The notes: generated from the letters alone by a model not told the origin. A stretch of 64,000 bases of DNA from an uncultured Clostridia bacterium (GCA_944381185.1 CALWKE010000001.1:372001-436000); one strand, 5' to 3'; shown: positions 1-64,000, counted from the first letter of the stretch. Made by a program: numbers and translations.

Positions 1-1
1 A

Positions 2-1450
2 AAAGTTAAAAAGTTGCCAATCTTTCTTGCACTTTTTGTTGGATATTCAGGGCTTGGCTTTTCAGCATACTTTACACAACGTTCACTCTTTTCAGAAGAT
101 ATTCAACTTTTGTATGAAAGCAAATATTCATACCCATCAATGATGTATAACTTTGGAACAATGGGGCTTATGGTAAACGAAATTGCAAGCATCATTATTC
201 CAGAAGATAAAGATAAATATATTGATCAAATTTTGGCAAATGTTGATAGTGGCAAAACCGAACTTAATTCAGATGCTCCGCTTTACGGCGACAATCTTAT
301 TGTTTTGATGCTTGAAAGTTTTGACAAATTTGTAATAGACCCATATAACACTCCAACTCTCTATAACATCATGAATAACAGTGTTTATATGGATAACTTC
401 TTATCTAACAACAAAACAAATATCTCTGAAATTTTAGCCTTTTTGGGCTATCAACCAAATTCCCTTTCACTGACTCTTAAAAGTGATAGTGGGCTTGCCA
501 CAAAATATTCTCTGCCTAACCTATTCAATGATTTAGGTTACACAACAAACTACTTCCACAGTTATGACCTAACAATGTTTTACAGCCGAAACACAACAAA
601 TGTTCGTATTGGTTTTGAAAATGTTACTGGTCTTGAGTCTGTTAACCTTCCAGACAAACGAACTGCTTTTGGTGACTTCAACCTTGAAACTGAATTTCTT
701 AATGCGGTTATTGATGACCTTGCACCAACAGATGGTTCAAAATTCTTTTCATTCTATTTAACGGTTGCAACCCATGGTGATTATAACAACCACCCTGAAA
801 AGTTTGACAAATTTCTTTCAGAATATGACAGCAACCTTGAAAATATGAAAAAGTATTGGGAAGAAGAAACCGATTTCATTTATCCTGAAGATTCACTTTC
901 ACAAAAGTATTTAAGAGAACTAAAAAGCCGTGCAATAGATACTGACAATATGGTTGAACTTCTTTTAAATCATCTTAACGAAACTGGATTAATTGAAAAC
1001 ACAACACTTATTATTTATGCCGACCACAACGCTTATTTTGACAACCTTGCCTATTTGGTTAAAGGAACAAGTGCAACTGATTACTCTAACATTAATTCAT
1101 ATACCGTTCCATTTATGATTTACAGCAAAAGACTTGAAACTCAAAAAATTGATAGCCTTTGCACAACGGCAGATATCTACTCAACAGTATGTGACCTCTA
1201 TGGGCTTCCATACAACACCTTTATGTGCCAAGGCAGAAGTGTTTTTGATGAAACACAAACCTCTTTTGTTTGGTCATTTTTAACAGGTTACTACTCTGAT
1301 AAATTCTATTCAAGTGACGGCATGAATGTTATAAAGATTGACCCTAATGCAACCGATGAAGAACTTGCCGAATTCAAAACACGACTAAAACAATTTATAA
1401 ATAAAGAACTCCTTTTAGACAAAACAATAAAATATGATATAAAATTTTAA
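2..1450 (+). CDS. LTA synthase-type sulfatase (5' partial)
   Basis: C-terminal part of a membrane-anchored phosphoglycerol transferase of the lipoteichoic acid synthase/alkaline phosphatase superfamily, which polymerises glycerol phosphate outside the membrane. The frame is open to the left edge. The TTG at 14 is not a convincing start and has no ribosome binding site, so the membrane-spanning N-terminus lies outside the window. Counting from that TTG, visible superfamily features are NLIVLMLESF (about 94-103, metal-binding Glu), the presumed nucleophile Thr135 in NNKTN, VATHGDY (about 251-257) and the metal-binding pair in YADHN (about 335-339). The extracellular domain looks complete. A strong terminator follows. 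The family is clear; the exact polymer made is not. Confidence 0.85.
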   Translation, partial: KVKKLPIFLALFVGYSGLGFSAYFTQRSLFSEDIQLLYESKYSYPSMMYNFGTMGLMVNEIASIIIPEDKDKYIDQILANVDSGKTELNSDAPLYGDNLIVLMLESFDKFVIDPYNTPTLYNIMNNSVYMDNFLSNNKTNISEILAFLGYQPNSLSLTLKSDSGLATKYSLPNLFNDLGYTTNYFHSYDLTMFYSRNTTNVRIGFENVTGLESVNLPDKRTAFGDFNLETEFLNAVIDDLAPTDGSKFFSFYLTVATHGDYNNHPEKFDKFLSEYDSNLENMKKYWEEETDFIYPEDSLSQKYLRELKSRAIDTDNMVELLLNHLNETGLIENTTLIIYADHNAYFDNLAYLVKGTSATDYSNINSYTVPFMIYSKRLETQKIDSLCTTADIYSTVCDLYGLPYNTFMCQGRSVFDETQTSFVWSFLTGYYSDKFYSSDGMNVIKIDPNATDEELAEFKTRLKQFINKELLLDKTIKYDIKF

Positions 1451-1508
1451 TCATTTTATAAATAACTTTTATAACACAAAACCCAATTATTTATATAATT
1501 TATAATTC

Positions 1509-1546
1509 AAACCACTTGTCAAAAAAAATTTGTCAAGTGGTTTTTA
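1509..1546 (+). terminator. Terminator after the sulfatase gene
   Basis: Ten-base stem (AAACCACTTG at 1509-1518 with CAAGTGGTTT at 1534-1543), followed by a T-rich tail. It separates the sulfatase from nrdD. Confidence 0.85.
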
Positions 1547-1720
1547 ATTTTTTTTATAAAAAAATTTTGAATAATTTTGAATAATTTTGTCTAAATTTTT
1601 TTAAGTTGCAAAAATTTAAACAAATTTTATACATTAATACATTTTAAAAATTTTTATTGAATTTTTATATCTTTTAGCAAATTTTTAAAATTTATTCAAA
1701 TTGACCAAATTTTTAAAAAA

Positions 1721-1736
1721 TCACAAGATATTGTGT
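1721..1736. promoter_or_regulatory. Candidate NrdR box upstream of nrdD
   Basis: TCACAAGATATTGTGT matches the NrdR consensus ACACWATATATWGTGT at 14 of 16 positions. It lies just upstream of the nrdD promoter. A weaker second half-match (about 1754-1769, ACACTAAATATCTATA) falls between -35 and -10, with a start-to-start spacing of 33 bases. Paired boxes about three helical turns apart are typical of NrdR-repressed nrd operons. The second box is weak, so the pair is inference. Confidence 0.6.
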
Positions 1737-1743
1737 TTTTATG

Positions 1744-1771
1744 TTGACATTACACACTAAATATCTATAAA
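1744..1771 (+). promoter_or_regulatory. Sigma-A promoter of nrdDG
   Basis: TTGACA (1744-1749), a 16-base spacer and TATAAA (1766-1771). A transcript from here would start about 25 bases before the nrdD AGGAGG sequence. The position between the two candidate NrdR boxes fits repressor control. Confidence 0.7.
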
Positions 1772-1802
1772 ATGTCAATAGTAACATTTCAGGAGGCGTA
1801 AG

Positions 1803-3986
1803 ATGAAAGTCATTAAAAGAAATGGTGATTGTGTTGATTTTGACAGACACAAAATTGAAGTTGCTATCGGCAAGGCTAATGTTGAGGTAAAACCTAGCGA
1901 ACGAGCAACCAAGGAAGAAATTAAAGATATCATTGAATATATTGAAGGTCTAAACAAAAAGAGAATTTTGGTTGAAGATATTCAAGATATCATTGAAGAG
2001 AAGCTCATGGAAAAGGGGCACTTTTCACTTGCTAAAAAATATATAATCTATAGGTATAACAGAGCACTTGTTAGAAAGGCAAACACAACCGACCAATCAA
2101 TAAAAGAACTCATTGATGGTGAAAGTGAATATTGGAACACTGAAAACTCTAACAAAAATGCAAGAATTGTAACAACACAAAGAGATTACCTTGCAGGCAT
2201 AACAAGCACCGACATCACAAGAAGATTTCTTCTTCCTGAAGACATTGTGAAGGCTCATGATGAAGGTATTATCCATTTCCATGATGCAGACTACTTTGCA
2301 CAAAACGCTCTTCACAACTGTGACCTTATCAATCTTGAAGATATGCTTCAAAACGGAACAAACATCAATGGTGTTATGATTGAAAAACCTCACAAATTCT
2401 TAACAGCCATGACGATTGCAACCCAAATTATCACAGCCGTAACATCAAGCCAATATGGCGGTGCAACTGTTACCATGTCGCATCTTGCACCTTTTGTTCG
2501 TGATAGTTATAACATTTATTACAAAAAATATCAAAAGAGAAATCTTTCGGAAGAGCAATGCAAAAAGTTTGCTCGTGAAGATATGCTTAAAGAGATAACC
2601 GATGGTGTTCAAACCTTCCAATACCAAGTTAACTCAATGACCACAACAAATGGTCAAGCACCATTTTTGAGCGTTTGCCTCTATCTTGGTGAAACCGAAG
2701 AATATAAAGAAGAATTAGCCTTGATTATTGAAGAAATCTTAAAACAAAGAATTCAAGGTATGAAAAATGAAAAAGGTGTTTACATCACCCCAGCCTTCCC
2801 AAAACTTCTCTATGTTCTTGAAGAAGATAACATTAATGAAAACAGCAAATATTATTATTTAACAAAACTTGCTGCTGAATGCACTGCAAAGCGAATGGTT
2901 CCTGACTATATTTCTGAAAAGATTATGAAGGAACTTAAAATTGATAAAAATGGCAACGGAAATTGCTATCCTTGCATGGGTTGCAGGTCATTCCTTACAC
3001 CTTATGTTGACCCAGAAACCAACAAGCCAAAATATTATGGCAGATTCAATCAAGGTGTTGTTACCATTAACCTTGTTGATGTTGCACTTTCATCTGATGG
3101 TGATTTTAACAAGTTCTGGAAAATTTATGACGAAAGGCTTGAGCTTTGCCACAAAGCCCTTCAATTAAGGCACGAGCGTTTGGCTCATGCAACAAGTGAT
3201 GTTGCCCCTATTCTTTGGCAACATGGTGCACTTGCAAGGCTAGGCAAAGGCGAAAGCATTCACCCACTCTTGCATGGTGGCTACTCAACCATTTCACTTG
3301 GCTATGCTGGACTTTATGAATGTGTTAAATTTATGACAGGTCACAGCCATACCGATGGTGGTGAAGGCAAAGAATTTGGTCTTAAAGTTATGCAAAGACT
3401 AAATGACAAGTGCAAAGAATGGAAAGATGCTGAAAACATTGACTATAGTGTTTACGGCACTCCAATTGAATCAACAACCTACAAGTTTGCTAAATGCTTG
3501 CAAAAGAGATTTGGCAAAATTGAAGGAATTACTGATAAAGGTTACATCACAAACTCTTACCACGTTCCTGTTTTTGAAGAGATTGATGCCTTTTCAAAAC
3601 TTAAACTTGAAAGTGAATTCCAAAAATTAAGCCCAGGCGGTGCGGTTTCTTATGTTGAAACACCTAACCTTCAAAACAACCTTGAAGTTGTTATGGAAGT
3701 TATTAGATTTATTTACAACAACATCATGTATGCCGAACTCAACACAAAATCAGACTATTGCCAAAAATGTGGATACACTGGCGAAATCTTGATTGACGAT
3801 AACTATGAATGGTATTGCCCAAATTGTGGCAACCGTGACCACAGCACACTTAATGTTGCAAGAAGAACTTGTGGCTACATTGGAACAAACTTCTGGAATA
3901 AGGGAAGAACCCAAGAAATTAAAGAAAGAGTTCTTCATATTGACAATAAAGATGACAATGAAGAACCAAATAAAAAGGCAAAATAG
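1803..3986 (+). CDS. nrdD: Anaerobic ribonucleoside-triphosphate reductase
   Basis: Oxygen-sensitive class III ribonucleotide reductase that makes dNTPs from NTPs using a glycyl radical. The 727 residues match the family length. An N-terminal ATP-cone (about 1-90) gives allosteric control and is followed by the ten-stranded barrel core. The C-terminus has a zinc site of two CxxC pairs (YCQKCGY and YCPNCGN) and the radical loop RRTCGYIG, with the glycyl residue near 691. The start is the ATG preceded by AGGAGG at 5-base spacing. nrdG follows after 9 bases, so the two are one operon. NrdR-like boxes sit upstream. Confidence 0.97.
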   Translation: MKVIKRNGDCVDFDRHKIEVAIGKANVEVKPSERATKEEIKDIIEYIEGLNKKRILVEDIQDIIEEKLMEKGHFSLAKKYIIYRYNRALVRKANTTDQSIKELIDGESEYWNTENSNKNARIVTTQRDYLAGITSTDITRRFLLPEDIVKAHDEGIIHFHDADYFAQNALHNCDLINLEDMLQNGTNINGVMIEKPHKFLTAMTIATQIITAVTSSQYGGATVTMSHLAPFVRDSYNIYYKKYQKRNLSEEQCKKFAREDMLKEITDGVQTFQYQVNSMTTTNGQAPFLSVCLYLGETEEYKEELALIIEEILKQRIQGMKNEKGVYITPAFPKLLYVLEEDNINENSKYYYLTKLAAECTAKRMVPDYISEKIMKELKIDKNGNGNCYPCMGCRSFLTPYVDPETNKPKYYGRFNQGVVTINLVDVALSSDGDFNKFWKIYDERLELCHKALQLRHERLAHATSDVAPILWQHGALARLGKGESIHPLLHGGYSTISLGYAGLYECVKFMTGHSHTDGGEGKEFGLKVMQRLNDKCKEWKDAENIDYSVYGTPIESTTYKFAKCLQKRFGKIEGITDKGYITNSYHVPVFEEIDAFSKLKLESEFQKLSPGGAVSYVETPNLQNNLEVVMEVIRFIYNNIMYAELNTKSDYCQKCGYTGEILIDDNYEWYCPNCGNRDHSTLNVARRTCGYIGTNFWNKGRTQEIKERVLHIDNKDDNEEPNKKAK

Positions 3987-3995
3987 GAGCGACTT

Positions 3996-4487
3996 ATGCG
4001 ATACAATAAAATAAGAAAAATGGACATTGCAAATGGTCCCGGCGTCAGAGTTTCTGTTTTTATGCAAGGCTGTTCCTTTCATTGCAAAAATTGCTTTAAC
4101 CCTGAAACACACGACTTTAATGGTGGCAAAGAATTTACTGATGAAGTAATAAAGCACATTTTGGAACTTTGTGATAAAGATTACATTGAAGGGCTTTCAA
4201 TTTTGGGTGGTGAACCAATGCACCCAACAAACATTGATGGCACCGCAAAACTTGCAAAGGCTTTTAAAGAAAAATTTCCTAACAAAAATGTTTGGGTGTG
4301 GTCAGGTTTCTTATTTGATAAAAATTTAAAAGATACTGAAGCTGTTAAATATATTGATGTTTTGGTTGACGGACAATATGTTGACGAACTTCACAATCCA
4401 CTTTTAAAATGGAAGGGGTCTTCAAACCAAAGAGTGATTGATGTTCAAAAATCTCTTAAAGAAAACAAAGTTATTGAAATTGAATAA
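3996..4487 (+). CDS. nrdG: Anaerobic RNR-activating protein
   Basis: Radical SAM activase that installs the glycyl radical on NrdD. The 163 residues fit the family. The cluster motif CxxxCxxC is present at Cys26, Cys30 and Cys33 (GCSFHCKNC) near the N-terminus, and the SAM-binding glycine region is seen in SILGGEPM. An AGGAG precedes the ATG, directly after the nrdD stop. A strong terminator follows, so nrdDG is a two-gene transcript. Confidence 0.96.
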   Translation: MRYNKIRKMDIANGPGVRVSVFMQGCSFHCKNCFNPETHDFNGGKEFTDEVIKHILELCDKDYIEGLSILGGEPMHPTNIDGTAKLAKAFKEKFPNKNVWVWSGFLFDKNLKDTEAVKYIDVLVDGQYVDELHNPLLKWKGSSNQRVIDVQKSLKENKVIEIE

Positions 4488-4498
4488 AATTTAAAATT

Positions 4499-4530
4499 AA
4501 GGCTTGGCAAATTCCAAGCCTTTTTTGTTG
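4499..4530 (+). terminator. Terminator of nrdDG
   Basis: Perfect 9-base stem (AAGGCTTGG at 4499-4507 with CCAAGCCTT at 4514-4522), 6-base loop, then a T run. Confidence 0.92.
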
Positions 4531-4652
4531 TTTTTCAACTTTTTAACTTAAAATTAACAATAAATAACAAACTTTTGCAGTTTTTTTAATTTTATTTGAC
4601 ATTTAGCCATTAAAATTATACCCTTAAATTAGATTAGTTAGGAGGATACTAA

Positions 4653-6701
4653 ATGGATAAAACTTATGGTCCACTCTTCACTCCTTGGAAGATTGGAAAT
4701 GTGGAAATTAAAAACCGAATTGTTCTTTGCCCTATGGGTGGAACTTCCCTTTTTGGTTGGATGGCTCCATCAAAATTCAGCAAAGAAGCGGGAGAATTCT
4801 TTTTAGAGCGTGCTAAAAATAATGTTGGGCTTATCATTCCGGGTATTGCCCCAATTAAAGATATGATTGGCAGAAGATGGCTTTATCAAGCAAATGGTGC
4901 TTTTAAAAAATTGAAAAAATATATGGAAGAATTTCATAAGACTGGTGCAAAACTTTTTGTTCAGCTTACTGCTGGCTTTGGAAGGTCATTTTCAATTCTT
5001 GATTCACTTGTTAAAATTAAAAACAACAAGGTTTTAAAGACTCTTGTAAAACCAATTATTGATGTTGAATACATCATGGCTGCCCCAAGTGAACTTCCTT
5101 CAAGGTGGGCTGAAGATGTTAAAACCCGACCACTTTCTGTTAAAGAAATTGAAGAAATGGTTGATGCCTTTGCAAAAACTGCGGTTAAACTTAAAGAAGC
5201 GGGTGTTGATGGTGTTGAAATTCATGCCGTTCATGAAGGTTATCTTCTTGACCAATTCACAACCGAGTACACAAATAAGCGAACTGATGAATATGGTGGC
5301 AGTTTTGAAAACCGCTATCGCTTTGCAACTGACATTGTTAAGGCAATAAAAAGGGCTTGTGGAAGCGACTTCCCTGTTTCACTTCGTTATTCTGTTACAA
5401 GCAAAACAAAGGGTTTCTGTGAAGGTGCAATTCCGGGTGAAAAATTTGAAGAAGTTGGCAGAGATATGGAAGAGAGCATTAAAGCCGCAAAATATCTTCA
5501 AGATGCGGGCTATGATATGCTTAATGCAGACAACGGAACTTATGATGCTTGGTATTGGGCTCACCCACCTGCATATATGCCACTTAACTGCAACCTTGAT
5601 GATGTTAAAAAACTTAAAAAATATGTTGATATTCCAGTTGTTTGTGCGGGAAGAATGGAACCTGACACCGCCGCAAAAGCCATTTTGAATGGCGACATTG
5701 ATGCAATGGGTGTTGCAAGGCAGTTTTTGGTTGACAGCGAATGGGTAACAAAACTTATGGAAGACCGTATTGAAGATATTCAGCCTTGCATCTGTTGCCA
5801 CAATGGGTGCTTCCCAATGTCGCACTATAAGGGTATTGCCTGTGGTGCAACCATGAGTGAAAGCAAGCACATGTCACGCTGTGCACTCAATCCACAAACC
5901 ATGCAAGGTCATAAATTTGATATTATTAAAACAGAAAACCCAAAAAATATTGCCGTTATTGGCGGTGGTGTTGGTGGCATGGAAGTTGCAAGAATTGCAA
6001 CACTTCGTGGACACAATGTAACCATTTATGAAAAGACTGACAAACTTGGCGGTGTGTTCATACCAGCCTCTGCCCCATCATTTAAAGAAAAGGATAGAAT
6101 GCTTCTTGACTGGTATCGCCGTCAAATTGAAAAACTTAAAATTAAAGTTGTGTTCAACACCGAAATTACTGATATCACTTCACTTGATGCTGATGCCATT
6201 GTTGTTGCAACTGGTTCAAAACCAAAAGAACTTAAAATTGACGGAATTGAAAATTCTATGGAAGCCATTGAATATCTAAACGGCAAAAAAGTTGGAAATA
6301 ATGTTGTTATTATTGGCGGTGGCTTAACAGGCTGTGAAATTGCTCTTGACCTTTACCTTAAGGGCAAAAAACCTGTTATTGTTGAAGCAAAAAATGACCT
6401 TATTGCAACCAAAGGTATCTGCCTTGCAAATTCATCATATCTTCGTGATTTCTTTAAGGCAAAGGGTGTGCCAGTTTACCTTGAAAGCACCGTTAAAAAA
6501 ATCAACAAAGATTCTGTTGAAATCAATCACAATGGAACACTTGAAACTGTGCTATCAGACAATGTTATCGTTTCAGTTGGCTATAACCCAGCCCCAATCG
6601 CCCAGCCTTCTATGAATGTATATGTTGTTGGTGATGCAGACAAGGTTGGTAACCTTAAAACAGTTATTTGGCAGGCTTGGGAAGTTGCCGAATCAATCTA
6701 A
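4653..6701 (+). CDS. NADH:flavin oxidoreductase / enoate reductase-like
   Basis: Two-part flavoenzyme of 682 residues. The first half is an old-yellow-enzyme TIM barrel binding FMN (LFTPWKIGNVEIKNRIV near the N-terminus, HAVHEGYLLDQF near 190). A cysteine cluster, CICCHNGC then CALNP (about 380-420), would bind a 4Fe-4S cluster. The second half is an FAD/NAD(P) domain with two dinucleotide folds (VIGGGVGGME about 435, VIIGGGLTGCE about 555). This layout matches 2-enoate reductases, FadH and BaiCD-like enzymes of anaerobes, which reduce activated C=C bonds. The substrate cannot be told from sequence. A good AGGAGG precedes the ATG. It is monocistronic, ending in a terminator. Confidence 0.9.
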   Translation: MDKTYGPLFTPWKIGNVEIKNRIVLCPMGGTSLFGWMAPSKFSKEAGEFFLERAKNNVGLIIPGIAPIKDMIGRRWLYQANGAFKKLKKYMEEFHKTGAKLFVQLTAGFGRSFSILDSLVKIKNNKVLKTLVKPIIDVEYIMAAPSELPSRWAEDVKTRPLSVKEIEEMVDAFAKTAVKLKEAGVDGVEIHAVHEGYLLDQFTTEYTNKRTDEYGGSFENRYRFATDIVKAIKRACGSDFPVSLRYSVTSKTKGFCEGAIPGEKFEEVGRDMEESIKAAKYLQDAGYDMLNADNGTYDAWYWAHPPAYMPLNCNLDDVKKLKKYVDIPVVCAGRMEPDTAAKAILNGDIDAMGVARQFLVDSEWVTKLMEDRIEDIQPCICCHNGCFPMSHYKGIACGATMSESKHMSRCALNPQTMQGHKFDIIKTENPKNIAVIGGGVGGMEVARIATLRGHNVTIYEKTDKLGGVFIPASAPSFKEKDRMLLDWYRRQIEKLKIKVVFNTEITDITSLDADAIVVATGSKPKELKIDGIENSMEAIEYLNGKKVGNNVVIIGGGLTGCEIALDLYLKGKKPVIVEAKNDLIATKGICLANSSYLRDFFKAKGVPVYLESTVKKINKDSVEINHNGTLETVLSDNVIVSVGYNPAPIAQPSMNVYVVGDADKVGNLKTVIWQAWEVAESI

Positions 6702-6749
6702 AAAACGCAAAAATAGTAAAAAAATACTAAAAAATCATATAAAAATATG

Positions 6750-6777
6750 AAAAGCAGTCAATTTGACTGCTTTTTTA
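6750..6777. terminator. Bidirectional terminator
   Basis: Stem AAAAGCAGTCA/TGACTGCTTTT with A and T runs on opposite sides, between the converging oxidoreductase and DUF285 genes. It can work on both strands. Confidence 0.88.
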
Positions 6778-6783
6778 CTTTTA

Positions 6784-6808
6784 AAAACGCCTAAATATTA
6801 GGCGTTTT
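6784..6808 (-). terminator. Second hairpin overlapping the DUF285 gene stop
   Basis: AAAACGCCTAA (6784-6794) pairs with TTAGGCGTTTT (6798-6808). The right arm contains the stop codon of the minus-strand gene. With the 6750 hairpin it makes a tandem terminator for the leftward operon. Confidence 0.7.
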
Positions 6809-9104
6809 CTTCTTTTAATGTTAAATAGCCATAGGCTCCCAGTTCTTCGCTGTAACCCGCAAAGGCATAGGTTGCATCAATTGAACCATTCCAATTAGAA
6901 AGTGATGAGCAGGCTCTAAACATATAACTTGAATTTGTTACATTCTCTACCGTCCAACCACTTCCAACATAGATTGTTTGAAGAAGTGAACAATTAGCAA
7001 ACATCCAAGATGAATTAGTTAAACTTAAAGTATCAAAACTTGATAAATCTAGTTCTGTTAATGAACTGCAATCACTAAACATATAAGACATGTTTGTGAC
7101 TTTTGAAGTATCAAAATTTGAAACATCAAGAGTAATTAGCCCAGAACAACCACGAAACATATAAGCCATATTAGTTACATTTGATGTGTTAAATACTGAT
7201 AAATCTAATGCCGTCAATGAACTGCAATTATAAAACATATTTGACATACTAGTTACTTTTGAAGTATTGAAATTTGATAAATCAAGTTCAGTTAACGCAC
7301 TGCAACCATTAAACATTGAATCAAAATCAGTTGCTGACATGCCAAAATTTTGTGGAAATATTATTGTTTCTAGTGAAGAACATCCATAAAATAAACCATC
7401 AAATGACACCACATTTGAAACATCAAAATGTGATAAATCAATAGTCGTGATTGATGAACACCCTCTAAACATTCCACCATTGCCCCAATATGTGTAACCC
7501 ATTTGCGTTACGCTTGATGTATCAAAATTTGCAATTATTGAATTTATGTCGGTAATAGAACTGCAATTATAAAACATATTACCCATAAAAAGCACATTTG
7601 AAGTGTCCCAAGTTGAAATATTAAGTTCTGTTAATGAGGTGCAATCATAAAATAATCTTTCCATATATAAAACATTTGAGGTATCCCAACTTGAAAGATC
7701 TAAACTAACAAGAGAAGAACATCCTGCAAATGTTTGACTTATATTTGTTATATTGCTTGTATTCCAACTATCACCAAAAACAATTGTTGTTAATGATGAA
7801 CATCCTCTGAAAAGTCCAGATGGTGCAGTTGAAACTTGCCCTGGTGTTCCAAGACTTGTCACACCCGATATATCAAATGATGAAATATCAAGATATTCAA
7901 GCGATGAACAACCAAAAAACATTGCATCAATATTTGTTGCACTCGATGTTACAAAATGTGATAAATCAAGAGATGTTAACGATGAACAATCTCCAAACAT
8001 TCCAGTGTCACCCCAATAAGATCTGCTAAAATTTGTAACACTACTAACATCAAAAGAAGAGATATTTAAATCTGTTAACAATGTGCAACCGCAAAACATT
8101 GCACACATTGTTTTTACATTGCTTGTATCAAAATTTGATAAATCTAAACTTGTTAATCCAGAACAATTTTCAAACATACCAGCCCTGTGACCTACTGGAT
8201 TGTTCCAACCCATATTTGTGACATTCGCTGTGTTAAAATTTGAAACATCAAGTTCAGTTAAACCACTGCAACCTGAAAACATACCTGCCATGTTAGTAAC
8301 AGAATTTGTAATAAAATTGCTTACATCAATCTCTGTTAAAACAGAGCAATTATAAAAAATTTGTTCCATATTGGTTGCCAATTCTGTGTTAAAATTTGAT
8401 AAGTCAATTGATGTTAATGATGAGCAATCAGCAAACATAAATTGAAATAAAGTATTTTTTGCTGTGTTTATTTGATTTAGTGCAATAATGTTTTGAAGTG
8501 AAGAACATTCATTAAAAATATATGACATATTGGTTACATTCGTTGTATCAAACCCAGTTAAATCTATTTCTTTAAGATTTGAACATCCACTAAACATATA
8601 ACTAATATTTGTTGTTTGACTTGTTATTTCAAAATTATTAAAAACATATTCTTCAACAGCAGTTAAGTTATAAAATGCATAACTCATATCTTTGCTGGCT
8701 GTCACTTTGTCGTTTGATAAAACATAAACTGTTACCAAACCTTCATTATTTGTGGCTCTGTAAAAATCAACGGTGATTGTGTCCCATAAAAGTGATGATG
8801 CTTCTATGCCTTCAATCACATTCTCTTCATTTTCAACATAGGTCTTTGCCTCGGGATCGGTGTAATAATCAAAAACTACCCTTTGAATATTCGTGTTCTC
8901 TGTTTGATAGTTTGGTGTGCTTTTTATCGCTTGATTGAGTGTTCTTCCACTATTTATATCTGCAACTGTGTAATAAATATTTGACGGATTATTAAAATTT
9001 GCATTGACAGCAGAAAAGACTATCACTACTCCCGCTAGTGACAGAGTTATCATAAATAGCATTACATAAATGCCCGTTAAGCCCTTTTTGCCAATTTTCT
9101 TCAT
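6798..9104 (-). CDS. BspA-type leucine-rich repeat surface protein (DUF285)
   Basis: Secreted or surface protein of 768 residues. An N-terminal hydrophobic segment (about 10-35, preceded by lysines) acts as signal or anchor. After about 150 residues come about 21 tandem repeats of 24-27 residues with the pattern NVTNMxxMFxxCSSLTxLDLSxFDTS, the DUF285 signature also called BspA-type LRR. Four repeats carry short insertions with Trp/Gly. The protein ends soon after the last repeat with no LPXTG or anchor domain visible. Its ATG abuts the stop of the signal peptidase gene (TAAATG), so translation is coupled and export by that peptidase is plausible. Such proteins often act in adhesion; the ligand is unknown. 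Confidence 0.88.
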   Translation of the reverse strand: MKKIGKKGLTGIYVMLFMITLSLAGVVIVFSAVNANFNNPSNIYYTVADINSGRTLNQAIKSTPNYQTENTNIQRVVFDYYTDPEAKTYVENEENVIEGIEASSLLWDTITVDFYRATNNEGLVTVYVLSNDKVTASKDMSYAFYNLTAVEEYVFNNFEITSQTTNISYMFSGCSNLKEIDLTGFDTTNVTNMSYIFNECSSLQNIIALNQINTAKNTLFQFMFADCSSLTSIDLSNFNTELATNMEQIFYNCSVLTEIDVSNFITNSVTNMAGMFSGCSGLTELDVSNFNTANVTNMGWNNPVGHRAGMFENCSGLTSLDLSNFDTSNVKTMCAMFCGCTLLTDLNISSFDVSSVTNFSRSYWGDTGMFGDCSSLTSLDLSHFVTSSATNIDAMFFGCSSLEYLDISSFDISGVTSLGTPGQVSTAPSGLFRGCSSLTTIVFGDSWNTSNITNISQTFAGCSSLVSLDLSSWDTSNVLYMERLFYDCTSLTELNISTWDTSNVLFMGNMFYNCSSITDINSIIANFDTSSVTQMGYTYWGNGGMFRGCSSITTIDLSHFDVSNVVSFDGLFYGCSSLETIIFPQNFGMSATDFDSMFNGCSALTELDLSNFNTSKVTSMSNMFYNCSSLTALDLSVFNTSNVTNMAYMFRGCSGLITLDVSNFDTSKVTNMSYMFSDCSSLTELDLSSFDTLSLTNSSWMFANCSLLQTIYVGSGWTVENVTNSSYMFRACSSLSNWNGSIDATYAFAGYSEELGAYGYLTLKEENA

Positions 9105-10292
9105 TTAATAATTCCTTTTTATTTGTTTTAATTCTTTTTCTTTTTGTTTTTGCTCTTTTAAAATATCTTTCTTTTTTTCAATATAAAACTTTGCAATATT
9201 TGATGGCTTTTCACCATTTTTAAACATTGTTTCACATGTTCGATTCAAATTTAAAAGTTCTTCCATACCAGACAAATATAGTTGCTTTCGAATTATATAT
9301 TTTTTTATGCTGTTTGGTGCCGAACCGTCTTTCCACAAAAGTGATAAATAAAGTTTTTTATCTTCATCACTTGCTTGTGCTAAAACCTTATATTTTGTTT
9401 TGGTGTCCATTGAATAGCCAATACCATATTTAACGCAAATTTCATCAGTAAGTTTTCGTTTTTCTTCAACAACATCAAGTTCAAGTTTTGCTCTTTGGAT
9501 ATCTTTTAAAAGTGAAATAACCAACAAAATTGTAAAAATCAAAAACGGAATTAATATAAGCAAAATAAAATTAAAGTTGCTTGTTAGTGAAGTTAAAATA
9601 TATGCTAAAAACCTTGCAAATGCAGAACTATCATAAATTCCAACAACATAGTCTTCATTAATTTTCCAATTATCTATGCCAGTGTTAGATGTTCCCTTTG
9701 TTTCAAACCACCTATTTCCGTTTTCATCTTCATAAATATTAACAATTTGATGAAAAACTAACATACTTTTTGCTTTTGATGCCTGCACTATTTCCTTTGA
9801 CTGAAAACCAAAAAAATTGGCAAGTGTTAATTTGTATTCTACATCTTTTTTATCAAGAGATAATTTTGTGACACTTTGATCGTAAAAACTTTTATAACTT
9901 TCAGGATAAACATAAAAAGCAATGTTATCGCCAACACGAAGAGTGTTTGTGTCGACCGACTTAACAACAATGTTGTCACCAACATCAAAGCCACTTGCCT
10001 GCATGCTTTCACTTGAAACTCGAAGCAAACTAAACCCTGCAAAAGTTGGAATTGTTCCACTTGCCCGTGAAACAATTGAAGAAACCAAAAGCATTGACGA
10101 AATGCAAATTATAAGCACTAAAAAAACATTGAGCAAAACTACAAAAAACTTTTTTGCACCAGCAAATTCAACCAAAAATTTTTCATTAATTTTTCTTTTT
10201 TTTGAATATTTTGAACCAAGTTTTAAAGCAGTTTTATGTATTGCCCTTTTAACGCTGTCATCTTCAATAATAGTAACATCTTGCAGTGTCAT
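9105..10292 (-). CDS. SipW-like signal peptidase I (S26B family)
   Basis: Membrane signal peptidase of the ER/archaeal/SipW type, 395 residues. A transmembrane helix (about 48-73) is followed by the nucleophile loop RVSSESM with Ser96. The general base is a histidine (His181 in LVFHQIVNI), not lysine, as in the SipW branch. FETKGTSNTG (about 197-206) matches the third conserved box. A second transmembrane helix (about 235-265) leads into a charged cytoplasmic tail of about 130 residues that is longer than in SipW and carries coiled-coil-like lysine-rich segments. It sits between a TasA-like gene and the DUF285 gene, as expected for a dedicated export peptidase. Confidence 0.85.
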   Translation of the reverse strand: MTLQDVTIIEDDSVKRAIHKTALKLGSKYSKKRKINEKFLVEFAGAKKFFVVLLNVFLVLIICISSMLLVSSIVSRASGTIPTFAGFSLLRVSSESMQASGFDVGDNIVVKSVDTNTLRVGDNIAFYVYPESYKSFYDQSVTKLSLDKKDVEYKLTLANFFGFQSKEIVQASKAKSMLVFHQIVNIYEDENGNRWFETKGTSNTGIDNWKINEDYVVGIYDSSAFARFLAYILTSLTSNFNFILLILIPFLIFTILLVISLLKDIQRAKLELDVVEEKRKLTDEICVKYGIGYSMDTKTKYKVLAQASDEDKKLYLSLLWKDGSAPNSIKKYIIRKQLYLSGMEELLNLNRTCETMFKNGEKPSNIAKFYIEKKKDILKEQKQKEKELKQIKRNY

Positions 10293-10318
10293 AACTTTCC
10301 TTATGTAAACTCAATTAA

Positions 10319-10364
10319 AAAATAAGCTTTTAAAATTATCAATTAATCTTAAAAGCTTTATTTT
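10319..10364 (-). terminator. Intercistronic terminator or attenuator
   Basis: Long A/T stem (AATAAGCTTTTAA at 10321-10333 with TTAAAAGCTTTATT at about 10349-10362), followed on the minus strand by a T run. It lies after the TasA-like gene and before the peptidase gene, so it probably lowers expression of the downstream genes relative to the abundant secreted protein. Confidence 0.7.
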
Positions 10365-10978
10365 TAAACGGCTTGAAGTGCCCAATTAACAGAACCATTA
10401 AATGTTGCATTTTGATCAATGTTTGTGATTGAAACAATAACATAAATTGTTACATTTTCACCTGCATCAAGCGTTAATGCATTTGTTGTGGTTGAGCCTT
10501 CAACTTGTGAAGTTTCAAGTTCTTGAGCATCTCCTTCAGCTTCTTGATACATATATGAAACTGTTATGTTTTCAAATGTTCCTGCTTGTGTTCCAACAAT
10601 TGTGAAACTTTCATTTGAAGAACTTGTGTTTGTTATTGTATACTTAAAAATAACATTGCTTTGAGATGCTGTTAAAACGATATCATTAACTGCATTAAAA
10701 CTTTTTGTTGCATCACCGCTTCCTGTTGCAATATCACTGGTAAAAGTGATTGTTTCAGGTGTTAAATTTGTCCAACCCTCTTCATCGGTTACTTCAGCAC
10801 CTTTTTTATATGCACCAGTAACTGTTGCATTAACATGGTTTGCTGTGTATTGTCCACCAAAATTTCCGTTAACATTTGCACTTCTTGTTGCAAAAACCGC
10901 TACAACTGCAACCACTGCCACAACAACAATAAGTGCAATTGCTGAAACTGAAATTGCTATTTTCTTTTTAGACGACAT
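10364..10978 (-). CDS. TasA/camelysin-like secreted protein
   Basis: Exported protein of 204 residues. A lysine start and a very hydrophobic stretch of Val/Ala (about 5-29) are followed by FATRSANVNG, a plausible SipW-type cleavage region. The mature part is rich in Thr, Ser, Asn and Val, with beta-strand patterns such as NVIFKYTITNTSS and ENVTIYVIVSIT. This fits the fibre-forming TasA/camelysin group but lacks a diagnostic motif. The neighbouring SipW-like peptidase is the main support. An AAAAGGAG lies 8 bases before the ATG. It is the first gene of the export cluster. A role as matrix fibre subunit is inference. Confidence 0.6.
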   Translation of the reverse strand: MSSKKKIAISVSAIALIVVVAVVAVVAVFATRSANVNGNFGGQYTANHVNATVTGAYKKGAEVTDEEGWTNLTPETITFTSDIATGSGDATKSFNAVNDIVLTASQSNVIFKYTITNTSSSNESFTIVGTQAGTFENITVSYMYQEAEGDAQELETSQVEGSTTTNALTLDAGENVTIYVIVSITNIDQNATFNGSVNWALQAV

Positions 10979-11169
10979 AATTTTTCTCCTTTTATTTTAA
11001 TTTTATAATTTATTAATGAATTTAAATTATCAAATAAACAATTATAAATTTATATTTATTATTTGCATAAACCCGCACAAATATTAGTCCTATGATTTTA
11101 TCCATAAGATAATAAATGATAAACTTAAATAAATATACTTATATTCGACAATTTCATACAATAAATATA

Positions 11170-11179
11170 CCCCCCCCCC
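11170..11179. repeat. Poly-C tract (C10)
   Basis: Ten consecutive C (G on the coding strand of the TasA-like operon), about 190 bases upstream of its start, in an otherwise AT-only stretch. Tracts this long are prone to slipped-strand changes. Confidence 0.85.
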
Positions 11180-11264
11180 GCGAAATTTGTCAAACAAATA
11201 ATTGTTAAAAATTTATTATCTTTAATAATAATTTAGTCGTTTAAAAAATTGTTACTCATTTCTG

Positions 11265-11610
11265 CTTATGGGATTCCTAGGGCTTCGCTCGGAATGACAG
11301 CGGGGCTGTCCCCGCGGACAACTAGTGCTACGGCAGGTCTGCACCTGCAAGCAAAATGTGCATTGCACGCTTCTATTATGTTGTATATTAAAAATAAGCG
11401 TGTCGCCCTGAGCGGAGTGTAACGGAGTCGAATGGGTCTATTCCGATAGTGCGTAGGCACTTCACATATTTTATAAGTGTATGCTTTATATGGTTGCACA
11501 TCTTCGGTTAGGGGGTCCTTCGACTTCGCTCAGGACGACACATTAAAGAAAATTAAAAAATTAGAAAGAATAAAATAAATCGCCCGCAGGTGCTGACCTG
11601 CCCTGCGGCG
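11265..11610. repeat. GC-rich palindromic repeat block (REP/MITE-like)
   Basis: Mosaic of short palindromes. GCGGGGCTGTCCCCGC at 11300-11315 folds on itself. GGCAGGTCTGCACCTGC (about 11332-11348) recurs inverted with one change near 11585-11601. The unit GTCGCCCTGAGCGGAGT (11402-11418) recurs inverted and degenerate as CCTTCGACTTCGCTCAGGAC (11517-11536). ATTCC...GGAAT at 11273-11295 is a third stem. The base composition differs sharply from the genes around it. No transposase is present, so it looks like a non-autonomous or REP-type element. Confidence 0.7.
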
Positions 11611-11628
11611 ACAGCACCGCCAAAAAAA

Positions 11629-11650
11629 AACAACAGGAACTTCCTGTTAC
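11629..11650 (-). terminator. Terminator of the thioesterase gene
   Basis: AACAGGAACTTCCTGTT is a near-perfect palindrome; on the minus strand it is followed by a run of T. Confidence 0.85.
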
Positions 11651-11656
11651 TTTTTT

Positions 11657-12382
11657 TTATTTTACCTTAACATAAGCTGAAAACTTAACCTTATCATCAA
11701 CATAGCCTGCAACTAAATATCCAGAGTTTTCATCTTCTTTAACAAACACATCAAGCCTGTCACCCAATTTACATTCTTCGATAAAATTCAGTTGAAAGTG
11801 TGAGAATTCTTTTGCTTTAAGTGCGTTATAAACATAGGTTGCATAGTTAACATTATTTAAATGCAAATTATGGTCAATTTCGTTATATGAAACAGTGTGC
11901 GAATAGGCTGGCTCGCCCTCCCTTTCAATGCAAGGGGTTTTGACAAACCTTTCTTCATAGTTCACTTCTGGGTAGTATTCATCAGGATAATTAATTTTAT
12001 CAATGGTTTCAAGGCGTCTTGTTTCAGTTGAAATAACACACCACTTGCTTGTGCCCTTAACAAGAACATTTCCGTCAAGGTCTTTTATTAAATAGTCACG
12101 GTCAAAATCAATTCTGCCCTTTTTGTGATACCATGTTTCAACAATAACATCTTGATAGACCTTTGGGTCAATTAAAACATCATATTTAACCCGTGAAACC
12201 ACCCAAAACAACTTCTTTTCAAGCATCTCTTCAAAACCAACACCCATCTGTTCGCCATGCACACATGCCACATCTTGAAAAAGTTCAAAGATTGAAGTTG
12301 GTTTTAACCTATCATTCAAATCAAAATTGCTATTTAACAGTTTAATTTTTTCTGTGTGTTTAAGTTCTATATTTTTTTCCAT
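11657..12382 (-). CDS. Acyl-ACP thioesterase
   Basis: Releases fatty acids from acyl carrier protein. The 241 residues form two hotdog folds as in bacterial members of PF01643. The N-terminal fold holds the substrate helix region (RLKPTSIFELFQDVA, GVGFEEM) and a TSKWCVIST strand. The C-terminal fold holds the conserved YNEIDHNLHLNNVNYATYVY block (about 165-185), whose Asp, Asn and His residues correspond to the catalytic set of FatA/FatB. It is monocistronic with its own terminator. In anaerobic Bacillota such enzymes probably tune membrane lipid supply. Confidence 0.88.
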   Translation of the reverse strand: MEKNIELKHTEKIKLLNSNFDLNDRLKPTSIFELFQDVACVHGEQMGVGFEEMLEKKLFWVVSRVKYDVLIDPKVYQDVIVETWYHKKGRIDFDRDYLIKDLDGNVLVKGTSKWCVISTETRRLETIDKINYPDEYYPEVNYEERFVKTPCIEREGEPAYSHTVSYNEIDHNLHLNNVNYATYVYNALKAKEFSHFQLNFIEECKLGDRLDVFVKEDENSGYLVAGYVDDKVKFSAYVKVK

Positions 12383-12503
12383 ACGAGTATTTTATATCTT
12401 TTTATTGATTAATGCAAACAAAAAAATCTTATTTTTAATAAGCAATAAATTCTTCCAAAATGCGACAATTTATTGTTACAAAAACAAGATTTTTGAATTA
12501 AAT

Positions 12504-15131
12504 TTATTTATCTTTAAATACTTTTGCAATAAGTGGTTTTAAAAGTTCTATCACTAAAAATGCCACAATGTTTGCTGCAATAACAGCCAAGAATTGCCAA
12601 ACATTAATATGCACAAGCCCAAAGATTGAACCTATTGGTGTGAAGAACACAAGAACCTGAACTGCCAAAAGTGCAAGCACTGAAATGTTGAGAACCTTGT
12701 TTCCAAACAAGCCTTTTTGGAATGAGAAGTGTTTGAGTTCTTTGCAGTTATAAGTGAACACAAATTCATTGATAACAACCGACAAAAGTGCAAGAGTTTG
12801 AGCAACATTATAACCAAACAAGTCTTCAGCAACGAAGAAAACACCCATTGAAACAGCAACTTCAATTATTGCCGAACCGACAATCATTGCAATCATAAAC
12901 GGAGTAAACACACGCCGATTTAGCCCATTTGGCTTTTGTTTCATTGTGTCTTTTGAATCTTTTTCAAATGCAAGAGCGATTGACGGAATTGTGTCTGCAA
13001 TAATATCAATATAAAGAATGTGAATTGGAGAAATTATATCTTTCATCATAAGCATACCAATTATGATTAAGAATATTTCAGCAAAGTTTGATGAAAGGTT
13101 ATATAGTATTGTTCGAAGTACATTGTTATAAATGCGTCTTCCCTCTGAAACCGCTGTTATGATGGTTGCAAAACTGTCGTCCATCAAAATTATATCGGCA
13201 ACATTTTTTGTTACATCGGTGCCTGCCTTGCCCATACCAACACCAACATGTGCAAGTTTTAGTGCTGGAGCATCGTTAACACCGTCACCCGTCATGGCAA
13301 CAACCTTGCCCGACGCCTGAAAGGCACGAACAATTCTAACTTTATGGTCAGGCGTTACCCTTGCATAAACGGTATATTTTTTAACAAAACTAACAAGTTC
13401 GTCGTCAGTTAATTTGTCAATAACACTGCCTTCAACGCATTGTTCTTCTTTGGTTGCAATGCCAACTTCTTTGGCTATCGCAAAGGCGGTGGTTAAACTG
13501 TCACCCGTAATCATGATTGGTCGCATCTTTGCTTCTTTGCATTGTTTAACCGCTTCTTTAACACCATCTTTTGGTGGGTCAACCATGCCAACAAGACCAA
13601 CTAAAACCAAATCATTTTCGGCCGTTTCATCAAAGGTTTTAAGATTTTCAATAGGCTTATAAGCAAGTGCCAAAACCTTATATGCCTTTTTGCTCATTGC
13701 CTTTTCTTTTGCCAAAAATCTGCTAGCCACAAGTTTTGTAAGTTTGAATTCTTTGCCATTTTTTAAGAATTTTGTTGATTTTGAAAGCACTGAACTCAAA
13801 CCACCCTTTGTCATCATGATATACTTTCCGTCAAATTTGTTAATGGTAGACATCATCTTTCTGTTTGAGTCAAATGGAATTTCATTAACCCTTTCATGCT
13901 TAACCCTTAATTCATCAAGATTAATGTTAAGGTTATAAAGATATTTACTTAATGCCACTTCAACAGGGTCACCCAAAAACTCACCTTTATTCAAAACATC
14001 AATTTCATTGTCGTTGCAAAGCCCCAAAATGTTGTTGCACATTTCAAGTTCTGCTCTGTTGGTTTTTACATCAAGATAAGTCTTTTCATTTGCATAAATT
14101 TCAACCAAAGTCATTTGATTGGTTGTTATTGTTCCCGTTTTATCTGAACAAATAATTTGTGTTGCACCAAGGGTTTCAATCGCTGCAAGTTGCTTAACAA
14201 TGGTTTTCTTTTTTGCCATTTGCTCAACACCAATGGTGAGCGTTGCCGTGATTGACACAGGCAAAACTTCAGGAACTGCCGCAAGTATCATTGAAATGCA
14301 GAGCATTATTATTGAAAGTGCATCTTTTTTGAGCACCAAACCATAACAAAGTGTTATTGCCACTAAAATGCAGGCAATAATTGTGATGAACCCACTAACC
14401 TTTTTAATCTTAACTTGAAGAGGTGTTAATGCCTCATCATTTTTATCAAGACTGCCGGCAATCTTGCCAAGTTCGGTGTCCATACCCGTTAAAATAACAA
14501 TGGCTTCTGCCCTTCCGTTAACAACACTTGTGCCTGAAAACAGGGTGTTTGTTTGGTCTTGAATAAGTTTTTCGCCTTCAAGTTCGCCCGGTTCCTTTTC
14601 AACCGCCAAACTTTCACCTGTCAAAACTGATTCATCAACTTTTAAATTGACTGCCTTAATTATTCTTGCATCGGCTGGAACCTTGTCGCCAGCTGTCAAA
14701 CCTATTACATCGCCAACAACAAGTTTTGTTGCATCAATTTCAACCCATGCACCATCACGCTTAACCTTAACTTTTGACACCGTCATATTTTTAAGCGATT
14801 CAATGGCGTTTTCTGATTTCAATTCTTGCGTGAATCCCATTATTGCATTAACAAAAATACAGCCAAAAATAACAATCGCTTCAATGACGCTTTCGCCGTT
14901 GACAATTGAGTAAACAAGTGAAACAATGCCAACTAAAATTAATAGCAAAATCATCATGTTTGCAAATTGGCTGAAAAATATTTTTATAGGGCTTTTTTTA
15001 TTTTTTTCTTTTAAAACATTTTCGCCATGAGTCTGCAAACGCTCTTCTGCCTCTTTGTTAGACAGACCATTTTTTGAACTTTGAGCATAAGAATAAATTT
15101 CATCAATGGTTTGCTCGTATAATTTTTTCAT
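12504..15131 (-). CDS. Calcium-type P-type ATPase
   Basis: P2A-like cation pump of 875 residues. The order is a cation ATPase N-terminal domain (about 1-70), M1-M2 helices, actuator domain with LTGES (about 172-176), M3-M4 with the ion-site motif AAVPEVLPV, the phosphorylation site CSDKTGT (about 327-333), the nucleotide domain, the hinge MTGDGVNDAPALK (about 600), and M5-M10. PEVLP in M4 suggests Ca2+ or Mn2+ export rather than heavy metals. A longer frame begins with TTG at 15149, but AAGGAG sits 6 bases before the ATG at 15131, so I use that start. Confidence 0.92.
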   Translation of the reverse strand: MKKLYEQTIDEIYSYAQSSKNGLSNKEAEERLQTHGENVLKEKNKKSPIKIFFSQFANMMILLLILVGIVSLVYSIVNGESVIEAIVIFGCIFVNAIMGFTQELKSENAIESLKNMTVSKVKVKRDGAWVEIDATKLVVGDVIGLTAGDKVPADARIIKAVNLKVDESVLTGESLAVEKEPGELEGEKLIQDQTNTLFSGTSVVNGRAEAIVILTGMDTELGKIAGSLDKNDEALTPLQVKIKKVSGFITIIACILVAITLCYGLVLKKDALSIIMLCISMILAAVPEVLPVSITATLTIGVEQMAKKKTIVKQLAAIETLGATQIICSDKTGTITTNQMTLVEIYANEKTYLDVKTNRAELEMCNNILGLCNDNEIDVLNKGEFLGDPVEVALSKYLYNLNINLDELRVKHERVNEIPFDSNRKMMSTINKFDGKYIMMTKGGLSSVLSKSTKFLKNGKEFKLTKLVASRFLAKEKAMSKKAYKVLALAYKPIENLKTFDETAENDLVLVGLVGMVDPPKDGVKEAVKQCKEAKMRPIMITGDSLTTAFAIAKEVGIATKEEQCVEGSVIDKLTDDELVSFVKKYTVYARVTPDHKVRIVRAFQASGKVVAMTGDGVNDAPALKLAHVGVGMGKAGTDVTKNVADIILMDDSFATIITAVSEGRRIYNNVLRTILYNLSSNFAEIFLIIIGMLMMKDIISPIHILYIDIIADTIPSIALAFEKDSKDTMKQKPNGLNRRVFTPFMIAMIVGSAIIEVAVSMGVFFVAEDLFGYNVAQTLALLSVVINEFVFTYNCKELKHFSFQKGLFGNKVLNISVLALLAVQVLVFFTPIGSIFGLVHINVWQFLAVIAANIVAFLVIELLKPLIAKVFKDK

Positions 15132-15192
15132 AAACTTCTCCTTACACAAAACATTTTATCAATTGTTTGGTTAACTTGTCAAAAAAAATCAT

Positions 15193-15230
15193 AAAAAAAG
15201 ACTATAAAAATAAATTTATAGTCTTTTTTA
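15193..15230. terminator. Bidirectional terminator
   Basis: AAAAAGACTATAAA pairs with TTTATAGTCTTTTT around a 6-base loop, with A and T runs at the ends. It ends the small gene at 15237-15560. Confidence 0.9.
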
Positions 15231-15236
15231 TTTTAT

Positions 15237-15560
15237 TTATGCACCCGGCTGTGCTTGCTCTTTTTTATCATTCTTTTCTTCATTTTTATTTAAATCAACA
15301 ACCATGCCATAAGTGCTTTGCATTGAATAATAAGTTTTGCCGTCAAAAGTTATTTTTACATTTTCACCACGGTCACCTGCTGACTTTAATGCGAGCATAA
15401 CTTCACTTATATTAAAAACAGGCTGTTTAAGTTCAACGGCTTCGGCTTTTAACTCTTTAACAAAATCTTCAAAATTAAGATTTGCCAAACTGTTGCCTTC
15501 TCTTTCTTTTTGAGATAATATTTTTGCAAAAAATGTTTCATTAAAAATTTCATTAATCAT
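15237..15560 (-). CDS. Hypothetical protein, 107 residues
   Basis: I do not recognise this protein. It is soluble, acidic in the first half (ELKAEAVELKQ) and has a central stretch ENVKITFDGKTYYSMQSTYG that looks like beta strands. It ends in a charged, low-complexity tail (KNEEKNDKKEQAQPGA). AAGGAG lies 7 bases before the ATG, and a strong terminator follows, so it is very likely real and expressed alone. There is no signal peptide or membrane segment. Confidence 0.7.
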   Translation of the reverse strand: MINEIFNETFFAKILSQKEREGNSLANLNFEDFVKELKAEAVELKQPVFNISEVMLALKSAGDRGENVKITFDGKTYYSMQSTYGMVVDLNKNEEKNDKKEQAQPGA

Positions 15561-15679
15561 AATATTCTCCTTAAAAAAGCAAAAACATTATAACAAAAAC
15601 TGTGTTTGATTTCAATATGTTTTAAAATTTTCTTGTTTAAAATAAGAAAAAAGAAGGGCTTTGCCCCTCTTTATCTTTA

Positions 15680-16219
15680 TTAATAATTTTCTTTTCTAAC
15701 TTCAAAGAAACTCTTTGGATGCGCACAAACTGGGCAAACTTCTGGAGCTTTTGTTCCAACAACAATATGACCACAATTTCTGCATTCCCAAACTGTTACT
15801 GTTGATTTTTCAAAAACTTTCTTTGTTTCAACATTGTTTATAAGAGCTCTGTATCTCTCTTCATGAGTTTTTTCAATTGCAGCAACTGCTCTGAATTTTT
15901 CAGCAAGTTCATGAAAACCTTCTTCATCAGCATCTTTTGCAAATTGGTCATACATGTCAGTCCACTCATAATTTTCACCAGCAGCGGCAGCCTCTAAATT
16001 TTGAAGAGTGTTGCCAATGCCATTGAGTTCTTTAAACCAAAGTTTTGCATGTTCCTTTTCGTTATCAGCTGTTTTTAAAAAGATTTCAGCCATTTGTTCA
16101 TAGCCTTCTTTTTTTGCAACTGAAGCAAAATATGTGTATTTATTTCTTGCTTGTGATTCACCAGCAAATGCTTCCATTAAATTCTTTTCTGTTTTTGTTC
16201 CTGAATATTTATTATCCAT
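15680..16219 (-). CDS. rbr: Rubrerythrin
   Basis: Peroxide-reducing non-haem diiron protein of anaerobes, 179 residues. An N-terminal ferritin-like four-helix domain carries the diiron ligands ([11 protein letters not shown] near 14-24, [10 protein letters not shown] about 51-60, EKTHEERY near 120). The C-terminal rubredoxin-like domain has two CxxC knuckles (WECRNCG and VCPVCAHP, about 144-166). An AAAGGAG precedes the ATG. A tiny rubredoxin-like gene lies 20 bases upstream on the same strand, so the two are probably co-transcribed for oxidative stress defence. Confidence 0.96.
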
Positions 16220-16239
16220 AATAATCTCCTTTTGTTTTA

Positions 16240-16365
16240 TTATTCTTCAACAACTGTTAAGTGTTCTGCACCTGCACCACAAATTGGACAAACAGGAGCA
16301 ACACCCAGTGGAAGTTCAAAATCTTGATTGCAAACATCGCAATGATATTTAACTGTTTTATTCAT
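16240..16365 (-). CDS. Small rubredoxin-like zinc/iron-knuckle protein, 41 residues
   Basis: Short gene read directly from the minus strand: 41 codons, beginning [14 protein letters not shown] and ending HLTVVEE. It contains one CxxC knuckle (CDVC) and a second one (CPIC) 15 residues on, with G-A-G-A-E-H after it. This is the spacing of a rubredoxin-type metal site, reduced to its minimum. AAAGGAG sits 6 bases before the ATG. It immediately precedes rubrerythrin, so it may pass electrons to it or be a desulforedoxin-like partner. The electron-carrier role is inference. Confidence 0.82.
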
Positions 16366-16388
16366 AACTTCTCCTTTAATTTCGCTGT

Positions 16389-16408
16389 TTAGAAGACCAT
16401 GCTTCTAA
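16389..16408. promoter_or_regulatory. Inverted repeat upstream of the rubredoxin-like/rubrerythrin operon
   Basis: TTAGAAG (16389-16395) and CTTCTAA (16402-16408) form a 7-base dyad about 24 bases before the small gene's start. It could be an operator or a leader hairpin. It does not match the PerR box. The remaining part of this 344-base gap is AT-rich with no gene. Confidence 0.4.
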
Positions 16409-16615
16409 CAATGTTATTTTACTTAAATTTCACCATAAAGTCAAAGATAATTACACTCTTATTTAAGTTTAATTTAATATTTCTTATTATATATTAACTA
16501 CTTTTACTAACTTATTTAAATTTTTGAAAACAAAAATATTTCAACTAAAATAACTTATATTTAAAAATATTTATAGTCGTTATAAATCATTGATAATATA
16601 GAATTTTGCGTTTAA

Positions 16616-16644
16616 TTGACTTTTATTTTTTTTGATGCTATCAT
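16616..16644 (+). promoter_or_regulatory. Promoter of the zeta-toxin operon
   Basis: TTGACT (16616-16621), 17-base spacer, TATCAT (16639-16644). Each hexamer has five of six consensus bases. It lies about 65 bases before the first gene. Confidence 0.6.
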
Positions 16645-16709
16645 TTTTAATGGAATTTGTTTTAGTATAGACAAGTTTTATTTTACTTTTAGGAGAAATT
16701 AAATCAAAT

Positions 16710-16919
16710 ATGGTTAATCATGTAAAACTTGAAATTGCCATTCAGTTGATTGCTGAAAAAATTGCTGACATTTACGAAGAAAAAAAACAAGCAAAATCAC
16801 CTGAAGAACTTCAAATTGTTGAAAAAAAACTTGAAGAGGCTTATGACGAAAAAGAACATATTGCCCATGGCGAATTAAAATTTATTAACAAAATAATCAA
16901 AGAACGAGGTAAAAAATAA
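16710..16919 (+). CDS. Small helical protein, putative antitoxin of the zeta pair
   Basis: Sixty-nine residues, highly charged and predicted helical throughout (KIADIYEEKKQAKSPEEL, VEKKLEEAYDEKEH). I see no DNA-binding motif. The stop overlaps the ATG of the zeta-type gene by one base (TAATG), so the two are translated together. The size, position and charge fit an epsilon-like antitoxin, but the sequence is not recognisably epsilon or PezA. The nearest AGGAG (16691-16695) is 14 bases from the ATG, unusually far, so translation may be weak. Confidence 0.6.
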   Translation: MVNHVKLEIAIQLIAEKIADIYEEKKQAKSPEELQIVEKKLEEAYDEKEHIAHGELKFINKIIKERGKK

Positions 16920-17947
16920 TGGGCGAAGTTATTAGTTTGAATCCTGACCTTAAGGTTAAAAGTCCTGAATATATCGATTTTCTTTTTGGAAGAGTTGCAG
17001 ACGGAATTAAGGCAAACAAACCTGAACTTGCTCAAATGATGGTTGATTTTGCACTGACTCCAAATGAACATTTAGAGGCTCTTGACAATATTTTTGAATA
17101 TTGCTTTAAAGGCAAATGCCCTTCTGATACTCCAAAAATATTTTTGGTTATCTCACAAACTGGCGGTGGCAAAAGCGGACTGACTGCCGAAATTTTGCGA
17201 AACAATCCAAACACTGTTGTCATTGACTCGGACGCATTTAAGGCATTTAATCCAAAAAAACACGAGATTGAAAAAAATTATCCAACACTCTATGGCTTTT
17301 TAACTGGGCTTGATGCATATCTTCACAGAGATGAAATTTATGATTGGGCACTTGACCAAGGCTATAATGTTTTGATTGAAGTTGCACCATCAACAAAAGA
17401 AAGGCTTTTCAACATTAACTTTGAAGAACTTTTGGCTCATGGCTATAAAATTGAAGCCAACATTTTGGCTGTTTCACTTGCAAATAGTTTGGTTTCTGTT
17501 CATGAACGCTTTGAAGGTCAAATTGAAGGTGGAATGGACGCACCAAAACTCACCGACCTTAAGCGTGCAACTGATTCTTTTGATGCAGTTGAGTTAATTT
17601 TAAAAGATATTTTAGACCTTGACTTTGTTGACTTAAAGGTTTGGAGGCGTGGCAAATTTAGCAATGAAGATGAAGAAATGGTTCCCCCACCACAACTTGT
17701 TTCAGAGTCAAAGGAAACTGCTCAAGAAGATTTCAAAAACGCAAGAGTTCAAGATGAATCTTTAGCAATGGAAACCATTGATGAACGAATTCAAATGGTT
17801 AAAGACTCTATGAAGCAGAGAAATGCCCCTGAAGACCAAATTGAACAATTTAAAAAGATTATTGATGTTATTGAGCAAGCAAAGAAGGCTTTAAACATAA
17901 AGCCAAAATCATCTTCTTCAAAACCAAATCCAAAAGATAATGATTAA
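16919..17947 (+). CDS. Zeta-toxin family kinase
   Basis: P-loop kinase of the zeta/PezT family, whose members phosphorylate UDP-activated sugars and block wall synthesis. Of 342 residues, the kinase domain spans about 75-250: Walker A in SQTGGGKSG (about 80-88), then VVIDSDAFKAFNPKH (about 100-115), which carries the catalytic Asp region, and EVAPSTKERLF near 155. A charged C-terminal extension (about 260-342) ends in KPKSSSSKPNPKDND and is likely disordered. The upstream 69-residue gene overlaps its start. A strong terminator follows. Confidence 0.8.
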   Translation: MGEVISLNPDLKVKSPEYIDFLFGRVADGIKANKPELAQMMVDFALTPNEHLEALDNIFEYCFKGKCPSDTPKIFLVISQTGGGKSGLTAEILRNNPNTVVIDSDAFKAFNPKKHEIEKNYPTLYGFLTGLDAYLHRDEIYDWALDQGYNVLIEVAPSTKERLFNINFEELLAHGYKIEANILAVSLANSLVSVHERFEGQIEGGMDAPKLTDLKRATDSFDAVELILKDILDLDFVDLKVWRRGKFSNEDEEMVPPPQLVSESKETAQEDFKNARVQDESLAMETIDERIQMVKDSMKQRNAPEDQIEQFKKIIDVIEQAKKALNIKPKSSSSKPNPKDND

Positions 17948-17955
17948 TAATAATT

Positions 17956-17990
17956 AAAAAAAACAAGTGCATAAAGCACTTGTTTTTTTT
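17956..17990. terminator. Bidirectional terminator
   Basis: AAAAAAACAAGTGC (from 17957) pairs with GCACTTGTTTTTTT (from 17975) with a 4-base loop. It serves both the zeta operon and the converging GNAT operon. Confidence 0.92.
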
Positions 17991-17996
17991 CCATTT

Positions 17997-18518
17997 CTAT
18001 TTTATTTCTATCCAAAAACGAAGCATTGTTAATTCGCCATTTTGAGCTTCACTTTCAAACACCCCACCATTTGCAAGTATCGTTTTTGCCGAAGCAATGT
18101 TTTCTTTTTTGCAGGTGATTAAAACTTTATTCAGTCCAAAATTTCTGCACCAAACAAGTGCTTGTTTAAGCATTTCTTTTGCGTAACCTTTTCGCCTTTC
18201 ATCAACTCTAACTGAATAACCAATGTGCCCGCCATACTTTGAAAGATAAGGCGTGTTTATGTTATGCCTAACTTGAAGCATTCCCACAACATTTTCACTT
18301 TCATCAATTGCCACGAACTGCGTTGCAGGAACTCTGCCCTCGGGCAAATTTATTCCCTTTCTATACATTTCACTCTCTTCTATCCAAGCATCAACATCTG
18401 TGTTTTTTAATGAGCCCGAGCCGTCCATTCCCGAGCCGTTTTCAAGCATAATCTTCTTATATTCTTCACACTGTTTTTTATATTTTTTATCTAAAATAAC
18501 CAATTTAATATTGCTCAT
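17997..18518 (-). CDS. GNAT family N-acetyltransferase
   Basis: Acetyl-CoA-dependent acyltransferase of 173 residues. The acetyl-CoA pyrophosphate-binding motif is in GYSVRVDERRKGYAKEML (about 100-118), preceded by the core strand ENVVGMLQVRHN. The C-terminal AKTILANGGVFESEA is the usual motif B region. The substrate cannot be predicted. It lies 16 bases after the amidohydrolase gene on the same strand, so they form an operon. AGGTTAAG upstream is a weak ribosome binding site. Confidence 0.85.
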   Translation of the reverse strand: MSNIKLVILDKKYKKQCEEYKKIMLENGSGMDGSGSLKNTDVDAWIEESEMYRKGINLPEGRVPATQFVAIDESENVVGMLQVRHNINTPYLSKYGGHIGYSVRVDERRKGYAKEMLKQALVWCRNFGLNKVLITCKKENIASAKTILANGGVFESEAQNGELTMLRFWIEIK

Positions 18519-18534
18519 ACTTTTCTTAACCTCA

Positions 18535-19485
18535 TTAAAGACCTAACATATTCTCTTGCCCACTTTCAAATTCACTTGTTTTAATTGGCTCACAAAATGA
18601 CCTTGCATTATCACTGAAAATCTTTTGCTTCAAACTTTCTGAAATTTGCAATTTTTCTGCAAGGCTTTTTAACTCTTTAATCGAACCGAATGGAGCATCT
18701 GACCCCGCCAAAATTCTGTCTTCAGGCACAAATCTTAAAAGATATTTCAATAAATTTTCTTCTGACATTCCAGCAAATTTTTGACCATCAAACACCTTTT
18801 GTGTTGTTCCTTGACCCACACTTGAAAGATAATAAGACGGGCTGATATCAATATAAACATTTGGCATTCTTCCAATTTGTTTAAGTGTTTTTTCATCAAA
18901 TCTTGCAGAGTGCGCCAAACAAACTTTGCCACCATATTGCTTTGCAAACTTTAATGCGTTTTCAGGCTTGTCATAATCTGTTACACCAGTATGAATAATA
19001 ACAGGATAATCATAATTAAAATTCCCGTGATTGAACCCAGCTTTGTGAATTCCAAAACTATATGCGTTAGGGTGAAATTTCAAACCAAAAAATCTGCCTT
19101 TAAAATCATTTTCTAACCTTTTTAAAATTTCACTTGCAAGTTCTCTGTTGCATGGAAGTAAAACAAACGGATAAACGTTATCTTTTCCACTGCAACTCTC
19201 AATTAATTCTTTATTTAAATTATAAAAATAATCAGCATCAAGTGCTTGTGGGGTTAACCCCAATTCCCTTGCATGCTCAAAATAATATCCACTTCCGTCA
19301 CGCGAAAACTTAATTCGAGCCCCACCAACCGAAACATCTATGCCATCTGTTTTTGCAAAAATTGATTCATCTATTGGATTAGACATAACAATAGCACCCA
19401 AAACTCCATTTTTGCCCATATCATTTTCAAGTTTTTGCAGTGTGAATTTACTATCTAAATGAATGTGTCCATCAAAAATTTCCAT
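18535..19485 (-). CDS. Amidohydrolase-family metal-dependent hydrolase
   Basis: TIM-barrel hydrolase of 316 residues in the amidohydrolase_2 group. The metal-binding HxH is at the N-terminus (FDGHIHLDSK), and further ligands are in GLKFHPNAY, VIIHTG, CLAHSAR and LAGSDAPFG, the last giving the conserved Asp. A longer frame reaches 19575, but AAGGAAAT precedes the ATG at 19485 and the HxH then lies at its usual position. It is followed by the GNAT gene. The substrate is unknown; related enzymes act as decarboxylases or lactonases. Confidence 0.85.
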   Translation of the reverse strand: MEIFDGHIHLDSKFTLQKLENDMGKNGVLGAIVMSNPIDESIFAKTDGIDVSVGGARIKFSRDGSGYYFEHARELGLTPQALDADYFYNLNKELIESCSGKDNVYPFVLLPCNRELASEILKRLENDFKGRFFGLKFHPNAYSFGIHKAGFNHGNFNYDYPVIIHTGVTDYDKPENALKFAKQYGGKVCLAHSARFDEKTLKQIGRMPNVYIDISPSYYLSSVGQGTTQKVFDGQKFAGMSEENLLKYLLRFVPEDRILAGSDAPFGSIKELKSLAEKLQISESLKQKIFSDNARSFCEPIKTSEFESGQENMLGL

Positions 19486-19843
19486 ATTAATTTCCTTATT
19501 AATTTGCCTGTTTGCCAATAACTTTTTAGTATAACTATATTCTATCACAATTTTTGCATAATAACAATATTTCATAAGAATTAATCGCCAATGTTTTTAT
19601 TTTTAACACCACACATCAAATTTTAAAAAGTAATTGACTTTTTGCTCTGCAGTTGCTATAATTCTCTTGTTTTTAGTCTTATACATTTATTTGCTAATCA
19701 ATAAATTTGTAAAATTTTGTTTCACAAAAATCTCGCCAAACTCAAAAATATGCCCATTGAACTCTCCAACAAAACGCTAAAATATAAAAATGGCAAATTT
19801 AACCACTTGAAAAATAACAAAATTTAACTCAAAAACTGAATAT

Positions 19844-19882
19844 GCTGATGTGGCTCAGGGGTAGAGCAACACCTTGGTAAGG
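19844..19882 (+). pseudogene. 5' half of split chromosomal tRNA-Thr(GGT)
   Basis: Acceptor strand GCTGATG, D arm GCTC-AGGGGTA-GAGC and anticodon arm ACACC-TTGGTAA-GG, then the sequence departs from tRNA. The 3' half at 33578-33623 supplies GGTGT, a variable loop, the T arm GCGGG/CCCGC and CATCAGC-T-CCA. Joined at the shared CTTGGTAAGG, every stem pairs perfectly and the anticodon is GGT. I read this as the original gene, split by insertion of element A. Confidence 0.85.
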
Positions 19883-19912
19883 AAATTTTAGCGCCTAAAA
19901 AAGACTAAAAAA
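19874..19912. repeat. Conserved left end of element A (att core plus 30 bases)
   Basis: Begins with TTGGTAAGG, followed by AAATTTTAGCGCCTAA and an A-rich stretch. The same 39 bases, with two mismatches, occur at 41281-41319 at the left end of element B. In both places an intact tRNA-Thr follows within about 45 bases. Confidence 0.85.
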
Positions 19913-19942
19913 TTTAATAAAAATTGCCCATTTTGGGCTTAT

Positions 19943-20018
19943 GCTGATGTGGCTTAGCCGGTAAAGCACCACCTTGGTAAGGTGGAGACCACGGGTTCGA
20001 GTCCCGTCATCAGCTCCA
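19943..20018 (+). tRNA. tRNA-Thr (GGT), element-borne
   Basis: Complete cloverleaf: acceptor GCTGATG/CATCAGC, D arm, anticodon arm CCACC-TTGGTAA-GGTGG (anticodon GGT), T arm ACGGG-TTCGAGT-CCCGT, discriminator T and encoded CCA. It sits inside the left end of element A, 60 bases from the split chromosomal copy, and its D and T arms differ from that copy. It presumably replaces the disrupted gene. Confidence 0.95.
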
Positions 20019-20022
20019 TTCA

Positions 20023-20071
20023 TAAAACCCTTGAAACCCTAGTAAAATAGGCACTTTCAGGGGTTTTCTTT
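20023..20071 (+). terminator. Terminator after tRNA-Thr
   Basis: AAAACCCTTGAAA pairs with TTTCAGGGGTTTT, followed by CTTTATT. The intact tRNA-Thr in element B has a similarly placed hairpin. Confidence 0.7.
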
Positions 20072-20109
20072 ATTACTTAAATTTTATAAGTTTTTTATCA
20101 AAAAATCAT

Positions 20110-20243
20110 TTGCTGTCAATTTTAGGACTAATTGCTGTCAAATTATGGACAAAAAAATAGACCGATAGTCAAAAGATAACTCATCGGTCTAAATCTTTTA
20201 TAAACTGCCTAAAACTAACATATTTGCTGTCAATTGCTGTCAA
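20110..20243. repeat. Candidate integrase arm sites, left end of element A
   Basis: TTGCTGTCAA occurs four times in the same orientation: 20110-20119, 20132-20141, and a tandem pair at 20224-20243. A 16-base motif, AACTGCCTAAAACTAA, lies at 20203-20218. Both have counterparts at the right end of element A. Confidence 0.65.
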
Positions 20244-20247
20244 TTAA

Positions 20248-22422
20248 TCATCTATTAATTCTATTTTTAAAATATTGTTCTATCTCTTTTTTTGTATATC
20301 CATCATCAACACACCCTTTTTCATAAGACATTATATAAACTGCCCTATAAAGATTTAATTCTGCGTTCAAATCAATAGGTTCTTTTAAATCTTTTATTAA
20401 AATATCATAAACCTTTTTCATATCAAATTCTTCTTGCAATGATTTATCATATCTATAGGTTTTTTCTCCGTTTCCAGTAAGGTTCTGACCATAACCACAA
20501 AAATTTTTTATGAAATTTAAAACATCAACTTCTTCTTTTATTACTCTATTGGTTAATCCTTTACAAACATTAATGTCTATATGTTTCATTAAGTAGTAAT
20601 ACTGCACATAGTTGCTATCTGAAAAATTTTCTTTATTATTTAAATATCCCGTTAATTCATTTTTTACTAATTGTTCTATTGTTTCTAACTCTGGTATTGT
20701 TATAATTTTTTCTTTTTCTTCATTTATGCTACCATCAGATACTTTACCAGATGAAAATTGTAATGAGCGAAGCAAATCTACTTTTGTATCATTAAGTTTG
20801 CCTGATGTATATATTTGGGTCAAAAACTCAACAACATTTATTTTTTCTTTATTTTTTTGGATATATTTTTTAATTATATATTCTATTCTTCGGTCACAAT
20901 CAACTTTAAATGCTTCATATTCAAAAAGCTCTGGTTCTAGAATATCAGAGAACTCTATCAACCAATTTATAATATCTCTTGCTCGTTTTTCGTTTAATTT
21001 ATTCTCAATATAATAAGAAATATATGATAAAAATTCAGACAATTCTTTATTTATATTTAATTGTTTAATTAATGTCATAAAGTCATCTTTGCAATAATTA
21101 GCAATTATATTATCAATATCCGATCTATTATATGATAGTTTTTCATCTTCAAATTGATAGTAGTTGCTGAAGTTCTCTGCAATGCAACAAAATCCTCTGA
21201 TTTTCATTTCTTGATATTGATAAGTTGTATATCCCCATGCTACATTAAATGAGTGAGAAATTTTAGGAAATAAGAAATATAAACTCTCTTTAATAAAATA
21301 AAGCTCATCTTCATTATATTTACTTTGAAGTTTTTCTAAAAAACTTGTAACAATTTCTTTTATACGTTTTTTCTCTTTTTCATCACTAGAATAATAATAA
21401 AATACTCCAGTAAATTTTTCTTGATTTTTAAAAATAAAGTTTCTAACATCTGGATATTTAATTTCTAGTAAAGTCATTATGCAAAAATCATGCATGTCTA
21501 TATTGTTTTTTAAAGCTTCAAATTTAGGAATAAAAACATTTAAATATCTGTGTACATCTCTCAAATTTAAAAATTGTTGCCAAAAACTGGTTCTCGCTAA
21601 ATCATTGTTTCGTGTAGGTAAAAAAGCATTTAAATTATTGCAAATTGTATTTAATTTTTCAACTAAAACATTTTGCACTTTAAGTTGGGAAACATCAGGC
21701 ATGTTGATAGGTAATTGAATTATCTTTTCAATATATTCTTCAGCATGTTCTTTTTGAGAGTTCTGTAATGCGGAAACCACAACATCTTTATCCATTGCCA
21801 AAACATATATAACATTTTTGAAATCAGCTAACAACTTAACCAATTGAAAAATTTGGCAGATTTCAATATCGCTTAATCGGTCAACATCATCGATAAAAAC
21901 GATAATTTTTTTATCCAACTTCAATAGTTTTTTGGAAATTTTTATTTTGATTTCTTCTAATGATTTTTTATATGTTAAATTTTCTAAGGTTTCACCATAT
22001 TCCTTAATCAAAGGTGCTATTGTTGTTGCGTAAGGCGAGATAATCGGAACATACTTTCCAAAAGATAAGACTTGAGCAATTCTTTTAAAGAAATTACCTA
22101 GTTTGGTAAATATCTTATGATAATTTACCATATCTAATTGATTATAAAACTCTTTAAAAAAACATTGTATTAGTTCATCTTGCCCTTTAAAATTCCATGG
22201 ATTAAAGTGTATTACTTTATATTTTTGTTCTTCCAATTTGGTTGTTGTTAAATTTATAATCGAAGTTTTCCCCGAGCCCCACTTTCCATATAGACCTATT
22301 GTTAATGAATCTGTATCTTTATAAGAAGTTAGAATGTCATTAAAGTTTTCTACAAACTTTTTTCTTCCTAGAACATCCTCTTCTTTTTTTGTTATTGGCT
22401 TGTCTGCATTTACACTAATCAT
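20248..22422 (-). CDS. KAP-family P-loop NTPase
   Basis: Predicted ATPase of 724 residues. Walker A is YGKWGSGKTS (about 45-54) and Walker B is IVFIDDVDRLSD (about 172-183), within the KAP NTPase domain (PF07693). The insertion between them (about 95-140) contains a moderately hydrophobic segment (VLSFGKYVPIISPYATTIAPLI), a weak version of the membrane insert seen in many KAP proteins. The C-terminal half is helical and unassigned. It is the most terminal cargo gene at the integrase side of element A. KAP NTPases recur in phage-defence loci, so a defence role is likely but unproven. GGAG precedes the ATG. Confidence 0.85.
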   Translation of the reverse strand: MISVNADKPITKKEEDVLGRKKFVENFNDILTSYKDTDSLTIGLYGKWGSGKTSIINLTTTKLEEQKYKVIHFNPWNFKGQDELIQCFFKEFYNQLDMVNYHKIFTKLGNFFKRIAQVLSFGKYVPIISPYATTIAPLIKEYGETLENLTYKKSLEEIKIKISKKLLKLDKKIIVFIDDVDRLSDIEICQIFQLVKLLADFKNVIYVLAMDKDVVVSALQNSQKEHAEEYIEKIIQLPINMPDVSQLKVQNVLVEKLNTICNNLNAFLPTRNNDLARTSFWQQFLNLRDVHRYLNVFIPKFEALKNNIDMHDFCIMTLLEIKYPDVRNFIFKNQEKFTGVFYYYSSDEKEKKRIKEIVTSFLEKLQSKYNEDELYFIKESLYFLFPKISHSFNVAWGYTTYQYQEMKIRGFCCIAENFSNYYQFEDEKLSYNRSDIDNIIANYCKDDFMTLIKQLNINKELSEFLSYISYYIENKLNEKRARDIINWLIEFSDILEPELFEYEAFKVDCDRRIEYIIKKYIQKNKEKINVVEFLTQIYTSGKLNDTKVDLLRSLQFSSGKVSDGSINEEKEKIITIPELETIEQLVKNELTGYLNNKENFSDSNYVQYYYLMKHIDINVCKGLTNRVIKEEVDVLNFIKNFCGYGQNLTGNGEKTYRYDKSLQEEFDMKKVYDILIKDLKEPIDLNAELNLYRAVYIMSYEKGCVDDGYTKKEIEQYFKNRINR

Positions 22423-22490
22423 ATTTTCTCCATAAGGTTTTACAAAATGATTATAACATAAAATGTATTTTTTTTCAATATTTTATGACA

Positions 22491-23888
22491 TCACATTTCA
22501 AAATTTTGATCTCGTTTACGTATCCTTTCTTTGTGTTCTTCCATAAGGCATTTAAACATCTCATCAAATTCATCGTCAGTCATGTTTTTGACAAGTTTTT
22601 CTTTCCTATTTTCAAGAATATTATTGCGCTTTTCTCTCACCAATGCCATCTGATCTTTCTTTACTTTCTCATTAAATTTTTCCATTGTTTGTCTAATATA
22701 TTTATTATCAACAGAGTTATACACAGTGATCGTTGTTTTCACATCTCTATGTCCTAATAATTGTTGAATAACTTTTGGATTTTCGTTCATTTCAAAAAGC
22801 ATATTAGAAAATGTATGTCTTAATCCGTGAAAGTGAATATTGAATTTGTCCAGTCCATTTCTTCTCTTAAATCTGTCAAATATCTTTCTAGTTCCAGAAT
22901 AAGTCCTATAACTTCCATCATCATTTGCAAACACAAAAGATGTAGGAGATGTTAAAATTGCAGTCACAGCAGGGTCGGCTTGTTGCCTATGATTTTGTTT
23001 GTCTTTCCATTGTTTTAAAGTCTCTATGACAATATCGGCGACAGGTATTTCTCTTACACTGCAAGTTGTTTTCGTATCGCCAATGACTGTTATTCGGTCT
23101 TTAATATTACCTTGTTCATCAAACTTAGGCACTTGCGTTATCGCTCTTTCAACTTTTATTGTCTTGTTGTCAAAGTCTATATTTTTCCATTTTAAAGCAA
23201 GAGCCTCACCAATGCGAAGTCCCGCAAACATAAGAGTAATGCAAAGCGGTTTGATAAAATTTGCTTCATCTTTATTTAATGCGTTTAAAAATTTATCTCT
23301 AATCTCTGGTGGCATTGCTTTATATTTTTCATCATCGTTTGCTTGATAAATATTCCGTTTACCTTTAATTTTTACTTTTAGTGTAGGATTGACAAGTATC
23401 CATTTATTATCAATTGCATATTCAAAAAATTGGTTTAATAAGTGTTTGCATTTTTTGACAGTGTCATTGCTATAGCCTTGTTCCATTAAATTATTAACCA
23501 ATTTTTGTATAGCATAGTTATCTATTTCATAAACTTTCATTTTGCCTATTAGTGGAGCAATGTGCAATTTGAAATTTCTAATGTTGCCTTCAAATGTTCG
23601 TGGACTTACAGCACTCTTTTTAAAGGTCATAAGATATTCAAACATTAAAGTTTCAAGATTATTATTTTCAACTAATTCATAAGAATTACTTTTTAATCTG
23701 CCACTTATTTCGGATAGTTTTTTAACAACTTCTGCTTGTGTTTTTCCATAGATTGTTTTTCTAATAATCTTCCCATTCTCATCATAGCCCATCGTTAAAG
23801 CTCCGCCCCAACGACCATCACTTCTTTGAAAAATCGAACCTTCATTATTTGCTCTACGAGTTCTCTTGACTGCTTTCTTTTTAGCCAT
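22491..23888 (-). CDS. int: Tyrosine integrase of element A
   Basis: Site-specific recombinase of 465 residues. An N-terminal arm-binding, AP2-like region (about 12-60, EGSIFQRSDGRWGG...) is followed by a SAM-like core-binding domain (about 70-170) and the catalytic domain. Catalytic residues are visible: Arg in FAGLRIGEALALKW, HxxR in FHGLRHTF, His in LLGHRDVK, and the nucleophile in TITVYN. A lysine-rich tail follows. The start overlaps the excisionase-like gene by 8 bases. It is closely related to the integrase at 41694-43100, in line with the shared element ends. Confidence 0.93.
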   Translation of the reverse strand: MAKKKAVKRTRRANNEGSIFQRSDGRWGGALTMGYDENGKIIRKTIYGKTQAEVVKKLSEISGRLKSNSYELVENNNLETLMFEYLMTFKKSAVSPRTFEGNIRNFKLHIAPLIGKMKVYEIDNYAIQKLVNNLMEQGYSNDTVKKCKHLLNQFFEYAIDNKWILVNPTLKVKIKGKRNIYQANDDEKYKAMPPEIRDKFLNALNKDEANFIKPLCITLMFAGLRIGEALALKWKNIDFDNKTIKVERAITQVPKFDEQGNIKDRITVIGDTKTTCSVREIPVADIVIETLKQWKDKQNHRQQADPAVTAILTSPTSFVFANDDGSYRTYSGTRKIFDRFKRRNGLDKFNIHFHGLRHTFSNMLFEMNENPKVIQQLLGHRDVKTTITVYNSVDNKYIRQTMEKFNEKVKKDQMALVREKRNNILENRKEKLVKNMTDDEFDEMFKCLMEEHKERIRKRDQNFEM

Positions 23889-24138
23889 TTTTCACCTCGC
23901 TTTCAGTTTTGGTAAGTGTCAACCAAGTCACAAAATTAAGCACACTAACAACTTGTCTTTTGCCGACTTTTGTCGTTGGAAAGTTCTTGCTTCGCATAAG
24001 ATTTCTCACATTATCTCTGCCAAGTCCAGTGATTTTGATAAGGTCCTCACAGTCTAAAAAATCTTTGTTGTATTTAGTTGAAATTCGGTCAACTTCCGCT
24101 TGTATAAGTTCGTTTAAATTTAAGTTTGTATAGTTCAT
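23881..24138 (-). CDS. Excisionase-like DNA-binding protein
   Basis: Eighty-five residues. The core DCEDLIKITGLGRDNVRNLMRSKNFPTTKVGKRQVV-type region is a winged helix-turn-helix of the MerR/excisionase kind, cut here for length: the helix pair lies at about 30-50 and the wing at about 52-62. It precedes and overlaps the integrase gene, the usual place for a recombination directionality factor. A close relative lies at 43100-43351 beside the element B integrase. GAGGAG lies 7 bases from the ATG. Confidence 0.8.
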   Translation of the reverse strand: MNYTNLNLNELIQAEVDRISTKYNKDFLDCEDLIKITGLGRDNVRNLMRSKNFPTTKVGKRQVVSVLNFVTWLTLTKTESEVKNG

Positions 24139-24315
24139 TTTTGTCTCCTCAAAAAATTAAAATTTTCTTTTCTAAATCTATAAAATTTCTCTATTCTAAA
24201 TTTTTGAGAAAGAACGCATGGTAGCCTTACTTCTTTCTGCATAATAACAAATTTTCTATATTTAAAAGGGCGTCTGGGTATCCCAGCAAAGCCCAAAATG
24301 ACGAGAAAATCAAAA

Positions 24316-24391
24316 ATTTTAAGTGTATCAGTAAAAAGTGTTTTATTTAGGCACTTTTTAGCACTTAAAATGATTTTTGTTTCTCGCTTAT
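24316..24391. other. Conserved stem-loop of element A (oriT, terminator or RNA)
   Basis: Outer stem ATTTTAAGTG (24316-24325)/CACTTAAAAT (24362-24371) and inner stem AAAAAGTG (24333-24340)/CACTTTTT (24352-24359) enclose the loop TTTTATTTAGG. They are followed by TTTGTTTCTCGCTTAT (24376-24391). Element B has the same arrangement at 43498-43578 with a nearly identical loop and flank but different stem bases. It lies between relaxase and excisionase genes. Confidence 0.6.
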
Positions 24392-24423
24392 GCTCTATAC
24401 CATAAATATCCATAAAAACTATA

Positions 24424-25620
24424 TTACATTTCAAAATCACTACTTAAATATCCTTGCTCAATCAGTGTTTTAATTCTCATTTCTTCAAGTGTATTCATAT
24501 AGTCTTGAAATGCTTTAATAGTTTCGTATTCAACCTTTGAATTAAGGTATAAACATTCGTCAAGTTCCTTCATTAACTTGGTTTTTTGAATGCGTTTTTC
24601 CACCAAATTCTTTGCATTCAATTTCAACCTTTCGTTCTCTTTAAGTTTTAAATTTTTAGCACTTTCAATAACAATATTTCCAAGCCTTCGATAAATATCA
24701 TTCATCATTTTATCTCCAACACTTTGGACTGGTTTATCATATCCATTACGCCTGCAATAGTTATTCACAAGTTCATCTTTTTCTTTCACCATTTCATCAA
24801 AATCTTGTTTGTAAAGTGATATATTTGAATTGTGTTTAATTATGTAGTTTGAAATATTATCAACTTGCGATTTTAAATTTTGCATACTTTTAGAGTTATA
24901 AAAGATTGGTGTATTTTGTGGAATTTGATTTGCAAGACTTATTAGCATATTCTTTAATTTAAGGCCGGAAATTCCGTTTATTTCTTCTTTAAAACTCTTT
25001 GTAAAGTCAGTCCTTATCTTTATCTCTCTTGCCTTAAAATCAGTTGCAGTGAATTCAATATTTGCCTTAAACTCGTCTATTGCCTTTGATGATATTCGTC
25101 CACGAGAAAAACCTTTTTCATTGCCTCTAATTCGCAAAGGTTGTTTTTCAAAAAAGACTATATGAATATGTCTGTTATCAGTATTTTCGTGAAGTCCTGC
25201 AAACCATTCAATATTGTTAGGATTAAGACCTGCTCGTTTGAAATATTTAGGCAGTTCACTCTTAACAAGATTGTATGCTTGCTCAAAATTCGCACACCAC
25301 TTTTTGCCGAACTTCTCTTCAAAAGAGATAACACCACTCCAAATAACCGACTTTGTTTTTCTTAAATCTTTTCTCACTTGAGCAATATCTTCACTTTTCA
25401 TCTTACCATTTTGATTAAATATTCCAGATGACTTAGAATTGTTATTTGAATACTCGATAAAATCAAGTTTTTGCAAATCTTTAATGCCAGTTGCAATGTA
25501 TTTTAAATAGTCACTATACTTATTTGAAGAATAGTAATCTCTCTTATCTTGCATTTTCGTATCTTTGTAGTGGGGTAGAAAAAACTCTTGCATATACACA
25601 ACATTAGGAACACTATTCAT
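24424..25620 (-). CDS. MobL-type relaxase
   Basis: DNA-nicking mobilisation protein of 398 residues. The metal-binding histidine motif is GLHENTDNRHIHIVFFE (His144, His151, His153). The N-terminal half has Tyr-rich segments (RDYYSSNKYSDYLKY, about 27-41) that may provide the catalytic tyrosine. The C-terminal half is helical and rich in Lys/Glu. It overlaps the preceding accessory gene by 8 bases. It is clearly related to the relaxase at 50176-51348, which supports a common origin of elements A and B. Confidence 0.85.
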   Translation of the reverse strand: MNSVPNVVYMQEFFLPHYKDTKMQDKRDYYSSNKYSDYLKYIATGIKDLQKLDFIEYSNNNSKSSGIFNQNGKMKSEDIAQVRKDLRKTKSVIWSGVISFEEKFGKKWCANFEQAYNLVKSELPKYFKRAGLNPNNIEWFAGLHENTDNRHIHIVFFEKQPLRIRGNEKGFSRGRISSKAIDEFKANIEFTATDFKAREIKIRTDFTKSFKEEINGISGLKLKNMLISLANQIPQNTPIFYNSKSMQNLKSQVDNISNYIIKHNSNISLYKQDFDEMVKEKDELVNNYCRRNGYDKPVQSVGDKMMNDIYRRLGNIVIESAKNLKLKENERLKLNAKNLVEKRIQKTKLMKELDECLYLNSKVEYETIKAFQDYMNTLEEMRIKTLIEQGYLSSDFEM

Positions 25621-26071
25621 TCAACAACTCTCGCAAGTGATTTTGTTTTTCTTCGTCAAGTCCATACTCATCAAGTGGAGTGTATTTCCAATTGTTTGTG
25701 TAGTTGTGTATATTGATATTGCTAAGCTTGGTTAGTATTTTAGTTATTAAATGCAAAAGAGATTGATTAGTTTTAATCTCAGCATTTGTTTGAATATAGT
25801 CCATTTTTTGCCTACCCACAATATTTGCAAGTTTCTCATCTATGCTTTGTAGATATTTTTTAATTTCTGAAAAGTTTATACTTTGATTTATAACATTATC
25901 TCCAAGCAGTTTATCCGCACCAACCAAAGCAAAATACTTTACCATATCACTTTTGCTGTCAAACTTATCTGCAAACATTTTAATTGCTCTTTCAAAAACC
26001 TTGTTTTCTTCTTCATCATACACCCGAAACAAATAACAATTCTTTAAATCTTTTGTTTTTATTCTTGCCAT
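25613..26071 (-). CDS. Mobilisation accessory protein (MobC-like)
   Basis: About 152 residues. The N-terminus (RIKTKDLKNCYLFRVYDEEENKVFERAIKMFADKFDSKSD) resembles a ribbon-helix-helix domain that would bind the transfer origin; it is shown here by position only (about 1-45). The C-terminal part is helical. A frame extending 4 codons upstream exists, but GGGAGG sits 5 bases before the ATG at 26071. It overlaps the relaxase gene. The counterpart in element B is at 51345-51785. Naming as MobC-like rests on position and size. Confidence 0.6.
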   Translation of the reverse strand: MARIKTKDLKNCYLFRVYDEEENKVFERAIKMFADKFDSKSDMVKYFALVGADKLLGDNVINQSINFSEIKKYLQSIDEKLANIVGRQKMDYIQTNAEIKTNQSLLHLITKILTKLSNINIHNYTNNWKYTPLDEYGLDEEKQNHLRELLNE

Positions 26072-26163
26072 AAAACCTCCCAATAATTTTTAAAGTCTTT
26101 CTATATCTTTTCCTATTTCAAATTAAAGGGACAATAATTTTCACCTCCTTTTAATTTACAACA

Positions 26164-26196
26164 AAAAAAAGAACTGTCGGCGGATAACAGTTCTCT
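26164..26196 (-). terminator. Terminator inside the mobilisation operon
   Basis: AGAACTGT (26170-26177) pairs with ACAGTTCT (26187-26194). On the minus strand a run of eight T follows. It sits between the sigma-like regulator gene and the accessory gene, so those may be separately controlled. Confidence 0.85.
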
Positions 26197-26293
26197 ATTT
26201 CGTTTTATATTTATAGCCCCTCATTATATAGGACAAAAATAAGCAAAAAATTAAGGCATTTTTAGAGTTTTATGTTAAATTTTAAAAAAATTT

Positions 26294-27025
26294 TTATTTT
26301 AAAGCCTTTTCTTTCAGTTTTTCAATAAAATCATCAACCATTTTTAACACTTGCATAACATTTCCTTTAAAAGTTTTAAGTTTTTCAAAGTGAGCCTCAA
26401 TTCCATATTCTGCAAATGCTTTGTTTGTATTTTTAATCCAATTATCGTCAAGATTAGAGTAGTCAATTTGTTTGCTTAATTGCTCTTTAATGTTTTTATT
26501 TGCACCAGTCTTTATTGTGCGTGAAATTGCTTTCTTAATCTCTTTTATCAAATCTTGCACATCATTCAAATTTACTTTAAATTGACCAGTTTTTCTTATT
26601 TCTTCAATATATTGTTTAAATCCTTGTTCGGTTTCAAGTTGTAGATTATAAAATTCTTCAGTATCTTTAAATTCTTTATCATTGCAAAGATAAGTACGAT
26701 AATTTAAGAAAATTGTATCAAGTCTGCCATTGATAGCAGCAGGGCTTATTCCAAGCTTCTCGGCTATATCTTTTTGTTTAACACCAGTCATATAGTCAAG
26801 CAAAATTTCTCTATCTTCTTGTGACAATTTATAAATATTCCTGTATAAAACTTTAGTGTTGATTTTCTTCTGCCATTCATCTTCAGCAGAAACAGAGTAG
26901 TGTCCATGATTTGCGATAACGTTTTCTATATCTTGACCAGTTTTCTGTTCAATCTGTGAAAAACTAACTTCGTGCCTTCTTACTTTTCTTTCCAAGCTTT
27001 CTATACTAGGTTGTTTATCTTCCAT
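26294..27025 (-). CDS. Sigma-70 region 4-like regulator
   Basis: 243 residues. The central stretch about 70-115 (NIYKLSQEDREILLDYMTGVKQKDIAEKLGISPAAINGRL) is a sigma region 4-type helix-turn-helix, described by position. The remaining C-terminal portion is helical with no recognised domain. No region 2 is visible, so it is likely a regulator or autonomous activator rather than a full sigma factor. A smaller analogue is at 51923-52432 in the same relative place in element B. GAGGT precedes the ATG. Confidence 0.65.
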   Translation of the reverse strand: MEDKQPSIESLERKVRRHEVSFSQIEQKTGQDIENVIANHGHYSVSAEDEWQKKINTKVLYRNIYKLSQEDREILLDYMTGVKQKDIAEKLGISPAAINGRLDTIFLNYRTYLCNDKEFKDTEEFYNLQLETEQGFKQYIEEIRKTGQFKVNLNDVQDLIKEIKKAISRTIKTGANKNIKEQLSKQIDYSNLDDNWIKNTNKAFAEYGIEAHFEKLKTFKGNVMQVLKMVDDFIEKLKEKALK

Positions 27026-27063
27026 ATTTTATACCTCAAAAATTAAGATTAATGGTTAAACTA

Positions 27064-28419
27064 TCAAAAATTATATCTTGATTTTATAATTTCTTTTATT
27101 TCTGACAAAGTATAATCTGCTTCCTCAAAAATCATACATTCTATTAAAACCAAACCAACCAAAAATGCACAAATTGAAGGATTAGTAAAATCAATAACGC
27201 CTCCGTGAGCATCATTATTTCTAAATTTTGAAAATTCATCACCTAATAATTTTTCGTTTTTCAATCCATATCTATGTAGAATTTTTATTAAAAAATCATC
27301 AATAGCTGGCTGGTAATGTCCTAAGCATCTATTATATTGGGTAGCAACAGAATTTAAATCATTATAAAGAACTTCTATGATATGTTTGTAGTATTTCTTA
27401 TAATTCTTATTTAATTTTTCTTTTTCAATTTTTTCATCTAGAATTTGTTTTATATACTCAATACTATCTATTTTATATTTATCTTTTTTGGGCAATGTTT
27501 TAAAAATAAGTTCATAGTTATGTTCAAATGCTCCACAAACTTTTATATAACTTTCAGATGTAATGTATTTTGCTTCAAAGTTATCTTTTGCAATAAAATT
27601 ATTATTCAAATCATTTTCAGTAATTTTTGAAAATAGTTTTCCAATATTGGGCACTAAATTATTTATTGTATAAGATAATTTTATATCATTTAGTTTAGCA
27701 GTATTATCAATAAAATACCCGATTTTATCGAAATTTCCATTTGAACTTTTCAATCCCACTTCAATTTCCTCAAAATAAATATCTTTTTGTTTTATTAAGA
27801 ACTGAAAAAATTTACGAACAGAGATATATAATGGTAAAATCTCTTTAATGTCTTTTTCTTCTTCAAAATGAATTTCAAAGTAAGAAACTAATTTGCCCAA
27901 ATCTTCATCTTTCGGATTAATAGTTCCTGGCCAATATACACCAAATTTGCAATGAATTTGCTCTTGATTAATAGTAGTTTCAAAATCCACATCTGTTTCA
28001 TCAAAACTTTTTAGTATAATTTTTTTTGAACCATCAAATTTAGCTTTTAAATTTCTTGCACTATCATATTTTACTTTTTGTATAGGGGGAAATAATAAGT
28101 TAACTATTTTCCCCTTAAATAATAATCTATTAAATTTATTTTTAATCGGTCCAGCATATCTTGGAATAAATATCATTGATGGGTAAATGACAGCAGTATC
28201 ATCTATAATATCATTTCGGCAAATATTATTATATAAACCAACTAATCCACCAGTCGTAAGATTTGCCATTAAAAATTCTTCTTTCTTTTCCATGCCTAAT
28301 CCTACGCCTTCATCTTCTAATAAATTGAGATTTAACTTTTTTCCATCATAATAAAACGAATATTTGTCATTTTTACTAAAAACATCACTTATAAAGCCAC
28401 TAAATTGATAATTTTCCAC
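27064..28419 (-). CDS. HEPN-domain protein coupled to the MmeI-type enzyme
   Basis: Protein of 451 residues. The N-terminal half (about 1-220) is a beta-rich region like the N-domain of ApeA-type proteins. The C-terminal helical domain carries KFRNNDAHGG, giving the HEPN ribonuclease motif R-x4-H at Arg400 and His405. HEPN RNases of this kind cause abortive infection by cleaving tRNA or other RNA. It starts with GTG; its Shine-Dalgarno sequence (GAGGGAG) lies inside the last codons of the upstream restriction-modification gene, 2 bases away, so the two are tightly coupled. Assignment to ApeA itself is not certain. Confidence 0.7.
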   Translation of the reverse strand: MENYQFSGFISDVFSKNDKYSFYYDGKKLNLNLLEDEGVGLGMEKKEEFLMANLTTGGLVGLYNNICRNDIIDDTAVIYPSMIFIPRYAGPIKNKFNRLLFKGKIVNLLFPPIQKVKYDSARNLKAKFDGSKKIILKSFDETDVDFETTINQEQIHCKFGVYWPGTINPKDEDLGKLVSYFEIHFEEEKDIKEILPLYISVRKFFQFLIKQKDIYFEEIEVGLKSSNGNFDKIGYFIDNTAKLNDIKLSYTINNLVPNIGKLFSKITENDLNNNFIAKDNFEAKYITSESYIKVCGAFEHNYELIFKTLPKKDKYKIDSIEYIKQILDEKIEKEKLNKNYKKYYKHIIEVLYNDLNSVATQYNRCLGHYQPAIDDFLIKILHRYGLKNEKLLGDEFSKFRNNDAHGGVIDFTNPSICAFLVGLVLIECMIFEEADYTLSEIKEIIKSRYNF

Positions 28420-28421
28420 TT

Positions 28422-31187
28422 TTACTCCCTCGTTATTTTTTGATACATTTTCATAAGTTCAGAAACACATTCACTTTCTGTTTTAACTTTTCCCCAAAAA
28501 CCATAAGCTTCCATAATTGCTCTATCGTTAAGTTGATGTGCTTTTCTTAATTCTGGTGGCATTGTCACATCATCATAAAGGTCAGCAAGAGAACAATCTT
28601 TATAAATTGCTCTTGCAGCTAAAATTGCTTGTGCAGTCTTTTCAATTTTTGCTTGTTGTTCTTTTGTTGGATTAGGCCAAGGGAAATTGTTATATACAAT
28701 AGTAGCAGAATACCTATAGTCGCTTTTTAATCTTCCAGCAACTACTCTCATCCAAGCATTATGCACATTTGATGTTAAAATTCCAAACTCATACAATGTT
28801 GCATTTGGCACAATTAAATTTGCATTTGTTGCAATTATACTTGAATCTAAAAATCCTATTGGGATATATCTTCTTCGTTCTGATGAAGTACTTGGAATTA
28901 GTAAATAATTTCCTTTTTCTGGTTGTCTAATTTCTCCAAAAAGAAATGGAGTTAACGCAAGTCTTTTGGTTGCATCTCGACTGCTATTCTCTCGGAGTTC
29001 CTGAACTGCACTTACTTTTTGTTTAATGTATGGAATTGAATTTATTAAATTAGGAGATATATTTTTCAACCATAAACACCAACGAGTTTTTCCATTAATA
29101 AATTCATCTGCCCCAACAATTTTTTTAAAACAAATTTTTGACTCTGGATACTTATTTATTATTTCAGCCATCTCTTTCTCATCTATAGAACTCAAATGTC
29201 CACCATCATTCGGCATACTTCCAAATAGCATTTCATTTACATTGCATATAGGTTTCTTTCTATTTTCAATAAAAACATTTTCAGCTTCAATTAAGTATGC
29301 ATTAATATTTTTAACTTTTTGATATCTATCTAAAGAATAAATAATTTTATCTTTAAAACTAGTTGCAATGCTAAAGCCAACAATAACACAATGAACATGT
29401 GCTTTTTGTTGTGCTTCGCTATCCCATATAAATGTTGTATGGGCAAAATCAATATGAATACCTTGCTTAAATAATGGTTTCCATAAATTTATAACACTTT
29501 CTCCTTGACATATTGAGTTAGTAGAAACAAGAGCAACTCGTATTGAAGTATCCTCTATATAGTCCGTAGCCTTTTTATACCAACAAGAAACATAATCTAA
29601 ATTACCAATATTTTTCCATGAGTTTCCAAAAATGCTCAAAACATCTTTCTTTTGATGTTTATTCATTAGTCTAGCACCAACAAAAGGCGGATTCCCCATT
29701 ATATAAGAGAGTTTATCCTTTAAAATAACATCATTCCAATCAATGCGTAAGGCATTCCCCTCAACAATATTTGCATAAGACTTTAACGGGAAGAACTCAA
29801 GCTGTTGATTAACAATTTCTTCTGTTTCTTTCATCATTTGAGACTCGGATATCCACAGTGCTGTCTTTGCAACAGTGACTGCAAAGTCATTTATCTCAAT
29901 TCCATAAAACTGTCCAATTGATACTTTTATTACATCTCCCAAGTCAATCATAGTTTGTCCACGAGTTTGCGCAATTAAAGCTTCGTTTTCTAATCTTCTT
30001 AATGAGATATATGTTTCTGTCAGAAAGTTTCCAGAACCGCAAGCAGGGTCAAGAAAGGTTAATGTAGAAAGCTTATTCCTAAAAGCTTCCAATTGCTGTT
30101 TTCTTGTTTTTTCAACCTTAATTTCTTTTATTTTTTCTAATTCATCTTTTAAATTGTCTAAAAATAATGGGTCTATGACTTTATGAATATTCTCAATAGA
30201 AGTGTAGTGCATTCCTCCACTTCTACGAGTTTCTGGGTTTAGTGTGCTTTCAAAAACAGCACCAAAAATAGTAGGACTAATTTCACTCCAGTCAAAATTT
30301 TCGCTTGCTTTATGTAAAAGAATATCAATAATCTCATCTGTCAAATGTGGGATAATGATATTTTCATTGGCAAACAAACCACCATTTACATAAGGAAATT
30401 TTGCAAGTTCATCATCTAAATATTTATCTCTATCTTCAATCTTTGTGTCTAAAACTTTAAATAAATCAATCAAAGCCCTTCTAGTGTCTTTAACTTGAAA
30501 ACCTTGTAGATAATTGTGAAAAGCCAACTTTTCGCCAAACAAACCACTATCTTCAGCATAAAGACAAAATACAAGTCTTACACAAAGTTCGTTAAGACTT
30601 TTTAATTCTTGTTCATCTTTTTCATTATATTGTTTAAGCAAGGCGTCATAAAGAATACCAACAATTTCGCCAGCTTTAATAGATATTTCCATTTCTTTTT
30701 TGATGTTTTCATTTTGACTATTTACAATGAATTGTAAACGATAATATTCCTTTGGAAGATTTTTAAGCAATATACTTTCAGGCTCTCCATTAGGTTTTTC
30801 CATATCATATATTAAAAACTCTTGGAAATTACAAGTAATAATCCATCTTGGTCTTTTAGAGTATGGAAGGTCGGCAGAATACCTTTTCGCTTGTTGAAAT
30901 GGAGTAAGAAGAGTTCCATCTGCTTGTCTTATTGCTTTTCTTAAATCTCGGTCTCTACTTTTTTGTTCAATTAAAACATGTGTAGCAGAAATATAGCCAT
31001 CAATAAAACTTGTATGGTCCAGCATAACTTTATCTTCAAAAGAAATATATTGTTCTGGATTGTCAACACCCAAAACTTTATTTAATAAAGTCAACCAAAA
31101 AACTTGACTTTGTCCTTTTTCATAACCTTTATCAGCCCAAAAATTTGCAAATTCTTTTGCTTGTTTTCTTATCTCCAAATCGTTCAT
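28422..31187 (-). CDS. MmeI-type (type IIL) restriction-modification enzyme
   Basis: Single-chain restriction-modification enzyme of 921 residues. The N-terminal nuclease domain shows Asp63 and the E-x-K pair Glu74/Lys76 in LIEQKSRDRDL, a PD-(D/E)xK site. A helical connector follows. The N6-adenine methylase core has the SAM motif FLDPACGSGNF (about 378) and catalytic NPPF (about 496). A target-recognition region with SSERRRYIPIGFL and a C-terminal helical bundle complete it. The length fits MmeI-like enzymes, which cut once their site is hemimodified. All key residues are present, so it should be active. The HEPN gene follows directly. Confidence 0.9.
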   Translation of the reverse strand: MNDLEIRKQAKEFANFWADKGYEKGQSQVFWLTLLNKVLGVDNPEQYISFEDKVMLDHTSFIDGYISATHVLIEQKSRDRDLRKAIRQADGTLLTPFQQAKRYSADLPYSKRPRWIITCNFQEFLIYDMEKPNGEPESILLKNLPKEYYRLQFIVNSQNENIKKEMEISIKAGEIVGILYDALLKQYNEKDEQELKSLNELCVRLVFCLYAEDSGLFGEKLAFHNYLQGFQVKDTRRALIDLFKVLDTKIEDRDKYLDDELAKFPYVNGGLFANENIIIPHLTDEIIDILLHKASENFDWSEISPTIFGAVFESTLNPETRRSGGMHYTSIENIHKVIDPLFLDNLKDELEKIKEIKVEKTRKQQLEAFRNKLSTLTFLDPACGSGNFLTETYISLRRLENEALIAQTRGQTMIDLGDVIKVSIGQFYGIEINDFAVTVAKTALWISESQMMKETEEIVNQQLEFFPLKSYANIVEGNALRIDWNDVILKDKLSYIMGNPPFVGARLMNKHQKKDVLSIFGNSWKNIGNLDYVSCWYKKATDYIEDTSIRVALVSTNSICQGESVINLWKPLFKQGIHIDFAHTTFIWDSEAQQKAHVHCVIVGFSIATSFKDKIIYSLDRYQKVKNINAYLIEAENVFIENRKKPICNVNEMLFGSMPNDGGHLSSIDEKEMAEIINKYPESKICFKKIVGADEFINGKTRWCLWLKNISPNLINSIPYIKQKVSAVQELRENSSRDATKRLALTPFLFGEIRQPEKGNYLLIPSTSSERRRYIPIGFLDSSIIATNANLIVPNATLYEFGILTSNVHNAWMRVVAGRLKSDYRYSATIVYNNFPWPNPTKEQQAKIEKTAQAILAARAIYKDCSLADLYDDVTMPPELRKAHQLNDRAIMEAYGFWGKVKTESECVSELMKMYQKITRE

Positions 31188-31339
31188 AAGTAAATCTCCA
31201 TAAAACGATTATACCATACAATTTTTCAAAATTAACTATTCTTCTACAAAATTTATGAAAATTATTGGTAAATAGAAAATTAATTTATAAATTATTTTTA
31301 TTGTAAAAATTGCATTAGGTTTTTCTAATGCTATCTTTG

Positions 31340-31963
31340 CTATTCTTCTTTTTTATATGTCAATAAAACATCTAATAAATCAGAAATTTCAGTGTAAGGA
31401 TTTTTATCCAATGCGCTTTGTTCTTTGTCATACATTTGGTTTTTTAAATCTGAATTATTGATAGCTATACCGAACTTTTCTTGTAAATTATATTCTTTAA
31501 CAATGTCATAGCTCTCTGTATATTGTGGAACATATTTCTTTAATTGTTCTTTTACTTTTTGTGAAGATATTTCTGGCTTAGGATGTTTTGTAAAATAATA
31601 TAGTAGCCACACTTCAAAACAAGGATTTGATAAAATAAATTCCACTTGGAATTTCTTTTTAACTCTCTTTTTCTCGTCTTCGACTTTCTGAAATTGAGAA
31701 TCCGATAAATCTAAATCTACTAAACAGAAAACTCTATCACCAAGTCTATTATCTAATTGCATATCATCAATAACTTGTCTAGCTTTCTTGGCCATACTTT
31801 TAGGGTCAGTAGCTTCAGATGGAACAATTTTTAAATTGTATGGATTTTCTCTTTTAATAAAATGATTAAAGTATTTAGTCTCGGTCTTATTTCTTCCTTC
31901 ACAAATAAGGACAATTATTGGATTTCGTTTTTTTGAAAATTTGACTTTTGTATGCCTAACCAT
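31340..31963 (-). CDS. RloB-family protein (AbiLii-like)
   Basis: 207 residues with the RloB/TOPRIM-like fold. The N-terminal acidic motif is in IVLICEGRNKTETKYFNHF (about 17-35, conserved Glu), and FCLVDLDLSDSQF (about 83-95) gives the DxD pair. A positively charged C-terminus follows. The start overlaps the stop of the AAA ATPase gene (TAATG) with AAGGAGG just upstream. The pair AAA15 ATPase plus RloB corresponds to the AbiL abortive-infection system of lactococci and to RloAB of Campylobacter restriction loci. Confidence 0.85.
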   Translation of the reverse strand: MVRHTKVKFSKKRNPIIVLICEGRNKTETKYFNHFIKRENPYNLKIVPSEATDPKSMAKKARQVIDDMQLDNRLGDRVFCLVDLDLSDSQFQKVEDEKKRVKKKFQVEFILSNPCFEVWLLYYFTKHPKPEISSQKVKEQLKKYVPQYTESYDIVKEYNLQEKFGIAINNSDLKNQMYDKEQSALDKNPYTEISDLLDVLLTYKKEE

Positions 31964-33234
31964 TATCCCTCCTTAATAAAAGGGATACCGCCATATCTTC
32001 CAAGCAAATATGCCTTTTCTATATTTTCATCTTTTCTTGGAGAGAAATCCGAAAGAGCATACATTTCCGTTGTGGCAGTATTATTATTTCTTTCTGTAAA
32101 CCATATTTCATCTCTTCTAAATATATCAAGGTTAAGTAAATTTGTATCATGCGTATTACAAATCAGCTGAGCATTATTTTTATTTAATTCATTATCATAA
32201 AACTTCTTAATAATGTATTCCACAAGTAAAGGATGTAAACTCCTATCAATTTCATCTATAAATAAAGTTTTCCCTTCCTTAAATGTGTAAAATAATGCTG
32301 GTGCAAAATGAAATAACTGTTGTGTTCCATCCGATTCTTCAATTAACTCTAATGGATAATTAGATGAGTTTTCTCCACTTTTAATATTATGAATGGTTTT
32401 AATATTAAATATATCTGAATTACCAAACTTCTTCATTTGCTCAGGGTCACTATTAACGATGACATTCATAAGTTTTGTCATTAATTCGGCCTGTTTACCT
32501 AACTCTTTTATTTTTTGTGTATTTATTTGGAAATCACTAATACTTATATCGGCATTATTTAAAAAATCTAAACAAAACTTTTTATATTCTTCCAAGTCAT
32601 TGTTTTCTATAATATAACTTATGTTATACTTAGTAGGCTGACTAATATCATGTAAAATGATTATATCATTCAGTATATAATCAACAACTGGTTTTACTTT
32701 TTCATAATTCCATGTGGCTGCTGTTAATAAGAATAATTTATTTTTAGTATTCTTTGTCTTAATTTCATTTAATTGTCTCACATCAGTATTAAATTTGTAA
32801 TCATTAGTGTTCGTTCTTGTAAATATATTGGTTGGTTTAGCCGAATTATAAACATCAAGTTTTTCATCGATAACCTTTTCAAATGTGCAACTAAAACTAT
32901 AACTATATTTAATATTATTTTTAACAAATGTTAACGAAAATTCTGATGGAACACTCAAAGAATTTTCTCTAAATTTATATGGACTAATTCCTATCCTATT
33001 ATTTTCTACTAAGTTATTTGACATCATAGAAAAGATTTTTATAAATTCTATAGCATTTATAAAAGATGTTTTTCCAGAAGCATTGGCTCCATAAATAATC
33101 CTTGTTTTTGAAATTCTATCTTTCCCAAAATTAATTAAATTATCTTCGTGTGATTTATCCTTGTTTGCCACCATTGAAAAATCACAAGTATCTACATAGG
33201 ACTTATAATTTTTAAATGTAAAATTTAATAACAT
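31963..33234 (-). CDS. AAA15-family ATPase (AbiLi/RloA-like)
   Basis: SMC/OLD-like ATPase of about 423 residues. Walker A is IYGANASGKTSF (about 45-56). The signature region ESDGTQQLFHFAP lies near 300, Walker B is TLFIDEIDRSLHP (about 325-337), and the switch His is in ICNTHDTNLL (about 362). A helical insertion fills the middle. The ATG at 33234 follows GAGGTG at 7 bases; an upstream GTG extends the frame by three codons. It is the first gene of the AbiL-like pair and the outermost cargo at the right end of element A. It likely senses phage and activates RloB. Confidence 0.88.
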   Translation of the reverse strand: MLLNFTFKNYKSYVDTCDFSMVANKDKSHEDNLINFGKDRISKTRIIYGANASGKTSFINAIEFIKIFSMMSNNLVENNRIGISPYKFRENSLSVPSEFSLTFVKNNIKYSYSFSCTFEKVIDEKLDVYNSAKPTNIFTRTNTNDYKFNTDVRQLNEIKTKNTKNKLFLLTAATWNYEKVKPVVDYILNDIIILHDISQPTKYNISYIIENNDLEEYKKFCLDFLNNADISISDFQINTQKIKELGKQAELMTKLMNVIVNSDPEQMKKFGNSDIFNIKTIHNIKSGENSSNYPLELIEESDGTQQLFHFAPALFYTFKEGKTLFIDEIDRSLHPLLVEYIIKKFYDNELNKNNAQLICNTHDTNLLNLDIFRRDEIWFTERNNNTATTEMYALSDFSPRKDENIEKAYLLGRYGGIPFIKEG

Positions 33235-33401
33235 AATAATCACCTCACATTAGTATTATATTCATTATTAATAAAAATGTCAATACATTTTTAAAATATT
33301 ATTTCAAATTTTGTGAAAATTATTCAAAATTTATAAAAATATCCTGTATTCAATAGAATATTTTACACTTAATAATTAAGTTAAGTTCATAAACAACTTT
33401 A

Positions 33402-33470
33402 TTAGTTTTAGGCAGTTCTAACACGATTAAATTACTCAAAAATATCACATTTGTTGTCAACTGCTGTCAA
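33402..33470. repeat. Candidate integrase arm sites, right end of element A
   Basis: TTAGTTTTAGGCAGTT (33402-33417) is the exact inverse of the motif at 20203-20218. TTGTTGTCAA and CTGCTGTCAA in tandem (33451-33470) match the left-end tandem at 20224-20243 at 18 of 20 bases. A third copy of GTTTTAGGCAGTT lies at 41100-41112, about 170 bases before the next att core. Confidence 0.7.
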
Positions 33471-33577
33471 AATCAAATAGTAAAATACAGCAAATATTTT
33501 TTGTAATGTTATAACTACCTTTTTTTATCTATGTTTTTAAGATATAGGGCTCACACACTTTATTTATAGGGCTCATT

Positions 33578-33623
33578 CTTGGTAAGGTGTAGGTCGCGGG
33601 TCCGATTCCCGCCATCAGCTCCA
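33578..33623 (+). pseudogene. 3' half of split tRNA-Thr(GGT)
   Basis: Begins with the core CTTGGTAAGG. It continues through the anticodon 3' strand GGTGT, variable loop, T arm GCGGG-TCCGATT-CCCGC, acceptor CATCAGC, T and CCA. It differs from the intact tRNA at 19943 at seven positions but completes the 5' half at 19844 exactly. A terminator follows at once. Confidence 0.85.
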
Positions 33624-33626
33624 AAA

Positions 33627-33657
33627 AACATCACCCACTTTGGGTGATTTTTTTTGT
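33627..33657 (+). terminator. Terminator after the tRNA-Thr 3' half
   Basis: AATCACCCA-type stem: ATCACCCA pairs with TGGGTGAT around CTT, followed by eight T. Probably the original terminator of the split tRNA gene. Confidence 0.85.
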
Positions 33658-33758
33658 GCTGTAAATTATCAAATTATATCTATTATTTCTTGCTTTTTGT
33701 TATCTCAAAGTAAAAAAACATATTTAAAAATATATGACGTGGTTCATAAAAATAAATC

Positions 33759-34697
33759 TTATACTGCGTTTAACATTTTCCCCATTTTGTTCATCATATC
33801 TGTTTTGTAAGACATCATTGAGTGGGTATATCTTGTAAGAGTTACAACAGGATTTTTGTGTCCAAGAATTTCGGATAAAGTTTTGACGTCCATTCCCATT
33901 TCAATAGCGCGAGTGGCAAAAGTGTGACGAAGTGAATGAAAGTTTTTATAACTAACTCCAATTTTACTTAAAATTCTTTCATAAGTTCTTTGATATGCTC
34001 TTGTTCCAACAATACCACCAGTGCGAGTTGAAATAACATATTTTGAATTAGATATTTTCTTAATTTTCTTCAATATATCCAACAATGCTTTTGGAAGTGG
34101 GATAACTCTGCTTGAATTTTTTGTTTTAGGATTATCTATCACAATTCTAGGCACACCATTTTCTTTAATTCTATAACTTGTTTTTGTAATGCTCATAATT
34201 CCTGTTTGAAAATCTATATCTTCCCAAGTGAGAGCCAATAGTTCTCCAAGTCTAATCCCAGTATAAAGGCAAATCACAATCCCAATGTAATTACTTTTGT
34301 TTGAAGCAAGGCAATATCTTTCAATCTTTTCTTGTTCGTGTTTTTCAAAAGCCGTAACAGGTTTTTCGGTTGGACTTGGCAACTTTATTTTCTTTATTTC
34401 ATCTCTTTGCACTTTATCCAATGATTTAGCGAGTGCCATACTACCTTTCAAAACATTCACAATCCCAATAACAGAGTTGTTAGCAAGTTTGCCGTTGTTA
34501 TTTAGATTACCATTTTCAAGTTCACTCAAAACAAAGTCTTGAAAAATCTCACCATTTAGGTCATCTAAATCATAATCTCCAAGTTTAGGATTGATGTGCT
34601 TTTCTATGATGTATTTGTATCTGTCATAGGTTCGCAGTTTCACAGTGTGTTTTGTGTATTTTTCTAGCCATACACTTAGCCATTCTTTAAGTTTCAT
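33759..34697 (-). CDS. int: Tyrosine integrase of element C
   Basis: Recombinase of about 312 residues, shorter than the two others and without their arm-binding N-terminus. A SAM-like core-binding domain (about 1-95) precedes the catalytic domain. Key residues are Arg in YTGIRLGELLALTW, the HSLRHTFATRAIEMG box, LGHKNPVVT and the nucleophile in LTRYTHSM. A longer frame starts at 34769, but AAGGAGG lies 9 bases before the ATG at 34697. It sits about 140 bases from the tRNA 3' half, the usual place for an integrase next to its attachment site. Confidence 0.9.
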   Translation of the reverse strand: MKLKEWLSVWLEKYTKHTVKLRTYDRYKYIIEKHINPKLGDYDLDDLNGEIFQDFVLSELENGNLNNNGKLANNSVIGIVNVLKGSMALAKSLDKVQRDEIKKIKLPSPTEKPVTAFEKHEQEKIERYCLASNKSNYIGIVICLYTGIRLGELLALTWEDIDFQTGIMSITKTSYRIKENGVPRIVIDNPKTKNSSRVIPLPKALLDILKKIKKISNSKYVISTRTGGIVGTRAYQRTYERILSKIGVSYKNFHSLRHTFATRAIEMGMDVKTLSEILGHKNPVVTLTRYTHSMMSYKTDMMNKMGKMLNAV

Positions 34698-34836
34698 ATA
34701 AAATTCCTCCTTGTATATTTTAACTTGTAAAGGTTGCCCTTCTATCTTTATAAGGACATCTAAAGTCAAAAAATTAAGGGAGTAAATTCATATTTCGAAA
34801 ATTTCTTAAAATTATTTTTGAAAAACATAATTAAAA

Positions 34837-34866
34837 ACCACCTATTCTTATAATAAGTGGCTTCTT
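34837..34866. terminator. Hairpin 1 of the methylase leader
   Basis: ACCACCTATT pairs imperfectly with AATAAGTGG, followed by CTTCTTTT. The arm and loop sequence CTATTCTTATAATA (34842-34855) is exactly complementary to 34981-34994. Confidence 0.55.
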
Positions 34867-35034
34867 TTGATTATTTAATATTTAGATTATAGCATACTTT
34901 TTTAAAATTTGTATGCTTTTTAATCAAATTCTTCAAAATAGATGTGTCTTTTCTTATTAAAAGGCAAAAATTTAATTAACTATTATAAGAATAGATGATT
35001 TATTTTAATTGCCATTAAACCATCAATCTTAAAG

Positions 35035-35060
35035 TTTCTTCTTTTGGGGAAAAGGAGAAA
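35035..35060 (+). promoter_or_regulatory. Shine-Dalgarno-sequestering hairpin of the methylase gene
   Basis: TTTCTTCTTTT (35035-35045), loop GGGG, AAAAGGAGAAA (35050-35060). The AAGGAG ribosome binding site is buried in an 11-pair stem with one G-T pair, 3 bases before the ATG at 35064. It should limit translation until it opens. Confidence 0.7.
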
Positions 35061-35063
35061 TAA

Positions 35064-36152
35064 ATGGATAAGCAAGAAAAAGTTCTTAAACTTATAAAAC
35101 AAGAAAGTGGCAAAACAACTCCATTAGGAACGATTCCAAATGACGAATGTTATACATCAATGCAAGACATATTAAATGAATTATCACAATGGTCGCATAA
35201 ATTCGAAAATAAAAACATTATATGTCCTTGTGATTGGGATATTGTTGATGACGAAGATGATATTTATTCATTAAGAATTGATTTCGACGACAAGGGTTTT
35301 CACGGACACACCAACACCGTAAAATCAATTTCTTGTTTGTATTTCACAAATCCAGAAAATCCGGAATCTAAAGTAATTCCAAAGGAAAAGGTTGACGAAT
35401 TCTTAAATAAAAGAATAAAGTGTAATTTTATAAGGACTTTTGTTGAACATGCAAAAGAATGGAAAATTAAAAGTATAACAGCCAGTGGTTTTAATCCTGC
35501 TACAGGCAAAGGTATTAGATTTCAAGAAGTCGATTTTACTCAATATGATATATGCGTTACAAATCCACCTTTTTCTCTTTATAACGAATTTTTACAAACT
35601 CTTTTAGATAGTAAAATAGACTTTATTGTTTTGGCTCCATTTTTAAATAGAGCAAATCCTTGTGTTGGACTACCTTTAATGTTAAGGCAATGTTATCTTG
35701 GTTATGGTAGAAAAATAAGAATGAATTTTTATAATCCAACAGCAACAAATAAATTTAAAACAAAATTAGTGGCAGTAGATTGGATAACAACATTTGATGA
35801 TGCGCAAAAAGAAATAAACAAACTTCCATTAACCAATGGTTTTAAGTATGAAAATTATAAAGATGATTTTGTAATAATGAAAAATATGACAATGAAAGAT
35901 GGAACTCATCCTATAAGAGTGGAATCGTTTAGGGGAATTCCAGATGATTATTATGGTTGGGTTTTCTGTGCAATTGGCGTATTAGATGTGTTAAGTTATG
36001 ACTATTATGAATGGTATATAACAAATGCGAAAGGATATTACAACAGAATTAAGCCAAGCTCCAACCCATTCATACATAGAGCTTCAAATGAAATGGTATC
36101 TAATCCAGATACAAAAGGATTCCACGGAGTAGTTTTAAGGAGAATAAAATAA
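35064..36152 (+). CDS. EcoRI-type adenine DNA methyltransferase
   Basis: N6-adenine methylase of 362 residues in the M.EcoRI family (PF13651). The catalytic motif is VTNPPFSLYNEF (about 168-179). The family blocks NDECYTS near 26, the FIRTFVEHAKEWKIKSITASG stretch (about 118-138, given by position), and VLAPFLNRANPC near 193 are all present. No EcoRI-like endonuclease is next to it. Instead the stop overlaps the ATG of a DUF262-HNH gene by one base, so that protein is the likely partner. The ribosome binding site lies in a hairpin. Confidence 0.87.
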   Translation: MDKQEKVLKLIKQESGKTTPLGTIPNDECYTSMQDILNELSQWSHKFENKNIICPCDWDIVDDEDDIYSLRIDFDDKGFHGHTNTVKSISCLYFTNPENPESKVIPKEKVDEFLNKRIKCNFIRTFVEHAKEWKIKSITASGFNPATGKGIRFQEVDFTQYDICVTNPPFSLYNEFLQTLLDSKIDFIVLAPFLNRANPCVGLPLMLRQCYLGYGRKIRMNFYNPTATNKFKTKLVAVDWITTFDDAQKEINKLPLTNGFKYENYKDDFVIMKNMTMKDGTHPIRVESFRGIPDDYYGWVFCAIGVLDVLSYDYYEWYITNAKGYYNRIKPSSNPFIHRASNEMVSNPDTKGFHGVVLRRIK

Positions 36153-37279
36153 TGCAAAAGACTGTTAGAGAAATTATTGAAATGATTGATAGTGGAATAT
36201 TGCACTATGACCAATCAACACAAAGAAATTTTATTTATTTTACAATAAATCAAAACACTGATGATGGCGACCTTACAAAAGCCGGAAATGTTATAAGGTC
36301 TATTTTACAATTTGACATCCAACTTCCTGCATTGTATTTTTGGGATATAGGAAATGGTCAATACAACATACACGATGGCAAACAAAGAATTTTGAGTATA
36401 TATTATTTTTATAAGCCGACCAGCAAAATCAATGTTGTTACCAGAATAAATGGAAGAGAAGTTACTTTTAAAGGTTTGCTTCCTGAACAACAAGAAAAAT
36501 TGTTAAATTATACTTTTGACATTGTGGTTAAAAAAGGAACTCCGGAACAAGAAGAGAATTCTTTTTATATGATTAACACCAACTCTGTTCCATTAACAGA
36601 TTATGAAAGTTTAAGGGGTATGTTTCACGGGACTTGGATTTACGAATTTGAACAATTTCTTGATTCTAAATCTAAAGTAATCGATAATATAAAAAGAATT
36701 GGACGTGGCGAACAAGCAATTCAGTTTTTATATAACTGTTTTGGTCTTCTTGGAGATAAATCTGCGATTAACAAAATAAGACTTTATCTTCGTAGTGTAA
36801 GAAATAACTCTTTTAATCCAGATGAATTTAAGTTAAATGAAATTATAGATACATATTCTGAATTTATTAAAATAACGTCAGTTTCTAGTGAAAAGGCATT
36901 GCAGGTTGCAAGTTTCATTACGAGCAAAGGTTGGGATAAAGATTTTATATTGGACTACTATAGAAGAATAATGAGAAAAGCAAATGATGTAAAATCTTGG
37001 AAAATCGAAACGCATAAAACAGCGATAAGTAAACTTATACAAGATGATATTGAATGTGACGGATTAAGATTATTTAGTGATAATGATAAAAGTGAACTAT
37101 ATAAACGTTCTCAAAGATGTGCAGAAGCAAATTGTCAAGTAACAAATTATAAAGAACTAGAAGTTGACCATATAGACCCTTGGAGCAAAGGTGGACGAAC
37201 AATTTTAGGGAATGCTAGATTGTTATGTAAAAGTCATAATGCCAGCAAGGGAAATGATGAAGACGGAGTTAAAGGTTAA
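36152..37279 (+). CDS. DUF262-HNH nuclease coupled to the methylase
   Basis: 375 residues. The N-terminal DUF262 (ParB/sulfiredoxin-like) domain has the signature DGKQR at 75-79 and the QSTQRN start box at 21-26. The C-terminal HNH nuclease spans about 325-370: ELEVDHIDPWSKGG, then a conserved Asn and LLCKSHNASKG. Fusion of DUF262 with HNH is the GmrSD-type layout of type IV enzymes that cut modified DNA, but those stand alone. Here it is translationally coupled to an EcoRI-type methylase (TAATG). It may cut DNA lacking that methyl mark, or DNA with other modifications. Confidence 0.82.
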   Translation: MQKTVREIIEMIDSGILHYDQSTQRNFIYFTINQNTDDGDLTKAGNVIRSILQFDIQLPALYFWDIGNGQYNIHDGKQRILSIYYFYKPTSKINVVTRINGREVTFKGLLPEQQEKLLNYTFDIVVKKGTPEQEENSFYMINTNSVPLTDYESLRGMFHGTWIYEFEQFLDSKSKVIDNIKRIGRGEQAIQFLYNCFGLLGDKSAINKIRLYLRSVRNNSFNPDEFKLNEIIDTYSEFIKITSVSSEKALQVASFITSKGWDKDFILDYYRRIMRKANDVKSWKIETHKTAISKLIQDDIECDGLRLFSDNDKSELYKRSQRCAEANCQVTNYKELEVDHIDPWSKGGRTILGNARLLCKSHNASKGNDEDGVKG

Positions 37280-37285
37280 CTAAAA

Positions 37286-37317
37286 GACCACCTATTCTAA
37301 CGATAGATGGTCTTTTT
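37286..37317 (+). terminator. Terminator after DUF262-HNH; hairpin 1 of the SLOG leader
   Basis: AAGACCACCTAT pairs with ATAGATGGTCTT, followed by a T run. Its loop and arm ATTCTAACGATAG (37294-37306) is exactly complementary to CTATCGTTAGAAT at 37420-37432, upstream of the next gene. Confidence 0.85.
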
Positions 37318-37469
37318 TACTGAATTTTATTAAATTTTTATAATATTTTCGCAAATTTTTAGCCATTTTACTATAAATTTGCGATTTTTTATTTAATTTA
37401 CTTTATCTTTTGATTACACCTATCGTTAGAATTAATGTTTAGTAATGTTTGAAATTTAGCCATCAATTA

Positions 37470-37498
37470 TTTGCTCTTTTTTACTTAAAAGGAGCAAA
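37470..37498 (+). promoter_or_regulatory. Shine-Dalgarno-sequestering hairpin of the SLOG gene
   Basis: TTTGCTC (37470-37476) pairs with GAGCAAA (37492-37498), and TTTT with AAAA around TTACTT with one bulged G. The GGAG ribosome binding site is inside the stem, directly before the TTG start at 37501. This parallels the methylase leader. Confidence 0.7.
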
Positions 37499-37500
37499 CT

Positions 37501-37956
37501 TTGAACAAATTTAAAGATGATAAAGTTGTGGCTTTTGCTGGGCATAGATATGAGTGGCATTGCATTGGCGTAGAAAACAAATTGCCAGAAGTTCTAGAAG
37601 ATTTAATAAATAAAGGATACGCCATCTTTTATGACGGACACTATGGTGCTTTTGATGAAAAGTGTGCACATGCAGTCTTACAATTAAAACATAAATATCC
37701 GCACATCAAACTAATTCGTATTTTAACATATTATCATCACGACAAAGAAAAATATGATTTGCCATCGTGTTATGATGGTTCAATACTTCCAGAGATAGAA
37801 GAATTGCATTACAAACAAAAAATCACAAAAAGAAACGAATGGATAATCGACCACTGCGACATTCTTGTTTGCCATATAGAAGAAACCTACAAAAGCGGAG
37901 CCTATCGCACACTAAAATATGCTCAAAAACAAAACAAACCAATAATTTATATATAA
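37501..37956 (+). CDS. SLOG/DUF1273-like Rossmann protein
   Basis: 151 residues of the SLOG superfamily (YpsA/DUF1273 type). VVAFAGHRYEW near the N-terminus supplies the nucleotide-binding turn, YAIFYDGHYGAFD the second glycine-acid motif, and CHIEETYKSGAYRTLKYA the C-terminal motif. SLOG proteins bind or cleave nucleotide-derived signals and occur in CBASS and other defence loci. The start is TTG, with its ribosome binding site hidden in a hairpin, so expression is probably kept low. It converges on the protease gene with 16 bases between. Confidence 0.75.
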   Translation: MNKFKDDKVVAFAGHRYEWHCIGVENKLPEVLEDLINKGYAIFYDGHYGAFDEKCAHAVLQLKHKYPHIKLIRILTYYHHDKEKYDLPSCYDGSILPEIEELHYKQKITKRNEWIIDHCDILVCHIEETYKSGAYRTLKYAQKQNKPIIYI

Positions 37957-37972
37957 CAAATTGTAAATTATA

Positions 37973-38791
37973 TTATACTTGTATGTCTTTTTCTATAACT
38001 TTTTTAAAATCAAATAAAACTTCTGCTTTAATATAATATCCAAGATTTACCATAATTTTTGAATCCGATACTAACTTTTGTGATACTGTAGGTATATTTT
38101 CTACTTTAATTTCCCCTGTTATATTCATTTGTGGACCTTGGAATAAAAATCCTAAAAGAATTATTCTTTGACCACCTAAATAAATATTACCTTTTTTATC
38201 AGTATATCCATTTTCATTAAGTATATAGATTGGGGAGCCAGAAGAACCTGGGAAACAAGCCATATCAATAATACCTATGTTTTTTCTGTTAAAATCTAAA
38301 GCAGGATGACTTGCGGTAAATCCCTTTCTAAATATAGGGAAATTATTTTTTTCATCCCACAAACCAATAGGATAGCCCACCATAACTAACTCTTCCAAAG
38401 CACTCAAATCTTGTAACTTTTCATTAGAATAAATTAATGTCTCATCATTATGGATATAAAAAACTTCTTTATTAAATTTTTCTTTTATCAACTCGAATAA
38501 TGGAGCAGCATAACAAAAACAAAGGTCATAGTCTTTATGAAAGATCCAATTTGTTTGAAATTGAACATTTAAATTTTCAATAGAATTTCCATCTTCACCC
38601 TTAAGATGAAAAAATATAGAAACCTGTTCTGTTGGATTATAATTTATAACGTGTTGATTCGTAATAATAACGGGCACAGTTTTACCTTTGACTAAAAAGT
38701 TAAAAAAAGAACCCGTTCCACAAGAACCATTACTCGCGGTAATTCTTATTGTATTAAACATCATTTTTTCTGAAGTACTTATTGGTTTCAT
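37973..38791 (-). CDS. Trypsin-like serine protease
   Basis: 272 residues with the chymotrypsin fold. The triad is visible: His47 in VIITNQHVIN, Asp in FHKDYDLCFCY (about 88-92) and the nucleophile in CFPGSSGSPIYI (about 190-200). There is no signal peptide, so it acts in the cytoplasm, as do the trypsin-like effectors and stand-alone proteases in defence islands. A GGAGAG precedes the ATG. It is 46 bases downstream of the phosphatase gene and may be the last gene of the AbiE-led transcript. Target unknown. Confidence 0.8.
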   Translation of the reverse strand: MKPISTSEKMMFNTIRITASNGSCGTGSFFNFLVKGKTVPVIITNQHVINYNPTEQVSIFFHLKGEDGNSIENLNVQFQTNWIFHKDYDLCFCYAAPLFELIKEKFNKEVFYIHNDETLIYSNEKLQDLSALEELVMVGYPIGLWDEKNNFPIFRKGFTASHPALDFNRKNIGIIDMACFPGSSGSPIYILNENGYTDKKGNIYLGGQRIILLGFLFQGPQMNITGEIKVENIPTVSQKLVSDSKIMVNLGYYIKAEVLFDFKKVIEKDIQV

Positions 38792-38837
38792 ATTCTCTCC
38801 TATATATTTTTTGATTTTATTTTTATTACTTAATATT

Positions 38838-39560
38838 TCAATCTTCTAATACAACCACATTCACTTTATGTGAATAGGTAGTGCAAGCATCTATGGCTAT
38901 CATATTTTTTGTTATGAAAGGTTCAAAATTGGCTTTATCTCCAAATTCTTCGTATTTGTCTGGATTTTGTTCGTGCCACAGTGCAGAACAATGCCAATGT
39001 CCACAGACTATTGTCTTGTTTGGTTCATAGATTTCATATCTATACATTTCTACTGGGTTTGTCCAACGAGCCTTTTCCCAACGTTCTTTTCTTGCTGTTC
39101 GCCAATTACTATCATACAAATAACAATTTTCAACAATCGGTATCCAACCGTGAACGAATATGTAATGCTTTGTTTCATAGTAATCAATACACATATCTAG
39201 AACTTCTTGGAGTCTAGTTTCTTTTGCTATCTTTTTAAGGTCAAATTCACTTATTTGCCACTCTGGATACAAATCGACAATTGTTTGTGCTGTGCCATTA
39301 CAAAGGTCGCCATAATCACTAGAATTTCTTTCAATCATTTGTTCCATCAAGTCTTCGTGATTGCCACGAATAAGAATTACTTTATCTTTGTGTTTTAGAA
39401 CAAAATCTATAATTTCTTTTGGCTGACTTCCTCTATCAAACAAATCTCCACAAAGGATTATTTTGTGTTTAGGGTTATTCAAGTCAAAGCCTTTCTCATT
39501 CAAAGCATTTTGCCACTCATCAAAAAATCCGTGTATATCGCTTGAAACAAAATATTTCAT
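38838..39560 (-). CDS. PPP-type metallophosphatase
   Basis: 240 residues of the calcineurin-like/PPP group. Metal-binding blocks appear in order: SSDIHGFF (Asp8, His10), LCGDLFDRG (about 36-44), IRGNHEDL (about 63-70), FVHGWIP (about 135) and CGHWHCS (about 185). This matches bacterial PrpA/ApaH-like serine/threonine protein phosphatases. It follows AbiEii by 9 bases, so it is co-transcribed with the toxin-antitoxin pair. Whether it takes part in that system is unknown. Confidence 0.83.
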   Translation of the reverse strand: MKYFVSSDIHGFFDEWQNALNEKGFDLNNPKHKIILCGDLFDRGSQPKEIIDFVLKHKDKVILIRGNHEDLMEQMIERNSSDYGDLCNGTAQTIVDLYPEWQISEFDLKKIAKETRLQEVLDMCIDYYETKHYIFVHGWIPIVENCYLYDSNWRTARKERWEKARWTNPVEMYRYEIYEPNKTIVCGHWHCSALWHEQNPDKYEEFGDKANFEPFITKNMIAIDACTTYSHKVNVVVLED

Positions 39561-39569
39561 TCTTTCTCC

Positions 39570-40412
39570 TTAAATGATTTCAATAAAATGTAAAATAGAT
39601 TTAATGCTTTTTATTGTATCTTCAAAACTAACATTCTCTACATAAGTATTTTTACTTGAATAATTTTTCCATAGGTTTTGTTGACCCCAATCATTTTCAA
39701 TATCTGCAACTATCTCTTTTGCATTTGTTAAAATATCAGTCGTTTTTCTTTTTGCACAAGTATTTTCAAGTGCTTGCTTTTGAAGATTTTTATCAATTCT
39801 ATCTTTGAACAATTTGTCAAGCAAATACAAATCGTAATAATCTCTCATTCTAGTTCCTAAAATATTTTTAGATAAAATACTTTCTATTTTTTCTGCAATA
39901 ATAGTTTCTGTTGAATAAGAGCACAATTTTATAGTTTTATCTTCCAATAAAAGTTTATATCCGTAAACAATTTCTTTTGGAGTTATTGTATCTCCAGTTG
40001 TTATATCCATTTTAAGAGAATCCACAATTTTATCCATACAGACCTTAAACGATAATCTAATACCGGGATATTCAAATTCTTCTCTAATATCTTGAATTGA
40101 TGTAAGTTCAAAACGAATATTATCTCCAATGTCGATATTGCAGATTTCCGTAATCATTCTTTCAATTTCATCTTTGGTTAAAGGTTTATTGATAATAGAA
40201 ACATCAATATCTTGAGTTGCTCTTGAAGATAAACCAACCATTGAAGAAATCAAAAGTCCACCTTTTAAAATAAAATTAGTTTTATATTTTGAAACGGCAA
40301 TTCTTGCTAGCATTTGCTCCATAAAATATCTTTTCAAAAGCAATTGTGCATCTATCCCTAAACTTCTTGCTTTATTCTTAATCAAATCCGTTAATTGTCT
40401 TGATGTATTCAT
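39570..40412 (-). CDS. abiEii: AbiEii-type nucleotidyltransferase toxin
   Basis: Toxin of a type IV toxin-antitoxin system, 280 residues. Nucleotidyltransferase motifs are LKGGLLISS (Gly51, Gly52) and RATQDIDVS (Asp68, Asp70), with a further acidic block LKMDITTGD. The C-terminal helical part has YDLYLLDKLF, conserved in AbiEii. Members add nucleotides to tRNA 3' ends and stop growth. The gene overlaps the antitoxin gene by four bases (ATGA), the standard AbiE layout. Confidence 0.92.
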   Translation of the reverse strand: MNTSRQLTDLIKNKARSLGIDAQLLLKRYFMEQMLARIAVSKYKTNFILKGGLLISSMVGLSSRATQDIDVSIINKPLTKDEIERMITEICNIDIGDNIRFELTSIQDIREEFEYPGIRLSFKVCMDKIVDSLKMDITTGDTITPKEIVYGYKLLLEDKTIKLCSYSTETIIAEKIESILSKNILGTRMRDYYDLYLLDKLFKDRIDKNLQKQALENTCAKRKTTDILTNAKEIVADIENDWGQQNLWKNYSSKNTYVENVSFEDTIKSIKSILHFIEII

Positions 40413-41005
40413 AACAAAATCTCCAATTTATCCTTTAATTCTTTTTCAACACCTAGCTCTTTTGCATATTTTAGCAACTTTATTAAATTTTTATCTTCCA
40501 TCTTTAAATATGTTTTCAAACTTTCATTTACAACATATCTATCTCCAACATAATTTTTGGAAAACAAATCACAAATTGTTCTTTCTTTGTCATAAATTTG
40601 GATAGTATTTCCATACATCGTTTTTACTGTGGTTAAACCTAAATCAAATTTGCATTTAGGAACAAAATGAAATTCCAATTTATATTGAGATTTTAATTGA
40701 TAAGTATTATTTCCTTGAATTGTTGTAATGGAAAGAGTTAATGGATTTCTTGTTGTTAGCCCATTGTAATAAGCTGATGTTTCATAAGAATAAATTAAAT
40801 TCTTTGATTTCAATTGAAGAAAATATAATTCATCTTCCATTGTTTCTGGAGTGATATAAATTCCATTTCTAACTTTTTCTAAAACATTGTCTTGCACAGC
40901 AAAACGAAGATAGTGTTTTGAAATATTATTTTCCACAGCCATCTTTGTTTGAATAATTCCATTATTGTCTTTTGCAAGTTTTAATAGTTTACTATAATCT
41001 CTCAT
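40409..41005 (-). CDS. abiEi: AbiEi-type antitoxin
   Basis: Antitoxin and autorepressor of the AbiE system, 198 residues. The N-terminal winged helix-turn-helix (about 1-50, IIQTKMAVENNISKHYLR) is followed by RNGIYITPE and the C-terminal antitoxin domain. A frame open to 41095 exists, but AAGGA lies 7 bases before the ATG at 41005, and the inverted repeat at 41022-41061 would fall in the coding region if the longer start were used. It overlaps abiEii by four bases. Confidence 0.9.
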   Translation of the reverse strand: MRDYSKLLKLAKDNNGIIQTKMAVENNISKHYLRFAVQDNVLEKVRNGIYITPETMEDELYFLQLKSKNLIYSYETSAYYNGLTTRNPLTLSITTIQGNNTYQLKSQYKLEFHFVPKCKFDLGLTTVKTMYGNTIQIYDKERTICDLFSKNYVGDRYVVNESLKTYLKMEDKNLIKLLKYAKELGVEKELKDKLEILL

Positions 41006-41021
41006 TTCATAATCCTTATGC

Positions 41022-41061
41022 ACTTTTTTTCTAAAATTATAAGTGTTTATAGAAAAAAAGT
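41022..41061. promoter_or_regulatory. Candidate AbiEi operator
   Basis: Perfect 12-base inverted repeat, ACTTTTTTTCTA (41022-41033) and TAGAAAAAAAGT (41050-41061), 16 bases apart, starting 17 bases upstream of abiEi. AbiEi antitoxins are known to repress their operons by binding paired inverted repeats upstream. Confidence 0.65.
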
Positions 41062-41359
41062 CAATAAATATATAAATATTTTTTATAAAGTTCACAAAAG
41101 TTTTAGGCAGTTTTATATAGTTTTAGAACACCTAATTTCACTAAATTTGTGCATTTAGGTGTAAAAAAGTGTAGTAAACTAAAATCTTACTACACTAATT
41201 GATTTTTAATATCTCAAATTCGCTTATTTTATGGGCGATTTAGGAGATAGAGCGAAACTCTTGAATTTCAGAACAGAGTTTTGGTAAGGAAATTTTAGCG
41301 CCTAATAAAGACTGAAAAAATAACTAAAAATTGCTCTATTTTATGGAGCCATTTAATAT
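41062..41359. other. Element C right end and element B left junction
   Basis: No protein gene. Holds GTTTTAGGCAGTT (41100-41112, shared with element A's right end), two hairpins (ACACCTAA/TTTAGGTGT near 41128-41163; GTGTAGTAA at 41169-41177 with TTACTACAC at 41187-41195), then TTGGTAAGG and the conserved 39-base element B terminus. Confidence 0.7.
41281..41319. repeat. Conserved left end of element B
   Basis: Thirty-nine bases matching 19874-19912 with two mismatches, starting at the TTGGTAAGG core. Unlike element A, the sequence to its left is not a recognisable tRNA 5' half, so B may have inserted at the right end of element C rather than into an intact tRNA gene. Confidence 0.85.
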
Positions 41360-41436
41360 GCTAACGTAGCTCAGTAGGTAGAGCACTTGCTTGGTAAGCA
41401 AGAGGTTCGGCGGTTCGAGCCCGCTCGTTAGCTCCA
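41360..41436 (+). tRNA. tRNA-Thr (GGT), carried by element B
   Basis: Complete cloverleaf: acceptor GCTAACG/CGTTAGC, D arm GCTC-AGTAGGTA-GAGC, anticodon arm CTTGC-TTGGTAA-GCAAG (GGT), T arm CGGCGGTTCGAGCCCGCTCG region, discriminator T and encoded CCA. The sequence differs strongly from the tRNA-Thr of element A, though the anticodon loop is identical. Confidence 0.95.
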
Positions 41437-41444
41437 GACACATA

Positions 41445-41492
41445 AAACCCTTTAAAATAAAGGCATTTAGCCACTTTAAAGGGTTTTTATTT
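41445..41492 (+). terminator. Terminator after tRNA-Thr
   Basis: AAAACCCTTTAAA pairs with TTTAAAGGGTTTT, then a T run. Confidence 0.8.
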
Positions 41493-41659
41493 TTTTCCAA
41501 ATTTACATTATATTCATAGAGCCATTTTTAATTTTTGAACTATCATCATTATAGAGATTTTTTAACCATTTTTTATCAAAAGTGAAAAGACTGAATTTTT
41601 CTATCTATTTCGGTCTATTTCTGTGTAATTGGGGTTAAATGGTCCTACTATGTTTTCAT

Positions 41660-41693
41660 AAAAAAGTCGAACAGTTTTTGTTCGACTTTTTTA
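41660..41693. terminator. Terminator of the element B integrase
   Basis: AAAAAAGTCGAACA pairs with TGTTCGACTTTTTT around GTTTT; strong on both strands. It ends the leftward int/xis transcript. Confidence 0.92.
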
Positions 41694-43100
41694 TCACATC
41701 TCAAAATCTTTATTCTTTTTTCTTGCTCTCTTTTGTGCAAGCAATTTTTCTAGCAATTCTATTTCTTCATCATCATCTTCTTCTATTTCTTCTTCTATTT
41801 CTCTATTAAGTGCAGGTATATCTTTTTTATTTTCTAATTCTTTATATTCTTTCATTTTATCACTATTAAATAAATTATTAAGTTTATCAGTTGCTTGCCT
41901 ATAATAACTTTTATCTACACTATTATAGACAGTTAAAGTAGTCTTTGCGTCTTTATGTCCAAGCAAATGCTGAACATCTTTAATATTTCTTTTATTCTCA
42001 ATTTGCATGTTTGAGAATGTTTGTCTTAGCATGTGGCAATGAAGCCCAAATTCTTGCCTAAAACCGTGTTTCTTGGCAAACCTATCAAATACTCGACGAG
42101 TTGCATCATAACTGCGTATCGAGCCATCATCGTTGCAAAACACAAGGTTTGTGGACTTTGTTAAGGTTTTGCCTTTAACTTGTTCTTTGCACCATTGTAT
42201 TTTTCGCCATTGTAGCAAAGCATCAATTACTAGTTGTGGCATTTTTATCGCTCGTTTACTGCAAGTTGTTTTAGTGCTTGAGATGATATTCTTTCTTCCA
42301 ACAATGTTAAGGTCGTTATCAAACTCAACATCTTCGGTTAAACCTTGTTCAACAAACAAAGCACCTTTTTCAAAATCTATGTTTTCCCATTTTAAAGCTA
42401 GTGCTTCGCCAATACGAAGTGAAGCCAACATCATAACAAGCGAAAGCGGTTTAATAATATCTGGGCCATCATCAAGTGCACGAATAAATCTTGCTCTTTC
42501 AGCAACAGGAATTGCTTTGTAGTTTTCATTGTTTTTGTGTTGACCTTTGCTATCCATATATGTCTTTTTATATCTATTGCTCACTTTACATTTTAGGGTA
42601 GGATTATCATAGGCAAGTCCTTGCTCAATTAAGTGTTCATAAAATTGATTTAACAAAAACTTTATTCTCTTTGGTGTGTTTGACCTTCCTTTGTGGTCTT
42701 GCAAAGATTTGGTCAAAATCGCTTGAACAATGTTTGTGTTAACTTCATTTATTTTCATATTTCCAATCGCTGGAAGAATGTGATTTTTAAATGTTCTAAT
42801 GTTGCTTTCAAATGTGCGAGATGACACCATTGGCTTTTTGAAAATTCTTAACCAATTTTTCATTGTTTCGCCAACCAAAGCAGTTGTTGAAGATACTTGT
42901 GGACCTGTTACAAGTCTATGTTTTAGCACGCTCATTTTCTCTAAAACTTCAGCTTGTGAATGCCCATAAACTGACTTTCTATTTATCTTTCCATCTGGTT
43001 TATATCCAAGAGTTACAACTCCACACCAACGACCATCTTTTCTTTGAACAATGCTTCCTTCGCCATTTGCACGTCTAGAATTCTTTCTTTTCTTAGCCAT
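41694..43100 (-). CDS. int: Tyrosine integrase of element B
   Basis: 468-residue recombinase closely related to the element A integrase from end to end (GEGSIVQRKDGRWCG N-terminal arm-binding region; core-binding domain; catalytic domain). Catalytic residues: Arg in LASLRIGEALALKW, CHMLRQTFSNMQ, LLGHKDAKTTLTVYN. In the HxxR box of element A the sequence is GLRHTF; here it is MLRQTF, so Gln replaces the second His, a substitution tolerated in some family members. An acidic run (EIEEEIEEDDDEEIE) lies near the C-terminus. A frame open to 43136 exists, but AGGAGG precedes the ATG at 43100. Confidence 0.93.
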   Translation of the reverse strand: MAKKRKNSRRANGEGSIVQRKDGRWCGVVTLGYKPDGKINRKSVYGHSQAEVLEKMSVLKHRLVTGPQVSSTTALVGETMKNWLRIFKKPMVSSRTFESNIRTFKNHILPAIGNMKINEVNTNIVQAILTKSLQDHKGRSNTPKRIKFLLNQFYEHLIEQGLAYDNPTLKCKVSNRYKKTYMDSKGQHKNNENYKAIPVAERARFIRALDDGPDIIKPLSLVMMLASLRIGEALALKWENIDFEKGALFVEQGLTEDVEFDNDLNIVGRKNIISSTKTTCSKRAIKMPQLVIDALLQWRKIQWCKEQVKGKTLTKSTNLVFCNDDGSIRSYDATRRVFDRFAKKHGFRQEFGLHCHMLRQTFSNMQIENKRNIKDVQHLLGHKDAKTTLTVYNSVDKSYYRQATDKLNNLFNSDKMKEYKELENKKDIPALNREIEEEIEEDDDEEIELLEKLLAQKRARKKNKDFEM

Positions 43101-43351
43101 TAGTTTTTCCTCCTGTTGTCTTGAAAGTAAGCCCATCTTGCAAACGCCATTACACTAATAACTTTGCGCTTGCCAACATTGGTGGTTGGGAAATCATATC
43201 TATTCATAAGTGTTCTTACATTGCCTTTGCCAAGCCCTGTAATTTTCATTAAATCCTCACAGTCTAAATAATCTTTGTTATATCTATCTGCAAGTCTTTT
43301 AGCTTCTGCAGAAATCAACATCTCTGCTTGTAAATCTTCTTGTTTTAACAT
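43100..43351 (-). CDS. Excisionase-like DNA-binding protein
   Basis: Eighty-three residues, a close relative of 23881-24138. The winged helix-turn-helix core DCEDLMKITGLGKGNVRTL is followed by the wing FPTTNVGKRKVISV (about 53-66). The stop overlaps the integrase ATG by one base (TAATG), so the pair is co-translated. Likely the directionality factor for excision. Confidence 0.8.
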   Translation of the reverse strand: MLKQEDLQAEMLISAEAKRLADRYNKDYLDCEDLMKITGLGKGNVRTLMNRYDFPTTNVGKRKVISVMAFARWAYFQDNRRKN

Positions 43352-43497
43352 TAAAATTAGTACTCCTTCATAATCAGTTTCTCCTTTCTATAAATTCTAA
43401 AATTTACTTGCATCGAGCAATGTAAAAGTGATGGTTTACCATCATAAACGAAAAATGGGCATTCCCATTTCTCGTAAAATAAAGGAAGAATATTAAT

Positions 43498-43578
43498 TCA
43501 GCAAAGTGTATCACTCAAAAATGCTTATATTTAGGGCATTTAAGAGTGATTTTGCTGAAAATTTGTTTCTTCCGCTTA
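43498..43578. other. Conserved stem-loop of element B (oriT, terminator or RNA)
   Basis: Outer stems TCAGCAAA (43498-43505)/TTTGCTGA (43551-43558) and ATCACTC (43510-43516)/GAGTGAT (43544-43550), inner stem AAATGC/GCATTT, loop TTATATTTAGG, then TTTGTTTCTTCCGCTTAT (43563-43580). The loop and the 3' flank match element A; the stems do not, yet still pair. Confidence 0.6.
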
Positions 43579-43599
43579 TCCTGCTTACTGTAAAAATCA

Positions 43600-46500
43600 C
43601 TAATTCTGCTCATCATTTTCACTATTTTCATCACTTTCTGGGTTGTCATCTAAGAAATTATCTTCAATAACTGTCTCTTCAATTTCTTCTTCAACAATCT
43701 CGTCTTTATAGTAGTGATGTCTTGATTTAATTAGTAAAACAATGAGTAAAACAACAAGTCCTCCAAGCCCTGCAAGAACAGCAATACTTGGTCCATTTAG
43801 TGAATATAATCTTTCAAAAGTATATGTTGTAGAATTACCAGCTTCATCTGTTAGAACAACAATAAATTGTCCACTTTTTTCAATCTCATCTCCAAGTTTA
43901 TACTCAAATGGAATACCATCAACTGTGATATAAATTGAGTATGGTTCTTCGGAAACATTTTTCATTATTACAACTTTTTTTGTTGTTCCACCATTGGTAA
44001 CCCCTACCAGTTCAAGTGTTGGTGGAGTTGTGTCGATTGTAATCTCAAATGAATATTCTTTGTTAAAATTTTCATCTAAAATTGTTACTTTATATTCTCC
44101 TTCATCATAGAGATATAATTTATTTTCAGTTAGTTCTAATTGATAAATTTCATCATTTTTTGTTATGCTTTTAACAGAAATATTTTCTTGTAAAATGTGA
44201 GATAGATTTTTTTGTTTTTTAGTGATGATAGAAAAGAATGAGCTCGTTTTATTTCCTAAATCATCAACCAAAGTGAAAGAATATTCACCGTCCTCATTTA
44301 AAATTTGTTCAAATGAATAATCAAATGGTTGTCCGTCTTTATACATAACAATTCTTAAATTTTCGTATGCAATTATCCTAACCCCACCATTTGAAATACC
44401 GCCGTGATAAGTGTTTATATCATAGGCAATGGTATTATCAATTGCAAATTCAAAAGTGGTAACATTCTTTGCTCTATCTTCAACAAATACCTTATAATTT
44501 CCACTTGCTTTAAGTTCAGTTCCAAGTTTGTATTCAAACTTAACATCATCTAAAATATAATAGCAAGTAAGCCCAGATTCCATTGACGCTACCCAAGCAG
44601 ATTTGCTTGTGGTTCCAAAGTTTTTCACTCCATACAAGGTGGCTACTGGTGGAGTTGTATCAATGGTAAAAGTGAAATATAAAGTATTATTAAATTCATC
44701 AACAAGAGTTACACTATAAAATCCTTCATCGCTAATTATCAATCCAAATTCATAATCAATTTGACTATTGTCTTTTTTGATAGTAATGTTTAGTGGCTCA
44801 TCTTCTAAAATTCTAATGCCAAAATTTATAAATTCTATATCTTCAATTTTGTAGGTATTCCCACTAATATCAGCTATTGTAAAATCAATTGTTTTGTCTA
44901 TTGTAAAATTTACATAACTTGTATTTCCTAATTCGTCAGAAAGTTTAATTGTATAGCTTCCTGCAACTGTCAAAATTTGACCTTTTCTATATTCTTGTGT
45001 GTTGCCATTAAGAGTATAACGAGCGGTGTATTGCTCATCATTTTGCTCCCAAGTTGCGTAAACACTACCACCAGTTTTCCCATTTGGTTCAACACCAAAC
45101 AAGTTGATTATTGGTTTGATTGTTTTGATTGTGAATTTATAAGTGTTGTAGTTCTCTGTATCTGTTCTATCAATTAGTGTAATAATATAAACAAACTCTG
45201 TGTTTTCTTCCGGATAGAAATATAGGTTTGCCACATTATTATTTTTTTCTTGCTCTGCAATGTAAAGTTCATTATTTTTTGTAGCTATTGCTTCATATTT
45301 ACTGTTATCAAAAGTAAACATTACATTTCCATTTGTCTTGCCATTATGACTAACACCTGTTAAATATCCTACTGGCAAATCCTTTTCAAATTTATATTCG
45401 TAAGTAAGTGTTCTTCCATAATTGTCAGTAAGTTCGACTATATAAATTCCACCACGATGAAAGGTGTAAGATAGTGTATTTGGGCTTATAAATATAAGCT
45501 CATTTGTGTCATCGTCTGGAAATTCATCATAGCCAATGTTAGAATTTAAACAAATGTCATTTCTATAAATTTTTATATCAGTTATGATGTTGGTGTCATC
45601 TGTATTATTGATTGTAACTTGTAGTGCGGTATTTGAATTTATGTTTTCAAATATAACTTCTGGTGCAGTTCCAAGCAAACACACTTTAAACTTAAAGGCT
45701 GTGTTGGTTCTGTCTGCGACAGAAATTGCGTATTCACCTGAGCCAAGTTTATCAAAGTTTGGCAGAGTATCAAGATAGGTATATCGTTGAGTTGTTCCGT
45801 TTGGCAATCTTATTTCCATAGTCCACCATTTGTCATCTTCAATAATTTGTGTTATTGAAAAATCTTCATAGTAGAAAACAAGTTCACCATTTTGTGGAAT
45901 ATCGTTTATTGATATTGATTGACTTATTGTTTTATCACTACCATAAACTTTCGCTTCAAAATCCACCATAGGAGACTGCAAATCTAAATATACAAAATAG
46001 GTGGTAGAATGACCAACATAGTCAACTTCTTTAATTTTGTATAATCCGTGTGTTGTAAGTTGATTTTTAAGTGCAATGTTGTATTGCAATTCCAACCATT
46101 CTTCTGGTCCACCTTTTTGATAATCACAATAAATTTTATAACTTTCATTTGTGTCGGTTTGTCTAAAAATAAAGTTAGTTGCTAAATAAGCCTTAACCCC
46201 TTTTACTTCGACAATATTGTCATAAACACTCTCGTCTATTGTATTTCCATAATTATTTGGATATATGCTCGAATTTTGTTTATAGATTTGTTCGTCCGAA
46301 ACAAAGTCTTTTGCATAATAATTTATTGCTTCATTAAGTGAATTTTTATCAAAATAATAAACATAAAGGTTTGGGTTCTCTCTTGATTTGTAATACCAAT
46401 ACTTGCCAACCTTTACTTCATTTCCACTTGCAATTAAGTGAGTATTTGTAAAATCTTCAATATTTTCTAAATAATACTCTGTAACGCAATTTTGCCTTTC

Positions 46501-48036
46501 AATACTGCAAGCAAAGCTTAATGCGTCGGCCTGTTCTTTAAATGAATAACTTCCATAACCTGTATATCCATAAGGAATATCGGCAAGATACCATTTCGCA
46601 ACTTTATAAGTTGTGTCGTTTTGCAATCTATCTAAATTATAACTCGGTGCAGATTTATCAATAGTAAACTTGCTTATGGTTGTGTTGCCTGCAAGGTCAG
46701 TTATTGTAACAGTGTAATTGCCTTCATCAGTTAGCCAAGTTCCACTTGTAAGTTCTTGTGTAATTCCATTGAAAGTGTAGGTTGCAACTTCTGGACTTTC
46801 GGTTGCTTCATCGTATGAAAACAGTATTTGCACTTCATCTTTAAAAATGCCTTGATTTATTGTTTGTGTTTTTGCACCATTTGCGTTTGTAGTTATTGTG
46901 CCAATTTTTCTTGTATCAAAAGCATTTTCATTATGATAAGCAAAATCTATTTCTGGCAACTCTGTATCCACCATACAATAGTAAGTGGTGTAAACATTTT
47001 CGGCCCCATTTTCAATTGCAACTTTGGTATATCCTTCATCGCTTATTTCAATGTGATGACCGTCCTTATAAGGGACTACACTTGTTCCGTATTGCGGGGT
47101 TGCTTGCACATCATTTATCTTCACATAGTTATTAAGGTTGCTTGCAATAACAGTGAATGTCTTAGGCGAATAGTAGGCGGTTCTTCCATTGTAAATCCCT
47201 TTGGTTGCGTTAGAAACAAGCTCATTGACCCAATCTCGTTCGCCTATTGTGATATAATTTGTCAAGTTGGCCGAAACAGATGTATCTCCACCCGTGTTAC
47301 CCCAGAATGTATTTTTATATTGTCCTGTCGCACTTAAATTAACTGCAAGACAATCATAAGTGTCAGCGTCAGTATTGTAAGTGTCGTCATACATAATAGT
47401 TACAAGTGTGCGAGTTTTATCTGTTGGATTTTCTGGCAAATCATAAACCATACTCATAGTGCCTGTCGCGTCAGAAAAATAATAAGTGCATTTTAACTCG
47501 GCACCACTTTTAAATTTAGCTTGTTGGTCAGTCCATAGGAAACCTGCGTTTGATTTGATAGGCAACTTCGTTTCAATGGAATAAATATAACTTGGATAAT
47601 TTACGATTTCATCAGCAAGATTTGCTTTATCTGTTGAAACATCTAAAATACCATCGTCATCATAAATCACACGCCCATCAGTTCTCATAATTCTAAAATA
47701 TCTTATAAAGGAAGCATATTTAAAGCCATTCCAACTTTTGGAGTCGCGAACAACATTATAAACGCCTATGGATTTATAAGCTCTAAGTGCGCCACTTGCA
47801 TATGGGCTATCGGCAGAAAGATTAGAGTTTGAATAATCAACTGTTATATCGGGACCTAAAACAACACCGGGATTTAATGGGTCATCAAGTCCAACAATAG
47901 GTCCAATAATCACTCCCATTGTAGAGCTTCCACCACGCCTTATGATTGTAGCGTGTCCAGTTGCAACAAGTATGAAAGGTATTAAACAAATTGCACAGAG
48001 TAAAAACAGTGAAATTCGTTTTAGTGTTTTTCTCAT
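43600..48036 (-). CDS. Large cell-surface protein with Ig-like repeats
   Basis: 1478 residues, exported and membrane-anchored. A signal peptide (about 5-29) leads to a unique region of about 400 residues. Repeated Ig-like units of about 80-100 residues follow, each ending in a strand such as AGNTTISKFTIDKSAP or NTLYFTFTIDTTPP, seen about nine times. A single transmembrane helix (GPSIAVLAGLGGLVVLLIVLLI, shown by position near 1405-1427) precedes a basic then very acidic cytoplasmic tail. The start overlaps the coupling-protein gene by four bases (ATGA). This placement inside the mobilisation operon suggests a role in donor-recipient contact or in shielding the donor; that is inference. Confidence 0.75.
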   Translation of the reverse strand: MRKTLKRISLFLLCAICLIPFILVATGHATIIRRGGSSTMGVIIGPIVGLDDPLNPGVVLGPDITVDYSNSNLSADSPYASGALRAYKSIGVYNVVRDSKSWNGFKYASFIRYFRIMRTDGRVIYDDDGILDVSTDKANLADEIVNYPSYIYSIETKLPIKSNAGFLWTDQQAKFKSGAELKCTYYFSDATGTMSMVYDLPENPTDKTRTLVTIMYDDTYNTDADTYDCLAVNLSATGQYKNTFWGNTGGDTSVSANLTNYITIGERDWVNELVSNATKGIYNGRTAYYSPKTFTVIASNLNNYVKINDVQATPQYGTSVVPYKDGHHIEISDEGYTKVAIENGAENVYTTYYCMVDTELPEIDFAYHNENAFDTRKIGTITTNANGAKTQTINQGIFKDEVQILFSYDEATESPEVATYTFNGITQELTSGTWLTDEGNYTVTITDLAGNTTISKFTIDKSAPSYNLDRLQNDTTYKVAKWYLADIPYGYTGYGSYSFKEQADALSFACSIERQNCVTEYYLENIEDFTNTHLIASGNEVKVGKYWYYKSRENPNLYVYYFDKNSLNEAINYYAKDFVSDEQIYKQNSSIYPNNYGNTIDESVYDNIVEVKGVKAYLATNFIFRQTDTNESYKIYCDYQKGGPEEWLELQYNIALKNQLTTHGLYKIKEVDYVGHSTTYFVYLDLQSPMVDFEAKVYGSDKTISQSISINDIPQNGELVFYYEDFSITQIIEDDKWWTMEIRLPNGTTQRYTYLDTLPNFDKLGSGEYAISVADRTNTAFKFKVCLLGTAPEVIFENINSNTALQVTINNTDDTNIITDIKIYRNDICLNSNIGYDEFPDDDTNELIFISPNTLSYTFHRGGIYIVELTDNYGRTLTYEYKFEKDLPVGYLTGVSHNGKTNGNVMFTFDNSKYEAIATKNNELYIAEQEKNNNVANLYFYPEENTEFVYIITLIDRTDTENYNTYKFTIKTIKPIINLFGVEPNGKTGGSVYATWEQNDEQYTARYTLNGNTQEYRKGQILTVAGSYTIKLSDELGNTSYVNFTIDKTIDFTIADISGNTYKIEDIEFINFGIRILEDEPLNITIKKDNSQIDYEFGLIISDEGFYSVTLVDEFNNTLYFTFTIDTTPPVATLYGVKNFGTTSKSAWVASMESGLTCYYILDDVKFEYKLGTELKASGNYKVFVEDRAKNVTTFEFAIDNTIAYDINTYHGGISNGGVRIIAYENLRIVMYKDGQPFDYSFEQILNEDGEYSFTLVDDLGNKTSSFFSIITKKQKNLSHILQENISVKSITKNDEIYQLELTENKLYLYDEGEYKVTILDENFNKEYSFEITIDTTPPTLELVGVTNGGTTKKVVIMKNVSEEPYSIYITVDGIPFEYKLGDEIEKSGQFIVVLTDEAGNSTTYTFERLYSLNGPSIAVLAGLGGLVVLLIVLLIKSRHHYYKDEIVEEEIEETVIEDNFLDDNPESDENSENDEQN

Positions 48037-50183
48037 TTTATTAACCTCATAATTTGTTCAGCTTTAATTCGTATATTTTTCAAATCTTTATCTTCTTCAT
48101 TTAATTTTTCTAATCCGTTAATAAAATCACATATTTGTTTAAAATCTTTGTTTTCTATTGCTTTTAAAATAGAAAGTTTAACTTCAAATGCTCCATATTG
48201 CTCAAAATCAAATTTTTCAATTTGAATTTTAAAATTTTCAATAAATGGAGCTATTTCTGCATAATTATTTTGTTTTTTTGTTGAATTTTTGCTTTTATTT
48301 CGGTCTAACATATTGTAAAAGACTTTTTCTTCGTTGAAATACTTCCCAGCAGAAAGTAATTGATTTGTCTTTTCAAGCACAAAATATTTACTCTTAAAAC
48401 TTGGTGTAAATTTTGACTTGATTGGCGGAAATCCAAAGACATTGACTATTGCATTGCCCATATTATTTGCACTGTTTAATTGTTGTAATTCAGTTGGGTA
48501 AATAAGTGGTCTTTCTTTAACACTTACAGAGCTTCCCATACCATCATTTGAAGATGAAAAGCTAACATTTCTTTGAATTATTGAGAAATTTCCACATTTT
48601 TTAGAAAATTCTTCAATTGTTTTCAAGTCTGTTGTTCCAATAAAAATTTGGATATTACAGTTTGATTTGATAATATCTGCGCTTTTGTCATCGTAAACTT
48701 TTGCCAGTTGTGCATAGGATTGAACTACAAGTGCAAGCCAAATTTTTCGGCTTCTACCAACAGTTATCATTTGTTCGAGTTTGTGGACTTTTGGCAAGTT
48801 TCCAAACTCGTCAAGCAGAAAATAGACACTTCTTGGCAAAGATAAATCGGGATATGTGTTTGCTTTTGCGACAAGGGCTTTATATGCTTGCAAAATAACC
48901 ATTGCCGCTAAGGTGTGCCTTGTCTCTTTTTCATCTGGAATTTGCAAAAACAGAGCAGTGGGTTTTGTTGCAATATCTCCAAAGTTTATTTCATTTGCAG
49001 ATGTAAGAGAACAAATGCTCATATCTGCGAATAATGAGAGTTTATCAAAGATAGTAGAAAGATAAGAGCCACGAGTTTTATCACTGGCATCTAATACTTG
49101 TTTTGACAAACTAACACTCTTTGAGATTGGGCTTCTATGCTGAAAGTATTCCATAAGGTCCTCACAATCATTTTGAGTGTTGGTTGCAATCTTCATTATA
49201 TTAAAGAAATTAAATTTTTCTTTTGTCATACCAAGCTCTGGATTTTCACTATCTTCAAGCATAGCAAGACATATTGCAAGAATAAAATTCTTGGCGCCAC
49301 TTTCCCAAATTGGCTCGCTTTTGTTTGTTACAGGGCACAGAACAGAACAAATATCGTTTAAGTCCTCATAAACTTCATCAAAAATTTCTTGTTTTCTAAC
49401 TTGCACAGCAGAATTTTTTTCATCTTCGTTATAGTAAATTTTATCTTCAAATACATAATAGCCTTCTTCTTCATTTATCCTAACCTTGTCACCAAGTGAA
49501 AGCATTTCTTGATACATCTCAAAAGGTCTTTCAAGCGGGTTCCACCTAATTGAGCAATAAGGGTTTCTTAAATCAAGGATTTTGACTTCATATCCACGAT
49601 TTATAAGGCTTTTTGCGTGCAGGGAATATAATTCACCTTTCGGGTCGGAAATGAGCATTGACGGTCGATTTTGAGTATTTGAGAGTATTTGTATTGTTGG
49701 ATTGATAAAAGTTGTTGTCTTACCAGAGCCAGTTGTTCCTATGATAAGAGTGTGAGCAGGTTTTGAAAAAGTTATTTCATAACCTTTCTTTGTTTCTTCA
49801 GCTTTTATCGGTATCCCTTCAATATCCGTATTTGGCAGTTTGCTATATTCAACGGTTTTAAAGTTTTGTTGTAATTCTTTGTCCGTTTGAAAGTGTGCTT
49901 GTTCAAGTCCAGTGTATATTTCTTTGTCCTTTTCAGTTGCTGTCATAATCTTTTTAGGATTTTTACCCACACCTTTATACCAAGCGAAAACAAAAATAAG
50001 AGATATTATTGCAAAAAATTCAAAAGTGTAGAGCCAAGTTTTGCCATTTAAGATTAGTGCAGTGTCAAAAGTAAATTCCGCTTTAAATCCACTTGAAACA
50101 AACATATTGACAAGATAGCCAAAACAAAAACAAATGATGAATAAACTTGCAAATAGCAATAGTCTTTTAACAAACTTATTCAA
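48033..50183 (-). CDS. VirD4/TraG-type coupling protein
   Basis: Conjugation ATPase of 716 residues that brings the relaxase-DNA complex to the secretion channel. Two N-terminal transmembrane helices (about 7-30 and 50-70) are followed by Walker A IIGTTGSGKTT (Lys155) and the family box MLISDPKGELY. Walker B is FLLDEFGNLPK (about 443-453), and the TraG signature GRSRKIWLALVVQSYAQL follows. It overlaps the relaxase gene by 8 bases upstream and the surface-protein gene by 4 bases downstream. Element A lacks an equivalent. Confidence 0.93.
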   Translation of the reverse strand: MNKFVKRLLLFASLFIICFCFGYLVNMFVSSGFKAEFTFDTALILNGKTWLYTFEFFAIISLIFVFAWYKGVGKNPKKIMTATEKDKEIYTGLEQAHFQTDKELQQNFKTVEYSKLPNTDIEGIPIKAEETKKGYEITFSKPAHTLIIGTTGSGKTTTFINPTIQILSNTQNRPSMLISDPKGELYSLHAKSLINRGYEVKILDLRNPYCSIRWNPLERPFEMYQEMLSLGDKVRINEEEGYYVFEDKIYYNEDEKNSAVQVRKQEIFDEVYEDLNDICSVLCPVTNKSEPIWESGAKNFILAICLAMLEDSENPELGMTKEKFNFFNIMKIATNTQNDCEDLMEYFQHRSPISKSVSLSKQVLDASDKTRGSYLSTIFDKLSLFADMSICSLTSANEINFGDIATKPTALFLQIPDEKETRHTLAAMVILQAYKALVAKANTYPDLSLPRSVYFLLDEFGNLPKVHKLEQMITVGRSRKIWLALVVQSYAQLAKVYDDKSADIIKSNCNIQIFIGTTDLKTIEEFSKKCGNFSIIQRNVSFSSSNDGMGSSVSVKERPLIYPTELQQLNSANNMGNAIVNVFGFPPIKSKFTPSFKSKYFVLEKTNQLLSAGKYFNEEKVFYNMLDRNKSKNSTKKQNNYAEIAPFIENFKIQIEKFDFEQYGAFEVKLSILKAIENKDFKQICDFINGLEKLNEEDKDLKNIRIKAEQIMRLIK

Positions 50184-51348
50184 GATAGCCTTCTTCCCTT
50201 AATCTCTTGTAGTTTGCTTCTTCAAGTCTTTCTCTATATTCCGCAAAAGCATTTACAATTTCCTTATTAACCAAGTCATTAAGTTGCATACACTTGTTGA
50301 TGAGTATTTTTCTTTTTTTCTTTTCTATGTGTTTTAATATTAACCTATTTCTTGTTTCGTAATTAAATTTATTCTGTTTGGTCTTAATATCTTTGGCAGC
50401 AAGAATGACAATGTTTCCAAGCCTTCTATAAAGGTCCTTCATACATTTTTCGTATAAGAGTTTATCCGAACAGTCAACCTTGATTTTTGCATAGGCTTTA
50501 AGCAATTCCGTATCCCTTTTTGAAAGGATATGCTCAAAGTCGCTAACTTTTCGTTTTAGCTCTGGATTTGACACAATTATAGACTTCACAATATTGTCAA
50601 TCATCGGCCTATGTTCAGCCATATTTTCGCTATCATAAGACAGTCGTCCTTTAATTGGCAGAACAATAATAAGTTTATTTATTTTGTTCATATAAGCTCC
50701 GTCATTAAATGATTTTTTCAATAAATTTGTTATTTCTTTTCTATTTTCAAAAATATTAAAATTTCTACTAATAAAATATTTTTCTATATCAATTTTAAAT
50801 TGATTTATTGCGTCAATATCAATATAACCGTCCGAAAATTGCTTAAATCTGCTACTTTGCTTATACCTAAGGGGCTCTTTTTCAAAAAATGAAAAGTGAA
50901 TATGTTTGTTGTCTGTGTTCTCGTGAAGTCCAGCAAACCAAACAATATTTTCTGGGTCAAGATTTGCATTTTTGAAAAATTTGGGTAGTTGGCTTTTCAT
51001 CAGTTCATAAGCTTTTTCGTATGTGTCGCAATTTACATTTCCAAAATACTCTGTAAAGGATATAACACCATGCCAAATAGTGCTCTTTGTTGTTCTTAGA
51101 TTAGTTCTCAATTCTTTTATTTGTTCTGCATTTAATAGGCCATTTTTATTAAAAATGCCTTTACTTTTCTCGTTATTTCCAGAATAGGCGACATAATCTA
51201 ACTTTTCCTTACTACCAGTGTTTACATATTTAACATAGTCATATTCCTTGTTAGAACTATAAAATCTTCTTGCTTCAAGGTCTTTTGATACTGACTTATC
51301 AAGATTTTCAACATAGCCTAAAAAGAGATTTACATTTGGAACACTCAT
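50176..51348 (-). CDS. MobL-type relaxase of element B
   Basis: 390 residues, homologous over most of its length to the relaxase at 24424-25620. The histidine motif is GLHENTDNKHIHFSFFE (about 136-152), and the Tyr-rich N-terminal segment ARRFYSSNKEYDYVKY (about 26-41) is shared. It overlaps the accessory gene by four bases and the coupling-protein gene by eight. The tight packing of mob, relaxase, coupling protein and surface protein genes indicates one transcript. Confidence 0.87.
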   Translation of the reverse strand: MSVPNVNLFLGYVENLDKSVSKDLEARRFYSSNKEYDYVKYVNTGSKEKLDYVAYSGNNEKSKGIFNKNGLLNAEQIKELRTNLRTTKSTIWHGVISFTEYFGNVNCDTYEKAYELMKSQLPKFFKNANLDPENIVWFAGLHENTDNKHIHFSFFEKEPLRYKQSSRFKQFSDGYIDIDAINQFKIDIEKYFISRNFNIFENRKEITNLLKKSFNDGAYMNKINKLIIVLPIKGRLSYDSENMAEHRPMIDNIVKSIIVSNPELKRKVSDFEHILSKRDTELLKAYAKIKVDCSDKLLYEKCMKDLYRRLGNIVILAAKDIKTKQNKFNYETRNRLILKHIEKKKRKILINKCMQLNDLVNKEIVNAFAEYRERLEEANYKRLREEGYLE

Positions 51349-51785
51349 TTTTTACTATATGTTTTTAAAATTTCCTCAAAAATCTCTTCAAGTCGTTCTG
51401 GCAGGTCATCATACATTCCCGCTTCGACAAAATCTTTCTTTCGTGGAGCATTGTCAGAGATTCCAAGCAACATATTGTAATTGCAAGATAAGAGTTTTTG
51501 ATTGACAATGTTATTTGCCACCATTTCTTTTGCATTATCTTCGCTTTGCTTGATAAGGTCATTCAATCTCTCGGCAGTGTTGTGGATTTCCTCATAAAGT
51601 TCGTCTAAGTTTTGAATTTTCTTTGCTCCGTCTAAATCTCGTTCAAGAGTTTCAACGCCCTTTGTTAAACAAGCAACCAAGAATTGATTTTTTGTTGTAA
51701 AGAAATCATCATATCTTTTATAAAGGTCGCTAATTCGTTTTACAAGTTTGGCGTCATAAATTCTAACCGTGTATTGTTCTTGCAT
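51345..51785 (-). CDS. Mobilisation accessory protein (MobC-like)
   Basis: 146 residues. The N-terminal segment QYTVRIYDAKLVKRISDLYKRYDDFFTTKNQF (about 4-35, by position) fits a ribbon-helix-helix domain, followed by a long helix (about 60-95). It stands in the same place as 25613-26071 in element A, directly before and overlapping the relaxase gene. Probably a relaxosome protein; the call rests mainly on context. Confidence 0.6.
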   Translation of the reverse strand: MQEQYTVRIYDAKLVKRISDLYKRYDDFFTTKNQFLVACLTKGVETLERDLDGAKKIQNLDELYEEIHNTAERLNDLIKQSEDNAKEMVANNIVNQKLLSCNYNMLLGISDNAPRKKDFVEAGMYDDLPERLEEIFEEILKTYSKK

Positions 51786-51922
51786 AATTTCTCCTTTTTG
51801 TTAGATTTGAATTTTTTATAAAATCCAGAAAACTTTCTTGCCCCTTCACTTTATTAACTACAAACTTTTTGTTTTCTACAATGGGGTTTTAAAGATTTTT
51901 TTAAAAAAAGTTGAAAAAATTT

Positions 51923-52432
51923 TTAATTTTCAGTGTTTTTGATGTTGTTTTTTATATTTTTTTCGGCTCTTAACAATCTTCCAGAAACAGCTTGTTGAGA
52001 AATGCCAAGTTCTTCAGCAATGTCATTTTCCGATTTATTTTCATAAAAAGTTTTCTCAACAACTTCTCTTTGAGTAGGCGTCAAGGTGCATAGTGAGTTT
52101 TCAATTAAAGTGCGGTAGTGTTCACTCACTGCCATATCAATAAGTTCTTTTTCTTTGTTTTCTAAAATAACTTGTGGATTAGAGCTTTCATCTGCCAAAA
52201 ACTTTTCATTTTCTGGCTTACTCTCATTGAATATGTTCTCAAACTGTTTATTATAGAAATCATATTGATTTTGTTTTCTACGTCTCTGTTGCTCATCTGC
52301 CTTCATAAAAAGTGCAACTTCCTTTGTAACATCAAGTTTAATCCATTGTTTGTGAATTCTATCAAAGTAATCAATAGTTACCATTTCTTTGCTATCATCT
52401 TGTTTTTGTGCTAAATTTTTATCTTCATTCAT
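51923..52432 (-). CDS. Sigma-70 region 4-like regulator
   Basis: 169 residues. The C-terminal part (about 110-160) carries LCTLTPTQREVVEKTFYEN and SENDIAEELGISQQAVSGRLLRAE, a typical sigma region 4 helix-turn-helix; the two pieces are adjacent. The N-terminal part is charged and helical with no sigma region 2. The gene overlaps the next upstream HTH gene by four bases. It is the likely activator of the mobilisation genes, matching 26294-27025 in element A. Confidence 0.7.
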   Translation of the reverse strand: MNEDKNLAQKQDDSKEMVTIDYFDRIHKQWIKLDVTKEVALFMKADEQQRRRKQNQYDFYNKQFENIFNESKPENEKFLADESSNPQVILENKEKELIDMAVSEHYRTLIENSLCTLTPTQREVVEKTFYENKSENDIAEELGISQQAVSGRLLRAEKNIKNNIKNTEN

Positions 52433-52794
52433 CTTCTATTCTCCTTAATGTCGGGCAGGGAATATCTTTCAATTAAAGAGCTAATAAGGTCTTGATAATC
52501 ACAATTGCTTTCAGACTTCTGCAAAAGTTTGAGAGCTCGGCCGATGATTTGCAGTTCATCGTTTGTGAGAGTTTGACCTTGATAAACATAGCACTTGTCT
52601 AAATAAACTCCGCCTCGTGTTATGCCACCACAAAAAGTTTGGATAGGATAGCGAAAAGATAGAGATTGAATATGTCTTTTTACTGTTGAGCGAGAAACTT
52701 CGACTTCATCTGCAATTTCATTTATAGTATGAATTTTGCAATCCGAAAGAATATTCAAAATATCAGCAGTAATGCTTGATTTTCTCAAATCCAT
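52429..52794 (-). CDS. HTH transcriptional regulator
   Basis: 121 residues. The N-terminal winged helix (about 8-55: ADILNILSDCKIHTINEIADEVEVSRSTVKRHI, by position) is the HTH_11/DeoR type seen in WYL-domain regulators, with GGITRGGVYLDK as the wing. The WYL part is absent; a short helical tail follows (about 75-121). An excellent AAAAGGAGGTGA lies before the ATG. It overlaps the sigma-like gene by four bases, so both are made together. Confidence 0.7.
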   Translation of the reverse strand: MDLRKSSITADILNILSDCKIHTINEIADEVEVSRSTVKRHIQSLSFRYPIQTFCGGITRGGVYLDKCYVYQGQTLTNDELQIIGRALKLLQKSESNCDYQDLISSLIERYSLPDIKENRR

Positions 52795-52846
52795 TCGCTA
52801 TCACCTCCTTTTAGTTTTTGTTTTGACAAGCTCATCTTAGCAATGT

Positions 52847-52871
52847 CGCTGGCTCACCATTTGACCCAGCG
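52847..52871. promoter_or_regulatory. Inverted repeat upstream of the HTH gene
   Basis: CGCTGG (52847-52852) and CCAGCG (52866-52871), 13 bases apart, about 55-75 bases upstream of the HTH gene at 52794. It may be an operator. The same hexamers recur in the terminator stem at 52976-53014, so chance or shared descent is also possible. Confidence 0.35.
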
Positions 52872-52910
52872 GGAAAACTTTTTTAATTTTTTCAAAAAAT
52901 TTTTTACACA

Positions 52911-53016
52911 AAAAATCCCAAGCGATTTAATGATGTTCGCTTGGGAAATTTGATGAAATTTGTCGAAATAAAAAATCCCAGCGACCGATTGTAAATTTCA
53001 ACCGGAACGCTGGGTT
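52911..53016 (-). terminator. Tandem terminators after the LexA/zinc-protein genes
   Basis: Two hairpins in a row on the minus strand: TCCCAGCG (52976-52983)/CGCTGGG (53008-53014) and TCCCAAGCGA (52916-52925)/TCGCTTGGGA (52937-52946). Each is followed on the minus strand by a run of T. Confidence 0.88.
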
Positions 53017-53032
53017 CGCTAATGGTTAAGTT

Positions 53033-53221
53033 TTAGTCTATGAATTCCATAACAATATAAAGTTGTTTTTTGCATTTTAGACACTTCATATCGTGAACAA
53101 AATGCTTTTTCCTTAGACGAATGGGTTTTGCTATAAGCACTTTATTGACTGCGCTACTATCACTTGAAACGCATTCGCCTAAACAACGCCCACAATGTGG
53201 GCAATATAGTTTGTTAGTCAA
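53033..53221 (-). CDS. Small zinc-ribbon protein, 62 residues
   Basis: Four-cysteine zinc ribbon: LYCPHCGRCLG near the N-terminus and MKCLKCKKQLY near the C-terminus, with a basic middle (KPIRLRKKHFVHD). It resembles small Com-like zinc-finger proteins of phages and mobile elements, but no specific function can be assigned. It lies 12 bases downstream of lexA with GAGGCG in the gap, so it is co-transcribed and probably under LexA control. Confidence 0.65.
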   Translation of the reverse strand: MTNKLYCPHCGRCLGECVSSDSSAVNKVLIAKPIRLRKKHFVHDMKCLKCKKQLYIVMEFID

Positions 53222-53233
53222 TTTCTTCGCCTC

Positions 53234-53830
53234 CTAAAAACTATGGATTACGTGTTTAACAACTCCTTGAATTATAACATCATTAGTAATTATGTCTTGA
53301 TAATTTGGGTTTTCAGGGTGCAATATAATTTGACCTTTCTTTTTGTAAAATGTTTTAACGGTTGCAGAGTCCTCAATAAGAGCCACCACAATATCGCCAT
53401 TATCAGCAGTTTCACAAATGTTGGCCACAATTATATCACCGTCATTTATGCCTACACCAATCATACTGTCGCCACACGCTCGTAACAGCATAACCTTTTC
53501 ATTACCAAAAATAGCTGCAGGCAATTGATAGGTCCCTTCAATGTTTTCTTCTGCAAGTATAGGAGTTCCGCAAGCAATAGTTCCGACTAACGGGGCGATT
53601 ATTGTCTTTCCTTTGCTTAGTTTGCTTGGTATGATTATTTTTCCAAAAGAATTTTTTTCTAACATTCCTCGTTCTTGTAAGATATTTACATACTTTTGTG
53701 CGGTTGCAAGGCTTGGGAAACAACAGCCTTTTGCAATTTGCCTAAATGACGGAGAACGACCTTCTTCCTTTTGAAATTGTCTAATAAAGTCCAAAACCTT
53801 TATAACTTTATCTTCGCTAATCACTTTCAT
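53234..53830 (-). CDS. lexA: LexA-family repressor
   Basis: SOS-type repressor of 198 residues. An N-terminal winged helix-turn-helix (about 1-60, SPSFRQIAKGCCFPSLATAQKY) is followed by the cleavage site, which would be IACGTPILA-type Cys-Gly instead of Ala-Gly. The S24 peptidase domain has the nucleophile Ser in CGDSMIGVGINDGD and the Lys in DSATVKTFYKKKG. A frame open to 53851 exists, but AGGAG lies 5 bases before the ATG at 53830. Two dyads lie upstream. It probably ties element B genes to DNA damage. Confidence 0.87.
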   Translation of the reverse strand: MKVISEDKVIKVLDFIRQFQKEEGRSPSFRQIAKGCCFPSLATAQKYVNILQERGMLEKNSFGKIIIPSKLSKGKTIIAPLVGTIACGTPILAEENIEGTYQLPAAIFGNEKVMLLRACGDSMIGVGINDGDIIVANICETADNGDIVVALIEDSATVKTFYKKKGQIILHPENPNYQDIITNDVIIQGVVKHVIHSF

Positions 53831-53844
53831 ACCAACTCCTAATA

Positions 53845-53867
53845 TAAACATACGGTGTGTATGTTTA
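53845..53867. promoter_or_regulatory. Operator-like palindrome before lexA
   Basis: TAAACATAC (53845-53853), 5-base spacer, GTATGTTTA (53859-53867): a perfect 9-base dyad overlapping the leader just before the ribosome binding site. It may be the element repressor's own operator, as it differs from the host-type SOS box. Confidence 0.65.
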
Positions 53868-53880
53868 TGCGATTATTATA

Positions 53881-53892
53881 GAACAAATGTTC
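53881..53892. promoter_or_regulatory. SOS box (GAAC-N4-GTTC)
   Basis: GAACAAATGTTC keeps the GAAC/GTTC half-sites of the Gram-positive LexA (DinR) operator. It lies about 50 bases upstream of the element-borne lexA. Confidence 0.7.
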
Positions 53893-53914
53893 AATTAAAA
53901 CAATTGTTTTTAAA

Positions 53915-53952
53915 TAAAAAAACGGACTTCAGTATTTGAAATCCGTTTTTTA
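53915..53952 (-). terminator. Terminator of the BREX operon
   Basis: AAAAAACGGA-TTC pairs with TGAA-TCCGTTTTTT with one mismatch; on the minus strand a T-rich tail follows. It lies just past brxL. Confidence 0.88.
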
Positions 53953-53966
53953 GGATTTAATAAATA

Positions 53967-56045
53967 TTACTCTACACCCAATGCTTTAAATACTGCATCT
54001 TCTGGGGTATTATAAAACAACAATGTAATAGAGTTTAATAAATCATCTGGCACATCTACCAATTGCTTTTTTGCATTATTTGGTAGTAAAACTTTCGTTG
54101 CTCCTGCATCGTGAACAACCTGTAATACATTTGCAAGTTCTTCAATACGGTTGATTGAGCCACTTATACTAATACTTCCTAAAACTGCAAGCTTTGGCAA
54201 AACTTCTTTCTTTAAAGCAGCAGAAGATAAGGATACAAGTGTTGCAAGAGATAAATCTTTCGCATTGCCAACACCTTGTAAATCTCTATAATCCATTAAG
54301 TAATCAGATAGTGTGGTGCTTATATTTGCGCTTATATGCTGTTTATTGGCTTTAAAATAATTGATTGCATTGTTTATGCTATCTTTACACTCTTGATTTG
54401 ATACACCCGTTCTTGTAAATTTTCCAGTGCCAGAAACGCATTCGTTTTCAATTCTATAAACGCCAAAAACACCAGTTTCTGAGCGTTCCACACAATAAAC
54501 TGTTCCCGGCTTTGTTTGTCCTTCTGGTATTAACTTATCACTGCCTTGTTCTGGAACACCAACATACTTTTCTTCAAATGTTTCGTTGTCTATGTATGAA
54601 AAGTTGACAGCATAGAATTCCATTCCACCAATTCTTTTAAGCTGTTCTTTAACTCTTCTTCGACCTTCAAGAGCATATCTTAAAATTTCTTCCAACTGTT
54701 CCTTTGTAAAATCTCCATTTGGATATAAAATTTTAACAAGTCCAGACACAGTTTTTCTTACTGCAACAGTATCTCTTTGATTTAATGTATTTCCAAGCTT
54801 AAAATACTTATCTAAGGCGTCCGAAAAGTTATATTTTCTCATAGTCCTAAAAAATTCAGACACATAATCCGTAACAAATCCATATTCGTCAGTAAAGTAT
54901 TTTGGAGCAAACTTTGGGACTTCCCAGCCCGGGATATAGTAGTGCATTCTATCGAAGAAAGCAGTATCATTTGCCATAAGCTCTGGGAATGGTTGAAATA
55001 GATTAGATGTTTTTAACAAAACATCAACACTAATATTGATATTTCCTATAAATACCATAGAAGCACTAGCTGTTATTTGGTCTTTGCCACGAGCAAATGA
55101 GCCAGAGTTCATATAATCTTTCATTATTTGAATTCCGTCTTTCTCTTTAAACTGAATTCCAGCAACTTCATCAAAAGCCACACAATCCCAATGCCCAACA
55201 AGTCCAATTTGGCGTCTGCCCATATTGTAAAACAAGTTTGCAACCGTTGTTTGTCCACCAGAAATCAATATTGAATTTGGCGAAATTTCTTTATAAACGT
55301 GAGATTTACCAGTAGAACGTGGACCAAGTTCGCATAGATTATAATTATTTTCAACAAGTGGAACCAACCTCTCAATTAAGTGCATTTTTTCTCTTGGTTT
55401 AAGTTGTGTTGGTTCCATACCAATTGACCTTAAAATCAAGTCTTTCCACTCTTCAATAGTGAATTGTTTTCGACCTTCAAATATTTCATTTATATCAAGA
55501 TTAGGCATTTGTATAGGTTTTATACTTTCAACAATCAAAACCCCGCCCAAATCTTTATCCTTGTCTTTTCTCTTTACTTCTTTTGCGGCTGCTTCAAGGT
55601 CTTCGTTCTCGTTTTCGTTAAAATATCCAAGCTTAACAATACACCAAATTCCGCCTGCAAGTAGTTTCTCAAATTTTTTCACATACTCGCCAGAGATTGG
55701 TATTCTTACTAAACCCAAATTCATTAAACTTGCAAAACAAATACCTTTTTCTACATCAACAGTAACATCAACTCTGTCAATGACAGTATAAGAGCCATTT
55801 TCAGTTATTTTGAATTTAACTTTTTCTGCTTCATCTGGACGAACATAATTTTCTGCAAGTATCTTTTTTACTTGTTTTACGCCTTCTTTAGTGCTATCTT
55901 CGTCATCGGTAGAGCAATACATTCCAAGTAAATATTCAAGGACATAAATAGGAACATTTATTCCTTCTTTAATCTTTTTTGATAGGTCTTTTCTTACAAC
56001 TCTACCTGCAAAAACTTCATTAACCTTTTTATCAAACTCGTTCAT
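53967..56045 (-). CDS. brxL: BREX Lon-like protein BrxL
   Basis: Last gene of the type I BREX operon, 692 residues. An N-terminal DNA-binding region (about 1-200) precedes an AAA+ domain with the unusual Walker A GPRSTGKSH (about 240-248) and acidic motif DCVAFDEVAG (about 277). A Lon-protease-like C-terminal domain follows (VGVPEQG..., then AVLGSISISGSI near 630). BrxL forms ring-shaped hexamers on DNA and is required for phage defence in type I BREX. It is 9 bases downstream of pglZ with its own GGAGAT. Confidence 0.95.
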   Translation of the reverse strand: MNEFDKKVNEVFAGRVVRKDLSKKIKEGINVPIYVLEYLLGMYCSTDDEDSTKEGVKQVKKILAENYVRPDEAEKVKFKITENGSYTVIDRVDVTVDVEKGICFASLMNLGLVRIPISGEYVKKFEKLLAGGIWCIVKLGYFNENENEDLEAAAKEVKRKDKDKDLGGVLIVESIKPIQMPNLDINEIFEGRKQFTIEEWKDLILRSIGMEPTQLKPREKMHLIERLVPLVENNYNLCELGPRSTGKSHVYKEISPNSILISGGQTTVANLFYNMGRRQIGLVGHWDCVAFDEVAGIQFKEKDGIQIMKDYMNSGSFARGKDQITASASMVFIGNINISVDVLLKTSNLFQPFPELMANDTAFFDRMHYYIPGWEVPKFAPKYFTDEYGFVTDYVSEFFRTMRKYNFSDALDKYFKLGNTLNQRDTVAVRKTVSGLVKILYPNGDFTKEQLEEILRYALEGRRRVKEQLKRIGGMEFYAVNFSYIDNETFEEKYVGVPEQGSDKLIPEGQTKPGTVYCVERSETGVFGVYRIENECVSGTGKFTRTGVSNQECKDSINNAINYFKANKQHISANISTTLSDYLMDYRDLQGVGNAKDLSLATLVSLSSAALKKEVLPKLAVLGSISISGSINRIEELANVLQVVHDAGATKVLLPNNAKKQLVDVPDDLLNSITLLFYNTPEDAVFKALGVE

Positions 56046-56054
56046 ATTTATCTC

Positions 56055-58601
56055 CTATAAATCAAAATCATTTTCTATTAAAATATCAATAGTAAATGGT
56101 AGTTTTGTTCGTTCAGCATAACTATCATCATAATCCGAGATTACTAAATAATATTGCTTATTTTTGTCATATTTTTGATTTCTTAAAGTAAATTTTTCTT
56201 TACACATTCTGTCTTTAACATCTTCACTCTTGCTGTCGGCGTTGATAACAACAGAGTTTGAAATTCTTTTGCCTTCTTCATCTTCAAAGTAAACTTCATA
56301 ATTTCTTGGTAGCAATTTTTCACTTACTTTTTCGTTCTGGAAGAATTCCAAGAAAGTGATAAGAGAAGTAATTTTATTAGACAAAGAAACACAAGAAATA
56401 GTAACATTCTTTGCAGTATATTTATCTCTCTGTGAACGTCTGTTATCTATTTGTATAATTGGGATAACAATCTCTTGTAAACTATCTCCACCGTGAACAT
56501 ATTTTTTGCTTTCGCCTTGTTTTTTGTAAATATTTACACCATAAGGAATAACTACATTTATATCTGTATTTTTTATCAAGTAATCAAGAGAAATCTTCCT
56601 TGACATTTCTGGCTCAATTTTATCTTTTGTTAGGATAAATCTTCTCTTTGAAATTATAGAGTTTTCTATTTCATTTGGAGTTTTGTCCATTTCTTCAATG
56701 TCATTTCGCTTATATATAAATCCGTGGTCAGCAGTGATGATAATATTTGTTATTGAGAAATTTTGCAATTTCTTCACAATTGATTGAATTTCGTTAAAGG
56801 CATCTTCAACCCCAACAAAAACTTTATTTTCGGTTGATGTTTTATCACCCATAGCATCAATGGAGTCGTGATATATATAAATTACTTTTTGTCCTGCAAT
56901 CTCGGATTTAATTCTTACTGAATTTTGTGGTTTATTAAATTCTTCAAATTTATAAACTTTTCCTTCTACAAAGGTGTTTAAAATCTTTTCTCTATTTTCT
57001 ATACTTGAAGAGTTTATTCCATCAACATAAACATCTGCTCCAACATATTCAATTTTGTTATGTGGCAATAAACTTGCCATTCCAAGAGCAGTGTAGCTTG
57101 GCAAAGTTGAAATAGCAAAATTTAAAACGGATTTTACTTTAAAAGCATTTGAAATTCTCTTGTTTAGTTCTTCGCCACATTCATATCTTAATGCGTCCGA
57201 AATAATAACTGCAATTTTTTCTGGACAAGTTTTTACAAATTTACTATAAAAATCCCATTGTTTAACTGCATTTAGATTTGTGTAGTTTATAAGCTTTAAT
57301 TCATTTGACCATTTAACAGAAAGTTCATTCAAATACCAATTTGTGTAAGTATTTTCAATTTTATTAAATAGTTCAGAGAAATCTTCATTTTCAGCCTTAT
57401 CATAGGCAGTTATAAACTCTCTATAATACTGGTCAAATTTAAAGTAATTTTTAACGTATTTTTCAAGTAAAATCTCCGAAGTCCCTTGTGGGAAAGTTTT
57501 ACTTTCTTCATCAACTTTTGATAAAAATTTACAAGCGTGGTGTAGTGTTTGATATTCATATTTTAATGTATCATTCCAATAAGATTTTCTTCTTTGTTTT
57601 ATAATACTTAAATATCTATCAAACTCTTTAACATTATCTGTCAAACAATCTCTAATGTTCCTAATAATGTGTAAATCATATCCAATGAATGTATCTACAT
57701 CTTCGTATGCTTCAATATCCCAATCTTTGGTTATCCTTTCAAATTGGATTTTTTCAGCAACTTTATTTGAAATTGCAACATAACTTTCTGCATAATCACT
57801 TTTCATAAATCTATCAACAAAGATATAAGCATTGTTTTTTATTGCAAAATTATTGGTGTCTGGTAGATTTATTTTCCAACTATTAGGCAATGGACTTTTT
57901 AAGTAAAGAGAAGTGTGAAGCAATAAAATATTTGTCATTAAATTATCAACATCTTCAAACGCATTTGTAATGCCAAATTTGTTCTCTACAAATGTGTCAA
58001 GAGTGTCGATGTCGCAGTATTTTTTAACTTCTTGTAGCAACTCGCCTTCATTTATATAATCAGACAAAAGACACATTAAAGCTTCTTCAAAATCAACAAC
58101 ATTAAGTTTGCAAACAGCACACAAAACTGCAATATGTATAATATTTTCATTCCATTTCTTAATATTGTAGGATTTTAACTTATTTCTTCTTTCTTTGTTA
58201 TTCAAAAAGTTTTTATATTTCTTTATAACATTTGCAAGAGCAGGGTTATCTATTCCAAACTCTCTCATATAAATTGTTGTAATATCAGCCTCAAATTCTT
58301 GACTATAAAGACAAATATCAAGTAAGTAATTGTCTTGTGGTTTTGGCTTGTAGAATGGGGAATAAATAAGATAATTTGATGTTAAATCAGTAACTTCAAG
58401 CGTAAATTTTATCTCAAAGTAGTTTTTACCCGTAAATTCCATAATTTTGGTATTTTCAAGGTCCAATTCTTCTAATTTATCTCTAAATTCGCCTTCACCA
58501 TCAAACCAAAAAACGACATTACGAACTTGACCATCTCGTGGCCTTTTGTTTAACATAATGTTTAATTCTTTTGATACTTCTTTAAAGTCTAATTTGCTCA
58601 T
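56055..58601 (-). CDS. pglZ: BREX alkaline-phosphatase-like protein PglZ
   Basis: 848-residue type I PglZ (type A). The N-terminal half is helical and unassigned. The alkaline phosphatase superfamily core contains IAVIISDALRYECGEEL (about 470-486, presumed metal/nucleophile region) and IIITADHGFIYKR (about 640-652, metal ligands Asp and His). It is a core component of all BREX systems; its enzymatic target is unknown. It lies 25 bases downstream of the coiled-coil gene. Confidence 0.95.
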   Translation of the reverse strand: MSKLDFKEVSKELNIMLNKRPRDGQVRNVVFWFDGEGEFRDKLEELDLENTKIMEFTGKNYFEIKFTLEVTDLTSNYLIYSPFYKPKPQDNYLLDICLYSQEFEADITTIYMREFGIDNPALANVIKKYKNFLNNKERRNKLKSYNIKKWNENIIHIAVLCAVCKLNVVDFEEALMCLLSDYINEGELLQEVKKYCDIDTLDTFVENKFGITNAFEDVDNLMTNILLLHTSLYLKSPLPNSWKINLPDTNNFAIKNNAYIFVDRFMKSDYAESYVAISNKVAEKIQFERITKDWDIEAYEDVDTFIGYDLHIIRNIRDCLTDNVKEFDRYLSIIKQRRKSYWNDTLKYEYQTLHHACKFLSKVDEESKTFPQGTSEILLEKYVKNYFKFDQYYREFITAYDKAENEDFSELFNKIENTYTNWYLNELSVKWSNELKLINYTNLNAVKQWDFYSKFVKTCPEKIAVIISDALRYECGEELNKRISNAFKVKSVLNFAISTLPSYTALGMASLLPHNKIEYVGADVYVDGINSSSIENREKILNTFVEGKVYKFEEFNKPQNSVRIKSEIAGQKVIYIYHDSIDAMGDKTSTENKVFVGVEDAFNEIQSIVKKLQNFSITNIIITADHGFIYKRNDIEEMDKTPNEIENSIISKRRFILTKDKIEPEMSRKISLDYLIKNTDINVVIPYGVNIYKKQGESKKYVHGGDSLQEIVIPIIQIDNRRSQRDKYTAKNVTISCVSLSNKITSLITFLEFFQNEKVSEKLLPRNYEVYFEDEEGKRISNSVVINADSKSEDVKDRMCKEKFTLRNQKYDKNKQYYLVISDYDDSYAERTKLPFTIDILIENDFDL

Positions 58602-58626
58602 TTTCTGCTCCTAACCTCTATACTGC

Positions 58627-59067
58627 TTAAATTATTATACCAACTATTGCAACAATCAACCCCACTACTGCAATTCCGGTCGTAAACCACCATTTTATTT
58701 TCTCTTTTTTAGCACCATTTTGATATTCAATAAACTCTGCATCTTTTTTATCATTTATTGTTTTTAACTCTTGAATTTCTTTATCTTTCTTTAAAGATAA
58801 ATTTTGCAGTTCGATGATTTGTTGATTTTGGTTTTCAATAACTTGATTTTGATTTTTTAATTGTTCATCTTGTTTTTGAATAATTGTATCAAAAACCTCT
58901 CCAATAGGTTCAATGTCCGGTATTTCAATAGGTTTTATTAAGTCCGAAATATTTGGAGCAATGAATAAATCACTTGGAGATATTCTAAAATTATCAATCA
59001 AATTTTTATAGTTAGTTCCACTTGTAAAATTCCCTAAATTATCATTTTTTTCATCATTATTTGCCAT
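58627..59067 (-). CDS. Tail-anchored coiled-coil protein within the BREX operon
   Basis: 146 residues that I do not recognise as a BREX component. A polar N-terminus with proline-rich DLIKPIEIPDIEPIGEV (about 42-58) is followed by a coiled coil rich in Gln/Asn/Lys (about 62-120: KNQNQVIENQNQQIIELQ). A single C-terminal transmembrane helix (about 127-146, WWFTTGIAVVGLIVAIVGIII) ends at the stop, so the protein is tail-anchored facing the cytoplasm. It sits between pglX C-terminal part and pglZ, with AAGGAG 6 bases before the ATG. It could tether a complex to the membrane. Confidence 0.75.
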   Translation of the reverse strand: MANNDEKNDNLGNFTSGTNYKNLIDNFRISPSDLFIAPNISDLIKPIEIPDIEPIGEVFDTIIQKQDEQLKNQNQVIENQNQQIIELQNLSLKKDKEIQELKTINDKKDAEFIEYQNGAKKEKIKWWFTTGIAVVGLIVAIVGIII

Positions 59068-59076
59068 TTCTGCTCC

Positions 59077-60108
59077 TTAAAATTTTAAGTAGGTTGAAAA
59101 GATGTTTTTATCTTTGTCTCCGTCAAGTTTTTGGAATTTTTGATAGTTGACTTTCACACCATCGTCAAGGTCAATTTGAATGTTCATATTGGAAGCGTGA
59201 TTAAGAATTTCATCATATGCTTTACATTCAAGTATTTGTTTATTGATAAGGTCAAGTTCCTTCTTTGCTTTTGCTTTTTCGGCAGTTATATTTGACTTTT
59301 CAATAAATTGTTCAAGTCTATCTTTCTCGTGTTCATATTTCCATTGAATATCGTGCAAATATGAAAGCCTTACAGTAGGAATAGTATTTAGGTCGTATCT
59401 ATGAAGATACATAAGAGCTCTAAATCCACCATATTTACCACTATCAAACTGCCAGTAAATAGGTCTGTTTTGATATTTTTTGCAATGGTCTTTAAAGAAA
59501 TCATTTGCAAGATACTCTCTTATCACATTTCTTGGTGTATCGTTAGATTTTTCATCAAGAGCATTTGCAATAAATCTTAAATTTTCTTCCAAACTTGATT
59601 GCCCAAAAATAACACTTATAAATTCAACAACCCTATCGACAAGACTAAATTCGACATAGTCATTGTCAGTGTTTACAATACAATTTTCATCATTTGGCAA
59701 AAAAGCATTTCTAACTGTTTTAATATTCTTGACTATTGATACATCTGGATTATTTAGTAAATTGAAGTAGTTGTCCCAATTGAAATCTCCACCCGCAAAT
59801 ATTAAGCCTTCTTTATATGGGCTATATCTACCAAAAACACAACCGACAATATATGAAATCAAATCTTTAATAACATCTTGTTTTGTTCTTACATAGATGT
59901 TACTTTTCATTTCTTCTGGAATATCTTCCTTTTTATCGTAAATTTTTGCAACTGTTATATCTTTATCAGCAACATTTGGTGTAAGTTCATCTTGCAAACC
60001 ATAAATTTCAATGAAGATTTTATTGAGTTCTTCTTCATTTTTCTTTAATTGGTCAAACCTTGCATTTACTTCATTTTTATAATTTTCGTATTTGTCTCTT
60101 ATTAACAT
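59077..60108 (-). CDS. pglX: PglX C-terminal part (separate gene)
   Basis: 343 residues corresponding to the last third of ordinary PglX. Diagnostic blocks are FDQLKKNEEELNKIFIEIYG and LQDELTPNV near the N-terminus, SYIVGCVFGRYS (about 90), RPIYWQFDSGK, ALMYLHRYD and near the end QIDLDDGVKVNYQKF. In standard BREX these follow directly after the SWDFKKNPL motif, which here ends the other part. The ATG at 60108 lies one base after the stop of the TIGR02391 gene, whose last codons hold its GGAGG. The two PglX parts together give about 1229 residues, the usual length. Confidence 0.92.
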   Translation of the reverse strand: MLIRDKYENYKNEVNARFDQLKKNEEELNKIFIEIYGLQDELTPNVADKDITVAKIYDKKEDIPEEMKSNIYVRTKQDVIKDLISYIVGCVFGRYSPYKEGLIFAGGDFNWDNYFNLLNNPDVSIVKNIKTVRNAFLPNDENCIVNTDNDYVEFSLVDRVVEFISVIFGQSSLEENLRFIANALDEKSNDTPRNVIREYLANDFFKDHCKKYQNRPIYWQFDSGKYGGFRALMYLHRYDLNTIPTVRLSYLHDIQWKYEHEKDRLEQFIEKSNITAEKAKAKKELDLINKQILECKAYDEILNHASNMNIQIDLDDGVKVNYQKFQKLDGDKDKNIFSTYLKF

Positions 60109-60109
60109 C

Positions 60110-60910
60110 TTAACCTCCACATTTAGGAACTAAAATACAATTATCTAAATAATCTTGTATATACGAAATAGTCATTAGCATTTTTATTGCTTCATTTTCA
60201 TCAATAATCCATTTAATTTTAGGAGTATGTGCTGTAACATTTCTAACCATCAAAAATACGCCTTTTAGCAACATACACAGCCCTTTTTGTTGATTTTTTT
60301 CAGCATCTGTCATTAAAGAATTGATTGCTAATACGGGTTTATCCACTGAGAAAACAGCTTCAAACAACGCCGCACCATCGCCAGTCAAACCAGTCATAGA
60401 TTTCACTTTATCAGACAATCCTTTGGCCGCCTCAAACACTGCGTGAAAATAATTTTCATTTAGTAATTCTTCATTGCAATAATTCAACACATTAGGATTA
60501 ACATTCATATTTTTTAGTTTAGAAACAATACTATTCACCCTTTTTCTTGCTTCACTTATTGTCTCGACTTTTTCTACAATCTCAAATTCTCCTTTATTGT
60601 TATATTTAAGACCTTCAAATGCAAGAATTTTGTTTATTGAGTCTATTGTCTGTTCAAATACATCTTCTTTATCAATAAAAGCTTCCGGCTGAAGAACAAC
60701 TTTTATAAATCTCAAAAAAGAATTTGATGAGTTGTCGTTTTGTGTTTTAAATAGAAATGTTTTATAAATCCTGCGCCATTTTGTTGATTCATTACTAACA
60801 TCTTCAACACTTATTGACTTTAACTTTTGTGTTAATTCACTTCCAGTAATAATTTCTCCTATAATGCGAGAGATTTTTTCAATCTGAACTTCTTTCAATT
60901 TAATTTTCAT
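60110..60910 (-). CDS. TIGR02391-family, HEPN-like protein inside pglX
   Basis: 266 residues. The C-terminal half matches the TIGR02391 (Ymh-like) family: YFHAVFEAAKGLSDKV, GDGAALFEAVFS, and LMVRNVTAHTPKIKW. The last contains R-x4-H (Arg223, His228), the HEPN RNase motif, in a helical context typical of that fold. The N-terminal half is helical and unassigned. It begins 12 bases after the pglX N-terminal part (AAGGAG before the ATG) and ends one base before the pglX C-terminal part. It is therefore a gene inserted exactly at the PglX domain boundary. Confidence 0.82.
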   Translation of the reverse strand: MKIKLKEVQIEKISRIIGEIITGSELTQKLKSISVEDVSNESTKWRRIYKTFLFKTQNDNSSNSFLRFIKVVLQPEAFIDKEDVFEQTIDSINKILAFEGLKYNNKGEFEIVEKVETISEARKRVNSIVSKLKNMNVNPNVLNYCNEELLNENYFHAVFEAAKGLSDKVKSMTGLTGDGAALFEAVFSVDKPVLAINSLMTDAEKNQQKGLCMLLKGVFLMVRNVTAHTPKIKWIIDENEAIKMLMTISYIQDYLDNCILVPKCGG

Positions 60911-60922
60911 CTTGCAAGCTCC

Positions 60923-63583
60923 TTAAATTAGTGGATTTTTCTTAAAATCCCAACTTGTTTCATATTGGTCCCAGTCAAGTTTTGATAATTTAATATTATC
61001 TTTTGATAAATTTATTATTTTCTCATTATTGTTATTGCTATAAACAATTGGAATATTTGCAATATTCCCAACTTGAAAGTTTAGTGTGGGTGCTAACACA
61101 CTCATAAATAATTTTATCAAACACGAATTGTTTAATCCTAATAAATAAAATAATTTATCTTCATCATCAGCAAAACAAGACATTCCTGCAACATCAAATA
61201 AAAAACCATTGCCTTTATATCTAAATGCTATATTTGAAGAAGAAATAAGAGACCACGATATACAGGGTTTAAAATAAAAATTTGGATTACGTAAAACTGC
61301 TTTTTTATCATTTCTCAATTGTTGTCCATCATTTTGCCAATTTATTACAAAATCATTATTACCATACCACTTTCTAAAATCGCCACCTTTATTATATGGA
61401 TACCATTTTAATTTTGGATTTTCTTTTGCTTCATTATGATTATTACAATTTAAAAACAATAAATTATTACAAATTTCATACCACAATCGGAGATATTTAT
61501 TATTATCTGCTGTTGCTATGCCTTGTTTAGGAGTTGCCTCATCTAAAAGTAAATTAGCAGTTTTAAAAATATTTACTACTTTCTCGCTTACCCAATAAGC
61601 TATTGGAGTCCCGGGTATTTTTGAAAAATTATTAGAATTAACTGAATATCTATATCCACAATTCCTATTTTTTATTGCTTCTAATGTTTTTGGCCCTTGC
61701 AGTTCTGGACCCTTAAATTGTTCAAGTCTAATAAATTCACCTGTTTCATTTGTTTTGCAATTTCTTAATGTAAATGTGCAAATAGGAACGACAGCTTCGG
61801 CAAATCCACCATATTCAAGTTGGACTAAACTTGTTATTGATTTTGAATTTATTATTCTTGTCCTTAATTTTTCATAACTTTGAATAAACATCCATACATA
61901 AGGACACATTATTCCAATTTGACCATTAGTAGTGGAATAATCCATATTTCTTTCAATGAAAGCAGAGAATAAATCCGACTTTGAATTTGGATAGTTTACT
62001 GCAAGATATTCACTTACATTTCCCGGCAACTTACTATTGCCTGCATAAGGTGGATTTGTAACTACGGCATCGTATTTTGAGCTTAAATAAATTGCTTGTT
62101 TTGTTAAACTCCTAAGCAATGGTTTTACATTATCAACAACCAACTTGTTAACCAAATCATATTGCTCATCTTCAACATTTTCTATCTGTTTTAATACAAT
62201 ATCATATTGTTCTGGGGTATATGAAAAATCTTTAATCAAACTCCCATAAAGTTCGGCATCTTTGAATTTCTCTACCAAATTTAACACAATTTCTTCATCT
62301 TGTGAGTTTAGGTTTGCAAGGAGAATAAAATCTTTAAGTTCTTGACTGTTTAATAAGTTACTTTCTTTAATATCAACAACATTTGGATAGACTTGTTTTT
62401 TCAAAAAGTCTTTATCATAACTAAGCGCTTTCATAGTAAGAGCGAAAGAAGTAAGTTGGGCAGCACGTTTATCAACATCAATTCCGGAAAGATTGTTTCT
62501 AAGAATTAGAGCAGGGATTTCGCTCGCTATATAACCACTTTCTTGATACATTTTAAAGAAGATTTCAAAGGCATAAACAAGAATATGTCCAGAACCGCAA
62601 CAAGGGTCAATAAATGTAATTTCTTTAACATTTTTTCTTGCATATTCTTTGTTTATTTCATCAAGTTTTTTCTTTACATCTTCCGTTTGTTCTGCAGGTT
62701 CGAGATAATATTTTAAATCTTTTTTTAAACTTGAATTTCTACTCTCAACCCACATCTTGCCAAGAGTGTTGTCAGTCATATATCTAACTATCCAATCTGG
62801 TGTAAAGATTTGAGTAGCAGCAGGAAGCGTTCCCTTTGTAATCTTAGTATTATTTTTAAGTCCAGCAAAAACATCTTCTTTCTTTTCAGAAATATAGTAT
62901 TGATAAAGCCAACCAATGATTTCAACTTGGCTTGCATTTTCACCGTCGTCATCTTTAACTGTTATATTGAAATCTTTGGCACTAATATCATTTACTAAAT
63001 GGGAAATGATAGCGTCATTATCAAGCAAATGGTCTGGTAATAAAAGTTCAACATAGTTATCAATTTTTTCAAACATCAAAGGCATAACTTTGTTAAGTTC
63101 ATTACATTGACTTGTTAAGATATACCTATAAAGTTCATTTGTTTTATTCTCGTCTTGATATTTATAAACTATTTCTTTGTCAACAAAAGATAACTTATCT
63201 GCATAAGTTATGGCATCAGGCTCAGATTTGCCAGCAGTGGTGGAGCCAATCATATAAATAACTTCACCATTTCTGCCATTTTTTAAATAACCGTTAACTT
63301 CCATAAAACGTAGTGCAACAATTCGGTTAAACCAAGTGTATGCGATTTCTTCAATAGCGTCTTGATAGCCTACTTGTTTAACTCTCTTAATAAAGTCATC
63401 ACGCATTTGTTTTTTGTAGTTAAAAGTCATACCATTAACAACAAATCCATTGTCTGTTTCAGCTTGAATTTGTCTTTCTGGCTTGTTTTCATAAACACCG
63501 AGCAAGTTCGCTCTGTCTGAAATTCTTTTAATGAGTTCGCGTCTTGCCCAGACTGCGAAATTTCTTAATGCAGATTTGTTCAT
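60923..63583 (-). CDS. pglX: PglX N-terminal part: BREX adenine methyltransferase core
   Basis: 886 residues holding the methylase and target-recognition regions of type I PglX. The SAM motif is FIDPCCGSGHIL (about 323-334), and the catalytic NPPY is in VVTNPPYAGN (about 512-521). The start ALRNFAVWARRELI is the family N-terminus. The protein stops right after WDQYETSWDFKKNPL, the motif that in other PglX proteins joins the recognition region to the C-terminal domain. The missing C-terminal domain is encoded at 59077-60108. All catalytic residues are intact. It lies 10 bases after brxC. Confidence 0.95.
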   Translation of the reverse strand: MNKSALRNFAVWARRELIKRISDRANLLGVYENKPERQIQAETDNGFVVNGMTFNYKKQMRDDFIKRVKQVGYQDAIEEIAYTWFNRIVALRFMEVNGYLKNGRNGEVIYMIGSTTAGKSEPDAITYADKLSFVDKEIVYKYQDENKTNELYRYILTSQCNELNKVMPLMFEKIDNYVELLLPDHLLDNDAIISHLVNDISAKDFNITVKDDDGENASQVEIIGWLYQYYISEKKEDVFAGLKNNTKITKGTLPAATQIFTPDWIVRYMTDNTLGKMWVESRNSSLKKDLKYYLEPAEQTEDVKKKLDEINKEYARKNVKEITFIDPCCGSGHILVYAFEIFFKMYQESGYIASEIPALILRNNLSGIDVDKRAAQLTSFALTMKALSYDKDFLKKQVYPNVVDIKESNLLNSQELKDFILLANLNSQDEEIVLNLVEKFKDAELYGSLIKDFSYTPEQYDIVLKQIENVEDEQYDLVNKLVVDNVKPLLRSLTKQAIYLSSKYDAVVTNPPYAGNSKLPGNVSEYLAVNYPNSKSDLFSAFIERNMDYSTTNGQIGIMCPYVWMFIQSYEKLRTRIINSKSITSLVQLEYGGFAEAVVPICTFTLRNCKTNETGEFIRLEQFKGPELQGPKTLEAIKNRNCGYRYSVNSNNFSKIPGTPIAYWVSEKVVNIFKTANLLLDEATPKQGIATADNNKYLRLWYEICNNLLFLNCNNHNEAKENPKLKWYPYNKGGDFRKWYGNNDFVINWQNDGQQLRNDKKAVLRNPNFYFKPCISWSLISSSNIAFRYKGNGFLFDVAGMSCFADDEDKLFYLLGLNNSCLIKLFMSVLAPTLNFQVGNIANIPIVYSNNNNEKIINLSKDNIKLSKLDWDQYETSWDFKKNPLI

Positions 63584-63593
63584 TTGTTACCTC

Positions 63594-64000
63594 TTATTTA
63601 ATGTTTATAATAATGTTATCTTTGACTTTTTCTTTTAATTTTGCTTTTAAATCATTTGCAAGTTTGTCAATATCATCTTCAGTTTCAACCTTGATAATTG
63701 ACTTTTCAAGAATTTCTCCAATAGATAATGAAACAGTTTTCTTAAATACTTTCTTTTCTATCTTTTTATTTGGATTTTTCTTGCGTTCTTCTTCATATTT
63801 TTGTTCATATTTTTCTTGCGCCCTATTGATTAAACTATCACGTAATCTTATAGCTTCTTCACGAACATTGTGAATTGTTGCGACAATTTGTGATTTTGTT
63901 GCTTTATCTTTAAGCATTTTAAATTGAATATCTAAGCCTTCCGCAGTTATTTCATACCTATTGTAAACATCAATAACTTCTTTAAGCATATCATCAATTT
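63594..64000 (-). CDS. brxC: BREX P-loop protein BrxC (C-terminal end)
   Basis: The frame is open through the right edge, so only about 135 C-terminal residues are seen. They match the end of BrxC: a charged helical segment (RAQEKYEQKYEEERKKN) followed by KKTVSLSIGEIL and a final unit ESDDIDKL-like TEDDIDKLANDLKAKLKEK ending in IIINIK. The ATPase part and, presumably, brxA and brxB lie beyond the window. The position just upstream of pglX fits the type I BREX order. Confidence 0.85.
   Translation of the reverse strand, partial: IDDMLKEVIDVYNRYEITAEGLDIQFKMLKDKATKSQIVATIHNVREEAIRLRDSLINRAQEKYEQKYEEERKKNPNKKIEKKVFKKTVSLSIGEILEKSIIKVETEDDIDKLANDLKAKLKEKVKDNIIINIK

Follow-up and report, generated by a model that had tools for sequence, protein, structure and literature searches.

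A type 1 BREX pglX gene divided in two, with a predicted HEPN gene in the gap and other candidate effectors recurrently found there

The window, i.e., the whole stretch of 64,000 nucleotides that was analysed (uncultured Clostridia bacterium, GCA_944381185.1, CALWKE010000001.1:372001-436000), contains a BREX operon whose genes all lie on the minus strand. Listed in the direction of transcription, with the end of pglX-N marked separately, its features are as follows:

63594..63989, minus strand: C-terminal end of BrxC (profile and PADLOC matches)
60923..63583, minus strand: PglX-N, 886 aa, with the N-terminal helical domain, N6-adenine methyltransferase, target recognition domain and first spacer helix (NF033452 positions 1-899 of 1210, 3.3e-289; PDB 8c45 residues 1-886)
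60929..61000, minus strand: conserved 72-bp hinge block at the end of pglX-N (DNA comparison with G081)
60110..60910, minus strand: predicted HEPN-fold TIGR02391 (Hypoth_Ymh) protein, 266 aa, PD-lambda-3 B-like, cargo in the PglX split, with R223-x4-H228
59077..60120, minus strand: PglX-C, with the second spacer helix, winged helix and coiled-coil C-terminal region (NF033452 positions 906-1210, 4e-104; PDB 8c45 residues 895-1213)
58627..59067, minus strand: 146-aa gene between PglX-C and PglZ, with a coiled coil and a C-terminal membrane helix as read from the sequence
56055..58601, minus strand: PglZ type A of BREX-1 (TIGR02687, 1.3e-175)
53967..56045, minus strand: BrxL (TIGR02653, 2.3e-302)

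Beyond the window, the same contig (684,889 bp) continues upstream with the rest of BrxC, then BrxB, BrxA and a WYL regulator (L197). The type 1 BREX operon is complete, with brxA, brxB, brxC, pglX (as two genes), pglZ and brxL all present. The 146-aa gene had no match in PADLOC and none above cut-off in Pfam; the gap between pglX-C and pglZ is a second variable slot, holding 146 aa in the window, 332 aa in G081 and 301 aa in L044. Near the operon, at 48033-51785, lie genes whose translations resemble a conjugation coupling protein and a relaxase, and judging by these the operon may be part of a mobile element or adjacent to one.

An earlier note on this DNA had described pglX as split into two genes with a HEPN-like gene between the halves, and the junctions confirm that description. 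PglX-N ends in SWDFKKNPLI and a stop codon, which is overlapped by a Shine-Dalgarno sequence (TAAGGAG) for the HEPN gene starting 12 bases after it. A second Shine-Dalgarno sequence, GGAGG, lies within the final HEPN codons, before ...TTAAGATG, for PglX-C, which could start at a GTG at 60120 (347 aa) or at an ATG at 60108 (343 aa); if the ATG is used, 1 base separates it from the HEPN stop. The reading frames of all three genes are intact.

The two halves jointly span the solved PglX, with about 8 residues missing at the break. Aligned with Salmonella PglX (PDB 8c45), PglX-N corresponds to residues 1-886 and PglX-C to 895-1213; for E. coli BrxX (PDB 9ewz) the ranges are 1-870 and 877-1193. Against the full-length profile NF033452 (cut-off 500 bits), PglX-N scored 962.6 bits and PglX-C, covering just 305 of the 1210 positions, 349.6 bits. 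Family matches of PglX-N include N6_Mtase and Eco57I, which predict methyltransferase activity. The published PglX structure has two long spacer helices at 850-960, between the target recognition domain and the C-terminal region (PMC11341690), and the alignment would place the cut in the loop that joins them, after the target recognition domain. Intact relatives have a variable loop at the same place, running from SWDF..PL to the LKANEEELN helix and mostly 25-46 residues long, the longest reaching 89 residues in L032 and 137 in G081. One published attempt to express the C-terminal domain alone, from about residue 662, failed (PMC11341690).

The earlier note had assigned the middle gene to TIGR02391 and pointed to an R-x4-H motif, and profile searches agree on the family; the motif is RNVTAH at residues 223-228. 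The match to TIGR02391 reached 105.6 bits against a cut-off of 39.45 (1.7e-30), that to Pfam Hypoth_Ymh 129.8 bits against 25 (5.9e-38), and that to PADLOC PD-Lambda-3_B, over residues 21-258, an E-value of 1.5e-60. No variation was seen at R223, N224, A227 and H228 across 22 homologues (31-48% identity) or in a set of 9 sequences, and the expected conservation of R-x4-H among relatives is thereby upheld. In an AlphaFold2 model (pLDDT 88.7) the motif comes right after a helix at 202-222, and the four best structural matches of the model in VIA-align are HEPN domains (Z 7.2-8.7 over 103-108 residues; the next match 5.1). A Z near 8 is modest for helical bundles, and a plain Foldseek search with the model returned no significant match. 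Profiles, conservation and model together make it very probable that the middle gene encodes a HEPN protein whose R-x4-H is conserved. Most likely it would act as a metal-independent RNase and serve as a linked second-line abortive effector; PD-lambda-3, the system of its B-like relative, behaves as an abortive system (PMC13190303).

Two more specific identities for the HEPN gene were rejected. PD-Lambda-3_A (PDLC03986) is absent from the window genome, in a search for which the control plasmid NZ_CP043384.1 was positive at 7e-101; a full PD-lambda-3 system is excluded on that ground, and the B protein may therefore need another trigger or be inactive alone. A HEPN-MNT toxin-antitoxin pair was dismissed because no nucleotidyltransferase antitoxin is adjacent, the neighbours matching PglX or, for the 146-aa gene, no such family. 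Nor does the gene look like an old resident of its lineage: no match was found in the other 196 genomes sampled from the window genome's family, so it looks acquired. Elsewhere, TIGR02391 genes occur on plasmids, in prophages and beside type I restriction-modification (RM) genes or restriction endonucleases, with no PglX close by, and none adjoined PglX in 45 viral-contig loci. Since the family is common outside BREX, its link to PglX could be chance cargo.

As cargo of a split pglX, TIGR02391 was seen only in the window and in one remnant, L114, from a Mycoplasmataceae MAG. There, all that is left of PglX is the tail of PglX-N, which ends in WDFKKHPLI and a stop; immediately after it comes a gene for a TIGR02391 HEPN protein 49-50% identical to that of the window, and the surroundings contain no PglX-C. 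The order at 121-2632 of L114 is an HsdS gene, the PglX-N tail remnant and the HEPN gene, and the MAG seems to read TGA as Trp. A recombination scar or a chimeric MAG could account for the arrangement.

The split itself is far more widespread. A scan of 84,980 species for the hinge followed by a stop (WDF[KQE]x[HN]PLx-stop) returned 74 stretches, most of them PglX-N ends; 12 lay outside PglX and were discarded as chance matches (L071, L073, L078, L082, L085, L086, L089, L092, L100, L102, L105 and L110). Run on 391 genomes belonging to the same class, the pattern matched 2, both with real splits, and the reversed control matched 0. A split locus was defined as a PglX-N or target-recognition piece ending at the hinge, with PglX-C as a separate gene. 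By this definition the scan, locus extension and a gene-order listing together gave 41 distinct split loci including the window, a lower bound and not a frequency, as the scan catches exact hinge motifs with a TAA or TGA stop only and some of the loci are closely related (e.g., L094 and L134). Cargo, i.e., at least one gene of at least 70 aa in the gap, is present in 37 of the 41 and missing from 4. The hosts include many Clostridia, Coriobacteriia (Collinsella, Adlercreutzia), Gastranaerophilales and one Planctomycetia MAG, and several records are titled as named strains (Ruminococcus callidus ATCC 27760, Pseudoflavonifractor An44, Faecalibacterium prausnitzii CNCM I 4541 and Collinsella aerofaciens D40t1); one viral contig (L151) also carries a split PglX. 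In an unbiased sample of the phylum, PglX-C was matched in 33 of 398 genomes, with a cargo-bearing hinge split in the window genome, G265 and G428 and a break elsewhere, without cargo, in 2 more. Of the gene order that the earlier note had put forward, the general form, a split PglX with cargo, is thus widespread, whereas the exact form with TIGR02391 is confined to the window and the L114 remnant.

Several features of these loci point to a two-chain enzyme. The PglX-C genes sit in tight operons and share a start motif, M.xLI[SA]DK[YF]...LKANEEELN, and in the 34 genomes checked PglX-C was matched in 29, in none of them inside a full-length PglX reading frame. In L101 (982-7243) and L070 (3-5047), two PglX-N genes that both end at the hinge stop accompany one PglX-C. 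In L200 (8473-4945, minus strand), BrxC, PglX-C, PglX-N, PglZ and BrxL are contiguous, with PglX-C upstream of PglX-N, an order that simple interruption cannot produce. The loci without cargo, the two PglX-N genes per PglX-C and the reversed order together indicate a two-chain enzyme and not decay. The earlier note's reading of an organised split, based on intact frames, gains from the recurrence in 40 other loci.

Some loci are more finely divided. In L072, L106, L140, L141, L146, L055, L060 and L063, spare target-recognition pieces (about PglX 645-886) stand in tandem, all of them stopping at the hinge, and five of these loci (L072, L106, L141, L146 and L055) also encode the methyltransferase part on its own, in a gene that ends near residue 620-650. 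These tandem pieces resemble specificity subunits that are stored or can be exchanged. Where neighbouring pieces matched exactly (100%) in DNA, the match was an artefact of overlapping flanks, and only similarities of 50-95 bp in the hinge region are real. One genome, G616, has two BREX loci (L144 and L145), both with a split PglX and little or no cargo.

Cargo was assigned by family profiles, partly summed over the set. Among 57 cargo ORFs, Pfam found HEPN pEK499_p136 (5), the nuclease DUF559 (3), Schlafen AlbA (3), DUF2971 (3), TIR (3), RhuM (2), AAA_15/21 (2), FRG (2) and others, and PADLOC found spbK (TIR) and the Septu proteins PtuA and PtuB. The largest cargo cluster, from 8 loci, is HEPN-like, with RN[AS]x[AH] motifs and partial matches to pEK499_p136. 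The motif RN..AH is present in 10 of the 57 ORFs, namely those of the 8-locus cluster, the one from the window and that from L045; shuffled sequences gave a mean of 0.04. The window's TIGR02391 gene had no significant match to the 8-locus cluster, so that different HEPN groups occupy the same slot. The model of a HEPN-like cargo protein from L117 was of low confidence (pLDDT 66) and was set aside.

A tree of 68 PglX-C sequences requires 7 changes between the split and intact states, and at least 6 of these are imposed by branches with good support. The majority of the split forms cluster with one another, but the window's PglX-C is paired, on a long branch, with that of the intact G081 (100/100), which points to an independent split in the window or to a refusion in G081. 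PglX of G081 (L006 / L050) is unsplit and has an unusually long in-frame hinge linker, the 137 residues mentioned above, which had no significant homology to any cargo; it is possibly a refusion. Between the window and G081, its nearest relative, PglX-C has a dN/dS of about 0.20, a ratio that indicates purifying selection on PglX-C. At the DNA level the comparison is a mosaic: the 72-bp hinge block is 83% identical, PglX-C 87% and the start of pglZ 99%, and the slot, most of PglX-N (about 41% protein identity) and the gene before pglZ differ. Such a mosaic suggests module exchange at conserved blocks.

The reading we favour, and consider reasonably probable, is a PglX made up of two chains, with the point of the split serving recurrently as a slot for linked effectors, in this case an abortive HEPN RNase. 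PglX-N would bring the methyltransferase and target recognition domain; PglX-C would add the second spacer helix, winged helix and coiled coil; and the chains would reassemble through the antiparallel spacer-helix hairpin, cut at its tip. With the loss of only about 8 loop residues, the hairpin tip would be a tolerated insertion point. The gap between the half-genes would then have become a recurrent slot for defence effectors, co-expressed with and translationally coupled to the BREX genes, and in the window it would hold the TIGR02391 HEPN protein as a second-line abortive effector.

The main rivals differ from this reading in how tightly the effector is tied to PglX. The earlier note had proposed a built-in abortive arm, which is plausible in that defence effectors turn up in the gap again and again and PD-lambda-3 B, the characterised protein closest to the HEPN protein, comes from an abortive-infection system (PMC13190303). 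In its BREX-gated form, the HEPN protein would be kept inactive by binding to the PglX spacer hairpin or by the PglX-N/PglX-C pair, and would be freed or switched on once PglX is inhibited (e.g., by an Ocr-like DNA mimic) or disintegrates. The cut is located in the hairpin beside the Ocr- and DNA-binding surface, the gap repeatedly holds effectors of abortive type (HEPN, TIR, Schlafen), and the window, whose split is apparently independent of the main split clade, nevertheless also has a HEPN protein. However, the cargo proteins show no sequence relationship to one another and no common domain with which they could dock PglX, homologues function or occur without PglX, and some split loci lack cargo, and we give gating a low but appreciable probability. 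At the other end, the effector may be passive cargo, carried between co-inherited half-genes with a trigger of its own and no functional tie to BREX, and kept because the BREX promoter expresses it and it travels with the PglX specificity module. The mosaic relative to G081, in which the slot differs between conserved flanks, the turnover of cargo between close PglX-C relatives and the presence of TIGR02391 alone elsewhere fit this account, but recurrent effectors and the repeated use of HEPN suggest more than neutral cargo, and we regard it as unlikely. It differs from the two-chain, effector-slot explanation mainly in degree.

The remaining alternatives would do away with a functional PglX or with the layout itself. 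Inactivated pglX genes do exist, PglX-N being in three pieces in L112 and the gene being broken at other points, without cargo, in L042 and L043, and the window's pglX might likewise have been interrupted by an insertion and now be a pseudogene. The intact frames, a start signal for each half, the conserved PglX-C start motif, purifying selection, the 41 loci and the reversed order in L200 make such decay very improbable. That the layout is an artefact of assembly or binning is scarcely credible: the window genome (94.67% complete, 5 contigs) is probably a MAG, yet 40 other loci share the layout, and several of these are in the named-strain records.

The two-chain reading has consequences beyond this operon. 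A core BREX gene appears to have been split into two genes that act in trans, probably on several occasions, at a single point that makes structural sense; judged from the cargo of the split slot, this point is a recurrent hot spot for effector genes. Recurrence of the same split layout with differing defence genes suggests that a core defence gene contains a standard site at which effectors dock. The hinge-plus-stop sequence provides a simple search key for BREX-linked effectors, including families without annotation, and it becomes testable whether BREX recruits abortive effectors as a back-up and whether PglX is assembled from exchangeable parts, which, if true, would aid specificity engineering. 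More speculatively, and in our view rather improbably, there may be a BREX branch with a modular multi-subunit PglX, made of a methyltransferase, exchangeable target-recognition subunits and a shared PglX-C, in which the spacer hairpin docks split-encoded effectors that are freed once PglX is blocked or taken apart, so that abortive infection would be set off by anti-BREX proteins.

Aspects of the split may have been noticed before: Goldfarb et al. 2015 reportedly noted irregular pglX genes, with duplications, inversions and premature stops, which were read as phase variation. The literature searched, which did not take in that study, held no description of a two-piece PglX with an effector slot. 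Compared with canonical type 1 BREX, with its single-chain PglX or BrxX (PDB 8c45, 9ewz), the window has the same core genes and operon, and its halves together align with nearly the whole enzyme; it differs in having two pglX genes where the canonical operon has one, cut in the spacer-helix hairpin, with an extra gene in the cut. A BREX survey (Nucleic Acids Res. 2026) describes auxiliary HEPN, Schlafen, PD-(D/E)XK and OLD/HNH nuclease effectors within BREX loci (PMC12839542). HEPN and Schlafen-type effectors inside BREX loci are thus common to that survey and to the loci described here, whereas the effectors described here sit between the halves of one core gene, and the survey's main text makes no mention of a split PglX. 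What appears to be new is the PglX split with effectors in the cut; auxiliary effectors in BREX operons were already known. The B protein of PD-lambda-3 (Vassallo et al. 2022) matches the window's HEPN protein over nearly its full length, but there its partner is A, and here its neighbour is PglX. Type I RM systems likewise have separate methyltransferase and specificity parts, HsdM and HsdS, joined by helical spacers, and some split-PglX relatives store spare target-recognition genes in tandem; the type I enzymes, however, are divided between the methyltransferase and the target recognition domain, whereas the window's PglX is cut after the target recognition domain and belongs to a BREX system.
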